Assembly (NCBI GenBank): GCA_009667805.1
Contig: CM019064.1
Location: forward strand, 106,986,328-107,050,327
Reading direction: 5' to 3'
Origin: Leptobrachium leishanense
Taxonomy: Eukaryota > Chordata > Amphibia > Anura > Megophryidae
Length of the DNA: 64,000 bases
This document shows positions 1 to 64,000 of the stretch, piece by piece (positions within the stretch are counted from its first letter, which is position 1; every line of letters starts with the position of its first letter). A program made the translations under genes and the position numbers. The notes under the pieces are model-generated. The model was not told the DNA's origin. It worked only from the letters and a program-made list of their open reading frames with translations, and did no database searches.

Positions 1-1560
1 GCATAGGTGGGGTGTTTTTACCAAATATGGTTACAATTATGTTAATATCTCCTCAGCTCATTAAGTAATCGTGCATACTTCTAGCCGCCATTTATTATAC
101 TCCTGTACCCTCATAGTGTTGTTGTTGATTTGTGGTTTTAATATTTATATCTGAGAGCGTCTTTTGAATTATTAAAGTTGCATCCATCTTTCTTGCCACT
201 TCTTGGATAATCAGTCCTCAGTCTTTATGGCTGATGACTGGTCAATATTTGTTTATATGTTTTTCACAATTGCACAGGTTTAATCCTGATATGAAAGTGG
301 TATGCCGGTGCACTATCTGGGATAAGTGATTGTTAGACCTGAGGTACCTGAGGTTCCTTGGTCTCCTTTTTCTGTTTGCAATAGGTTATCATTGATATAC
401 CAGAGTGCAGCATCTCTACGCACATTGTGTTCTTTTTAATTCTTTTTCTTTTGCGATCTAATGTTATGTTTATTTTCAATAAAATTCATATAATCTTGTA
501 AACCGTTTAAAGCATGTTTATTTCTTGCTCAAAAAGTGCATACATCCGTACTTGTCGATGCTGAATTTCTACCATCAACATACCCAACTCACCATTTGGT
601 GCAGGGAATTTAAAACTTGTCCATATTGTATGTTCTTAGCCTGGTGTTAAGACTCAAATAACTCAAACTTAGTCATGGTTTTCAATGCTCAAGGTAAGCT
701 TGTTAATAAACACTTGAAAGAAAATAGCTCCCTGTACAGGGTCACAGAATACTCTTACTATCACCCTTACGAACTGGATAAAAGAGAGATGTACAAGCAA
801 AGAGAAGAAGATTGATGACCACCCCTGCCTGGAATTGGGAACAAAAGACTAAGGATGAAAGAGAACATATGTATTTCATAAATATTGGATGGCCTGGGGG
901 AATGATCAAGGTGAAAGCAGACTGTATGTTACAGTATATATAATAAATGCAGCACATACAACCATGTCTGAATTGATAACCGATGCCTGCATCTGTTGAG
1001 CATACAGGTCGGTTGCTACAACATATAAATATTTTCATACATGATACAGGAGTAATGGCAGAAATGACAAATCACAGGCCTTCCACTTATTCTACACAAT
1101 TTGCACAGCTGTCTGTGCACTTTGAAAATGGGACTAACTTGGCAACTGAGTTTAACCTTCATTTGTCTGAATACTTGCTAATGCTACTCCAAATCAGGGT
1201 CATAAAGTTCCAGTATCGTATTCACAGAAGATAGCCATGCTCATAAAATACTGAAGGATTGGAGCCACATGTGCAAAAATGTAGAAACAAAGTTTAAATG
1301 GGAAAATTTTATCCCTGTGTTACAAAGTCAGTTGTTAAACAGGGTTTTGTATTAGGTGTTACCATGACAACAAATTGGGTACGGTATAATATACGATTCT
1401 AGCACAACCTAAAAACTAATAATAAAACCAGAGTAAAGGGTAGATGATGCTACTCTGTACCGTATTAGCAGAACAATGAACCTATGGACAGGGCCACCAG
1501 TTCCTTGGGCACTATCAGCTGCCCCTCTCTAAAACTGGGATGCTAAGGGGAAAAATTTGC
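1..1560. other. Unassigned AT-rich intergenic sequence
   Basis: No coding potential, RNA gene or clear repeat boundary was found here. The short ORFs near 742-1234 have no recognisable domain and overlap on opposite strands, which is what random ORFs look like. Confidence 0.5.
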
Positions 1561-1665
1561 CAAGGACGTCATCCCTGCACGAGAGGTGCAGCAACCCCTG
1601 ACGATCGTTTCAGCCTTGTTAGGCCTCGTCAGGAGGGTGTAGCTGGCACCCTTCTAGGTCCATGT
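1560..1665. repeat. Possible dispersed repeat with an 8-bp stem hairpin
   Basis: A GC-richer island in AT-rich sequence. The arms CCTGACGA and TCGTCAGG (about 1597-1633) can pair around a pyrimidine-rich loop, and a short segment containing GTGTAGCTGGCACC follows. It looks like part of a SINE-like repeat, but no A/B box pair or target duplication could be confirmed. Confidence 0.3.
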
Positions 1666-4190
1666 CTGGATGATCCTGTAAACGTATAATGAGAGAAAGG
1701 GGGGTAAAGCCTGTTGGTGCTACATAAATACAGTTATGATTACCGAGTGATCTCTTAACACTGATGGCTCCAGTCCTAAATATATATGGCTAAGCTGCTA
1801 TTCCAAGGTGAACCACAACTCCTGTTGGAGAAAGAGCCCAGAGAATAATGATTGATACCCAACTGCAAAATTACTTAACATCGCATAAAAAAATAAGCAT
1901 ATAAATTCAATTCTTAAACCCTTATCCATCAATAAACATGAGGGTACAATTCTCCACCTCCACTTGCTGTAAAAAAAGGACATGGAGGAAAATAGTTCTT
2001 TGATGTCTGTAAAAATTGATATATGCACTTTATCTTTTTATAGTTAATGGATGCATAATAGTTTAAATGCATTTGCTGCTATCACTTCTATTGTGTAATT
2101 CTATTTACAATAAACCATACAATTCAACCAAAACAGTGCATTGCAGAAGTAAAAACTTTACAAGTGTTTGTCATCCATGTAGTGGTAAAAAAAAAAGTAC
2201 ATACAGTGGTATAGGCAAAAATAAATTGCTTTAGATGCTTTAGACAAGGTGAAGAAAACATAAATGTACATGCATGGTTAAAGAACATTAAAGTGTAATG
2301 TAAACAGTTAAGAACAGTATATTTTTGTTGTGATAATAATGTGCAGAAGATTAACACAATTTTACTCACATCTCCCTGAGCTTTTATAAAGAAATGTTCA
2401 TTAAATATCATATTTGGCCAGTTTATAGAATGCCACATCCCTTCTTTGAGTTCCAAGATTTCTTCGGTTAAAATTGGTGGGAATAAACAGGATACAAAAC
2501 ACTAATCAATTTGACGGTATATGTAATGTAATGTAATGTAGAAAAAGTAGAGGTAAATAATCCTACTCCTGTGTATAAGAGCTAGCTTGAATATTTGGCT
2601 CAATCTGTGCTCATTGATGTTTCAAGATACACTTTTCCTTTGTAACGTGGCAAGATCCTAAACAGTGAGGCAGTATGGAAAATCTTCACACAGTGAATAT
2701 TTCGCAAGAGGGTATTTATTAAAATAAACAACTACCCATAAAAACATGAAATAAAAAAAAACAGTACGCAAACCCAGATTTTGATTAATATTTGGCTTCC
2801 TCAGTCTGTATAACGTGATCATAAGAACAGGTGTGTATATAAATAAATATATATATATCACATAAATTACCAATATATTTTAAGGCGTGCTGCTTCTCTT
2901 TTTCCTATGGCGATGCTTGGCTTCCTGCCTGCTTGATTGCATATCGCGTTATTTCCTATATAATTTGCATTCCATCTAGAGCTTTTTCCAGTTTTGCGTG
3001 TCAATGTGCATTTCATTATCGGTACTTAATCTTCTTTGACTGATTACATTTCATTTAAAGACATTTGTTGATCTAGGTTAGAGTCCAGAAAAAGAAAAAA
3101 TACAGATCATATACTGTTCTTTAATATTTGTTGCAGAATCTTTACTTAATAGTTGTTACATAATGTATTGGTTCGTTTCTCCATGTATTTCCTCACTGAA
3201 TTATCGCAATAAGTACATATTGATAATATTATATATGATCTCAAATTAATAGAACACATTTAAATAAATGATAAACATTTTAATGTTTGACAATAATTTG
3301 TGTTGGATGGTAAAAGTATGACTCAATGGGTTACACTTTAAACATGTTTGTATATTTACATTTTTCACACTATTTTATGTTAAAAATGATAAGTACTTTT
3401 CACAGTATACCTATATTTATTGATGTGTCCAGGTTAACTTTATATTATTGTTTTTGTCGCTACATGCACTTTTAAATGTTGTTTTGTAAATAGTGTATTT
3501 CAACACAATTAACACAAACTAAACAAAGTTTCTATCCAGTGTATCTGATAAAGGTTTGAATAACATTTTGTCTTGGTTTCTAAAAGTCTGCAAATGCTGA
3601 ACATCAGCCGTCACCTTCTCAAAACAAATCCATACATGTAGTGATGTCAAATAAATTAAGCATATGTGACAAACTTCCTATGTGTTTTGCTAATGGCAGC
3701 TTGCAACCTTAGGGGATAGTGATTTGTCATTCATATTTACTCCAAGCTGCCTGTGTATTTTTATCATTTTTATTCTATTAAGAAAATTCCACTTCCTATC
3801 CAAAAACAAGTCAATATGTGACACAAAAGTGTGTTTATAATGTGACTACAGGGAGTCTCCTCAAAAAGACACAATAGCACACTTTGTAATCATAGCCATT
3901 GGTAATTATTTTTCCATATTGATAAGTGATTAATAATGATATTAGGGAAAGATCACCTAAGAGGTTTGCCTTGATGCTGTCAAGTGAACCTCTCTTATTA
4001 AGTAGACTTAGGTATTGCAAAAACATTTGTATGAACCAAGCAGGACTAGGCTATGAGACCCTAGACACAGACACGTTGACAGGAGAGTCTGTGATAGGTG
4101 GTCTAGATGTGCTGAGGGGCTTGAATGTGATGCATCCCATTACTTACAGGTAGAGGACACCCCCTAGTCGCTAGTTGCCGTTCATAGGCA
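1666..4190. other. Unassigned AT-rich sequence
   Basis: Long AT-rich stretch with a few simple repeats, for example a short (ATGTA)n run near 2517-2540 and (AT)n near 2840-2860. No element boundaries or coding signal could be supported. Confidence 0.5.
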
Positions 4191-4191
4191 G

Positions 4192-5068
4192 CTACATCTG
4201 ACACTGGGACCACATAACCATCAGAGGAACAGTATAAGCCTGAGGTTTAACATGAGGATGTTTAGCCGTCTGGAGAAGGTTAATCTGTGAAGCCAGGAAA
4301 AGCACGACCTCCATGGATTCATCAGGCTTGGGCCCCATGGGCGAGGTGGATTCCACCTCCATAGGCTGGTCAGGCACAAGAGTCATGAGTCCGGTGGGCT
4401 TGGTCCCCATCAGCTCAGCGGGTGAGTCTACCTCAGAATCTTCCTCCCCAGACCTGGTTACTCTATACAGGGATCTGGCCGATTTAGGAGTTTTGGTAGT
4501 AGACCTGGATCTGGCAATAGTGGACACGCCGCATGATCTGGCAACAGTGTATGCGCTGCGGGGTTTGGCAACTACGGCTTTGCCACCAGGCTTGGAAACT
4601 ATGGCTCTGTGGGACATAGAAACAGTGGACTCACCACCAGACTTGGAACTAGTAGCTCCACTGTTGCACTTGGATACAGTGCGCTTACCACCAGACTTGG
4701 GACCTGCAGCTCTACTGTGGAACTTGGATACAGTGGACTCACTGCCAAGCTGGGAAACTGTGGCTTCACCACTCTGAGAAAAAAAGAGCAGGCTGTTTCG
4801 GCTTGTGGGGTTTAACAGGGCACTGGGAAATACAATGTGTTGAACCCCTACAATAGAAGCAGAGGTTGTCTGGTCTCCATCTGTTCTACTCTGGTGAGAG
4901 TGGGATATGAACTCTGCTCCTCAATGAATCAGGATTGTCTGAAGTCTTAGCAGGAGCTTGTAAGGCGATCTTTAACCCGTTCAGGTCGGTCACCAGTTTA
5001 AACATTGGGTGCAGCATGGAATCCAACACAGTAAGTATCCCTGAAGGCTTTATGGGTGGCCATCATTC
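4192..5068 (-). pseudogene. Degraded Ty3/gypsy gag remnant (zinc-knuckle region)
   Basis: Read on the minus strand directly inside the LTR at 5069-5895. At 4861-4820 it encodes a CX2CX4HX4C zinc knuckle, CFYCRGSTHCISQC, the nucleic-acid-binding motif of retroelement Gag nucleocapsid. It resembles the CFYCAGADHFRLRC knuckle of the chromovirus at 29.8 kb. The reading frame then breaks at a homopolymer run (about 4780-4786). It continues in a second frame to 4192 as a low-complexity Ser/Lys/Gly tail, with four degenerate repeats built on SKSGG and ESTVS. Stops interrupt the region between the LTR and the knuckle. Protease and the rest of pol are absent, so this is a 5' fragment. The plus-strand ORF at 4313-4777 is the antisense shadow of the tail. 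Confidence 0.7.
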
Positions 5069-5895
5069 TGTCACGGCAGTCGTGGTGGGGCCCATGTTCA
5101 GAATTAAATGCCCAAAGGGCAGGGGATACCACTCAGACAACAGGTATAATGACGGACAGTGAGAACACCACAGGGCTTGGCAGAGACTCCTGCATCATGG
5201 CACAACCACAAAAAACCCTAACAGTGGCAGGTCGGTCTTTAGAGTAGTCGGATCTGAGCTATTAGGAAATACCACAGGGCTGTGCAAAGTCTCAGGATAT
5301 AAACAGTATATACGAATGGAGTCAGCACGTTATGGGTAAAGACAAACTCATGATCATATTACAGCCAGGGATCATATGCCAGAGCGGGTAGTCGGAATTG
5401 CCAGGGATCAGAATACCAGAGAGGGATGTCAGAACAGGCCAGGATCATACACAGAATATCAGCAGAGAAATAAATAAATCAGAAAACAAAAGCACAGCAA
5501 GGGAAAAACACAACCTGAATCACACACGAAACAGGATGGGAAATAGCACAAAATGAATAACCAAAATAAACCAAGGACATGGCGACAGGAGTAACAAACT
5601 GACAGAGGGAAATAGAGAACCAAAAATATACTAGAATAAAATAAACAAACAGAACAGGAACTTGCATGAAACAGGAGCACAGAGCAACAATGACTTGGAG
5701 TGACTCAAAAATCATGGAGCAATGCAAAATGGAAGCAGTGCTCTTAAATAGGAAGTGAATCAGAACATCAGAGAGACAGGTGCGCGAGTTGACTGCAACC
5801 AAAAAAGCCCTGGGCTGGAACCCAGGACTGGCAACAGGAACCAAGAACTGAACCGGATCAGCTCACATACAGGAGGCAGGGATGGAAATGTGACA
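5069..5895 (-). mobile_element. LTR of a degraded gypsy-type element
   Basis: On the minus strand the segment begins TGTCACATTTCC and ends CTGCCGTGACA, giving inverted TGTCAC/GTGACA termini like those of the 28-kb chromovirus LTR. A TATTTAAG box lies at about 5747-5754. The internal text CTGATATTCTGTGT recurs in the LTR remnant at 11.5 kb. The neighbouring zinc knuckle shows this is the 5' LTR. No second LTR was found, so no target duplication can be tested. Confidence 0.65.
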
Positions 5896-6032
5896 ACGTC
5901 AGGTATGTAGGTAGCTCCTCAACCCTCCTCACTGTGATTAGATGGAGATTGCATTGTCACCCTCAAAATCAGTCATCCGAACCTGGGCCCTCATAGCCTT
6001 GCTAAGCTGGAGATTCGCCTAGACCTGGAGGT

Positions 6033-6133
6033 CGGCTGAGCCCCTGGCTCGGCAGGCCTCCAAGTGCACATGAGCACCCGTCTCGGCAGGGCCTTCAAGC
6101 TCACATGAGCCCCCAGCTTGGCAGGGCCTCCAG
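6033..6133. repeat. Short GC-rich tandem repeat, about three units
   Basis: Three imperfect units of about 35-40 bp, each containing CGGCAGG(G)CCT followed by CACATGAGC. No coding meaning is apparent. Confidence 0.5.
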
Positions 6134-6150
6134 GGCCCAGGTTCAGAAGA

Positions 6151-6233
6151 CTGATTTTCGGTTTCAGTTTTCGGCCGAACTCAGCTGCCATTTTCGGTTT
6201 CAGCCCGAAATTTTCATTTCAGTGCATCGCTAG
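6151..6233 (-). mobile_element. hAT-like terminal fragment
   Basis: On the minus strand it begins TAGCGATGCACTGAAAT and continues with alternating TTTCGG/CCGAAA motifs. This layout is common at the ends of vertebrate hAT elements with TAGxGATGCAC termini. The opposite end was not found. Confidence 0.45.
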
Positions 6234-9200
6234 TTATAACGCATTGCACCATCATCTTCATACTTGCTGTCACAGTGGGAAATGAGAAGGTGAGTTATTA
6301 CAGCAATATTATTCACTTTATTATTGAAAAGTGAACAATATGACTGCTTTTGGGAACAAAATGAAAACCAAAAACATATATATTTTTATTTAATTAACTT
6401 CTTTTTTAATTTTACAAATGTAGTGGTCAAGTTCGGATTCTGACCTTTCCAATGACATCTCATTTGACCACCTATATTTCACGAATTCTGAGATAAAGGG
6501 GTCCAAAAGATACCTGCATCTCCTGTACTCTTCTTTCTGATGTCATCGGGCATGTACGGGATGATGTAGAAGCTGGGGGGACAGTCCCACTGTTCTTTTT
6601 GATGACAGCCCGCTGTGATAGAAGCAGCACGTAAAGGTAAAACGCACGTCCGTCGCGCTTTAGTGGTTCACTTGTATAATTTCAAAAAGGGTCCATATAG
6701 AAATGTATTGTGCAGGGACGTTTAACGATTATAATCCCAAGAATCTTATCCCTGTACAGTAGTGAGTACCTCAGAGATCTCCCTGTATTCTGCCTTCTCA
6801 CAAGCTGTTGTAATGCAGCAATAAAGTTTGTTGAACCTTTCGTTGCACAGACAGTGAGAGCTGCTTCATGTAGCTTATCTACAGTACTGCACGAGTAAGC
6901 TCTCACAAAAAACGTGTTTCTCCCCAAGGAGAAAACTAAACTTGCATTAAAAAATATATTTAAATGTGGTTCTATATATTCTAATTCTAGTTTCCCATTG
7001 TATTTTAATGTACAAATGTGTATACATGTTTATGGTCGTTAAAGGACTAATATGGGAAGAGAAGTTGAAATGTAAGCGGCTAAATTTGTCAGTGTTTGTA
7101 TAAACTGGAAAAGTTAGATTTCTTATGTTAAAAAATACATAAAAATGACATTAATTGTATATCTTCCCTTAGTCTACATTTTTATTCATTTATTTTATAA
7201 CATTTTGTAAGAATGTCTGGATTTTATATTACCACTAAAGAACTTTAATAGCAAAGACATTCCGAGGAAAGTTACTAATCACAGCTACACATAAAAGTAT
7301 ACCATATCTGCACAGAGGAAACCATTTTCCATTTACCTGCACAAGGGTTATAGTTTCCATAGATGTGTTTTAACTAATTATTTATCGTAATGATGTGTGC
7401 GTGTCTTTAATTTATTGCATTGCATTTTAGCACAAGGAATTTTGCAAGGTGTTTCCAGGACAAGCTATTAGCTTAATGAAGTGAAATAGTAAATGTGATA
7501 TTTAAATATTTTCCTTATAATAAACTGTGCCATCAGATGAAGTGCGGCTGCTTTATTGCATGCAGATAATAACCCCTTTCAGTTTTAAAAGCTCCATCAT
7601 TAACAATGAAAAAAATTAAAGTTCATTACTGTGTTATAACAACACTGTCCAAAAGCAACTCTAAAAGAACCACTGTACGTGTCACCAACTTGTAATAATA
7701 TTTCTTGTAATATGGTCGTGGTCATGTTAATGGTAAGTTTAGTTCCCTTGAGATATAAAATTAGAAAATCCATGGCTAAAGCACTGATCTTTGAGCTAAA
7801 ATGATTTGCATAAAAGGAGCATAACTTCTAGAGAATAGATTTAAATTGCAGTACATAGAATTTAAATTGTAGGATGTTCTATGCAAGGTTTGTAAGGCCT
7901 AGTGGAGCACCAAAAGCATATGTCAAGATAGAACAGTGGAAAAACTCATTATAAGACCAGGACAAAATGGTTGCTAGCTTACCAGTTCCACAGAGGTTTC
8001 ATGGGAAAATAATAACACAGAGAACAAATAAATGAGAACCAACCCTGACATCCTCTCAGGAGGCAGTTTATCCACTAGTGATTAAGTATCCCTGATGGCA
8101 CATTGCAGCCTTTGGTCCTCTGTTTTGAAAATGTACTGTGGTATTGAACGTCAGATCTACAAATGTAAAAAAAAGTCTGGACCACAATGTCCACGAGCAC
8201 TAGTGGTTGAAATAGATTGTTGTTCTGATGTTGACCCATGCTCATTATGATGATAGCCAGTGATGATTCCCAAAATTTATAGTAGTGCCTGGGGCCGTGG
8301 GAAATCCCTGCCCTGGACCCGGTCTTATTAGGAACACCCTGTCCTGTACCTTGCAAACTCCTGGGTCTTGGGACCCTACCTATCCTGGCTCAAGGTAACA
8401 TGCATATCCTGGGCCTGGGTTCTTAGGTAACCCTGTCATGGGCCTCGGCCTTGGGAGGCCCTCCCACCCTGGGTCTGGCCTTGGGTTCCTCTGGCCTTGG
8501 CCTGGTGGTCCTGGGATCCATTTCCCAGGCCATGGGATTCCTTTCCCACAACCCCTCTCCAGGAGCTTGTTGAATGTTTCATCGGATTACCTAAACCTGT
8601 ACATAGTTTCAAGCTAATAAAGCTGCAGGAGGCATCACGCAGGGGTGGAATTGTGGTGGGCCCCACTGAGTTTCAACATTGAGAACCACTGGATTAACTG
8701 GATTGACATCTACTGCCCCCCTATGGTCTATTACATGCTGTGCTGGATGCATGTCACATTTTGCAGAGATCAAAGGGAGACCAGCCTGGATTAAGGTGAC
8801 AATTTAATAGAAACAAAACGGTTGAGGAGGGGGAGTGCGAATGGGGGTCAGGAAGGATTAATGTTTAATCCAACCATTTCCTGCTCCAACAGATAGCTAT
8901 ACTATCCCTTTCTTTAAGTAAGTCAAGACATAGTACTTTTTACCTGGAAAAAAAAAGTTGAAAAAAATCTTGTTCTAAGTATAAAAAACAAATCGATTTT
9001 TCTTTTTTAAGAAGTGACACAGAAGTCTAGACTGATACTGCTCAAAACTGATACAAATACAGGCTCCGCAAGTTATTATTCCAAATCTATCTTTGCAATG
9101 TGATAATTAAAAAAGTATGTAGCAACCATTTCAACATTTACATTTTTGTGGTCAGTAGCACTTGGCTAGCCTTCATAGTGATGAATGTTTTACCCCTTAA

Positions 9201-9540
9201 CTAACACCAGTCTGCTGCTCGGACGATTCTCACTATCTTTTATCAAAAACACTATACACCCTCTGAAATAACTGCGATCAGCAAGAACAATTAAATGGAG
9301 TGTATCACACAAGTGGTTTTATTATAAATCTGAAGTACTGTTGTGAGAAAAATAAGACATCAAAGTGACGTTAACTATAAAAGACAGTGTGCTTTAACAA
9401 TATAAAAATAGCACTCGCAGTAATATAATTTAGTGTGACTACCAGGGGCTGTGCACAGAATATTCATAACAGAATGAAATACACATAGGATTCCACAGGA
9501 AATGGGGAAGTTATGCAAAGTCTCCATAGAATGCAGTTAG
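6234..9540. other. Unassigned sequence with minor repeat traces
   Basis: Mostly AT-rich with no gene. At 8280-8530 there is a degenerate run of CCTGGG/CCTTGGG words. At 8677-8692 the sequence TTGAGAACCACTG matches the inverted form of the CAGTGGTTCTCAA terminus of Charlie-like hAT elements, but no partner end was found. A segment of about 55 bp at 9440-9500 recurs at 11515-11575. Confidence 0.45.
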
Positions 9541-9569
9541 AAGTGGTTACAATGCGAACCAGAAACTTT

Positions 9570-10455
9570 GGGTTCTATTCCATAGTTGGCGCTATTTTAG
9601 CACCGCAATATATAACCATTGATGCCAGAATAAGTGTGTTTAACGCATGCCATTCATATTGCATTTCTGACCCTACCGCCATTAGTAATCCGTTAGTGCA
9701 TCGTTTTTTGCACATCCTATACTTAACATGGGGAGCGCAAATGTACATTAGCCTATTGATAAGTAAGATATTACAATATTAGCCAATTACCGCAGGTAAT
9801 AGCTACACCTAAAATCTGGTGCTACATAATTCTGCAGTTGCTCACGCAATAAATATGATACTCGCCTTTCATTCTGCGGTGTGAGAACGGTGGCCCGATC
9901 TGCTGCTTCTTGTAGCTGGGAGCAAAGTGAGACTCCGCAAAGCTGTATGAGCCCAGAAGCCTAACCGTCCATGGAGTCCTATGGAGTCCTATGGAGTCCA
10001 GGAGGTGATACTCACTGTGGCGCAGAAGCACTACTGCGAGTATCCCAGAGGTTAGTGCTGCATTCTGGGGCAAGGTGCTGAGGTAGTGCCTGTACCCGAA
10101 ATATTGCACTAAGGCTAGCAGCACACAAGCGCATTTGGTGCTTGTGTGCGCCCGCACTTCCCTGCGTCCGTGCCGTTTTGACAGGAAGGGCCAACCACCA
10201 GACGTGAAAAAGCCCTCCCCGTCAAAAAGCTAAACGGATGCTGACAGGGATACAAAGCGCGATCCTCCATAGGATAGCAGGAAGATAGCTGAGCACAGAG
10301 AGTGGAAGGAAAGCCCACTCCCACGGATGTTCCTTCCTCTCTCTGTTAACGCTCGTGTGCCGCCAGCTTAAGATGGAGACTCTATGGGGAAATCTGCGGG
10401 TGCAGATTTTTCCAGTTATTGCGCCCATTTTAGCGCGAAGAGTGGAATAGGGTCT
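9570..10455. mobile_element. Family G MITE, copy 1 (host of a nested MITE)
   Basis: The ends are imperfect inverted repeats: GGTTCTATTCCATAG near 9571 and GTGGAATAGGGTC near 10442-10454. Both lead inward into text containing TTTTAGC and GCGC. Parts recur in inverted order at 56.57-56.88 kb, including the ATAATTCTGCA / GATTCTGCA palindrome. It is interrupted by the MITE at 10113-10367. No transposase is present, so it is non-autonomous. Confidence 0.5.
10113..10367. mobile_element. Family D MITE (TTA/TAA-type), nested
   Basis: The termini are inverted: GGCTAGCAGCACACAAGCG at the left, and CGCTCGTGTGCCGCCAGC at the right. TAA is next to both ends, consistent with a TWA target duplication. It lies inside the family G element and shares the GGCTRGN start of the other D elements. 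No coding capacity. Confidence 0.55.
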
Positions 10456-10545
10456 TTTGATTTGTCAAATTAATATGTCTCAACGTCAAAATCAGAATCA
10501 ACCTTAAAGTGTCAATGTCATGGGCAACAAGACTTTTGTCCATTA

Positions 10546-11299
10546 GGCCTTGTTCACAACAAATGCAGAGAAGATCTGCTCAGGTTTCTGCACACGTACA
10601 TTAGTCTTTTAGACATGTTTTTGACGTATTTTAGATGCTTTTTTGACGTGTTTTTGATAAGGAGGAGTGGTGGGGGTAGGGGGTGATGGAATACTGCATT
10701 TGAGGAACTACTAGTATATTAACAACCATGCCATTCACATTGAAGTACTCACTAGAGCGCTCCTTATCAGTAGAAGACATAGCCTCATATCCTGGGCACA
10801 CTCTTCCTGCTATCGAACTCCACTGATCAGCCTTCTTCCTATTGTTCTTTTATTAAAAATGCCTGCTGTCATACAGCTCAGGGCACTCTTTCACCATACT
10901 AATGAATTTATCTGGGTCACAAAACCTGTCCACCATTGTTCCTTTGCTCTCCAGATCACAAGGTCACCTTTTTCCACAGACAGGAAGTGACAAAGGAAGA
11001 TTAGGTCATAACAGATGACCATAGAGTTTTTTTCTTTATGGTTAGTTTTTTGCATTGAATTGCATTGCGTTGTGTTTTTGACGCGTTTTGATGCATTTTT
11101 GTTGCGTTCCGGAGCAGGTCCAGAGCAGATAAAATAGGGCTTGCTGTAGTTTTTTCACCTGCTCTGGACCTGCTCTGGAACTGAATGCTGTGATGTGAAC
11201 TGGAGCAAAAAATACCATTGGAATACATTGGACGCAGTTTTGATCCGGTCTGCAACTGCTCTGCTGTGCACCTGCTCCGCGCTTGGTGTGAACAAGGCC
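10546..11299. mobile_element. 754-bp MITE with TTA target duplication
   Basis: TTA at 10543-10545 and 11300-11302 flank inverted termini GGCCTTGTTCACA / TGTGAACAAGGCC. A 3-bp TWA duplication is the PIF/Harbinger signature. An internal hairpin at about 11110-11180 is built from GGAGCAGGTCCAGAGCAG and its complement. The weak ORFs inside are artefacts of the palindrome. Confidence 0.7.
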
Positions 11300-11506
11300 T
11301 TAGACAGAGCACAGCTCCTTTTATTTAGATCTAGTAGTTTTTTTGCTGACCTATAAAATGTAAAATAAAATGGAGATATTTCCATTTTTAAGGTTCCCTC
11401 CGTCCCCCACATGACTGCAGCATGCTGCAGTGAAGAGGACAGCTGTGAGCAGGTAGATGTCCTAAAGGATAGCCCTCTGTTCACTCTGTATGCTGCACTG
11501 TCTTCC

Positions 11507-11992
11507 TGTCAGGATCAGTGACCAGGGACTGTGTGCAGAATATTCATAACAGAAGGAAATACACATAGGATTCTAATGCTATCTGTATTTCCTGACTGAT
11601 ATTCTGTGTTTGATCTTGGCTATGTTTACTCGATTGTGTGATACTCTATTTCCCTTTTACTTTGGTTACTTTTACTGTGTTGTTTGATATTCTGTCTCCC
11701 TTTGATTACCTGTACTAGTCAGTGCTCTAGTCATTTGGCTTATTTGTTCCCCTTTGCCCTGTTTGGCATTATTTGTGCCACTTTGTTTTCCCTCTTTACA
11801 TCCAGCCGCACTAAGGACCGGAGGTTAGGATTAGTTGTGTGAATTAATTTGCTGTGTTTTAGGACTCTCTTCTGCTGCCGCCATTGCGAAGCCCAGCCAT
11901 ATTATGGACTGGTCCCACACTTGGAGTAAATGTTCTTGGTTTTACATTTAGGTTTCTCTAGAGTTCCACCAAAACCATTACACAGTGTAGCC
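11507..11992 (+). mobile_element. Gypsy-type LTR remnant
   Basis: Begins TGTCAGGATCAGTG and shares CTGATATTCTGTGTTTGATC with the minus-strand LTR at 5.1-5.9 kb, so the two belong to related families. The right edge, near ACCATTACA, is uncertain. No internal region follows. Confidence 0.45.
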
Positions 11993-13333
11993 AATTCACT
12001 CCAAGTTTCTGCAAGGGTTGGCTGACAATGAACTCTTAGAATAAGAAGTAATTATCCAAAATCTTTATATGGGGACGGAATTGTCACATAAACTGGCTTA
12101 CAATTCTCAAAGGAAATTTAAGGGGTTTTAAGTATTTCTTCCAGTGGGAGGTGAGCAGAAGAGATTATCCGATTCTTTTTGTAGGAATATTAAAGAGGGA
12201 AAAGGATTTAAAATGTCTTAGATAGACATTCCTAAAAATTACGCTCAACAACAAAATACTGATTATAAATACTGGCAATGGGTATTTTCAATGTTGACTT
12301 TAGACAAGGGTCTTCACCCACTGTAACCTCTTTGTGCCTGGCTTAGACATTAATAATATATGACAGGATATTTGTACTTGTGAATCATACGAGGATAGCA
12401 CACTCCTTATGGGAACTATATGTTGATTACAGTCAAATCCAAAACATATGCCTTTAGTGAAAAGTGAAGTAATGAACCAGCTCCAAATATAATAAAAGAG
12501 GGAGCATATGGTTCTTTAACATTGTTTATCTTCAGAATGTGTTTTTTTTTAGATTCAGATCATTTCCTTGTGTCGGGAAATTAATTCTTTGAAGTTTTAG
12601 ATGTGAGTTTTTCAGCTGTAACTACACGCTGCCTCAAATATGACTAAAGTGACCTGTGTGAATACATTCCACATACCACTCTGTGTTGCGAGATTTACGG
12701 TAATCCCAGAAATTCACTTAACGTAATCAAATACGGAGGAGCAGTTTATTTTATAATCAGTTAGGCACTGTATATTTTTTTGCTACTGGAGATTTGTTTT
12801 GAAAAGAAAAAAGGGAAATATTCTTTCACTTCTAAGCATGTTTTAGCTGCTCTCTATACTTCATAACGAAGGTTCCATCATACACGACTATTTCTTAAGC
12901 TAATTGCTACTTCCAGCTTTTACATTTATATTCATCCAGCCTTGCTAAAAAAAGGTCCCAAGATCGAAATGTTGCTTTTGCTCCAAATAAACATTATGTT
13001 GCTTGACACACCTTGTGTGGCCAGTTCTTTGCTTTAAGATGCATAGCATTCCACTCACAGCTGTCACTCCAACAGAATACCACTGGGAGTGGGTGACAGC
13101 AAAACTTTGATAAGTATTTATACAGAATTTTACAACTAACAAAATGTATAGGGATGTATTGCCTATAAAATGAGCACATCATGTGCCAAGCATGAGAGGT
13201 GCCCTTTAAATAAAAATAAAATATTTCCCTGCGGTCTAGGCCTGACTATTGGATAATGTTTAAAAAATGTATCGGGAATTGTTATCAGGCATAGAATTAG
13301 CAGTAAGCCAAGCACTCCCTTACAAGAGCAGAG
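11993..13333. other. Unassigned sequence
   Basis: AT-rich; nothing with supportable coding, RNA or mobile-element structure was seen. Confidence 0.5.
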
Positions 13334-13946
13334 TAGACATGTGCAAAAATGGAAACAACGCTTAGTTTTGATTCAGATCGAACCAGTACATTTTTCAATT
13401 TGTTTCGGTGCGTTCATTATATTACTGTGATTCATATTTTGGATGGATTCATCATTTCAGTCGATTATTATTTCGTATTTTGGATCCACTCGTTATTTCA
13501 TTTCTTATTAGTAATTCGTATTTCAGATCGCCTGGTCCTTTGTTTTTGTTACTTATTTCGTATTTTGGATCGATTCGTTATTTCATTTTTTTTTTAGTTA
13601 TTTCGGAACGTGAAACTGATTAATTAATTACTTAGATTAGGGTAAAAAAAAAAAGATAATTAATCCCCCTGTCCTTGTTGCTGAAACCTATTCAGCACCA
13701 AGGTCAGCAGCTCCACCGGGCTGCTGCAGTTTGGCATTCTCTGAATAGTTTAAACATTAATTCTCCATGGGTAATTTCATTGCTGAATCTAAGTGAAACG
13801 GTTCAAGGAATTGATTCATAAAAATTGAATCAATTTGTTGTGTTTTGTTCCGTTTCTGACGGATCATTATTTCAGACGTGCGTCCTAAATACAAATCAGA
13901 AAATGTACTTATTTTGATTCGGAATAAAACAAAACACACATCTCTA
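13334..13946. mobile_element. Non-autonomous hAT-like element
   Basis: Termini TAGACATGTGCAAAAAT and ACACACATCTCTA are inverted versions of a TAGA(G/C)ATGTGxA end. Flanking octamers gagcagag and gtgtagaa match at 5 of 8 positions, suggesting an old 8-bp duplication. The interior is rich in TTCGTATTT/ATTTCG words and resembles the element at 24.0-25.9 kb. No transposase remains. Confidence 0.5.
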
Positions 13947-14444
13947 GTGTAGAATATGAAACCAAATATTTCAGTCAGTGTCCCATGTTATTCTAAGGTT
14001 TCAGGAGAGGATTCTCGAGGATTTATGCTGTGGTTCCCTGTGATCCAACAATTATTTCCACGTTTTCCATGACAAAAAGTTTATGAAAGACTTGTCTAAA
14101 GGCATTGGGTTTAGTATGTACCAAATTGTCTATGATTGTTGTTTGTGGGCATTTACAGGATAAAATGTAATTTTTTTCCCCAGATGCATTACATTCTATA
14201 TCGATAGACTCTCCAGCAGCACTTACTTTTCTGAAGTGATACATGGAAAGGTGGTGCCATGCAAGCTACAAGAAAGCATCACCATTTATTTTCACAGAAT
14301 CACTACTATTTACAAACAATACTAACAAAGAATAACCAAATTATAATGAAAGAAGAACAGGTTGATTGTCTTTAACAACAGAAGACATTTATAGGTCAGT
14401 ATTTACTCTATAAGGATTAAAATTATGTATGTCAACATTGTATA
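13947..14444. other. Unassigned sequence
   Basis: Nothing recognisable was seen between the hAT-like element and the Tc1 relic. Confidence 0.45.
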
Positions 14445-15460
14445 CAGTGGATATGAAAAGTCTACAGACCATTATGAAATTGCACATTCTTGAAAGGAGA
14501 GAAATAACAGTATAATTACAGACTTTTTCCACCTGTTATGTCATCTTTCAACAAACAAAAGTTCAGAGAAAATAAAATGTCTGTAGTTAAACATAATATA
14601 CCTGCTATGAATAAAAGGATTCTTTATAAACCCAGGTTAAAGGCAGTCATTGCTGTAGGATTTGCTTGAATGCTTGAGATTTCATAATAATAGGAAAGCA
14701 GTGGTCCACATAGAATTGCCAAAGAAATTGAGAGCAGCAGTTATAAAGTACTCATCAGGAGAGGGATATTAAAGAATATCGAAGGTACTAGATACCATGG
14801 AGTCCTATTAAATCCATCCATTAGAAGCGGGTGAAATGCAGTACCGCAGAGACACTGCAAACATCCGAAAGACCCTGCAAAGCTGAAGAGAGTAAAAGGA
14901 GAAAGTATCAAAGAGATTACCAAGAGGCCAGCAACACCCCTGAAGGAGCTGCAGGAATTTAAGGCATATACCCCATCACTACATGCTGTTTGCCACCATC
15001 TTTTGTATTCTGAAGATTTGAATTTTCTGGCCTAAATTATAAAACATATATTTTGCACAAACTCAGTAATGCACATCTATGGAACATCATACTGGCTCTA
15101 AAGCAACGTGGTGGTAGCATCATGCTTTGGTGTTGTTTACTTTAGCTGGGCCAGGTTACATTCCAAACATTCCAAAATTATAATGACCTGAAGTTCACAG
15201 CCAAGTCAACTGGTATAGCTTCAGAAAAGGCATTAGACCCACAATACCTTAATTACTCCCTTAATAACTCAATTTTTAAAAGCTGGTTCAGAGCTCCCAA
15301 GCTGTGACTTTTGTAGAATCCACAGCTGTCAACTGACCAGGAGAAGCTGGACATTTGAGCAAGCGTCTAGATAATCCAATAGGCATTTTTGACCCTTTAC
15401 CTAGAAAACAGATCAGCAAATGTGATTGCCAGATTTTGGAGGTGCAGCGGAATCTCCCTC
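14445..15460 (+). pseudogene. Decayed Tc1/mariner transposon relic
   Basis: After a TA dinucleotide the sequence starts CAGTGGATATGAAAAGTC, a terminus I recognise from vertebrate Tc1-like elements. Further in, degraded transposase words remain. At about 15108-15140 the plus strand reads RGGSIMLWCCL, equivalent to the conserved GGGSxMLWGC block just before the catalytic core end. The stretch at 14905-14960 matches the usual N-terminal third (CCCTGAAGGAGCTGCAGGAA). Stops and deletions break every frame. The right terminal repeat was not found, so the end is approximate. Confidence 0.6.
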
Positions 15461-15582
15461 CTCCCACTCATAATGCTGAAACAGCCCTTTGAGAATCCCA
15501 ATGGGGGCTTTAGGACACATTAGATGGAGTTTACATGAATGGTCAAAGTACCTAGAGAGTCACTTTAACACTATACTTATAT

Positions 15583-16062
15583 CAGGGCTCAAAATTTCCA
15601 CTCGCCTACTCGCATTTGGCGAGTGGAAATTAATTGAGGGCGAGTGGAAATGCACACGCAGGCAACACAATAAATTATTTTATGCTGCTTATTCCGGCAA
15701 TGCCATTGTGCAGCCGCCCTTCCCCAGGCTGCACAGTGGCAGGGATCAGATGCCTGACCTGACCCAGCTTGTCTCTGTCACTGGCAGAGGGGTGGAGAGG
15801 AGTTTCCCTGCCTCCTCACTCTGCTCACACTGGGCTCTGACGACAGTGTATACTTGTATCTGGGGTTTGATGTCTGGGTATTAATGTTATTTTTGTAACT
15901 TTATTCTAAACAAAACCTTTAACAGTGTAATTTCATAAGATAATTTAAGGGTGTGTGTTTAGGGGCAGAGTTAAGGGCTGGGTAGGGATTAGGTGGAGCA
16001 ACTGGTGGCGAGTAACTCTTATCGCCTGGTTAGTAGTTTGGGATTTGAAATTTTGAGTCCTG
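15583..16062. mobile_element. 480-bp inverted-repeat MITE, possibly hAT
   Basis: Inverted ends CAGGGCTCAAAATTT and GAAATTTTGAGTCCTG. The flanks CTTATAT and CTTACAT are near-identical, consistent with a 7-8 bp target duplication. Internal CGAGTGGAAAT and GGCGAGT motifs are repeated in both orientations near the left end. The ORF at 15489-15884 crosses the element edge and is not a gene. Confidence 0.55.
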
Positions 16063-16480
16063 CTTACATTATGTAGATGCTCCATCTCAGGATCAAGACA
16101 GAGAGAATGAATACTGACTTTATACCCTTTATTATTGATTGGACAAAATTTTTGTGCTGAATTATCATTTGTAATTAATACATTTTCCCATGTGTATACA
16201 ACCTTATGAAATGGGCTGTCTGTGCTAATGTATATTATCTTATTGTCATAGCCTATCCATCTTCTAATAGCTTCTTCTAGAAGGATACCATATCACGTTA
16301 CAAAGGACAACATCAAAAGAGGATTCCATGTTCATAAAGAGTGCCATGTTGTCCAGCAGCTTCCAAAGACTTCAGATCTCAAACCATCAGAGCACCTTGG
16401 TGGTACGGTGGAAAGGAAGATCCACTGCATTACTATTCATCTGCAAAACTGAACAGTACCGGAATCTCTGTGGAGTGTTA

Positions 16481-16812
16481 GGCTGGGGTCAGACGAGCAT
16501 CATTGGAGAGTGGAAGGAACGTCTGTGAGAGTGGACGTTCCTTCCACTCGACGCCCATCTGGCCACCTCGCTGAGCGCAGTTAGTGCGCTCAGCACTGCA
16601 AGGCTCGAACCTCCTATGGAGGATCGCGCTTTGCAGCTCCGTCAACGCGTGTCTTAGCGCTTTAACGGAGAGGCTTTCTAGACGTCTGCAGCACGGCCGC
16701 TGTTGCACACACAACAGTGTGTGGCTGGCCCTTCACAGCGTCACAATGCTGTGTTGGACGCCGGAAGCTACCGAAGTACGGGAGCACCTAGTGCGCTCAT
16801 CTGACACTTTCC
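16481..16812. mobile_element. Family D MITE with TTA target duplication
   Basis: TTA at 16478-16480 and 16813-16815 flank a left end GGCTGGGGTCAGACGAGC and a decayed right end around CATCTGACACTTTCC. Close to the left end lies a perfect 16-bp-arm hairpin (GAGTGGAAGGAACGTC ... GACGTTCCTTCCACTC) at about 16507-16550. Confidence 0.65.
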
Positions 16813-16815
16813 TTA

Positions 16816-18110
16816 CTAGTACTGTGTTGAAATGATACTATAAATGACCCATTCAGGAGGCAAAGGGTTGCTTAAATAGCATTAGAAAAATGAATCCATT
16901 GGGCATGAGTACATAATTTCCTACACACAAGCTAAGCATATGTCTCTTTCCCAGTACAAAAAATCAATACATTTTAACTTGCAAATTAAAAATAGTCCTA
17001 ACTCTATATTATTATATGTCAGTCTATGTATAACAGAACTGAAAGGATGTAGACTATTATACCTATTATTTGAAAAAGCAAGTCATGGCTAGTTTTTATC
17101 ACAACTTTATCAGTCCTTGTATGGAAATGCTCATTCTAAATACCCTTGTGATATGCCGTGAGCAGCTAATATTTATGTAATTTTAAGTGACATGGTGTTG
17201 TCAAATGTAGGAACATTGGCAACTGTACTGGAAAGTACCAGGTGCATACATTACGAATTAAACTCTGCTCTATAAGAATATACAAGGATGTAATAAATGT
17301 GCCATTCAAAATCTAAGCCTTTTTACAGTATTCTTTTTCCAATTATAATAATCTGCTCCATTGGAATAGTGGAATAACTTTATTTCTAAATTAGGAACAA
17401 TATTCCTGTCCTTAATCACAATGGTCTAGATTCATCGAACACCAACTTGGGAAAGCAGTACCTGCATAGTGAAGTGAGTGAATATACTAAAGATTGTTCG
17501 ATGTCAAATCCTCCAATCTGTGTGCAATGTCGTTTCATATTTCTCTAACCCCCATACCATGTCCATTGACCTCCTTCCTCCTCATCCGCTGTATTTTACA
17601 TTTTCTCTTTAATTCCAGCAGCTTCTCGCTTTTTTAAAATGACTGCTGGCAATCATAGTTTCTTTGCAAACTGTGCTTTCAATAATCACTAACAAACTCT
17701 AGCTTGCTGATATGTTTATAGATAGATATTTAGTCAACATTACTGTAACTAAAGCTCTATTGTTGTGCCCTCGCCCTCCTTAGCACCCTTGCCCACACTA
17801 TACATGACCGCTCTGTGACTGTTGGAGAATTGTGGATACTGGCGTCCTGTCAAGGGACTGTGGATCAATGTGGCAAAGTCAGCTCTAAAAGACAATGGGC
17901 ATAAGTGTGCACCTATGGGTTAATGTGTTAAATGTCTTGGTAAACTGTATTTTAGGAGTTTAGTTGTGTCAGTAATCTAATGTAGACATATTGTCAACAC
18001 TGTCTATCCCTGTTTGTGTGATTGTTTGCACTTAGATTGATCTAACCAGAATCAAATTCAACCTACTCACCCTGACCTACTAAACCCTCACTAATGCCAC
18101 TCCTCACTAG
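16816..18110. other. Unassigned sequence
   Basis: AT-rich and without supportable features. Confidence 0.45.
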
Positions 18111-18556
18111 CTGTCCTCACCAATCACCAAATACACCCCAGCCTATCCACTAAGATCCAACAATGACCTGCTCCTGGCATCCTCCATCATTTCCTCTTTA
18201 CATGCAAGATGTTTCCCCAAAATCTGGCTTCATTTAAACATTTCCTAAAGACCCTTCTGTTTAGGGAAGCCTACCACCTGACTCTGTAACAAAACATCCG
18301 ACCAACCCAAAAATGGTCCTCACCTCTCCCTTCAATAACATCTCATGTCTGTAGTCCTCTCCTCCAGTTTCTCACCCCCTCACCCATCTAGATTGTACGT
18401 TCCCATGGCAATAGGACCCTCATGTCCTCCTGTATTTGTTGGCAGGAATACTGACCTGCCTCCTTTATGTATTGTTGAATTGTCCCGTCTTTACCCAATG
18501 CACCTTTGTACAGCGCTGCGGAATGTGTTGGCACTTATTGAATAATAATAATAAAA
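18110..18556 (+). pseudogene. LINE 3'-end relic (L2-like tail)
   Basis: A decayed segment near 18222-18285 reads like the conserved C-terminus of L2-type reverse transcriptase ORFs (FKHFLKTLLFREAY). The classic 3' text follows: GCGCTGCGGAATGTGTTGGC, then an (AATA)n tail at 18540-18556. This 3' end is widespread in vertebrate L2-related LINEs. Everything 5' is missing, so it is a truncated insertion. Confidence 0.5.
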
Positions 18557-18604
18557 CCTGATGTTCAGTTGTTGCTAATAATGTGCTAATTCCATCTGTT
18601 TTAA

Positions 18605-19835
18605 CCCTTTCGCTGCTGAGGCTTTTCCCGCCCCTGTGCTGAGGTCATTTTTACCTGTTTTGCGCATCATGTTTAAACGTGTTTTGAAGGCTTATTTTAG
18701 TATATGACATCGACATATTATATATCGTTCTTTCCGTCAGACTCGGTAGATTCATAATATGTCATTATATATGTATACGTTATGTCATGTTTGTATATTA
18801 TAACAAAAAATGCAATAAAATATGTATTTTCAATAATTTACAGCGTGTAAAGTGTTTTTTTCCACATTTTAACATGCGAGCAATTGCGGATATATTTTGT
18901 ATGGGGTGCGCTTGTTAAAAAAATTAGAGATGGGGTCTCGTTACATTTTTTTTTGGGGAAAATGACACCATTTTTAACAAACGCACCGCATACAAAAATC
19001 GTTAATGCAGCATCATTGTTCACATTATAATTGAAATGGGAACAATATTGCTGCATTAACAAAACAAAAAAAAAAAAAAAAAAGTGTTTATTTTTTTTTT
19101 ATTATTTTTTTTTTTTAATTTTTTTTTTTTTATTTTTCTTTTTTTTGTTTTTACAATTTTTTTTACTTTCATGTTTGGTATCGTTGGAACGGCCATGCTC
19201 TGGCCGATCCAACGATATCAAAATTTAACCCCTAACTGCCACGGATCGGGAGATAGGGAGTTCATTGGAACTCCCTATCTCCACACTTCGTGGCAGTTAG
19301 GGGTTAATGCTAGGACTGGCGTCATCGTGCTGCGCACGATGACGCCAGTCCTCTGGGGGAGTTCCCGGAAGCTTGGCCGACATCCAAGATGTCGGCCAGC
19401 TCCCGGGAAGGATCGCAAATCGGCGCTTTTCAGCGCCGATTTGCGATCCAGCTCCCCAGGGGTTAATGCCAGGCATCATTTGGAAGGGCAGGCTGTGCCC
19501 TTCCAAATGATGCCTGGGTTAAGCCCCTGTGAGCCGCCGATCGGGAGGGAGAGAGGTCCGAAGGACCTCCCCCCCTCCCTTTCAGGCGCCTCCTCCGCAC
19601 ATGCGGGGGGGGCGCCTGAATTATGTGTCATCGCGGGGGCGCGATGACACATAATAATGGCGGCCACTGCTCCGGATGCCGGGCTGACATCCAGGATGTC
19701 AGCCCGCACCGGAGGGGCCAGCGATCGGCCGGTACCGCGAACGCTGACCCCAATGCGAGGACGCGCTCAGCGCGTCCTCCGCATACCAGGGGGAATGCTG
19801 AGGACGCGCTGAGCGCGTCCTTAGCATTCAAGTGG
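18605..19835 (+). mobile_element. Family A 'hairpin-chain' MITE, copy A1 (TTAA-flanked)
   Basis: TTAA at 18601-18604 and 19836-19839 flanks imperfect inverted ends: CCCTTTCGCTGCTGAGG at the left, and CCTTAGCATTCAAGTGG at the right. An exact TTAA duplication with CCC/GGG-like ends is the piggyBac (or Kolobok) pattern. The left third is AT-rich with a poly-T run at 19067-19190. From 19190 to 19835 the sequence is a chain of about ten adjacent hairpins, for example arms 19312-19330/19334-19352 (19 bp), 19411-19426/19433-19448 and 19469-19490/19496-19517 (22 bp). No transposase. The long ORFs at 19084-19844 on both strands come from the palindromes. Confidence 0.75.
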
Positions 19836-19994
19836 TTAAACTAATCATGGTTTATGTCTTTCCTGAAAGAATTCACATCCCCCTCATGTACACAATGTAT
19901 TCCGTTGATTGTGTCATTTTACAACCCCCACCCCGATTCTCATATGAACTGGTTCCCATCTCAAATTAAACATCATTCTTCTTCCCTGCACTAA

Positions 19995-21616
19995 CAGGGT
20001 TAATCAAAGAGATTCGAAAAGTCAACGCACGTTCGGTGACTTTTCGTTCTCTTCAATTCAGTTCCTTTTGCCGATCCCATTTCGGTGACCCTGCGGTGTA
20101 TTCAGTGAGCACCACAGGGTCCCCGAATTGCAGGGAAAAGTCACTGCAAACCTGACGAAAACTAACCGCAAAACCCAGCGAATGCACGCCGAAAACCCAT
20201 AAAAACATCTGGATTAACCTGCCGAAAACCACGGAAAAACCCGAGCAGGAGCCAATCACCCGCAGCGAAGCCGCCGGAAAAAGCCAAGAAAGCCAAGACC
20301 GCAGACAGAGTGAAGTGAATAATTTAGGAAAACAGTTTGCATGAATGTTTGAAAAGTGAAACACTGTTTGCAAAGAAACTACTGAGCGAAAATGTCTGAA
20401 ATTTGCATATGAGGTCCAATGAATGATAATAAAAATGGCTGTTACAGAAAAAAGAAGTAAACTTAACCCTTTCGCTGCTGAGGCTTTTCCCGCCCCTATG
20501 CTGAGGTCATTTTTACCTGTTTTGCGCATCATGTTTAAACGTGTTTTGAAGGCTTATTTTAGTATATGACCCAGACATATTATATATCGTTCTTTCCGTC
20601 AGACTCAGTAGATTCATAATATGTCATTATTATATGTATACGTTATGTCATGTCTGTATATTATAACAAAAAATGCAATAAAATATGTATTTTCAATAAT
20701 TCACAATGTGTAAAGTGTTTTTTTCCACATTTTAACATGCGAGCAATTGCGGTTATATTTTGTATGGGGTGCGCTTGTTAAAAAAATTAGAGATGGGGTC
20801 TCGTTACATTTTTTTTTGGGGAAAATGACACTATTTTTAACAAACGCACCGCATACAAAAATCGTTAGTGCAGCATCATTGTTCACATTATAATTGAAAT
20901 GGGAACAATATTGCTGCATTAACAAACCAAAAAAAATAAAAAAAAAGTGTTTATTTTTTTTTTTATTATTTTTTTTATTTTTTTTTAATTTATTTTTCAT
21001 TTTTATTTTTTTTTTACAAAATTTTTCACTTTCATGTTTGGTATCGTTGGAACGCCCATGCTCTGGCCCCGATGGGAGGACGCGCTCAGCGTGTCCTCCG
21101 CATACCAGCGGGACTGCTGAGGACGCGCTGAGCGCGTCCTCAGCAGTGAAGTGGTTAAAAAAATAAAAATAAAAAATCGGACTTTTAAAAAAAAAAATCT
21201 GAAAAATGCGTAAAATATCCTAAAAAAATCTATTAATAAAGAGACTCTTTACTGCAGAATTTAATAATGAAAGGTTTATTAGATATTGAATTAAAACCGG
21301 AATATTTTTAACATTGAAGCCTATGGGATTCTCCTGAATAAACTTGCCGAATGAATCCACCAAATGGCAGGGCATTTCGGGAACCTTTCACTGTTGGTTT
21401 GTGTTCTCTGAATAGCTGAAGCAGTGCATTTTCATGGGGATTTCACTGCCCTCGAACAGGCACCGAACAGGCACCGTATGTTCAGGCAATTCGCTAGGAT
21501 TTGGCAAATTGCCTGCTCTCTCTGGATAGCCAAATGGTCAAGAAAGGTAACCGAAAGCTGATTTTCAGCGTTCGGTTACCTTTCTCAAGCAATTCGGATC
21601 TCTTTGAATTACCCTG
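19995..21616 (-). mobile_element. Family B MITE, copy B1, with nested A2
   Basis: Inverted ends CAGGGTTAATCAAAGAGAT and ATCTCTTTGAATTACCCTG with TAA duplicated on both sides (19992-19994, 21617-21619). The orientation is opposite to copies B3, B5 and B6. Near one end is the GGTAACCG(A/T)A hairpin typical of the family. It is split by the family A element at 20467-21154. No coding capacity. Confidence 0.7.
20467..21154 (+). mobile_element. Family A MITE, copy A2 (internally deleted)
   Basis: TTAA at 20463-20466 and 21155-21158. The left 590 bp closely match A1. The sequence then jumps from GGAACGCCCATGCTCTGGCC straight to the terminal GAGGACGCGCT palindromes, so about nine hairpins present in A1 are missing. 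This gives a 688-bp derivative nested in B1. Confidence 0.75.
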
Positions 21617-21619
21617 TAA

Positions 21620-21996
21620 GTCTTGTCTGGTGTTAGGGGAGAGCGGCTGCGGATCTGTTTGACTGAAGAGAAGGTATGGACGCTGTAATAGGTTTGGGTC
21701 TGTTCCTTAAGCCAGAGATCAATAAACCCCAGTTGCTGTTACAATCACTATACTGTACTCACAAGCGTTCCATAATATTTTTCCATATATGTTGTTCCAT
21801 CAGTTTTATTTATACACCTACTATCAGGGGTCAAGTCGAGTAGGAACACCTGGGAGTGCAGTTCCCCCACTATTATTTCTCGGGCGATGGCCTTTGGCAG
21901 CACACACTGGGTGATTTTATTAGGTTTCCATCATAAGTGACGGGAAATATGTGACATTTATTACAATTATCATAATGATTTCCCCAAAATCCAGCT
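21620..21996. other. Unassigned sequence
   Basis: No gene or repeat structure identified. Confidence 0.45.
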
Positions 21997-22010
21997 TATC
22001 ATTACATTTA

Positions 22011-22258
22011 GAAAAGAAAGAACACTTCCAGGCGCACCTTACTAAAAGTTCCACTTTTTTAAAGTTTAAAATTGAAAAAAGTGGAACTTTTAGTAAGGTG
22101 CGCCTGGAAGTGTTTTTTCTTTTCTATTATATTCGTGTTTTTGAGGTTGTAAAACACATATCTTCTAGCTTGCAGCACCGACCTATATTGAGCACGCCTT
22201 AATAATCTTACAACCTCTAAGAAAAGCGCCAGATTCACGCTGTCTTTTACTTCTAGTA
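22011..22258 (-). mobile_element. 248-bp retroposon-like insertion with 14-bp target duplication
   Basis: TATCATTACATTTA occurs at 21997-22010 and again at 22259-22272, exactly flanking the segment. A 14-bp duplication of this kind is typical of LINE-mediated retroposition. The plus-strand left part is a hairpin with 50-bp arms (22011-22060 and 22075-22124, one mismatch) and a 14-bp loop. The rest (22125-22258) is single-copy in the window. The class is unknown; no tRNA-like A/B boxes were seen. Confidence 0.6.
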
Positions 22259-22272
22259 TATCATTACATTTA

Positions 22273-23141
22273 AACATTAATATCAAATTTGAGCCTGGGT
22301 TAGTGGGTTCTGGACATGTCATCATTTAATAGGGGTGTAGAGTAGACATTTTGGAGCATTCCCATCGCTTGAAATAACATTATTGTATAGAATAACACAT
22401 CATATAACTCGGCATAGAATACTACAATGTAAAGAAACATCACTCTACATTATACATTTGTCTCGCGCTTTCACCCAAAGATGATGCTATAGACTCTATA
22501 GTAATTGCTAAGCAGATTTTTTTTTAACATCACAATTTGTGTCTGGTTGCAGTTTATTTGCCTTTTTTGAAAAACCTGCATTCTGACATATACAAACTTT
22601 ACATCAGTATATATGAATAACTTAGCATTTCTTTATTTGAATAGTTAAAATATCTGAGAGGTTGTTATATAAATATATATATATTAGAATGGTCAAACAA
22701 TACATTATTCCCCTTCTCCCTCCCGCAAACTGTCCAGTTAATTTCCTAGACATTACAAATGTCTTTGGATTGTTGCACTTTAGAAGAAAGAACCACCTGT
22801 GCTTCGATTTTTCTTGCACTCCCCTTTCTAAAATTTCATTCCATAGAAATGATGTGGGTTGAATTAGTATGGAGTTAGCTTGGGCAAGTCGAATAGGACG
22901 AGCTTTCATCTTATAAGCACACATGCTTGTAAGACCTTATTTTTTGCCAGAAGAAATCACTTCATTGAATGATACGTCTGGAAAAAATGATGCGAAGGCA
23001 GACTTGCTTCTGGTACAATCCCCAATGGCCTTTACATTTCTCTATTTTAAGCCAACAAATGTTAACACAGTAAGTTCGAGAGATTTATATCTGTGCATTA
23101 CTTCTTAGTTATTTTCTCTGCACTCTGCATCTGGATAAGTC
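22273..23141. other. Unassigned sequence
   Basis: AT-rich, with short overlapping ORFs on both strands (22622-23108) that show no domain. Nothing supportable. Confidence 0.45.
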
Positions 23142-23144
23142 TTA

Positions 23145-23571
23145 GGCTTGGGTCAGACGAAAGCATTTTTCCCCGTGAACGTGAAAAAGTGCGTCCGAAC
23201 GCATTGCCGTATTTTTTCACGGAATGCGTAAAAACGGTCAGACGACGCGCATTTTCGGGCGTGATTTTGTACAGATCGTCAATAAAACTCTTTTTGCGTC
23301 TGGACGTTATGTAGGCTGGACATTAGCAGCGTCTGACATCTCCTAATCACGCACACACGCCGCTATGCCGCAGCTGCGCACTCAGTATGTCAGTACTAGC
23401 GGTTCAGCGTTCTCAAAAAAATGCGTTCAAATTCCACTTGCGTTGCATGGCCGGACTTTTGTGCGGCCGTACATCGTATATTGGCCATCATTGACCGTCA
23501 TCTGCTGCTAGTGCGGCCGTAATCATGTGCGCCAGAACGCACATTAAAAGTGCGCTGGTCTGACCCCAGCC
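23145..23571. mobile_element. Family D MITE with perfect TTA duplication
   Basis: TTA at 23142-23144 and 23572-23574. Ends GGCTTGGGTCAGACGAAAGC and GTGCGCTGGTCTGACCCCAGCC. The interior (GACGACGCGCATTTTC, TAGCAGCGTCTGACATCTCC and so on) is nearly the same as the copy at 58.7-59.1 kb, so both belong to one subfamily. Confidence 0.75.
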
Positions 23572-23574
23572 TTA

Positions 23575-24011
23575 GTTGCCTGTAGACATTTTCTACCAGG
23601 GAAATCGCGTTAGAAGGATTGTTTGGTCTCATACTTTCTGTATTTTTTCTCTTTGTCGTTGAACAGTACATGTTATTAAATATTTTTAGGCGAGTGTTTC
23701 TAATTTTCACAGACACACATCACTTGTTTTGAATATGGATCTGCGATTTTCCTTGATTAATTGTGTATAAATATTAATGAATGAACAAACAGAATGAAGT
23801 TATCAAAAAGGGCTTGTGGTTTGGTTATTCTCAAGGTAGAATTTAATTTCCCGTATTTTAGTTGCAGATTGACAGAAAATTGAAATGACATAGAAGTTTC
23901 AAGCCCAACCATGGCATGTTTGAAGGTATTTGTTCTGGTGTATAGACTCTCTTCCATTTCTATAGATTTAGATGTACATCTCCCAACAATATATCAAAAG
24001 AAATTATCTAC
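23575..24011. other. Unassigned sequence
   Basis: No recognisable feature. Confidence 0.45.
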
Positions 24012-25859
24012 AAGGGGTGTGCACTGCTTAAAAATTTGTTTAGTTTAAAAATAGTTTCGGAATTTTGTTTCGGAATTTCATTTTGATTCGATTCGAATTG
24101 TGGATCACTAAAAAAAAACTATATATCAAATATTGCTTAACCCCTTCGCTGCGGATGACGTGTGGGGAAAGTCCTCATTGACTCCCGCTATATGCGGAGG
24201 ACGTTCCCCACACGTCATCTGCTCAGAGGGAGCCTGGAGAGATACTCACCTCTCTCCTCCGGGGTCCCACGGCGGTCTGACTTCTAGGAAGTCAGACGCA
24301 TCATTTATAGGCCGCCCCACGTAAATGCGTCATTGCGCCATGCGAGATGATGTCATTTTCGGTGACCCCAGGGACATTGCACGGAAGGGAGGGGGGATCC
24401 ATTTGGATCCCTCTCCCTCCCGAACGGGAGGTCGCAGACACTTAAAGCAGGCACTGCTTAAAAGGGGAGAGTCTGCCCTGTTAAGCGGTGCCTGGTTTTA
24501 ACCCCTTACATACCGGGCTCCGATACAGCGCCATCCAGCGCTGGATCGCAGCCTAGCTCTGTTGGGGGCCACCATCTTGGATGGCGGCTACACCTCCGGG
24601 TCCCCCCTGGCTACGTAATGTCATCGCACATGGTGCGATGACGTCAGTTAGCCAGGGAACCCCTAGCTGCCCGGGGATTTCCCAAAGAAATCCCCGGTGG
24701 AGATATGGTGGTTCAAAGGAAACCCCTATCACCCGAGCCGTGGCAGCTAGGGTGGCATGTAGGGTATCATTTCAGAGGCCCGAGCATGACCTTTCAAATG
24801 ATACCAAACATGGCAATGTTTGATTTAAAACAAAAATAATAAAAATATTTTAAAAAAACACATTTTGTTTACTTGTGTGTAGTTTTTATTAATGCAGCAA
24901 TATTGTTCCCATTTCAATTATAATGTGAACAATAATGCTTCACTAATGATTTTTTTCTATGGGGTGCGTTTTCTAAAAATCACGCAATTCCCCCCAAAAA
25001 AAATGTAACGGTCCCCATTTATAATTTTTTTAACAAGCGCAGCCCATAGAAAATATAAATGCAAAACTCGCATGATAAAATGTGAAAACAAAACACTTTA
25101 CACATTGTAGATGATTAAAAATTCTAATTTTATTGCATTTTTTGTTATAATATACAGGCAGGGCATAACGTATACATATAATAATGATATATTATGAATC
25201 TGCCGAGTCTGCCGGAAAGAACGATATATAATATGTCTGGGTTGTATAATAAAACGTGGCTTCAAATCGCGTTTAAACATGATGAGCAAAAGCGGTAAAA
25301 ATGAGCTCAGCACACAGCGGTGAAATGCCTCAGCAGTGAAGGGGCTAATTACTGTTTTATTAGGGTTAACAATGAGGGTTAAAAAGCAAGCTAGGCTTAA
25401 ATATTGAGCAGTCTGTTGGCCTGTGGTGCTGAATACAACAGATTCAGCACCACAGTCAATTGACAGGGAAGGGGTGCTTTGTGAAACAGTAAATCGGAAT
25501 TGATTCGTCTCATAATTTCGTTTGTAATTTGGGATCAATTCAAAATTTCAGATCCCTAGAATAAAACAGCAATAAATCAAATCCTGCTCAATTACTGCTA
25601 GATTAGATTTAAACGTGAGGGTTAAAATGCAAGCTAGGGTTAAATTAAACGTATGCTGCAGTGTGCATAGAGGAATCATTCAATCAATGGTTCTCTTGTG
25701 AAACAGTATAACGAATCAATTTCATTATATACGGTTTCATTTTGTGCTCGTTTCAATTAGGATGAAATTAAATTTGTTATTTCAGAAGTACTTCCAAAAT
25801 TCAAATCCATGAATTTTCAAATGAATTGAGATTCATTACGAAACAAATGTGCACCTCTA
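24012..25859. mobile_element. hAT-like non-autonomous element hosting copy A3
   Basis: Ends AAGGGGTGTGCACTGC and AAACAAATGTGCACCTCTA are inverted. The flanks TTATCTAC (24004-24011) and ATACCTAC (25860-25867) match at 6 of 8 positions, consistent with an old 8-bp duplication. The remaining interior (TTTCGGAATTT and repeated GCAAGCTAGG(G/C)TTAAAT blocks at about 25385-25400 and 25630-25645) has no ORF. Confidence 0.55.
24141..25344 (+). mobile_element. Family A MITE, divergent copy A3
   Basis: TTAA at 24137-24140 and the decayed CTAA at 25345-25348 flank ends CCCCTTCGCTGCGGATGACG and GCCTCAGCAGTGAAGGGG. It shares the AT-rich end with A1 (in the opposite order here), but its hairpins have different sequences, for example GACGTGTGGGGAA...TTCCCCACACGTC and a GTCATCGCACATGGTGCGATGAC stem. 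This is a distinct subfamily with the same architecture, nested in a hAT-like element. Confidence 0.7.
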
Positions 25860-26022
25860 ATACCTACAGACTTCTGGTCCTAGGTGAGAAATAAATGTAT
25901 CAGCCAGGTCTCCAGCCTACAGAATCGTACGTCAAGAAGCAATATCATTTGTGGTCCCTGCCTCGTGTGGGAATTGATTCTGGTTGAGTTTGTAAAATCT
26001 GAGTGTGAAATGGTTACTTCTA

Positions 26023-26200
26023 CAGGGTTATTCAGAGAGAGGTGAAAACAGGAGAATTGGCAGGAGAAGAGAACAATTTAGACCAAATAGTCGATTTGGA
26101 AAGTGAAATAAATGGGAGAATTTTTCTGATTTGGCTATTTAGACCTAGAATTTTTACTTCAGTCATTCTCCTGAGTTTCACCTCTCTCTGAATAACCCTG
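26023..26200. mobile_element. 178-bp foldback MITE, family B-related
   Basis: CTA is duplicated at 26020-26022 and 26201-26203. Ends CAGGGTTATTCAGAGAGAGG and CCTCTCTCTGAATAACCCTG are perfect 20-bp inverted repeats that continue less perfectly inward. The shared CAGGGTTATTC start links it to family B. Confidence 0.7.
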
Positions 26201-26203
26201 CTA

Positions 26204-27180
26204 GTGTTTACTGGTAAATGAAATAGCTCCACTGCTAGTCAGTCTACAACTTTTGTTGTGTTCGACATGTATGGCAGGTTATTTGTATATGCAAAGCGGA
26301 TCTAGTGGGAACCAGTAAATAACAAATGATTCCTAGTCACTTATTATTTTAGTGTCAGTGTAAAAAAAGCAGAAAATGACTGGCTCAAAAAAGCTGGGGT
26401 TAAGTGTATTTGCAACTGTAAAATCAGATAACAGATTAAAAAAGAAAGAAGAAAATTAAAAACTCACCTCTTCTCACAATGAAATTGAGGACCCAATCCA
26501 CGACCACCCTTCAACATAAATGGAAGGACACAGACAACAAATAGTTCATCAGTGTTAGTCTGCGCAGGTCTGAAACAGCTATCCATTAAGTCCTATAGAA
26601 GCCAGGGGGGGCATACCAGTGGAAATGCACTGTTGCCAATATGACTTTAAAGGCCGGCACAATTATGACTCCAGATGACAGTATAACAAACTGGTTACCA
26701 CACACTCCAGTAGAATTAAAGGAGCTCTGCAGTGCAAAATTTTGGTCTTAGCAAAGATCTTTCTGAATGCTTGAGAAAGGTCTTTACGGAGACAAAAATG
26801 TTGTGCGTCTGTCTTGGACAATAAATGTCTTTGAATTCTGCATGTGTGCATGGTATCCAGTCTGTTTTTTCTCCTAAGCAGATGAAGTTGGCCGCTTTGA
26901 TACCTGTGATTTAGCATTGGATGGCCACCAATGCACTAGGTGTACATTACTGTGTGTATTCTGTAACCCCGGAAGGCTGTTCAGTACTAGCTGATTGACA
27001 GCCTTGAGGGTGAAAGAAAGCTCTCTGTTTCAGAAGACTTTCACAGACTGCCTGTAAACTTCAGCAAGGGTGTGGAGGGGTTGGATGGTTACTCAATTCA
27101 CCAATTAAGTTAAAGAAATTGTTCATGGTGGCTAGCTTTCCTTTAAGATCTCTGCTCCTATCGAAACCTACATATGTTTT
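26204..27180. other. Unassigned sequence
   Basis: No supportable gene or element; weak ORFs only. Confidence 0.45.
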
Positions 27181-28135
27181 GCCAGGGGTGCGGTTAATCC
27201 TAGGATTACCCAGGTAATCCTGACATTACCCAGGTGTCATTAGCAAAATTCCGAAGTGAAATGAAATTTTGGACTTTACCCGGGTAATCTGCAAAGTATC
27301 CAGAGGCTTCTGGATACCCTGATTTTCTGATTTATTTTAACCGGGTAATTCGCACATTACCCTAGTTTTGCTGAATAAAGTGTGATGTGCATCGAAACAT
27401 CGGACTTTATCCGGGTAATCAGCAAAGTATCCAAATGCCTCTGGGTACTCGGGTTTTCTTGGGTTTTCAACAGGTTACAGTTGACTGAATTCTGAGGATT
27501 ACCCGGATAAAGCTGCAAACTGTTATCTGACTGATAACAAAATTGTGTTTTTGGTTATTTTTAATGAAATTGTATCCACAGTCACAAACCACACTAAATA
27601 ACCGTCATGTGACTCTGTGCGTTAACTGTTTGAAAATTAATTTATGAAGATAAAGATATTATATAAAGAGTAACCTAATGGTTATTATGTTTTATAAATG
27701 ATATATAAGCACATATGACACATAATAAAGATCATGTAACTCTTTAACATTCATATTAGAAACATATCCTGTTACTCTGTATATTCATTATATCCGCAAT
27801 ACATTTTAATGTTTGTCTTTTGCCATTTTCGTTGATAATATCCATAGATAATAGCAAAATTCACTGTTATCCAAGCGGGGTTGGATGCTCTGCAGATTAC
27901 CCAGGTGAAGCTGTGGATAGTCCTCTGATTACCCGTGTGAAGCTTCAGACTTGCACATTATCCGGGTAAAGTGCGCATTTTTAAGCACTTCCTGTCACGG
28001 GGACCCAGGGGATGCGGCGCCTGGCAGCAGCTTCCTCGCTGCTCGCTGGCCAGGCGCCGAATGTAAGCGCTTCCGGGCCCGCTCACGTGGGACGCCAAGG
28101 GGCGGGGCCTGGCGCTGTGACGCGGACCCGCCGGG

Positions 28136-28177
28136 TTTAAAAACCAGTCTCTCCCATACACCGGTGCCCTGACGTGG
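28136..28177 (+). promoter_or_regulatory. LTR core promoter and predicted transcript 5' end
   Basis: TTTAAAAA at 28136-28143 is a TATA-like box. About 30 bp downstream begins GCCCTGACGT (28166-28175), which is exactly complementary to the primer-binding site next to the LTR. In self-priming elements this sequence is the first bases of the RNA, so the spacing independently supports a start near 28166. Inference; no transcript data. Confidence 0.6.
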
Positions 28178-28227
28178 TATTCACCTCCCGCAGAGCTCTT
28201 GTGTGATTTTGGCTATCTCCTGTGTTA

Positions 28228-28482
28228 TTCCTGTGTATGACCCTTGGCATTGGCAAAACGAACCCTCCTGTGTATGACCCTTGGCATTGGCAAACGAACC
28301 CTCCTGTGTATAACCCTTGGCATTGGCAAACGAACCCTCCTGTGTATGACCTTTGGCATTGGCAAACGAACCTCCTGTGTATGACCCTGTTGGCCTTGGC
28401 ATTGGCAAACGAACCCTCCTGTGTATGACCTTGGCATTGGCAAACGAACCCTCCTGTGTATGACTCCTGGCATTGGCATTTA
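28228..28482 (+). repeat. 36-bp tandem array in the 5' LTR, about 7 units
   Basis: Units of the type TGTGTATGACCCTTGGCATT + GGCAAACGAACCCTCC. The period is 36, so frames stay open and give spurious 12-residue repeat ORFs on both strands. Some units have small indels, and one carries a 9-bp insertion (TGTTGGCCT) near 28390. The 3' LTR carries a matching but not identical array. Confidence 0.85.
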
Positions 28483-28900
28483 CTCTGTTCTAGGTTCTGC
28501 CCTTAACGTTGGTACCGAGGTCAGTCTGTGTGGCACCCTAAGCACGCATCAGACTACCTCTGCTATTACTAAAGTCATAGGGAGGACTTGTGATCTGGTC
28601 TGTACCCCTGTCTGGTATTTCCCTTTCTTTGTCTATTACCTGTTTCATTGCTTAATAGCTTTGCCGACCATTCAAGGATCGGAAGAGTAGAAAGGGAGCT
28701 GCATAAAGAGAATTATATCTTAGTAGTCAGAAAGATTCGTGACGATACTCTATTCCATACCCCTGTCTGGTGCTACCCCTTGTTTCTATATTGTCTGGTT
28801 ATTTGTCTCTTTAGTATCACCGACCATTCAAGGATCGGAAGGGTAGAGAGCGGTCTGCGTAAAGGGACCACACTTCTGGTTATCAGGGGGATCCGTGACA

Positions 28901-28912
28901 TTACGTCAGGGC
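28901..28912 (+). promoter_or_regulatory. Self-complementary primer-binding site
   Basis: The 12 bases directly after the 5' LTR, TTACGTCAGGGC, do not resemble a tRNA 3' complement (no TGG start). ACGTCAGGGC (28903-28912) is the exact reverse complement of 28166-28175, and the first two T residues can form G.U pairs with 28176-28177. This matches the self-priming arrangement of the Tf1/sushi group, where the RNA 5' end folds back to prime minus-strand DNA. Confidence 0.65.
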
Positions 28913-28914
28913 CA

Positions 28915-29994
28915 ATGGATCCCGCAGACCTCTCTAATCAGCTGGCACGTATCGCAGCCAGACAAGAGGAACAGGACCATAGAATGGACCAGATTTCTCT
29001 CGCTCTGCAAACCCTGCTAAATCGGTCCAATACAGGTACCACAAACCCTCCAGATCCAGTGTCACCTAGGGTCAGTCCGGTCTCCCCTGAAGCACATAGG
29101 CTTAGTATGAAGGCACCCCTACGCTATGATGGTACACCAAGCCTATGTCGGGGGTTTTTGACTCAACTCGAGATTCTGTTTGAGAACAATCCAGGTTCTT
29201 GTATGTCTGATAAAGCTAAAGTAGGATATCTGATTAATCATTTAACAGAAAAAGCTTTATTGTGGGCTACGCCGTTGTGGGAAAATAAAAAACCCATCAT
29301 TTATGACTATGAGGGTTTTACCTCTGAGTTAAAACGTACCTTTGATCCCTCTAGAAGGGCTACCAATGCGGGTAGGTCCTTGTTTCATATCAAACAAGGT
29401 AATAAGAGGGTCGCCGATTATGCCATAGAGTTTAAGACTTTGGTTTCTGAAGTACTTTGGCCGAACGACGTTTTAACCTTAGCCTTTACCGAAGGCTTGA
29501 ATGAGGCTTTTATGTTTGAACTGGCTCCCTTAAAATTACCAGAAAGCCTGGACCACCTGATAGATTTCTGTATAGCCATGGACGATCAAATCAGGGAAAG
29601 GAGACACACCAGAGATAGACCCAGAAGGGTCTTGCCTCCTTTACCCTCGTTACCCAGACACTCCAGTACATCAGGTGGTTCGGAGAATGAAAAAACTGAT
29701 TTACCGGTCGTTGAACCCATGCAAATAGGGAGGACAGGTATTTCAGAAGCAGAAAAAGCTCACAGAAAAGAAAAGGGGCTCTGCTTTTATTGTGCAGGGG
29801 CAGATCACTTCCGCCTTCGATGTCCTCAGAGACCCAGGGTTGGCAGGGTTGAACATAGCAGAGTGGGATTCAGAACAGGAGACACCCAGGTTGTCGGTTC
29901 TCTGTGTGCCTCCTTTATGGAGAATGAAAAAAAAAAAATCCAGGATTCTGTTACCGGTCTCCCTAGCCTGGGAGGGGGTTCACCTCAAGACTGA
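28915..29994 (+). CDS. gag: Gag polyprotein of the chromovirus
   Basis: 359 codons from the ATG 15 bp after the LTR (MDPADLSNQ). This start is preferred because the frame upstream lies in the LTR. An N-terminal segment with a short Gln/Arg-rich helix and a Pro-rich linker (residues 45-60) is followed by the capsid-like Ty3/gypsy Gag region (about 65-235, with YDGTP, FLTQLEILFE and YAIEFKTLV). A basic Arg/Pro-rich stretch follows, then a zinc knuckle CFYCAGADHFRLRC near residues 285-300. Gag coats the genomic RNA and forms the particle. After a run of 12 A residues (29927-29938) the frame drifts to a stop, while protease lies in the +1 frame. The last 25 or so residues are therefore probably not native. 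Confidence 0.85.
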   Translation: MDPADLSNQLARIAARQEEQDHRMDQISLALQTLLNRSNTGTTNPPDPVSPRVSPVSPEAHRLSMKAPLRYDGTPSLCRGFLTQLEILFENNPGSCMSDKAKVGYLINHLTEKALLWATPLWENKKPIIYDYEGFTSELKRTFDPSRRATNAGRSLFHIKQGNKRVADYAIEFKTLVSEVLWPNDVLTLAFTEGLNEAFMFELAPLKLPESLDHLIDFCIAMDDQIRERRHTRDRPRRVLPPLPSLPRHSSTSGGSENEKTDLPVVEPMQIGRTGISEAEKAHRKEKGLCFYCAGADHFRLRCPQRPRVGRVEHSRVGFRTGDTQVVGSLCASFMENEKKKIQDSVTGLPSLGGGSPQD

Positions 29995-30652
29995 GGCGTT
30001 TTTGGACTCTGGGGCCTCAGGCAATTTTATGGATAAGAATTTTGCTGCCAAAAACCTCATACCACTGGTTCTCAGGGAAAGGCCTCTAAGGGTGGAGGCC
30101 ATAGATGGTAACCCTCTGGCATGTCCTCATATCACTCACGATACAGTTGATGTATGTATGAAATTAGGAGTTTTGCACCAGGAGACTATAAGATTTCAAA
30201 TCATTGAATCACCCTCATGTCCTGTCGTCCTTGGGTTTCCATGGCTAACAGAGCACAACCCAGTAGTCGATTGGGTCCAGAGAGACATAAAATGTTGGGG
30301 TCAAAATTGTCAGTCTAAGTGCCTAGGCACAGTTAATGTGATTGGTAGCCTCAATATTGCCACAGCCCCTCCTTTATCCACAGAGGTCCCTGAATGTTAC
30401 CGGGCATTAAAGGAGGTGTTCTCTAAAGCCAGGACTGAGGTTCTACCACCACATCGTCCATATGACTGTGCCATTGACTTGCTCCCCGGTACGATGCCTC
30501 CTAGGGGTCACGTATACCCTTTGTCGCAAAGGGAGAACGACATTATGGAGGAATATATAAGGGAGAATCTGGAACGAGGATTCATTAGACGGTCCTCCTC
30601 CCCAGCAGGAGCAGGTTTCTTTTTTGTCTCCAAAAAAGAGGGAGATCTGTGA
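29939..30652 (+). pseudogene. pol: Pol segment 1: aspartic protease and start of RT
   Basis: Follows gag in the +1 frame. The protease active site FLDSGASGN is at about 30002-30028 (the catalytic Asp codon is 30005-30007), with the ALVLGFPWL-like flap/closing motif decayed to VVLGFPWL at about 30222-30245. The RT thumb/N-terminal signature PPHRPYDCAIDLLPG and the fingers motif (SSPAGAGFFFVSKKEG) precede a TGA at 30650-30652. The stop falls where the family has an Arg codon before PCIDYRGLN, as expected for CpG decay of CGA. Protease would mature Gag-Pol; RT copies the RNA. Confidence 0.85.
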
Positions 30653-31085
30653 CCTTGCATCGACTATAGGGGTTTGAATAGGATCACTATAAGAAATGCA
30701 TATCCCATACCCCTCATAACAGAATTGTTTGACCGATTAAAAGGGGCTCGTGTCTATACTAAGCTTGATTTACGCGGAGCGTACAACCTGGTCAGGGTTA
30801 AGAAGGGAGACGAATGGAAAACGGCTTTTAATACACGTAGCGGGCATTACGAATACCTGGTGATGCCTTTTGGGTTGTGTAATGCGCCAGCCGTCTTTCA
30901 GGACCTTATAAATGACACTCTAAGGGAATTTCTGCAAGAATTCGTCATAGTATATCTGGATGATATCCTGATATACTCTCCTGATATGGACACTCATCAT
31001 GTCCATGTAAAACAAGTGTTGAAAAAACTATTGAAGGCTGGATTGTACTGTAAGCTAGCTAAAATGTCTATTCGACATAGTAACT
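30653..31085 (+). pseudogene. pol: Pol segment 2: reverse transcriptase palm
   Basis: Directly after the stop the same frame continues with [20 protein letters not shown] (first catalytic Asp), [13 protein letters not shown] and the YLDDILIYS box at 30953-30979, which supplies the two metal-binding Asp residues. The frame breaks near 31057-31064, just after the [10 protein letters not shown] motif. The remainder of this ORF to 31138 is out-of-frame read-through. Confidence 0.9.
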
Positions 31086-32159
31086 GTGCAATTCCTTGGT
31101 TATATTATAACTCCTGGGGGGTTTCAAATGGATCCTAAGAAGCTCTCAGCTATTCTTGACTGGCCTTTACCCCAAGGACTTAAAGCCATTCAGAGGTTTC
31201 TGGGGTTCACGAACTATTACAGAAGGTTCATTAAAGATTTTTCGGCCTTGGTGGCCCCCACGGTTATGACAAAGAAAGGGGTGGGAAATCAGAAATGGAC
31301 ACCTCAAGCCACTCAAGCCTTTGAGACACTTAAGCAAGCCTTTACTACTGCTCCTGTTCTCCGGCATCCAGATCCGGCTCTGCCTTTCCAATTAGAAGTT
31401 GACGCCTCCGAACTAGGTCTTGGTGCAGTCTTGTCCCAAAGGGAGGCTCCTGACAAACCCTTGCATCCATGTGGCTTCTATTCTCGAAAGTTGTCCCCGG
31501 CAGAGAAGAACTATGACATTGGAAATAGAGAATTGTTAGCAGTCATCGCGGCCTTGGCCGAATGGAGATACTTATTAGAAGGGTCTAAGGACCCCGTTGT
31601 TATCATAACCGACCATAAGAATCTCACGTACATTGGAGATGCCAAACGTTTAAACTCCAGACAAGCGAGATGGTCATTGTTTCTTTCAAGTTTTAATTAC
31701 GTACTTACCTATAGACCTGGGTCCAGAAACATTAAAGCAGACGCATTGTCGAGACAGTATGAGTCTTATGAACATAATATCCAAGATCAGCATCCCATTG
31801 TACCCCAGGAGAGGATTATAGCCGCTACCACGATTAGTGTTTCGTCTCCTCTAATGAAAAGGTTGCAGACCGTCCAGGGTGCAGCTCCTGGGGGAAAACC
31901 TCCTGCGAAACTCTTTGTACCTGAGAACGAAAGAGAAGAGGTACTCAACATCTATCATGACAATAAAACTTCCGGGCATATGGGTATCACCAAGACTGTG
32001 TCTAGTATCAGTCAACTCCTCTGGTGGCCCACGTTGCGCCGAGACGTCAAAGATTACATTGCCGTGTGCGAAGTGTGCACAAGGCAGAAAAGTCCCAAAA
32101 CAGCACCCATTGGCTTACTCCAGCCTTTGCCGATCCCGAACGACCCTGGTCACATGTAG
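31065..32159 (+). pseudogene. pol: Pol segment 3: RT thumb, RNase H, integrase zinc domain
   Basis: A new frame resumes with [11 protein letters not shown], then the RT connection (FLGFTNYYRRFI). RNase H follows, with EVDASELGLGAVLSQ (Asp), NRELLAVIAAL (Glu) and TDHKNLTYI (Asp), ending at the ALSR site. The integrase N-terminal HHCC zinc-binding domain follows: YHDNKTSGHMG ... CEVCTRQK. A missing base near 32140 shifts the frame, and translation stops at 32157-32159 just before the catalytic core. RNase H removes the RNA template; the zinc domain helps integrase multimerise. Confidence 0.9.
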
Positions 32160-32473
32160 CCATGGATTTTATAGTAGAGCTACCTGAGTCAAGAGGGAAT
32201 ACAGTGATACTTACGATCATAGATCGATTTTCCAAGATGGGTCACTATGTTCCTCTTCAGAAACTACCTTCGGCAGCTGAACTGGTGCCCATATTCATTG
32301 CCAATGTGGTCCGCATTCACGGTGTCCCTCGGGAGATAGTCTCTGATAGGGGGACCCAATTCATCTCCGGATTCTGGAGAGGGTTTTGTAAGAACGTGGG
32401 AATAGACCTCTCTTTCTCTTCGGCCTATCACCCCAGACCAATGGAGCAGCAGAACGAGCAAACCAAAACGTAG
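32141..32473 (+). pseudogene. pol: Pol segment 4: integrase catalytic core
   Basis: Reads VAMDFIVELPES (first catalytic Asp, about 32163-32165), ILTIIDRFSKMGHYVP and IVSDRGTQF (second Asp near 32344), then SSAYHP. A further one-base shift near 32433 puts the third acidic residue in another frame, where GAAERANQ encodes the Glu. The DDE core inserts the DNA copy and cuts the 5-bp staggered target seen as CTTCC. Confidence 0.85.
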
Positions 32474-32946
32474 AAAAATATCTCAGGTGCTTCATCTCAG
32501 AACAACAAGATAACTGGTCAGATCTGTTACCGTGGGCAGAATATGCTATTAACAGCGCAGTAAGTGAATCCACAGGTCATTCTCCTTTCTTCACTGTCTA
32601 TGGCTTTGATCCTCCCGTGCTCCCCGCCACGTTTCCTGATTCCACGATTCCTGCTTTAGATAAACAACTGGCATCATTGAAAGAGACTTGGGGGAGAGTG
32701 AGACGGGCACTGGAGGAAAGTAGTGCCATCCAGAAAACTAAGGCCGACAGACACAGGAGGCAGGCACCCGTGTATCAAGTTGGGGACAGGGTTTGGCTAT
32801 CTTCACGTAATATCAAGCTCTTAGTGCCTTCCATGAAGTTGGCTCCTAGGTATATCGGCCCCTATAAAATTCTACGGCGACTCAACCCTGTCTCCTATGC
32901 TTTGGCGTTACCCCCCATTTTAAAATACATAATGTGTTCCATGTAA
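32434..32946 (+). pseudogene. pol: Pol segment 5: integrase C-terminal region
   Basis: Continues after the shift with the catalytic Glu block, YAINSAVSESTGHSPFF and GFDPPVLP, then the GPY/F-type module (VGDRVWLSSRN ... LAPRYIGPYKILRR). It ends at a frame break around 32915-32925, where the conserved HNVFHVSLLKP motif can be read in the next frame. Confidence 0.85.
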
Positions 32947-33184
32947 ACCTTCTGAAGCCGCTGTTATGTAACCGGTACACCAAAGTCCATGCTCCACCGC
33001 CTCCTGTCTCTGTGGAGGGCGAGGAGGAATTCGAAGTTAAGGCCATTCTGGGCCAGGCTGTCTAGGGGGTCCTTGCAGTATTTGGTCGATTGGGTGGGTT
33101 ACGGTCCGGAGGATCGTTCTTGGATTCCGACTGCAGAGGTCCATGCTCCTAGGCTAGTGAAGGCCTTCTATTTGGCACACCCCC
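32925..33184 (+). pseudogene. pol: Pol segment 6: chromodomain
   Basis: Two frames are needed. The first carries the FHVSLLKPL-type linker and EEEFEVKAIL, the start of a chromodomain. After a 2-bp loss near 33050, the second reads SLQYLVDWVGYGPEDRSWIP and VHAPRLVKAFY. Chromodomains of chromoviral integrases are thought to direct insertion to marked chromatin. The downstream part of ORF 32989-33303 runs into the LTR and is not coding. Confidence 0.85.
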
Positions 33185-33216
33185 GTGCCCCTGGGGGTCG
33201 TCCAGTGGCCGCCCCT

Positions 33217-33226
33217 GGAGGGGGGG
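33217..33226 (+). promoter_or_regulatory. Polypurine tract
   Basis: GGAGGGGGGG, three bases (TTC) before the 3' LTR; the usual RNase H-resistant primer for plus-strand DNA. Confidence 0.8.
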
Positions 33227-33229
33227 TTC

Positions 33230-34131
33230 TGTCACGGGGACCCAGGGGATGCGGCGCCTGGCAGCAGCTTCCTCGCTGCTCGCTGGCCAGGCGCCGAATG
33301 TAAGCGCTTCCGGGCCCGCTCACGTGGGACGCCAAGGGGCGGGGCCTGGGCTGTGACGCGGACCCGCCGGGTTTAAAAACCAGTCTCTCCCATACACCGG
33401 TGCCCTGACGTGGTATTCACCTCCCGCAGAGCTCTTGTGTGATTTTGGCTATCTCCTGTGTTATTCCTGTGTATGACCCTTGGCATTGGCAAACGAACCC
33501 TCCTGTGTATGACCCTTGGCATTGGCAAACGAACCCCTTGTGTATAACCCTTGGCATTGGCAAACGAACCCTCCTGTGTATGACCTTTGGCATTGGCAAA
33601 CGAACCCTCCTGTGTATGACCCTTGGCATTGGCAAACGAACCCTCCTGTGTATGACCCTTGGCATTGGCAAACGAACCCTCCTGTGTATGACTCCTGGCA
33701 TTGGCATTTACTCTGTTCTAGGTTCTGCCCTTAACGTTGGTACCGAGAGGTCAGTCTGTGTGGCACCCTAAGCACGCATCAGACTACCTCTGCTATTACT
33801 AAAGTCATAGGGAGGACTTGTGATCTGGTCTGTACCCCTGTCTGGTATTTCCCTTTCTTTGTCTATTACCTGTTTCATTGCCTTAATAGCTTTGCCGACC
33901 ATTCAAGGATCGGAAGAGTAGAAAGGGAGCTGCATAAAGAGAATTATATCTTAGTAGTCAGAAAGATTCGTGACGATACTCTATTCCATACCCCTGTCTG
34001 GTGCTACCCCTTGTTTCTATATTGTCTGGTTATTTGTCTGTTTAGTATCACCGACCATTCAAGGATCGGAAGGGTAGAGAGCGGTCTGCGTAAAGGGACC
34101 ACACTTCTGGTTATCAGGGGGATCCGTGACA
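33230..34131 (+). repeat. 3' LTR of the chromovirus
   Basis: 902 bp, same termini as the 5' LTR. Differences outside the 36-bp array (33463-33705) are few and mostly single-base indels (for example CTGGCGCTG/CTGGGCTG, ACCGAGG/ACCGAGAGG, TTGCTTAA/TTGCCTTAA). Confidence 0.9.
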
Positions 34132-34328
34132 CTTCCAGACCGTTACCCAAGGGCAGTTGATTAGTCCTAAGATTACCCGGGTAAAGTCCAAAATTTTCAT
34201 TTTTTTGCAGCTTTACCCAGCGGTTTTGGGTGATGTCAGGATTACCTGGGTAATCCTAGGATTAACCGCTCTCCTGGCTTTACCCGTAACATATATATAT
34301 ATAAAAATAATATACAAAGAGAACATAA

Positions 34329-34778
34329 GGCTGGTGTCAGACGAGCGTAGTGTTCACGTCCGTGATTGCGCCTAAAAGTACGTCCGTGATAGCATGACAG
34401 GAAGCCCATCGGAGCCCGTTACACGAAGTACGTCCGCACTGAACTGCGGACGCACAACGGCCGCGGCCCACGGACGCAAGGCAGGCAAGAACGTACAACC
34501 CCTAGAACGGCCGCACAAAGTGCGCTGCGTCCGCAACGTCTGCATAGCTTTGTGTGTGAGTGATGGAACGTGGTCAGACGGACTGCATTTATACGTCCAG
34601 CATTTTTTTCACGGACAAAATGGCTTTGCTTTTTAATTTATTTTCCCTCCTACATCCGTCAAAATATTTGTCAGTGAAAAAAACGGACTGTGTGGCCACT
34701 ACTGTGTCTTCCGTACTGACGTACGTCCGTGTGCACGGATGTACAGTCCGTAGAAATCACGCTCGTCTGACCCTAGCC
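34329..34778. mobile_element. Family D MITE, copy at 34.3 kb
   Basis: Ends GGCTGGTGTCAGACGAGCG and CGCTCGTCTGACCCTAGCC, flanked by TAA (34326-34328) and TTA (34779-34781), both TWA-type. The interior is GC-rich with repeated ACGTCCG words in both orientations. The ORFs at 34394-34823 are not genes. Confidence 0.65.
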
Positions 34779-34877
34779 TTATACTTGTTGTCTTTCAGGC
34801 TTCACAATAAAAATAATGTGTAGTAAAGTAATGTGTGTAACTCATGGGTAACTCCTCAGTATTCTGCTTCACAGATA

Positions 34878-36280
34878 ATTTATTTATTTATTTATAAAGG
34901 ATTTTACCAGGAAGGATACATTGAGATTTCTCTCGTTTTCAAGTATGTCCTGGGTTCAAGAACATTGAAGTGTTACAGTTACAGAAATACAAAGTAATAC
35001 AATGCAAGATATTAAAAAACAACACAAATATACAGATTAACTGAAAAATATGTAGGAAATATAGTCACTAGGTTACATGTTTACAGGTGCATTCTGTATT
35101 GAGGTATGTTAGTAAGGAGCTTTTGAGTGACTTAAGACTGGGGGAAGATTTGATGGTGTCTGGGAGGTTATTCCATAATTGTGGTGCTCTGTAGGAAAAT
35201 GAGGACCGAGCCACTGTCTTTTTGTATTGTGGTATAGCAAGTAAGGTGCTGGTCCTGGATCGGAGGTTATAGGATGAGGGAGCTGCTGGGGGAAGCAGTC
35301 TATTCAGGTAGGGTGGCAGCTTCCCAGAGATGCTCTTAAACACCAGGCTGGAAAGGTGAAGGGTGCGTCTGGATTCCAGCGATGGCCAGTTTAGCTCTTT
35401 TAACATGTCACAATGGTGGGTCATGTAGTTACATTGTAGCGCAAAGCGGCACAATGAGTTATACAATGTAGTAAGTTTATGAAGGTGTGTTTGCGGGGCA
35501 GCTGCATACACTACATCTCCGTAATCAATAGCCGGCATAAGCATTTGCTGTACAATCTGCTTTCTTACCGCGGGACTCAGGCAGGATTTGTTTCTGTACA
35601 GGGCACCTAGTTTGGGGTAAAGTTTAGATGAGAGTTTTTCGATGTGGGGGCCAAAGGATAGATTAGGGTCCAACCACATACCTAGATATTTGAGAGAAGT
35701 GACTGTGGTCAGCGTGCCATTTGATTTTGTCCCAACACATAGATGGGGATTTTGCAATTTGTGTAGTTTAGGTGCGGTTCCAAAGAGCATCGTTACAGTT
35801 TTGTCAGTGTTTTAAAAAAGTTTGTTGTTTTTGATCCACTTTTCTACCTCTGTGAATTGTTCTTGCAGCACGGCCTCCAGCTGCGGGAGATTTGGTTTGC
35901 TGGTATAGATCACAGTGTCGTCTGCGTACATATGTACAGTTGAGGCTTTGCAGACGTTGGGCAGATCATTTATGAATATTGTGAACAGCAGGGGGCCTAG
36001 TATTGAGCCTTGGGGTACACCGCAAGTGACTGGGAGCGGGAGGGAGGAGCTGCCAGAAATTGACACATATTGTGATCGGTCGGATACATATGATTGAAAC
36101 CAGGTTAGCGTGCGATCACCAATGCCAGAGTTTTTAAGTTTTTCTAACAAGATGCCATGGTCTACCGTGTCAAAGGCCTTGGCAAAATCAATGAAGATGG
36201 CTCCAGTTAGGTTTCCTTGTTCCATCCCAGCCTGGATATCATTGCAGACTTTTAGAAGGGCGGTTGTTAATGGAGATATA
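34878..36280 (-). pseudogene. L2/Rex1-like LINE, 5'-truncated, RT with one stop
   Basis: The minus-strand frame runs from about 36276 to 35068 with a single in-frame TAA at 35812-35814. RT motifs: GAIFIDFAKAFDTVDHG (first Asp), GVPQGSILGPLLF, and MYADDTVIY (catalytic Asp pair, near 35930). The C-terminal region has FSYRAPQLWNNLPDTIKSS, typical of this LINE group. Endonuclease and ORF start are missing, a normal 5' truncation. The 3' UTR ends with GAGAAATCTCAATGTATCC + TTCCTGGTAAAATCC and a (TAAA)n tail at 34878-34900. That tail is shared with the SINEs at 44.1 and 49.3 kb, so this LINE probably mobilised them. Confidence 0.85.
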
Positions 36281-36689
36281 CAAACTACATCACATTACAC
36301 GTGCGCTAGTACTTCAAGAAACAATTCGAGCCATATATGTGCTGTGAATAGGGATGAGCTGTTCGGTTCGGAGTTCAATTCGAACTTTGGCAGTTCGAAA
36401 GTTCGCGAACTTCGAACATTTCTGCGTGTTCGCCCACAATGCACCACAATGGACCACAATGCACTTTTCCACAGGCCTGAAGCTTGTAATTGGCTACTGC
36501 CTTGCACCTGACCGCAGGTCAGGTGCAAGACAGGTGCAAGACTATGCCAATCACGGCTCAGAGTACTGATTGGGAAAATTTTGCCCAATCATGGGCTCAC
36601 AGAGCTAAGTCCCGCAGCACACTATATAAGGCTTCAGCATGTGTTTTTTTGAGAGGAGATTGTTGTGTTAGTGTGTGTTCTCACCAGCT

Positions 36690-36865
36690 ACTGGGGGGGT
36701 GTCTCAGTTCAACAAAATATCTGGGAATTGTTGAAATCTGTGTGTTCTCACTGCCACCAACTATTTTGGGGGTCAGTCATTTCTACAAAATATCTGGGAA
36801 TTGTTGTAATCTTTGTGTTCTCACTGCCACCAACTATTTTGGGAGTCAGTCATTTATACAAAATA
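36690..36865 (+). repeat. About 77-bp tandem repeat, three units
   Basis: Units of ACAAAATATCTGGGAATTGTT + TGTGTTCTCACTGCCACC + AACTATTTTGGGGGTCAG. Part of the hAT element's interior. Confidence 0.7.
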
Positions 36866-36875
36866 TCATTTTATT

Positions 36876-37545
36876 CATATCATTTTAATATTGGACCGCA
36901 GGGTCCAACCCTGCACTCTTCCACAATACCACAAAAAGGTTACGGTGTGAAGGCACTTGCTGCCACCAAAGGCACAATATTTGGCTGCACTGACACTGAC
37001 GCCTAAATTACCAGATTCATATCATTTTAATATTGGACCGCAGGGTCCAACCCTACACTCTTCCACAATACCACAAAAGGGTTACGGTTTAAAGGCACTT
37101 GCTGCCACCAAAGGCACAATATTTGGCTGCACTGACACTGACGCCTATATTACCAGATTTATATCATTTTAATTTTTTGGACTGCAGGGTCCAACCCTGC
37201 ACTCTTCCACAATACCACAAAAGGGTTACGGTGTGAAGGCACTTGCTGCCACCAAAGGCACAATATTTGGCTGCACTGACGCCTGTACCATATTCATATC
37301 ATTTTAATATTGGACCGCAGGCTCCAACCCTGCACTCTTCCACAATACCGCAAAAGGGTTACGGTGTGAAGGCACTTGCTGCCACCAAAGGCACAATATT
37401 TGGCTGTACTGACACTGACGCCTATATTACCAGATTTATATCATTTAAATTTTTGGGACCGCAGGGTCCAACCCTGCACTCTTCCACAATACCACAGAGG
37501 GGTTATGGTGTGACGGCACTAAAGGCCCAATTTTAAAGCACCTAT
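36876..37545 (+). repeat. About 142-bp tandem repeat, 4-5 units
   Basis: TTGGACCGCAGGGTCCAACC recurs at about 36891, 37033, 37177, 37310 and 37453 (spacing 142, 144, 133, 143). Each unit contains the palindromic GGACCGCAGGGTCC and ends in TGACACTGACGCCTA. The last unit is truncated. Open frames here (36490-37536) are repeat artefacts. Confidence 0.8.
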
Positions 37546-37855
37546 TGTTACTTTCATCCAAAGCCTGCATAGGTTTCACCATAATTTAGTCAAAAAATCC
37601 CTAAACTTGTTCTACGTGTCCTAAAATGTCTTTTCATACAGACTGCCGCCCCAAGCAGTTGTTTAGGAATAGATTAAAGGTAAACCATTTACCGTCATTT
37701 AAAACGTCATTTTTTTGTTTTTAAATGTTTCTATGCATCCTACAAATCCGCTACTTCACGGGCAGGTTATGGGGACCTCCTAGGCACGATATTTGAAGGA
37801 ATTTTTTGTTTTTATTTTTAACCCTTATTTCATGGAAAACTCACTGTTCCTTTAA

Positions 37856-39053
37856 CCACTTCAATGCTGAGGACGCGCTCAGCGCGTCCTCAGCATTCCC
37901 GCTGGTATGCGGAGGACGCGCTGAGCGCGTCCTCCCATTGGAGTCAGCGTTCGGCCGGTTCCGGCCGATCGCTGGCCCCTCCGGTGCGGGCTGACATCCT
38001 CGGATGTCAGCCGCGCATCCGGCCGAAGCCGCCGGAATTAGGTGTCATCGCGGCAGCGCGATGACACCTAATTCAGGCGTCGCCCCCCGCATGTGCGGAG
38101 GAGGCGCCTGAAAGGGAGGGGGGAGGTCCTTCGGACCTCTCTCCCTCCCGATCGGCGGCTCTGCGGGGGTTAACCCAGGCATCATTTGGAAGGGCACAGC
38201 CTGCCCTTCCAAATGGTGCCTGGCATTAACCCCTACGGAGCTGGATCGCAAATCGGCGCTGAAAAGCGCCGGTTCGCGATCCTTTCCCGGAGCTGGCCGA
38301 CATCTTGGATGTCGGCCAAGCCTCCGGGAACTCCCCCTGAGGACTGGCGTCATCGTGCGTAGCACGATGACGCCAGTCCTGGACTTAACCCCTAACTGCC
38401 ACCAACTGTGGAGATAGGGAGTTCCAATGAACTCCCTATCTCCCGATCCGTGGCAGTTAGGGGTTAATGTTTGGTATGGTTGGATCGGCCAGAGCATGGC
38501 CGTTCCAACGATACCAAACATGAAAGTGAAAAAGTTTGTAAAAAAAAAAAAAAATGATAAAAAAAAATAAACACTTTTTTTTATTTTTTTTGGTTTGTTA
38601 ATGCAGCAATATTGTTCCCATTTCAATTATAATGTGAACAATGATGCTGCACTAACGATTTTTGTATGCGGTGCGTTTGTTAAAAATAGTGTAATTTTCC
38701 CCAAAACAAAATGTAACGAGACCCCATCTCTAATTTTTTTAACAAGCGCACCCCATACAAAATATAACCGCAATTGCTCGCATGTTAAAATGTGAAAAAA
38801 AACACTTTACACATTGTAAATTATTGAAAATACATATTTTATTGCATTTTTTGTTATAATATACAGACATGACATAACGTATACATATAATAATGACATA
38901 TTATGAATCTACCGAGTCTGACGGAAAGAACGATATATAATATGTCTGGGTCATATACTAAAATAAGCCTTCAAAACACGTTTAAACATGATGAGCAAAA
39001 CCGGTAAAAATGACCTCAGCACAGGGGCGGGAAAAGCCTCAGCAGCGAAAGGG
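37856..39053 (-). mobile_element. Family A 'hairpin-chain' MITE, copy A4
   Basis: TTAA at 37852-37855 and 39054-39057. Same design as A1 in reverse orientation: the GC-rich hairpin chain at 37856-38530 and the AT-rich end to 39053. It includes the 22-bp-arm ATCATTTGGAAGGGCA stem and the GACTGGCGTCATCGTGC stem near 38342-38380. Nested in the hAT element. The minus-strand 193-codon ORF at 38045-38626 crosses the hairpins and is not a protein gene. Confidence 0.8.
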
Positions 39054-39378
39054 TTAAAAATGTTTTTTTTTTACTTTTTGTCCTTGTTTCCTGTCCCCCA
39101 GGGCACTACCCGGACCCCCATACACCTTTAATGGCAAATATCTTGCAAATATGCCCTCTTGCAGGGCACTCTAAAAATCGAACTTTTGAGTCCCATTGAC
39201 TTGCATTGAGTTTGGTTCGTGTTCGCACTTTTGAAATTGTTCAAGTTTGAATGCAAACTGAACACGGGGGTGTTCAGCTCATCCCTAGCTGTGAACTATG
39301 CGTGGATGGTATTACTTACTTTCTTAACATCAATCTACTTTCTGCTTCACATGTTCGCTCGGACAATTCTCATTTTAT

Positions 39379-39506
39379 CAAACTCCAGCCCCCCAGATGT
39401 CTCTGAACTACGGCTCCCATGACTCCCTGGCCATCTATTGTAATGAAAGAATTCTGGGAATTGTAGGCATCAACATCTGGTTGCCATGAGTTTGACAGCC
39501 CTGATA
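39379..39506. mobile_element. Short foldback repeat, family F
   Basis: GAACTACGGCTCCCATGA and GAATTCTGGGAATTGTAGG are inverted halves, bounded by AAACTCCAG and TGAGTTTGACAGCCCTG. A second copy lies at 59.16-59.28 kb. Resembles common vertebrate MITE-type foldbacks. Confidence 0.5.
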
Positions 39507-40221
39507 TAAACCATCCTCTGTTATAGTTTAATGACTTTACCGTTATTCTATTATTTCTTCATGCTTCCCACTTCAGTCCTTTTACAATGTTACATTTCCA
39601 TATCATGCTAAATAAAATGTCATTTTCCTAAATATATGACTTCAGGCAGTAGGCCAAAGAGTATCAAGTTGTTTTACTGGACCTATACACAGCAACTGTA
39701 ATACACAATGTGCCCATTAATTAAAAAATCATGACATTTTAGGAGGTTTCCTTAATCACTATGGCTTCTTGACATAATCCTGGTATTAATATTTGGTATT
39801 CCATAACGTTACACATTGTTTGTTTTAACATCTGGCCTTTTAATAATCTAATCTTTTCTACCTTTTAAATCAAATCATCCTCTTCCTCCCTCATCTATTT
39901 GTGTAGTTATACAGCAAGAAATATACAAGTGGAGTCTAAAGGGGCACACTAGTCATACATTTAACTTAATTTAAATTGTGTCAGAACAGCACATAGGATG
40001 TCAGGATACCAGCGCATAGGGTACTGGAGTGTTTGAGTATGAGCCCAGTATGCAGTGAGCTCAGGGTGGATAGGCAGACAGTACCTTGCAGAACTCGAGT
40101 GTTGCCAATGGGATAGGCAATAATCGTAGTCAAGGGGCGATCCGAGGTTTAAGGGCTGGTAAAGAGGAGGCAGAGTCAGTGGGCAAAACAGGAGGAACAC
40201 AATGGGAGCAATCGAGTATAT
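39507..40221. other. Unassigned sequence
   Basis: No supportable feature. Confidence 0.45.
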
Positions 40222-40850
40222 AGGGGTTATTCAGAGAGATCCAAAATGTCGCCGAAGTGTAACTGGACACTGAAACAGGGAACGGGGACATTTCGGGGCC
40301 ACACGGCTATTCAGAGAGCAGGCAGTTCGCCAAATTTTGGCAAATTGCCAGCACGCACAGTGCCTGTTCAAGGGCAGTGAATTCCCCCTTAGAGAAGTAA
40401 TGGTTCGTCTATTCAGAGAACACCAAACAGCAGTGAAAAGTTGACAAAATGCCCTGCTGTTCGGTGGTTTCATTCGGCAGGTTTATTCAGGCGAACCCCA
40501 TAGGCTTCAATCTTAAAAATATTCCCGTTTTAATCCAATAGCTAATAAACTGTTTATTATTTTATTCTGCTGTAAAAAGTCTTTATTTATAGACTTGTTT
40601 AGGATCTTTTAAGCATTTTTCGGGATTTTTTTAGGCAAATTGTTTTTTCGTTTTTCCTTTTTTTTTTAAACGTATTTTCTTTTTTCTGTAACAGACCTTT
40701 TTATTATCATTCACTGGATCTTATATGTAAATTCCAGGCATTTTCGTTCAGTAGTTTTTTTGCAAACAGCATTTCAAATTCAAAACTTTCAAGCATACTG
40801 GTTTTTTTTTCACCACGTTCGTCTGCCTGGCGGCTTTTTCCGGTCGCTAC
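40222..40850 (+). mobile_element. Family B MITE, truncated copy B2
   Basis: Starts GGGGTTATTCAGAGAGATCC and follows the B consensus order (TTCAGAGAGCAGGCAGTTCG, GGCTTCAATCTTAAAAATAT, GTTCAGTAGTTTTTTTGC). It breaks off in the GGCGGCTTTTTCCGG segment, where the LTR-like piece begins. Confidence 0.65.
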
Positions 40851-41490
40851 TCAGGATCCCTGAGCCAGATCCAGGACGTGGGTCTGGCAATGGCTTCTCC
40901 TGCGGCCGGTGGCCTGTCTTATCATGCATGAGCCTCGCGTCCGGATGCTGGGCTCTCTGCACCAGCAAGGGACATTCCTTCTCAAGCAAGTCGCAGTGTG
41001 GCAATGCAGGAAACATCAGCGCCCGGCGAATCCAAAGGTGGCCCGACATGCTGGAATGCGCAACCTGCCACCAAGCTGGCCTGGGCAGGGAATCCCAACA
41101 TGGCTCAAAGAGGCTGGGGAACCTATGTGGATGCCGGGGCTGTAGGGAATGGGCGTGGCTTGGCTGGGGTATCCCCAGAGGGGGCTTAACTGCATCAGCC
41201 TATGGGAGCCTGCCTAATAGGGGGCGAGTTTACCTCATTCCCTGTATATATACTGCCAGACTGCCATTCCTTCCCTGCTTAAGTATTGTTACAGCAACCC
41301 TCTTGCTTGGACCTGTTTCCTAGAACTCCTTTGAGCCTCGTGTATCGGACCTTCAACTTTCCTCCTCACTTTTGAATTCAAACTGCTGGCCCTGACCTGG
41401 GATACCCTTCTGACCTCGGATACCCTTCTGACCTGGGATACCCTTCTGACCTCGGATACCCTTCTGACCTAGATTTTATTACAATAAACA
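40851..41490 (+). mobile_element. LTR-like fragment with 18-bp repeats
   Basis: Contains a TATATATA box (41245-41252), four 18-bp units of CTGACCTGGGATACCCTT (41392-41470) and an AATAAA at 41483-41488. This is the same order of promoter, tandem array and poly-A signal seen in the complete solo LTRs nearby. Defined TG/CA ends were not found. ORFs at 40760-41323 have no domain. Confidence 0.4.
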
Positions 41491-42220
41491 GTGAGATGGC
41501 AGAATACAGGGAGAGCTCTGGGGACACTCACTACTGTACAGAGACTAGACTCAGTGGGTTACAATTGCTGAAAATCCCTGTACAGTACAAACAAACACAG
41601 AGGGTGATTGTAATTTCCATAGACATTATGCCACATGTAAGAAATTATGACCCTCTTACTATGTTAACTCTTTGAGGATTGTGGACAAATATAACCCACA
41701 AGTGTAAGTAAAAATAACATATATAATGTATATATTGATATTGTTTATCAAGTTAGGCTACTGCTACAGTTAAATAAAAAAGACAATAAACAGATTGACA
41801 CTGCAGTACATATCACACATAATGGAATTATGATACTTAGTCCTCGTAGCTTGGCTCCCTTTGTCATGCTGTCCCCCTGCTCTGCTGGCCATTCTCAGAC
41901 AGCTCCCACAACACGCTCCTTGGGTAGACTTCTCTGCACTGGCTATAAGCCAGACTGTCCTTGGGACTGATTCCACAAGCCTGAACCCACTAGGACCCAG
42001 CCGTCGTGTAACTTTTAAACCTTTTTACATTTGATCTCTGCCCCCCCCCAAACTATTCTAGGCAATTCGGGGAGTGAGTGACACAATGGAGGAAGATTCC
42101 CAGAGACATTAATCATTTCTTTTGCAGTAGACTACTGTTTTCACCTTGTGTGTTTATGTATGCATATCTGAAGAAGCCTCATACACAGGAGAAATAGAGT
42201 TCCCTTCCATATCTGACATA
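41491..42220. other. Unassigned sequence
   Basis: No supportable feature. Confidence 0.45.
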
Positions 42221-42640
42221 TATTTCAGTATATGACAAGGATTTCAGTATATGACATACGTATTTCACTATATAGCATATTGATTTCAGTATATGATATA
42301 TGTATTTTGGTATATGTACGTATTTCAGTATATAGCATATGCATTTCAGTATATGGTATATGGATTTCATTATATTGCATATGGCTTTCAGTATATGAAA
42401 TTCATTTCAGTATACAACATATCCGTTTCACTATATGACATCTGGATTTCATCATGTGATATATGCATTTCAATATATGATATGTTAATTTCAGTATGTA
42501 GTATATACATTTCAGTATATGGTATATGACTTTCATTATATAATATATGGATTTCAGTACATGGCATATGGTTTTCAGTATATAATATAAGCATTTCACT
42601 ATATGATACACACTTCTCACTGTATGATGTAATGGATTCT
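42221..42640. repeat. 21-bp AT-rich minisatellite, about 19 units
   Basis: Degenerate units of ATTTCAGTATATGATATATG. Because 21 is a multiple of three, frames stay open on both strands (42179-42620) and give Tyr/Ile-rich 7-residue repeats. These have no known domain and are best read as by-products of the array. Confidence 0.8.
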
Positions 42641-42838
42641 GTAATAAAAGCTAGGTATAAGCAAAGCTGAATTATTTCCTGAATGGCTCCTCATATGTTT
42701 CCTTATAATGCGTATCCCGTTTCAAATTGTGCAAGATAAAGGACCCCACCAAGAGTTCAGAACCTTTCAATATTTCTTTAGAGGATGCATGAAAACATAA
42801 AAAAATTAAAAATAAACACATTTATAGTTTTTAATCTT

Positions 42839-43140
42839 CTTAACCCCTTCAGGACAGGCAGTTGTCGCCCGTCAGGTGGGGGTTAACGATGGCGTGGTGT
42901 ACAGGTACGCCTCGCCGCCAGTTGCCCCCGCGGGCCTCTAATTTGGCCTGCAAATGCAACCAGCAGGTGACGCACATCATTGGCTGCAGGGGGACGACCC
43001 GAGTTCAGGCCATCTCTCTGCAGTCAATGACAGGTGGTGTCCGCCGGCTGCAGGGAGGGACCGAGGTAGCCCATTGAAGACAGAGGTGCGTACCTGTACC
43101 TTCAAGGCCCACCCGTCGCACAGACTGCATAGAACGGAAA
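42839..43140. mobile_element. Fragment of a TTAA-type MITE
   Basis: TTAA then CCCCTTCAGGACAGGCAG, followed by GC-rich hairpin-prone sequence, like the GC-rich end of family A elements though not the same sequence. It is truncated: the other end is not found. Confidence 0.4.
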
Positions 43141-43195
43141 AAATGAAAGGATACATGGAGATTTCTCTCGTTTTCAAGTATGTCCTGGGTAAGAA
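43141..43195 (-). repeat. LINE/SINE 3'-tail fragment
   Basis: About 50 bp matching the tail shared by the LINE at 34.9 kb and the SINEs (GAGATTTCTCTCGTTTTCAA then GTATGTCCTGGGT). Confidence 0.6.
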
Positions 43196-44094
43196 AACAA
43201 TCTTGTGTGCATATTTGATCTTTACCATCAGTGTATTAAGGCTACATATGCAATGCCGTGTATGCATTGGTATAGTGACAATGGTGTCGCTAGGGCTTCT
43301 GTCAAATAGTTGGATTTGACTGTTTATAATGCGGCACTAATTGCTGACCGTTGGCTTTTCACTTATTTCACACACTTTTAAGTGTGTGAGGGTTTAAACC
43401 ATAATGCTGAGGTGTATCCTTCTTAATTCAGGTTTGCGGAATAGGAGAATTTATTAACAACCTCGTTAAAAAAATCTGATGTTTCCATTTCTTGTGTTTT
43501 CCATGCACTGTTTACTCATTAATCTTTTATGTACGTTTACGTTTAGTAGGTGATCCTGGCACTACCAATATTTTTACTTCAAAATATCCAAATTACATCA
43601 CATGTGATCCTCCACAAATCAAGAAAAAATCATTTTGGAAGCAGGAATATTTCTGTTCTTTTCAGCTTGCACATCTCTTTGTTTGTTGAAACTGTTGGTT
43701 TGAGTGACTTTCCTTATTCTGTCGGTTACACCGTGTTTTAGTCTGTCTTGCACACACAGTCTGATCCCAGATCACCAGGGATTAGCATTACTTTCCAGTA
43801 ACACATTACATCAGCTAGATTTCTCCTTACAGTAGTGGACATATTCCCAGATGCTATTGAGAATTTCCAAACCTCGGAAAGATACAGATACATTGTGAAG
43901 CAATGTCTTAATGCCAAATCAGTAATTAACTTGTATAACATAAAATTACATTAATTTTGAGTTGCAATAAACGTAGGGGAGAGGCATAAATAGATTCTTA
44001 GAACTACTTCAGACCAAGTAAGTCCATAAAGAAGAAAGCAGAAGATGGAATAGGAATATACAAAGTAGGTAACATACCCATGGAACATATATAG
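43196..44094. other. Unassigned sequence
   Basis: No supportable feature. Confidence 0.45.
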
Positions 44095-44297
44095 ATTTTT
44101 TTTTAGAAAGGATTTTACCAGGAAGGATACATTGAGATTTCTCTTGTTTTCAAGTATGTCCTCGGTGGCGAGTATGTACCGTTGGGTGTCTTGCCCAAGG
44201 ACACTTGCTGGAGAGGTTGCTCGCTGGGATTGAGCCCATGACTCCACAGGCTCTCTCCATGCAGAGCAGTGATGTTACCTCTACTCCACCCAGCCGG
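44095..44297 (-). mobile_element. tRNA-derived SINE, copy 1
   Basis: On the minus strand it starts GCTGGGTGGAGTAGAGGTAAC, has a degenerate B box (GGGCTCAATCCC), a body with GTGTCCTTGGGCAAGACACC, and ends in the LINE-type tail TTCCTGGTAAAATCCTTTC plus an A-rich run. Same family as 49.3 kb. Transcription would be by RNA polymerase III from the internal promoter. Confidence 0.75.
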
Positions 44298-44444
44298 TAC
44301 ATATATATTAATGGCTTAGTAAGGATATGCAAAGTTTTCATAAATGAGTAAAGCAATCCATCATCTGTACACATGTATACAAGAAAATACCACTAATACC
44401 ACTTACAATCTACTTACCTGTCTATCTATTCACCTGTCTGTATA

Positions 44445-46059
<1,615 letters not shown>

Positions 46060-46489
46060 TATATATATATATGTACGTCTGTAGGTATGTCTGTCTACCT
46101 ATCCAGCAATCTATACATAAACATATGCTTATCTTTTCACCAAAGCCTAAATACAACTTAATTGCATAATTGGCGCACTCACAAGATTCATGGGTATTCA
46201 CCATATTTTATATTTTATTGACATACACACATTCTCTCATACACATATTGTTCCACAAAACTGCTTAGATTTTAAATGCTGGTTTTACTATTCATGTAAC
46301 ATACTATCGTATCTGTCTGTACATCTGCCTATTTATCCATCCTTCTATGCATTGTACATTGTATAAATATATGTCTATCTATCCACCATAGCCTATAGGA
46401 TTGGGGCATTGAGGGTACTCATGAGCCTTCACTATTTTTTATTGATATTTACGGACAGAAAAAAAATACACACACACAAAATGCTATTT

Positions 46490-47446
46490 TGTCAGGAATC
46501 CAGCACAGGGACCCAGCGATGCTGGATTAAAGCCCGTGCCTGAACCTGGACTACAAAAACCTGAATACCAGCAGAGATTTACATGGACTTTTAGCCAGGT
46601 CTTCAACCGTGCTTGTGCTCCCTTCCCAGGTTGGATCCTGCCCTGGTGTTCCAGTACCCACTGAGAAGCTAGGTGCACCTGATCCAGGCAGATCACCTGT
46701 GCAGAAAAAGGGAGTCACCCCATTACTAGAGGCTTCTGCATTGTGTAAGAAATCACCAAAAGAAGTGTACCCTGAACTCCAAGTTACCCTGCTTCTCATC
46801 CTGCCCCTTCACGGTGTTCCCACAGCCTGCTCCTCAGCCTACGCTGTTCCCACCGTTTCCTGCTTCCACTGTTCCAGCTCTGTCAGTCCTGCCTCTGCTG
46901 TTCCTGCTCTGCCAGTCCTGCCTTCGCTGTTCCTGCTCTGCCAGTTCTGCCTCTGCTGTTCCTGCTCTGCCAGTCCTGCCTCCACTGTTCCTGCTCTGTC
47001 AGTCCTGCTTCTGCTGTTCCTGCTCTGTCAGTCCTGCTTCTGCTGTTCCTGCTCTGTCAGTCCTGCCTCTGCTGTTCCTGCTCTGTCAGTCCTGCTTCTG
47101 CTGTTCCTGCTCTGTCAGTCCTGCCTCCATTGTGCCAGTCCTGCCTTTGTGTCTCCTGTTAAAGCCAGCCTCCATTCCAGCCAGTATCCATATCCATTCT
47201 TGCCCCATCTCTCCCTTGCCCATCCTCGCCTGTGTCCAGCATAATTCCTGTCCTCCCTCTGCTTCCCTGTGCCCCAGTCCAGCCTCTGTGTCTACTTGCA
47301 CGTGTACAGCCCTGTTCCTGTGTTGTCCACCTCCTTATGTTTACGCCTGTTCTTATTAATAAAGCCTTATTGTACCTTTAAATACTGTACCTGCCTCCGT
47401 CTCTGTGTTGCTGGATCCTGAGATCAGACCGTTGTGCATCCTGACA
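46490..47446 (+). mobile_element. Solo LTR with embedded 29-bp minisatellite
   Basis: Starts TGTCAGGAATCCAGC and ends GTGCATCCTGACA. Flanks TATTT (46485-46489) and TATCT (47447-47451) look like a 5-bp duplication with one change. AATAAA at about 47358-47363 is a poly-A signal. No internal region is present, so it is a recombination product (solo LTR). The ORFs at 46609-47359 are repeat artefacts. Confidence 0.7.
46875..47130 (+). repeat. 29-bp minisatellite inside the solo LTR, about 9 units
   Basis: Units of TGTTCCTGCTCTGTCAGTCC + TGCTTCTGC. Since 29 is not a multiple of three, each frame cycles through all three readings, giving an 87-bp (29-residue) peptide super-repeat in every plus-strand frame. 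Confidence 0.8.
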
Positions 47447-47478
47447 TATCTACACTGAATTTTGAATGCTTTGTTTTA

Positions 47479-48371
47479 CAGGGTAATTCAAAGAGATCAG
47501 AATTGCTTAAGAAAGGTAACCGAACGCTGAAAATCAGCGTTCGGTTACTTTTCTTGGCCATTCGGCTATCCAGAGAGCAGGCAATATGCCAAATCCTGAC
47601 GAATTGCCTGCACATACGGTGCCTGTTCGAGGGCAGTGAAATCCCCATAAAAAAGCACTGCTTCGTCTATTCAGAGAACACAAACCAGCAGTGAAAGGTT
47701 CCCTAAATGCCCTGCCATTCGGTGGTTTAATTCGGCAAGTTTCTGCAGGAGAATCCCATAGGCTTCAATGTTAAAAATATTCCCGTTTTAATTCAATATC
47801 TAATAAACCGTTCATTATAAAATTCTGCAGCAAAAAGTCTCTTTATTTATAGATTTTTAGGATATTTTAAGCGTTTTTCTGGATTTATTTTGTTTTTTTA
47901 AAAGTCCGATTTTTTTTTGTTACGTTTATTTATTTTTTCTGTAACAGCCCTTTTTATTATCATTCCCTGGACCTCATATGTAAATTTCAGACATTTTCGC
48001 TCAGTAGTTTCTTTGCAAACAGCGTTTCACTTTTCAAACATTCATGCAAACAGTTTTTCTAATTTATTCACTGCCTCGTCTGCGGTGTCGGCTTTTTCCG
48101 GAGGCTGTGATCGGCTCCTGCTCGGGTTTTTCCGTGGTTTTCGGCAGGTTAATCCAGATGTTTTTGAGGGTTTTCGGCGTGCATTCGGTGGGTTTTGCGG
48201 TTAGTTTTCGTCAGGTCTGTGGTGACTTTTCCCTGCAATTCGGGGACCCTGTGGTGCTCGCTGAATACACCGCAGGGTCGCCGAAATGGGATCGGCAAAA
48301 GGAACCGAATTGAAGAGAACGAAAAGTCACCGAATGTGCGGTGACTTTTTGAATCTCTTTGAATTACCCTG
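47479..48371 (+). mobile_element. Family B MITE, copy B3 (complete)
   Basis: 893 bp from CAGGGTAATTCAAAGAGATC to GAATCTCTTTGAATTACCCTG. It has the subterminal hairpin GGTAACCGAACGCTGA/TCAGCGTTCGGTTACT near the left end and GGTGACTTTT/AAAAGTCACC near the right. Flanking trinucleotides (TTA, TAT) do not match, so the duplication has decayed. Confidence 0.75.
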
Positions 48372-49310
48372 TATGTGTATTTAGTTTTGGATATTGGTGC
48401 AATGGTTTAATGAAACAGAACATTTGTCCATAACTTTCATTTAATAGCATTGACAAAAGCCTTCTATTACAGAATACAATACATAATTTAATAATATCTC
48501 ATTTTCACTTTTTACGCTTAAATTTCTTTTTTTGATCCCTCATAAATGGTAATTATCTAACTCATATATCTCTTTATCGTGATTGAAGTCGGAGAGATGC
48601 CTGCAGCAAGCGTATAACAATCAGGGCTTACAGCTCTTTCCACGCAATGCTCAGAAAGTGCTTAAAATAGACAGTGACATGTATAGCGGAGAAGATGTGC
48701 GGCTGTGTGTTTTGCTCTGTTAACTGTATTCATTAGTGGTTAGACATTGCCTCAAGCAGAGAGAGCAAAGTAGTTTTCCATTTATTTGGGAAAATCCTCG
48801 TTTTAATCAACTTAAACAGCTTTCGGAGCAGGGCGATAGGCGCGCCGGACTCCTGCACAGCACTCATGTCATCTTCCTGTATAGACGGTTTTAGATATAG
48901 TGGTTCCTGCACTGCAGGTTCAAACATTTGGCATTAAATGCTAAAACACGAGTTATCAAGTAACGATAACGAATGTCTCTTGCATTGAAAAAAAAAACAG
49001 ATTTATTCAGTCTCAAGTTCTGGAATGACCGACTCACCTTATATGTTATTGCTAGGGATTCTTGTGCTGTACTTTTGTGTTTGCCCACATGATCTTTGGA
49101 TGTCCATTAGTATTTTTGGAAGCATGACTAGGCTGTACATTGTTACATCAAGAGCATAAAGAAAAATCAACAACCAAATAATAAAAAAAAAATCAACTAC
49201 ATGCTTGTATGTGTAAGAACTACAACAATTACATATGGTTATAGAAGAAAATGCCAGAAAAAAGTTGCATAAATAATAATAATGAGAAGACAAAGGACAA
49301 TTTGTACTGA
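48372..49310. other. Unassigned sequence
   Basis: No supportable feature. Confidence 0.45.
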
Positions 49311-49503
49311 CTGGGTGGAGTAGAGGTAACATCACAGCGTTATAACCGTGGAGACAAAGGTTCGAATCCTGGCAAGAGCACCTTTCCAGTAAGTGTCCTT
49401 GGGCAAGACACCTAACAGTACATACTCGCCACCCAGGACATACTTGTAAACGAGAGAAATCTCAATGTATCCTTCCTGGTAAAATACTTTCTCAGAGAGA
49501 AAA
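49311..49503 (+). mobile_element. tRNA-derived SINE, copy 2
   Basis: Begins CTGGGTGGAGTAGAGGTAAC (A-box region) and has a perfect B box GGTTCGAATCC at about 49359-49369. A body with GTGTCCTTGGGCAAGACACC follows, and it ends in the tail GAGAAATCTCAATGTATCC + TTCCTGGTAAAATAC. The tail matches the 3' end of the LINE at 34.9 kb. Not a functional tRNA gene: no acceptor stem closure and no CCA-side partner. Confidence 0.8.
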
Positions 49504-49980
49504 TTATCATTAATTATAAAGCTATGGCATGTTTTTTCTATAGCCAGATGAAAAACCTACAAATTTAGAATCTGATCTGTTGAGAAATGATAAGAGGTCT
49601 CCAGTTTAAAAATATATATATATAATTTGGAAATAATCACATGAACACAGTGTGATTAACTTCAGGTTACAATTGCAACATTCTTCAAGCCAGTTACTTT
49701 TCCAGGCAGTATCAAAATCATTCCTAGACAAATGTGATTTGGTTTGGACTGAATCGATAGTCAGCTGAATCAATTGCAAAACGGACCAATTCGATTGCCA
49801 ATGTCTGAACCAAATTGATTTAAAAAATATAGAATCCAAATGTAAACAGATCTATTCAGACTAATACAGAATATCAAAAGTAATTCAAGGAATGGTAAAC
49901 CATAACGCCAATCATAAAACTAGCAGAAAGGGTAACCATACTGCACTATTACTCAGCAGTGTCTTGAGGAACATGACAAA

Positions 49981-50569
49981 CAGGGTTATTCAAAGAGATT
50001 CGAAAAGTCAACGCACGTTCGGTTACTTTTCGTTCTCTTCAATTCGGTTCCTTTTGCCGATCCCATTTCGGTGACCCTGCGGTGTATTCAGCAAACACCA
50101 TAGGGTCCCCGAATTGCAGGGAAAAGCTGCCGCAAACCCGACGAAAACGAACCGCAAAACCCAGCGAATGCACGCCGAAAACCCTCAAAAACATCTTGAT
50201 TAACCTGCCGAAAACCACGGAAAAACCCAAGCAGGAGCCGATCACCCGCAGCGAAGAAGCCGCCGGAAAAAGCCAAGAAAGCCGAGACCGCAGACAGAGG
50301 GAAGTGAATAAATTAGTAAAACAGTTTGTATGAATGATTGAAAAGTGAAACGCTGTTTGCAAAGAAACTACTGAGCGAAAATGTCTGAAATTTACATATG
50401 AGGTCCAGGGAATGATAATAAAGAGGGCTGTTACAAAAAAAATAAGTAAACTTAAAAAAAAAATCCGAAAAATGCTTAAAATATCCTAAAAAATCTATAA
50501 ATAAAGAGACTCTTTACTGCAGAATTTTATAATGAACGGTTTATTAGATATTGAATTAAAACGGGAATG
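49981..50569 (-). mobile_element. Family B MITE, half copy B4 (left arm)
   Basis: Starts CAGGGTTATTCAAAGAGATT in the reverse orientation and stops abruptly after GAATTAAAACGGGAAT, exactly where the inverted duplication ends. Confidence 0.75.
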
Positions 50570-50591
50570 AAAACTATTTAAAAAAAATGGC

Positions 50592-50785
50592 TTGGTAGTG
50601 AAGGGGTTAAAACCACCTGCCTAATATCATGTAGGTCCTCATCGCAATGACAAAGTAGATCTGATACACCGAAGCATGGACTCCACTAGACCTCTTAATG
50701 TGTCCTGTGGTATCTGGCATCAAGACATTAGTAGCGGTATTGCGATCTGGGGAATTTGGAGGCCAAGGCAACACATCAAAATCTT
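50592..50785 (-). pseudogene. Tc1/IS630-type transposase C-terminal relic
   Basis: The minus strand reads WPPNSPD (the block before the last catalytic Glu), then after an internal loss words equivalent to MPDTTGHIKRSSGVHA. These match the widespread CQIPQDTFRGLVES ending of Tc1-like transposases. It is very decayed. At 50592-50608 a GTGAAGGGGTTAA end resembles the end of a TTAA-type MITE. Confidence 0.45.
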
Positions 50786-50786
50786 T

Positions 50787-51687
50787 CAGGGTTATTCAAA
50801 GAGATCCGAATTGCTTGAGAAAGGTAACCGAACGCTGAAAATCAGCGTTCGGTTACCTTTCTTGGCCATTCGGCTATCCAGAGAGCAGGCAATTTGCCAA
50901 ATCCTGGCGAATTGCCTGAACATACGGTGCCTGTTCGGTGCCTGTTTGAGGGCAGTGAAAACCCCATGAAAAGCAATGCTTCATCTATTCAGAGAACACA
51001 AACCAGCAGTGAAAGGTTCCCCTAATGCCCTGCCATTCGGTGGTTTCATGCGGCAAATTTATTCAGGAGAATCCCCTAGGCTTCAATGTTAAAAATATTC
51101 CCGTTTTAATTCAATATCTAATAAACCGTTCATTATAAAATTCTGCAGTAAAGAGTCTCTTCATTTAAAGATTTTTTAGGATATTTTAAGCATTTTTCTG
51201 ATTTTTTTTTTTTTTTTTTAAGTTTACTTATTTTTTTTGTAACAGCCCTCTTTATTATCATTCCCTGGACCTCATATGTAAATTTCAGACATTTTCGCTC
51301 AGTAGTTTCTTTGCAAACAGCGTTTCACTTTTCAATCATTCATACAAACTGTTTTACTAATTTATTCACTTCCCTCTGTCTGCGGTCTCGGCTTTCTGGG
51401 CTTTTTCCGGCGGCTTCGCTGCGGGTGATCGGCTCCTGCTTGGGTTTTCCGTGGTTTTCGGCAGGTTAATCAAGATGTTTTTGAGGGTTTTCGGCGTTCA
51501 TTCGCTGGGTTTTGCGGTTCGTTTTTGAGGGTTTGCGGCAGCTTTTCCCTGCAATTCGGGGACCCTGTGGTGTTTGCTGAATACACCGCAGGGTCACCGA
51601 AATGGGATCGGCAAAAGGAACCGAATTGAAGAGAACGCAAAGTAACCGAACATGCGGTGACTTTTCGAATCTCTTTGAATAAACCTG
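50787..51687 (+). mobile_element. Family B MITE, copy B5 (complete)
   Basis: 901 bp with TTT on both sides (50784-50786, 51688-51690). Starts CAGGGTTATTCAAAGAGATC. A perfect 18-bp-arm hairpin (AAGGTAACCGAACGCTGA, 50821-50838/50842-50859) lies 34 bp inside. Its right half (51098 on) is part of the inverted duplication. Confidence 0.75.
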
Positions 51688-52164
51688 TTTGTCATGTTCC
51701 TCAAGACACTGCTGAGTAATAGTGCAGTATGGTTACTGTTTCTGCTAGTTTTATGATTGGCGTTATGGTTTACCATTCCTTGAATTACTTTTGATATTCT
51801 GTATTAGTCTGAAAAGATCTGTTTACATTTGGATTCTATATTTTTTAAATCAATTTGGTTCAGACATTGGCAATCGAATTGGTCCGTTTTGCAATTGATT
51901 CAGCTGACTATCGATTCAGTCCAAACCAAATCACATTTGTCTAGGAATGATTTTGATACTGCCTGGAAAAGTAACTGGCTTGAAGAATGTTGCAATTGTA
52001 ACCTGAAGTTAATCACACTGTGTTCATGTGATTATTTCCAAATTATATATACAGTATATATATTTTTTTAAACTGGAGACCTCTTATCATTTCTCAACAG
52101 ATCAGATTCTAAATTTGTAGGTTTTACATCTGGCTATAGAAAAAACATGCCATAGCTTTAGAAT

Positions 52165-53982
52165 TAATGATTCAGTCAGTAAAAAAGGGGGACAAAACAT
52201 TTTTTAGATACATAAACGAGAAAAGAAAAGTAAAACAAGGATTAGTTAGATTAAAAACAAAGGAAGGAAGGTATGTAGAAGAGGATAAAAGTCTCGCTGA
52301 CTGCCTCAATGAATATTTTTGTTCAGTCTTTGCAGAAGAAAAGGAAGGAAAGGGACCTCAGTTAGGAGGAAACACTAACGAGACATTTACATATCAGTTT
52401 ACAGAGGAGGAGGTTCTACAGCAGCTGTCTAAAGTAAAGACAAATAAGTCAATGGGGCCTGATGGGATCCACCCTAAATTATTAAAAGAGCTCAGTGATG
52501 TAATAGCAAAACCGTTAACAGATTTATTTAACCAATCCTTGCTAACGGGAGTCGTCCCAGAAGACTGGAAATTAGCAAATGTTGTGCCCATTCACAAGAC
52601 GGGTAGTAGGGAGGAATCTGGGAACTATAGGCCAGTTAGTTTTACGTCAGTAGTGGGGAAATTAATGGAAACCATGTTAAAGGAAAGGATTGTTGAACAT
52701 CTAAAAACACATAGATTACAGGATCAGAAACAACATGGGTTTACCTCAGGGAGATCATGCCAAACTAATCTTATTGATTTTTTTGATTGAGTAACAAAAA
52801 TAATAGACACAGGTGGTGCAGTAGACATTGCTTATTTAGATTTCAGTAAGGCTTTTGATACTGTTCCGCATAGAAGGCTTATCAATAAATTGCAATCTTG
52901 GAGCTTGGATTCCAATATTGTTGAATGGATTAGGCAGTGGCTGAGTGACAGGCAACAGAGGGTTGTGGTAAATGGAGTTTATTCGGCGCAAGGTCTTGTT
53001 ACCAGTGGGGTACCTCAGGCGTCAGTACTTGGTCCCATTCTATTTAATATTTTTATTAGTGATATTGCAGAAGGTATTAATGGAAAAGTATGTCTTTTTG
53101 CTGATGACGCAAAGATTTGCAACAGGGTTGACGTTCCTGGAGGGATCAGCCAAATGACAAATGATTTAGGTAAACTAAAAAAATGGTCGGAGCTGTGGCA
53201 ATTGAGTTTTAATGTGGATAAGTGCAAGATAATGCACCTGGGACGTAAAAACCCAAGGGCTGAATATAGAATATTTGATACAGTCCTAACCTCAACATCT
53301 GAGGAAAGGGATTTAGGGGTTATTATTGCAGAGGATCTAAGGGTAAGTAGTCAATGTAATAGAGCAGCAGGAAATGCTAGCAGAATGCTTGGTTGTGTAG
53401 GGAGAGGCATTAGCAGTAGGAAAAGGGAAGTGCTCATGCCACTGTACAGAGCACTGGTGAGACCTCACTTTGAGTACTGTGTGCAGTAGTAGGATATAGA
53501 CATCTTAGAGAGAGTTCAGAGAAGGGCTACTAAAATGGTGTACGGCTTGAAGGAGAAAAGTTACCAGGAAAGGCTTAATGATCTTAACATGTACAGCTTG
53601 GAAAAAAGACGAGACAGAGGAGATATGATAGAAACATTTAAATACGTAAAGGGAATCCACAAGGTAGAGGAAGGGAGTATAATTAAAAGTAAACAAAGTA
53701 GCAAAACAAGAGGACATAGTCTTAGATTAGAGGGGCAAAGGTTTAAAAGTAACATCAGAAAGCATTATTTTACTGAGAGGGTGGTGGATACATGGAACAG
53801 TCTTCCAGTTGAAGTGGTAGAGGCCAAAACAGTAATTGAATTTAAGCAAGCATGGGATAGGCATAAGGCTTTCCTAAACAAAAGATAAATCCAGGTAAAG
53901 TATCCATGTAATTGGGCAGACTAGATGGGCCGGAAGGTTCTTATCTGCCGACATTTTTCTATGTTTCTATGTTTCTATATGT
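52165..53982 (+). pseudogene. CR1-type LINE, 5'-truncated, RT ORF with two stops
   Basis: One frame from 52167 to 53888 interrupted by TGA (52788-52790) and TAG (53487-53489). It starts in the linker before RT (FFRYINEKRK). RT motifs follow: GPDGIHPKLLKELS, NYRPVSFTSVVGK, IAYLDFSKAFDTVPH (first Asp), GVPQASVLGPILF and LFADDAKI (catalytic Asp pair). Also present are LYRALVRPHFEYCVQ and the C-terminal KHYFTERVVDTWNSLPVEVV block typical of CR1. The 3' end has GGGCAGACTAGATGGGCCGG and a (TTTCTATG)n tail, the diagnostic CR1 3' microsatellite. Endonuclease is missing through 5' truncation. Confidence 0.9.
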
Positions 53983-54434
53983 AGATTTTTTTTATCTTTC
54001 TGTAGTGTGCCTGTATAGAGATAAGACAATGGAATTAGTTTCTCCACAGGGGCACACTAATCTGCCTTTAAAAAGGTGCGACCATTGTTTTTTTCTAATG
54101 TATGCCGATGCAAAATTGAGGTAACTCAGTGCATTTTGCCGCAATTCAGTGTGATTCGGCAGCAATGAAATTGTCCCATAGAGAAATAATGATTTGTCTG
54201 TTCGCAGAATGCTGAACTGCACCAAAGTGTCGATGAAATGCCCTAATGTTTGGTATTTTGGTTCTACAAGGTTAAACAGGCGAATCCCATAGATTAAAAA
54301 AAAAAGAAAATGATGTTACATTTTTACACTGAATAGTTTATTCTTATTTCAATGTGACAGGTTTAAACAAGCAAATCTAATAGGTTAATGTAATAACGTA
54401 AATATCATTTTTATTTTTTTAAAGATCAGTAAAT

Positions 54435-56368
54435 ATTTTTTTTTTTAAATTCTTTATTTAGAGAATTATAAAACAAGTCTCATGAAATCAAACAAGGTAC
54501 GACCACGCAGGGCCAGCAAACGTATATCAAAGAAAGTAACCTTACAGTATGTAATAATATGCATAGAAAATATGGAAATGGCGTAGGTAAGGTCATATTC
54601 AAGTAGCAAAAAATCATCCGGCGAGAAAAAAATAGAAGGGGGGGATTAAGAGGAAGGCTTAAGTCCTCTGCATTTAGGAAGGCGTATTCGCCTATGTAGC
54701 TTAAGAAAACGGTCTGCGAAACTAAACAGGGTGGGGGGGAGAACTAGAAAATAGGGAAGTGGTCCAGGCAACAGGAAAAAGCAGCAGACCGGGGGATCCC
54801 GGCTATCCCTGCTATATAAAAATAAAAAGCAGTGGTGATCCAGGTCCGTCTGGAGTCAGAGGGTAAAAAGGCAACAAGAATGTCTCAACCCGGCTGAATC
54901 TCCAGTGCGTCCAGTGAGATGCCCGTAACTGCTAAGGCGGTCCAAGCCGTATCAGGGTTGGTGACCGTGTACGGGATGTTAGCATGTGTCACCACCAAGG
55001 AGCCAGCCAGGCCCCACCGGTATCGAATCCCCTGACGACGTAGAGCGGACGTCACCTCTCGAAATCGGCGACGTGCCAACAGAGTCATAAACGGGAGATC
55101 ATGATATAGGTCCAGCATGACTCCCTCAAACTGCACAGGGTCCCGTGCACCCGGGGCAGACATAAGAGCGACTTTCGAGGCCACATCGCGAAAGACCACC
55201 ACGACGTCCCTCGGCTTCCCTTTGGGGGCCGTAGCCGCCTTCCGGACACGGAATGCTGCTCCAACTAGGTCCGTTGTATCAGAAGGTAGACCTGAGACTT
55301 GAATTGCGAGCCGGCTCACATATGGCAACAGATCTTCATTGGAAACCGAGTCCGGAATACCTCTGACTCGTATATTACGGCGACGATGATGTGACTCCAA
55401 CGATTCCACTGAACGCGTTAGGACCTCCACCTGGGAGCGAAGACTGTCCACCTGGCCAGATAAGCTTGTCTGCTCCAATACGACCTCCTCCATCCGTACG
55501 TGCGTCGCTGTCACCTGAGTCTTGATCACCTCTACCTCAGCTTGAACAGCCGCCACCTCCGGTCTCCACATTTCTCTAATTTCAGCCATGATCTTGCGAA
55601 GGTCCCCTTTCGTGGAAGGGAGATCATCATCCTCCACAATATTCAGGGGAATAGCGCAACCGTCGAGTGCCCCCGCCAAGGCTCCCCGCTCCTGGGGGTC
55701 CCGAGAGGAGCCATCACAGTCTGAGACCACTCTACCAGTAGCTGAGTGCTGCGGTACATCCAGCAAGTCCCCCTGCGGTAAAGTATGTGCGGCCGCCAGG
55801 GATGCCGCCATCTCAGCCCTCCGCTTCTTTTGTGCCCGCTTCTTGGCTGCTGTGGACACAGGTTGTGATCCCAGCGGCTGAGACGATGGGGTGAGTCAGG
55901 ACACCGCAGCCCCTGCATCTTGAAGCCAGTAAGCGTTTTCCTCGTCGGAGGTTTCATATCCAGAGGGGAAGGGGGAGGAGGCAGACTCTCTCTGAGGAGC
56001 TGATCCATGCCTCATGGATTCCCTTATGTCCCGCTGTCGGGAGCCACTCTTCGAGGAAGCGCCGGGGGGTTGTTTCTTACCCATACCGGCGATCAAATCC
56101 GACGTGGCACTGTAAAACTCCACAGAGGCTTCTGAGAAATACAGAGGAGGTAGGCCTGAGAGATAGTCCAAAACTTCCCGGGAGCCGAGATCCACCGCCG
56201 GGCACACCAAGCAGCACCAATTACGTCCCCCTGAGCTCAATAAGTAGTCCAGGGAGTTTAAAAAGCAGGTTTGTGAGGAAACGAGCGGTATAAAAGCACC
56301 AAAAGTCAGAAAGCTAGCGGGAGCTCCGCAAAACGTGACCGCTCGCTTCCACAGCTAGCTCCGCCCAG
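54435..56368 (-). mobile_element. L1-type element with ORF1 only (HAL1-like)
   Basis: Flanked by AGTAAAT at 54428-54434 and 56369-56375. On the minus strand it starts at GGGCGGAGCTAGC and has a 5' UTR of about 280 bp. ORF1 follows, then about 440 bp of 3' sequence ending AATAAAGAATTT plus an A-run at 54436-54447. There is no ORF2 between ORF1 and the 3' end. This is the layout of mammalian HAL1 (half-L1) elements, so the copy must use RT supplied in trans. Confidence 0.7.
54885..56084 (-). pseudogene. L1 ORF1-like RNA-binding protein, one stop
   Basis: The frame runs from ATG 56084 (MGKKQPPGASSKSGS) to 54885, about 400 codons, with one in-frame TGA at 55896-55898. After it the ORF restarts and runs 324 codons from 55859. 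Order: Ser/Arg-rich N-terminus, Lys/Arg cluster (KKRAQKKRRAE), a long coiled coil with heptads (RMEEVVLEQTSLSGQVDSLR ...), then the RRM-type domain of L1 ORF1p. The latter starts with RRRNIRVRGIPDS and includes RDVVVVFRDV, YHDLPFMTLLARRRF and GIRYRWGLAGSL. ORF1p trimerises through the coiled coil and binds element RNA. Confidence 0.85.
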
Positions 56369-56530
56369 AGTAAATCTTTTTTATTCTTTACAAAAAACGT
56401 TTTCTTATTTTTTAAAAATCTTTCTGTATTTTTTGTAAAAGACATTGCGAATGCAGGTTTCCCCATAGCGTCCCCATTTTACCGTGAGATTCCAGGGCAG
56501 AGGCTACTTCTGCACCACCTTTCTCACTGC

Positions 56531-56882
56531 GGGATGAAAGGTGAGTATCAGATTTATTGGAGGGGGGTTTAGGGGGTGCTACATGATTCTGCAAATGCAG
56601 AATCATGTAGCGGCAGTTTTTAGAAGGTCATAAAATTTTGCCCAACGGTAATTAGCGCTCGCACTTTGTAATACCTTACTTATCGAACACTAATGTACAT
56701 TTGTGCTCACCATGTTAAGTTTAGGATGTGCAAAGTACAGTAAGCTTGTGTAAAAAATGGATTACTATCGGGGATAGCGTCAGGAATGTAATATGGATGG
56801 CGTGTGTTAAACACACATATCCTGGCGTTAACGCTTACATATTGAGGCGGTTATGTTAGCGCCAACTATTGATTAGAACCTT
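56531..56882. mobile_element. Family G MITE, partial copy 2
   Basis: Contains a perfect palindrome with 15-bp arms (CTACATGATTCTGCA, 56579-56593/56596-56610). Sequence to about 56882 matches 9.57-9.83 kb in reverse (GTACATT, TTAAGTTTAGGATGTGCAAA, TAGCGCCAACTAT). Boundaries are approximate. Confidence 0.45.
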
Positions 56883-57019
56883 AGATCAGGAGTTTTTTTG
56901 GGGGGGTTAGAAAATGCTTGTCAGACGCCTCCATGATTCTTGGTGTTCAGTAGAAGATACAAGCATGAACAACTGCAGATAACATAACTCATAGTGGATA
57001 AGAGAATAATATATATACT

Positions 57020-57886
57020 CAGGGTTATTCAAAGAGCTCCGAATTGCTTGAGAAAGGTAACCAAACGCTGATTTTCAGCTTTCGGTTACCTTTCCTGGCC
57101 ATTCGGCTATCCAGAGAGCAGGCAATTCGCCAAATCCTGGCGAATTGCCTGGACATACGGTGCCTGGTCGGTGCCTGTTCGAGGGCAGTGAAATCCCCAT
57201 GAAAAAGCACTGCTTCGGCTATTCAGAGAACACAAACCAGCAGTGAAAGGTTCCCGAAATGCCCTGCCATTCGGTGGTTTAATTCGGCAAATTTATTCAG
57301 GAGAATCCCATAGGCTTCAATGTTAAAAATATTCCCGTTTTAATTCAATATCTAATAAACCATTCATTATAAAATTCTGCAGTCTCTTTATTTATAGATT
57401 TTTTTAGGATATTTTAATCATTTTTCTGATTTTTTTTGTTTTGTTTTTAAGTTTACTTATTTTTTCTGTAACAGCCCTTTTTATTATCACTCCCTGGACC
57501 TCATATGCAAATTTCAGACATTTTTGCTCAGTAGTTTCTTTGCAAACAGCGTTTCATTTTCAAACATTCACACAAACTGTTTTGCTAATTTATTCACTGC
57601 CTCGTCTGCGGTCTCGGCTGCTTCGCTGCTTGTGATCGGCTCCTGCTCGGGTTTTTCGACGGGTTAATCCAGATGTTTTTGGGGGTTTTCGGCGTGCATT
57701 CGGTGGGTTTTGCGGTTCGTTTTCGTCGGGTTTGCGGTAGCTTTTCCCTGCAATTCGGGGACCCAGTGTTGCTTGCTGAATACACCGCAGGGTCGCCGAA
57801 ATGGGATCGGCAAAAGGAACCGAACTGAAGAGAACGAAAAGTCACCGAACGTGCGGTGACTTTTCGAATCTCTTTGAATTACCCTG
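57020..57886 (+). mobile_element. Family B MITE, copy B6 (complete)
   Basis: 867 bp with ACT duplicated (57017-57019, 57887-57889). Starts CAGGGTTATTCAAAGAGCTC and ends GAATCTCTTTGAATTACCCTG. The usual subterminal hairpins are present. ORFs at 57025-57845 are artefacts. Confidence 0.75.
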
Positions 57887-57889
57887 ACT

Positions 57890-58421
57890 GTATATAAATC
57901 TTGTTGCATGTGATGTTTCACTATAATCCCAAATTCTGTATACAGGAGACTGCAAAATATCAAGATCTGATAGTTTGACTTGCAGGCAGGAAACAACCTG
58001 AATCCAATCAACTAACGAAGATAACTCCCTGACTACGGGGAAATAAATTAAAACCAGTCTATGAAAACATATACGGTATATATATCGAGACAGGAAGGGC
58101 ACTTCAGTGATGGATTCTCTGTTTTCAAAACTGAAATCAAAATGCGCCATAAAACATTTTGCTGGCACTGGAAAACATAAGGATAAACCGTCTCGTATCA
58201 TCTCATATTACATGTTTTTGCATTAATATTCTTTAGTAGGACCCTTATTCTCTTTTTTCTTTTCTTTGTTTCATAGAGCCATCTGTCTAAAACACATTTC
58301 AAGCCCTAATTAATGCAGAAAAGGTGTTGGTGTGATAATTCTCTAAATTTTGAGAATTGGAAATAATATATATATAAGAAATATCTGAATTTGAAATGAA
58401 ATTGCGTATTGCCAGAGTAAA
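57890..58421. other. Unassigned sequence
   Basis: No supportable feature. Confidence 0.45.
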
Positions 58422-58724
58422 TTAGGCTGGTCGTCCACTGGGCCTGTATTTGTGCGACCGTTGGTCGCACGATTATGTCCAATAAGGGTCGTCCACTGCA
58501 AACAACTATGGACGACCCGGTCAAGCAGGGTCTCTGAGAAATTACTGGAATAATTGGGTAACGATGGAGTAATATCATATTAAATACAAAAAGATGTTCA
58601 TAAAAATAGAGAAAAATTGTTTTGGCGTGAAATTAATATATGTTTTTATAAAAAATAAAAAAAAACTTTGGAGATTGTGAAACCTATGGGAACTGCACCG
58701 TAGTCCGCTGTAATATACAGTTAA

Positions 58725-59137
58725 GGCTAGGGTCAAACGAACGCATTATTCACAGCGACAGTCAAAAAGTTGCGTCCGAACGCATTGATGTATTTTTTCA
58801 CGGAATGCGCGAAAACGGTCAGACGACGCGCATTTTCATGCGTGATTTTTTTACGGATCATCAATAAAACACTTTTTGCATCTGGACGTTATGTAGGCTG
58901 GACATTAGCAGCGTCTGACATCTCCTAATCACGCACACACGCCGCTATGCTGGCGCAGCGCACTCTGTACGTCAGTACTAGCGGTTCTGCGTTCTCGAAA
59001 AAATGCGTTAATTTTCCACTCGCATTGCGCGGCCGTACTTCGTATATTGGCAGTCATTGCCCGTCATTTGCTGCTACTGCGGCAGTGATTAAGTGCGCCT
59101 AAACGCACGTTAAAAATGCGTTAGTCTGACCCCAGCC
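58725..59137. mobile_element. Family D MITE, nested copy
   Basis: Ends GGCTAGGGTCAAACGAACGC and GCGTTAGTCTGACCCCAGCC, with TAA (58722-58724) and GTA (59138-59140) flanks. The interior is nearly identical to the copy at 23.1-23.6 kb. Confidence 0.7.
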
Positions 59138-59155
59138 GTAGTGCAGAGATCCTGA

Positions 59156-59280
59156 GCTCTGCCCCCCCCAGATGTTTCTGAACTACTACTCCCATGATCC
59201 TCTGGCCATTATTGCATTCAAAGAATACTGGCAGTTGTAGTTCAGAAAAATCTGGGGGCCAGAGTTTGGGTTTAGTCCCT
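59156..59280. mobile_element. Family F foldback repeat, copy 2
   Basis: GAACTACTACTCCCATGAT and GCAGTTGTAGTTCAGAAAA are inverted halves, bounded by CCCCCCAGATGTTTC and CTGGGGGCCAGAGTTTGG. Similar to 39379-39506. Confidence 0.5.
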
Positions 59281-60130
59281 GGTTTAGTGTATAGGGCACA
59301 GCTGCAAAAGGACATACTCTGCCCTACCTGTTTGGACCCATACGCAGCTAGTCCTACCTATCTCCCATACAAACAATTTGACATTTGATAAAACAAAATC
59401 AAATAAAATAGCATTTTTCTCACCACATGCCTTTGTCTGCATCCATCCTGTACCAGATCTTCAGACGTTGTGTGATTAACCACTTGAACTGGAGTGGTCG
59501 TGTGTCTGACACTGTCGTTGCACGTCGCAGGAAGTCGGACTTCAGAAGTCGGCCGCAATGGATGACGGCACACTGCCCACAGTGTTATTGGAGTGTTCGG
59601 ACAATGCCGCGGTTGCAAAAATACGGACCCAGTGGACGGCCAGCCTTAGACCCTGGTCACATTATAATTTATACTCTTCTTTCATAGGATTGTCCTGTTT
59701 GTGCTTAGATCCATGTAGTCTACTGTCAAGCAATAGATAGATATACAGGGTTATTTATTCAGAGAGCACCGAAATGTCACTGACATTTTGGTACTCTCTG
59801 ATTCGCTCCACTTCCACGAGTCCAATTCGCTGACCCTATAGAAAAAAAATGGGATTCAAAATTGTCGCTGAAAAAATCCAGAAAAATACCTAAAAAAAAG
59901 CATAAATAAAAAGACTTTTTGCTGCAAATGAAAAGAATAAATGGTGGAATAATTTTTTTTTATAAAATGCAAAGATTTTTTTACATTGAATCCTATGGGA
60001 TTCGCTAGTATAAACCTGTTGAACTGAACCACCGAAAATTGGAGTATTTCGCCAACATTTTGGCGTTCTCTGAATAGATTAACTATTACTTCTTTATGGG
60101 ACAATTTCACTGCTGCCGGAGATCACAGAA

Positions 60131-62064
60131 TGTAAGGTCTCACGCCGCCATACTGTATCGCCATAGTATTCCATTTCTACATGTTCCGGGGTTCCAGCAC
60201 AGCTATGTAACATCCACAGATGCTTTCATTATCAGCCCTGTGCTTCACCATAAAAGGGTGGAGTACCCATAACTCCTTGCTTCTTCATTATTCTTCAGTC
60301 AGCCACTTACCTTGAGATAAGCAAGAAGTCTATCTACAGTTCCTGGGTACGGTTAACCCTTCTACAGTTCCTGGGTACGTTAACCATTCTACAGTCCCTG
60401 GCTACGGTTTACCCTTCTACAGTCCCTGGCTACGGTTAACCCTTCTACAGTTCCTGGGTACGGTTAACCATTCTACAGTCCCTGGCTACGGTTTACCCTT
60501 CTACAGTCCCTGGCTACGGTTAACCCTTCTACAGTTCCTGGGTACGGTTAACCATTCTACAGTTCCTGGCTACGGTTAACCCTTCTACAGTTCCTGGCTA
60601 CGGTTAACCCTTCTACAGTTCCTTGCTACGGTTAACCCTTCTACAGTTCCTGGGTACGGTTAACCATTCTACAGTTCCTGGCTACGGTTAACCCTTCTAC
60701 ATTCCTGGGTACGGTTAACCCTTCTACAGTTCCTGGGTACGGTTAACCATTCTACAGTTCCTGGCTACGGTTAACCCTTCTACAGTTTCTGGCTACGGTT
60801 AACCCTTCTACAGTTCCTTGCTACGGTTAACCCTTCTACAGTTCCTTGCTACGGTTAACCCTTCTACAGTTCCTGGGTACGGTTAACCCTTCTACAGTCC
60901 CTGACTACAGTTAACCCTTCTACAGTTCCTGGCTACGGTTAACCCTTCTACAGTCCCTGGCTACCGTTAACCCTTCTACAGTTCCTGGCTATGGTTAACC
61001 CTTCCACAGTTCCTGGGTACAGTTAACCATTCTACAGTCCCTGGTTATGGTTAACCCTTCTACAGTTCCTGGGTACGGTTAACCATTCTACAGTTCCTGG
61101 CTACGGTTAACCCTTCTACAGTTCCTGGGTACGGTTAATCATTCTATAGTTCCTGGCTACGGTTAACCCTTCTACAGTTCCTGGCTACGGTTAACCCTTC
61201 TACAGTTCCTGGCTACGGTTAACCCTTCTACAGTTCCTGGGTACGGTTAATCATTCTATAGTTCCTGGCTACGGTTAACCCTTCTACAGTTCCTGGCTAC
61301 GGTTAACCCTTCTACAGTTCCTGGCTACGGTTAACCCTTCTACAGTTCCTGGGTACGGTTAACCATTCTACAGTTCCTGGGTACGGTTAACCCTTCTACA
61401 GTTCCTGGCTACGATTAACTCTTCTACAGTTCCTGGCTACAGTTAACCCTTCTACAGTCCCTGGCTACGGTTAACCCTTCTACAGTTCCTGGCTACGGTT
61501 AACCCTTCTACAGTCCCTGGCTACCGTTAACCCATCTACAGTTCCTGGCAATGGTTAACCCTTCCACAGTTCCTGGCTACGGTTAACCCTTCTACAGTTC
61601 CTAGCTATGGTTAACCCTTCTAAAGTTCCTGGGTACGGTTATCCACATCTACAGCTCCTGGCTACGGTTATTCCCATCCACAGTTCCTGCATACAGATAC
61701 CTTCTTCAAGACCCTTTGCTTACAAGAACTCTATGCTTCCAAGGACCCTCTGCTTATAAGACCCTCTACCTCCATATACCCCTCTGTTACTAGTTTCTTC
61801 TAACCTCTGTGCCCTCCTGTGAATGTCTTGTGTATTTGTTTCTGCTCCTTTCAATCAGCTTATTGTGTCCTATCTCTGCAGTCATTTATTGCTCCATTCC
61901 TGTTATTTCATTTATTTGGTAAACTTGTGCTTATTTCTTTTGTTCTGTTATAGTTCTGGTTTGCAGTCTTTGTGTTTGCAAATAAACTCCTTATTTCTTA
62001 TCCATTTGCTTAGTCATTGCAAATTGGGCTCCTTTTCCTGCCACCCCGGAACCAGCTCGTTACA
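60131..62064 (+). mobile_element. 1.93-kb solo LTR, largely minisatellite
   Basis: TGTAAGGTCTCACG ... CAGCTCGTTACA with a perfect 5-bp duplication CAGAA (60126-60130, 62065-62069). TATA-like CATAAAAGG is at 60249-60257 and AATAAA at 61981-61986. The 28-bp array fills most of the space between them, that is, the predicted R/transcribed part. Family not identified. Confidence 0.8.
60335..61695 (+). repeat. 28-bp minisatellite, about 48 units
   Basis: Unit CTACAGTTCCTGGCTACGGT + TAACCCTT with regular variants (GGGTACGG, TTAACCATT, AGTCCC). The variants recur in blocks, for example GGTTAATCATTCTATAG at 61134 and 61246, showing higher-order amplification. Each unit has the palindrome GTTAAC. Confidence 0.9.
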
Positions 62065-62185
62065 CAGAATTGCAGTGATCTGAGCTGAACTTCACCGTAT
62101 TTCGCTGTCAATCCGCCAATATTTGGCGAATTGACAGCTTTGTGATTAGACGAACTGCCACAAAATTGCACCGTTCGGGAATAAG

Positions 62186-62850
62186 CCTTCTAGAGATGGA
62201 GTTGAGGAGAACAAGAGCAGCTGGGAGGCTGAAACCAACATTATATTTAGCCAAACAGATTGTAACATCCCTAATGAGCTATATTCTAAAATGTATTCTC
62301 AACGTGCAGTTTTCTAGGAGTTTTTCACTTCTTATTACAGGGTTTTTTCATTTCTCATAATGTCTGTTACAAATAATTCATAATCTCAAATGGTAACCAA
62401 TTTCAGATTAGTAATTTATCTTTATTTTGAAAATTATTTTGTTAAGAATACACAAATTTAAATGTAACATGACAAGCATCAGAAATGTTGATCCATGGAT
62501 CAGTGGAACAACTTAAGCCTGGTTTTTCCATTGTCTATGATAACAAATATTAAGACGTGGCTTAGTCATGACCATAAGGTCAAGGTTAGACTTACTAATC
62601 ACTTTGAAATGTTTATTCATGCACTTTATTTGCTTACCCTTTAATCTGTTCTTGCAAATGACCTTTTTTCTGGGAATTGACCATTTTTAAATACTTTGTA
62701 AGTCTTTCCATCAGGTAACTGATTACATCAACATTTTCTAACAATTGATACTTAATACCAAAGTGATGAAGTGCCTTTTTAGTTCTTTTTCTACATTCAA
62801 ACTGAAGGTGCGAAGGTTCTAACAGTAATTATTTTCTGCTTTCCTATATA
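62186..62850. other. Unassigned sequence
   Basis: No supportable feature. Confidence 0.45.
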
Positions 62851-63240
62851 CAGGGTTATTCAAAGAGATCCGAATTGTGGCCAAAAGGTAACCAAACAGT
62901 GAAATTCAGCGTACGGTTACCTTTCCTGGCCATTCGGCTATTCAGAGAGCAGGCAGTTCGCCAAATGTTGGCGAATTGCCTGCAAATACAGTGCCTGTTC
63001 GGTGGCTGTTCGAGGGCAGTGAATCCCCATGGAGAAGCAATGCTTTGTCTATTCAGAGAACACAAAACAGCAGGGAAAAGTTGCCGAATTGCCCTGCTGT
63101 TCGGTGGTTTCATTCGACAGGTTTATACAGGCGAATCCCATAGGCTTCAATGTTAGAAATTTTCCCGTTTTAATGCAATATCTAAAACCGTTGATTATAA
63201 TATTCTGCAGTAAAAAGTCTCTTCATTTATAGATTTTGAG
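62851..63240 (+). mobile_element. Family B MITE, truncated copy B7
   Basis: Starts CAGGGTTATTCAAAGAGATC, follows the family order through GGCTTCAATGTTAGAAAT and CTGCAGTAAAAAGTCTCTTC, then ends at about 63240 without a right end. Confidence 0.65.
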
Positions 63241-64000
63241 AATTGAGAAGCCGTGAAAAAAATGTACATTTTAAAAAACGCCCTAAATTTTTAAAAAGTT
63301 GATAATGAATATAATCCTGACAAATATGAAATCGTACTAAAAGAATGTACCCAGTCAAACATTTTGGCTAAACCACTTGTGGTGTCAACATGATGTGGAA
63401 AAAAATTAATGTTTCACAGATTATGTTTAAATTGTCTATAAGAGTGATGAATGCACAGTCTAAAACGGATCCTGTGATAAACTATGAAGAGGGGAAAAGT
63501 TCAATCCTTTAGAAACAGTCACAATTTTAATGAATACATGAATGCATCCTTTTATTCCATAGCTCAAAGCATATTTTTATGTCATAGTTAGTAAGAAGAC
63601 AAGTATTCGGTTACCCAGACTGCAGGGATGAAATCTAAAGTCTTAGCAGGAAACTTCCTGCAAATGTAGGTTCTATATCTATCAATTTGTGGCAGTGAAC
63701 TAGTTAATAGATAAAGGATGGATTAAAAACGATACACGTGTTGTAAAAAGTAGAGTTTATATAGAGGAATAAATACACAGAATTCACATTAAACATTCTG
63801 CAGGGATAGAAACAATAGGGATTATTTACAAAACACCATTGTTTAGCAGGGGTTGCTATCACCAATGTTGCAACCATGATAACCTTTATCAATCTGGAGA
63901 GGGAAAATTAAAGGACAGCAGCAGGCATTTCTTTGATGAAAGCTTCCTCTGCTGAGCTTTGATTTTTTATTGGGATTGCTGAAGCTTAACATGGTCCCAA
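63241..64000. other. Unassigned sequence
   Basis: AT-rich; no supportable feature to the window end. Confidence 0.45.

Follow-up and report, generated by a model that had tools for sequence, protein, structure and literature searches.

Covarying 5' tip and primer-binding site point to self-priming in chromoviruses of the toad Leptobrachium leishanense

The window analyzed here is a stretch of 64,000 nucleotides from the 3.54-Gb genome of Leptobrachium leishanense (G000:C2:106986328-107050327), and the element occupying positions 27993-34131 of this window is a Ty3-type chromovirus. Its features, with those of its immediate borders, are as follows.

27988-27992, no strand assigned: target site duplication of 5 bp, CTTCC, with a second copy at 34132-34136
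27993-28900, + strand: 5' LTR, 908 bp, TGTCAC...GTGACA
28136-28143, + strand: TATA-like box, TTTAAAAA
28166-28175, + strand: putative self-primer, GCCCTGACGT, presumably the first 10 nt of the RNA
28229-28478, + strand: tandem array of a 36-bp unit, 6.8 copies, with CATTGGC seven times inside
28847-28859, + strand: U5 arm, AGAGCGGTCTGCG, of a U5-IR-like stem that brackets the primer-binding site
28901-28902, + strand: TT separating the LTR end from the primer-binding site, read from the sequence; probably the 2 nt removed by integrase
28903-28912, + strand: primer-binding site (PBS), ACGTCAGGGC
28915-29994, + strand: gag (Retrotrans_gag, Ty3_capsid), its ATG 2 nt past the PBS
28923-28935, + strand: gag-side arm, CGCAGACCTCTCT, of the U5-IR-like stem
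29792-30652, + strand: ORF piece, aspartyl protease (RVP_2; Pfam)
30674-31138, + strand: ORF piece, reverse transcriptase (RVT_1; Pfam)
31086-32159, + strand: ORF piece, RNase H and integrase zinc-binding domain (Pfam)
32024-32473, + strand: ORF piece, integrase core (rve; Pfam)
32617-32946, + strand: ORF piece, SH3_Tf2-1 domain (Pfam)
32989-33303, + strand: ORF piece, chromodomain (Pfam)
33217-33226, + strand: polypurine tract, GGAGGGGGGG, by inspection
33230-34131, + strand: 3' LTR, 902 bp, TGTCAC...GTGACA, containing the primer sequence at 33402-33411

The domains, identified with Pfam in seven separate ORF pieces, follow the order gag, protease, RT, RNase H, integrase, SH3_Tf2-1, chromodomain, and this Ty3-type arrangement with a chromodomain after the integrase (E 5.1e-6; 26.7 bits vs a cut-off of 25.1) is the one expected of Tf1/sushi chromoviruses. 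The pol reading frames were left as sequenced, with no breaks mended, and the breaks may in part reflect assembly error. Aligned over 913 columns, the two LTRs show 2 substitutions and 8 indel blocks, six of the eight blocks being single-base indels; judged from the LTR substitutions, the insertion appears to be young. The gag product shares 96% identity with a L. leishanense protein, and among the 120 relatives listed of 1843 for the RNase H/integrase piece, four, all from the fish Labeo rohita, carry names of the form 'Transposon Tf2-... polyprotein'. Scans of IMG/VR with the RT piece and with a gag alignment returned no relatives. The gag frame also stays open in the 5' direction into the LTR (28594-29994), and the 598-aa UniRef protein P0001 is probably annotated as too long, since its start falls in LTR array sequence. 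Elsewhere in the window lie an open frame of 337 aa that carries domains of a Tc1-like transposase (HTH_Tnp_Tc3_2, DDE_3; 44663-45676, - strand), RVT_1 open frames from other retroelements (35812-36294, - strand; 52140-53489, + strand) and a satellite-like array of a 28-bp unit (60333-61689; 48.5 copies, 90% matches).

An earlier, sequence-only reading of this DNA proposed that the bases following the 5' LTR are the exact reverse complement of a stretch lying some 30 bp behind a TATA-like box, and that the element primes reverse transcription with its own folded RNA. The match holds in coordinates and letters alike: GCCCTGACGT at 28166-28175 is the exact reverse complement of ACGTCAGGGC at 28903-28912, which begins two nt beyond the end of the 5' LTR, and on both strands of the whole window the 10-mer or its complement has exact matches only at these two places and at 33402-33411. 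The spacing is likewise as described, the first base of TTTAAAAA (28136-28143) lying 30 nt before the primer, and the two additional G.U pairs that had been noticed are present within a pairing that reaches 13 bp (28166-28178 with 28900-28912; pairs 11-13 are G.U, G.U and U-A). This 13-bp helix closes the minimum-energy fold of 28166-28930; the whole fold is not more stable than those of shuffles (z = +1.72).

Might two unrelated 10-mers be complementary by chance? Inverted repeats of 10 nt are common, in that for 744 of the 62,900 positions in the window an exact reverse complement of 10 nt occurs within the preceding 910 nt, and because 89 of 20,000 dinucleotide-shuffled LTRs give at least 10 exact paired bases at an offset of 0-3, the 10-mer match on its own provides weak, suggestive evidence. 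The expectation is about 1e-4 under the dinucleotide model once the primer start must fall in a 17-position window behind TTTAAA. Chance is contradicted, and can be dismissed as exceedingly improbable, because a comparison of families, described below, shows three versions of the pair matched at the same two places.

Copies of the element's own family, designated A, were sampled by scoring 40 among 1354 first-look candidates (L019 is the window's own copy). The PBS is identical in all 40 (30/30 and 10/10), a count biased by the presence of the PBS in the query, and the primer was found in 30/30 copies with an anchor that included its first three letters and then in 9/10, L037 being the one copy in which no hit was obtained. 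Since family A copies are near-identical, no compensatory changes were seen within the family. Families B, C and D were reached with gag queries P0003, P0006 and P0005, respectively, for which 79, 126 and 127 were scored among 31,180, 25,276 and 23,844 first-look candidates, sets that overlap and are not copy counts; 30 loci, 10 stretches and 22 stretches were fetched. Query P0010 (87 scored among 14,037) was tried as a source of a fifth family, and its four fetched stretches all proved to be family C.

Family B copies were picked by gag and not by PBS. The PBS TTACGTCAGGGC is nevertheless present in 30/30 fetched copies, as is the primer GCCCTGACGTGG, located by its complementarity, such that families A and B have one primer/PBS pair in common. 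The spacer between TTTAAA and the primer has diverged from that of family A while the primer is kept; TTTAAA itself occurs in 29 of the 30 copies, with TTTATAA in L048. Two family B gag copies, L053 and L054 (G000:C3:25040040 and 25045121), lie about 5.1 kb apart, and L054 contains an open frame of 3017 aa, suggestive of read-through from one tandem element to the next across an LTR common to both.

Families C and D carry different pairs, GCCCTTTCGT/ACGAAAGGGC and GCCCTAGCGT/ACGCTAGGGC, respectively. Specifically, family C has the PBS TCACGAAAGGGC (ACACGAAAGGGC in L074) and the primer GCCCTTTCGTGG, with 10/10 Watson-Crick pairs in 13 of 14 copies (9/10 from P0006, 4/4 from P0010) and one mismatch in L073. 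In family D, where the commonest PBS is TTACGCTAGGGC and the primer is GCCCTAGCGTGG, LTR context could be identified for 18 of the 22 stretches (absent for L082, L083, L086 and L096), and all 10 pairs are Watson-Crick in 14 of these 18; the second 12 stretches were chosen partly to follow a variant first seen in L087. Given that L087, L091 and L092 share their 5' flank, they are counted as one insertion, and with the three merged the pairing is perfect in 12/16 copies, further duplicates not having been checked for all. The imperfect family D copies have one U.G pair (L081), one mismatch (L085 and L093, one each) or two (L088), and, together with L073, are as expected of later decay of insertions. 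For 18 D and 10 C copies, flanking context served to locate primer and PBS, the context itself coming from copies that complementarity had first revealed. TTTAAA is present in the C and D copies in which the LTR context was found, and the primer lies 28 nt behind it in C and 30 nt in D.

Compensatory changes between the two 10-mers had been proposed as a check of the pairing, and across families they are found. Pairs 6 and 7 differ on both sides, reading G-C/A-T in A and B, T-A/T-A in C and A-T/G-C in D. Additionally, within family D the L087 insertion has a matched change at pair 3, and L089 has one at pair 9, each on both sides; the letters concerned in L089 are CpG positions, and two separate losses might account for that match. 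Among 12 distinct primer/PBS types, from which the four family D copies without LTR context were omitted, 10 cells are changed on both sides against 2.2 expected, 95.1% of cells are paired against 87.1% in shuffles, and the covariation score comes to 0.266, the shuffles giving 0.112; each of these three values is reached by 0/500 shuffles, although the shuffles ignore kinship and about four independent events are counted (two between families, L087 and L089). Pairs changed on both sides number four, a count that 20/500 shuffles reach, and further pair types number eight, a count that 138/500 reach. Structures slid out of register are 27.8-51.7% paired. Between A and either C or D, the flanking LTR aligns poorly, yet 10/12 primer letters agree and TTTAAA is kept; in gapped global alignments that used a single copy per family and no shuffled control, A and C agree in 35/69 columns over the 60 nt preceding the primer, in 37/66 over the 60 nt that follow the primer and in 45/85 at the LTR end. 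These comparisons show the putative tip and the PBS remaining matched while the families diverge.

The same comparison bears on whether the 10-mers are a DNA site for a protein, occurring near the promoter and near the LTR end by coincidence. Such a site could be sought in the TGACGT within GCCCTGACGTGG, which resembles a CRE/ATF half site, but a binding site predicts a single conserved motif rather than covarying letters, and the corresponding letters in families C and D are TTTCGTGG and TAGCGTGG, to which the PBS has changed in step, leaving this explanation very unlikely.

For most LTR elements, priming by a tRNA is the rule, and a host tRNA might likewise prime here, with the LTR match incidental. 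A TGG, as such priming would call for, is indeed present at 28916, but it belongs to the gag start ATGG, 15 nt beyond the LTR; no TGG occurs within 15 bases past the LTR, in line with the sequence-only reading, which noted no tRNA-like TGG start. A tRNA 3' end that fits the site better, named in advance as grounds for abandoning self-priming, was sought among 20 of the 61 tRNA genes listed for the same genome (mostly entries near its top, with types missing), with CCA added and 18 start positions each, and none emerged. The best 3'-anchored 12-nt match is 8/12 for A/B, at the gag-start TGG, and for D, and 7/12 for C; none of the 20 genes contains an exact complement of any PBS 10-mer, the best being 6/10 for A/B, 8/10 for C and 6/10 for D. 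Assignment to the tRNA-primed Ty3/gypsy elements was thus rejected, there being no TGG beside the LTR and, among these 20 genes, no tRNA 3'-end match. A stronger argument than this incomplete set of tRNAs is the covariation of the site with the LTR, which is not expected from a tRNA, and a host tRNA primer is accordingly judged highly improbable.

Taken together, the covariation, the spacing of the primer behind TTTAAA and the lack of a better match in 20 tRNA genes support the proposal that the element self-primes, and reverse transcription of the self-primed Tf1/sushi type appears well supported, with a probability of roughly 90% as judged from sequence comparison. The promoter with its TTTAAA box would start the transcript at about 28166, a position presumably set by the pairing, such that the RNA would begin GCCCUGACGU. 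The 5' tip of this RNA would then fold onto the PBS just beyond the LTR, a pairing that both sequence and covariation show. By analogy with Tf1, the element's RNase H would cut the RNA and free the tip, and the 3' end of the freed tip would prime minus-strand DNA.

The cut likely falls after nucleotide 10, because pairs 11 and 12 are mostly G.U. The PBS-side letters opposite primer letters 11-12 (GG) are TT in A, B and D and TC in C (AC in L074), and the primer of L100, a family D copy, reads GT at these letters. A 12-nt primer copied into the PBS would give CC; other letters are seen, and a primer of about 10 nt therefore fits. The data would fit a 10-nt primer (10 or 11 in C) followed by a 2-nt spacer that is trimmed by integrase after CA.

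Two accounts of how primer and PBS stay matched can be weighed. The PBS may have no inheritance of its own and be rewritten in every cycle from the RNA 5' tip, through copying of the primer into the plus strand, primer and PBS evolving as one 10-nt unit, an account given not quite even odds. Copying of the primer would yield matched variants such as those of L087 and L089 from one mutation, with no need of another, and these variants, together with the predominance of G.U in the pairs immediately beyond the 10 nt, would be its footprint, an interpretation offered tentatively. On the same conjectural footing, nearly as likely to hold as to fail, the middle of the unit would drift freely (GCCCT-NN-CGT), its ends being constrained by where the promoter starts transcription and where RNase H cuts. 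Alternatively, the pairing may be real and needed but kept by ordinary compensatory selection, as covariation arises in any needed helix and imperfect copies do exist. Against this stand the two family D insertions with exactly matched single changes, as well as the scarcity of G.U within pairs 1-10, which selection would tolerate and which is seen in only 1/18 D copies (L081); compensatory selection thus remains a serious, if somewhat doubtful, explanation.

Beyond the primer helix, a U5-IR-like stem brackets the PBS in the window, 28847-28859 pairing with 28923-28935 at 12 of 13 positions, a level reached by 2/2000 shuffles; its 3' arm lies in gag codons. Family B keeps GGTCTGCG in 24/30 copies, the other 6/30 having two internal A-C mismatches, while family D has GTCTGCA/TGCAGAC in the same place in 20/22 stretches, one closing pair being changed on both sides relative to A, from G-C to A-T. 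A search of four family C copies for a U5-IR-like stem with 7 exact pairs found none, L072 yielding only an unrelated 7-mer, and a U5-IR common to all families is retained only in part, for A, B and D. A separate observation concerns two near-identical 14-mers, TCCCGCAGAGCTCT after the primer (28186-28199) and TCCCGCAGACCTCT after the PBS (28920-28933), which could compete for one U5 arm.

A candidate for a third duplex is provided by the 36-bp array, present within both LTRs (28229-28478 and 33465-33706), whose seven CATTGGC motifs are complementary to GCCAATG at the 3' end of the PBS (28911-28917). The motif occurs 4-9 times in 30 family A copies and 3-7 times in 30 family B copies, and in these families the array may offer several extra docking sites beside the PBS. 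The CATTGGC/GCCAATG partners have no counterpart in the copies checked from families C and D, four of each, and for this reason the third duplex was dropped as a general feature. The so-called pretzel RNA is recovered in part: the primer/PBS helix and the U5-IR-like stem have support in A, B and D, and the third candidate has none outside A and B. Tandem arrays were also noted in L084 of family D (293-524; 30-bp unit, just after TGTCACGG at the probable LTR start) and in L072 of family C (172-480; 28-bp unit, just before a TGTCACG).

The mechanism itself is already known, and the toad element is a new, well-supported example of a self-primed Tf1/sushi element. For the vertebrate Tf1/sushi group, of which sushi-ichi is a member, the source cited in three papers (PMC4600332, PMC6317226, PMC10085805) is Butler et al. 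2001. The toad families resemble this group in vertebrate host, chromodomain and proposed self-priming. The 36-bp array carried in the toad LTR may be a difference, and the likeness is one of domains and PBS.

Self-priming by Tf1 has been demonstrated in yeast and implicated in relatives up to vertebrates (PMC4600332), and the first 11 bases of the RNA serve as primer, the cut falling between 11 and 12 (PMC7175516). Like Tf1 of Schizosaccharomyces pombe, the toad element has presumed first RNA bases complementary to the PBS, a chromodomain integrase and, in part, a U5-IR-like stem. In contrast to the 11-base primer given for Tf1, the mostly G.U pairs 11-12 in the toad suggest a 10-nt primer with a 2-nt spacer. 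A three-duplex structure is needed by Tf1 RNA and is possible for several Tf1/sushi RNAs (PMC10085805). For Tj1 of S. japonicus and the Tosmo/Tcry elements, a 'pretzel' RNA has been proposed and the PBS is complementary to a part of the LTR regarded as the start of the RNA, which is the arrangement seen in the toad (PMC4600332, PMC10085805). Tj1 and Tosmo/Tcry differ in being fungal and in that each was considered able to form the three-duplex structure, against two supported duplexes in some toad families.

No covariation test of vertebrate self-primers was found among titles and the beginnings of abstracts, a search that Butler 2001 and Lin and Levin 1997 fell outside. The occurrence of several gag families in large numbers in one toad genome constitutes a natural experiment, in which primer, PBS, transcript start and cut can be read from covariation, and it allows a direct test, on genomes and RNA data that already exist, of how a self-primer and its PBS stay matched. 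Retroviruses regenerate their PBS by copying the tRNA primer. The toad families are alike in that the letters of the PBS follow the primer used, and unlike in that this primer is encoded in the element's own LTR.
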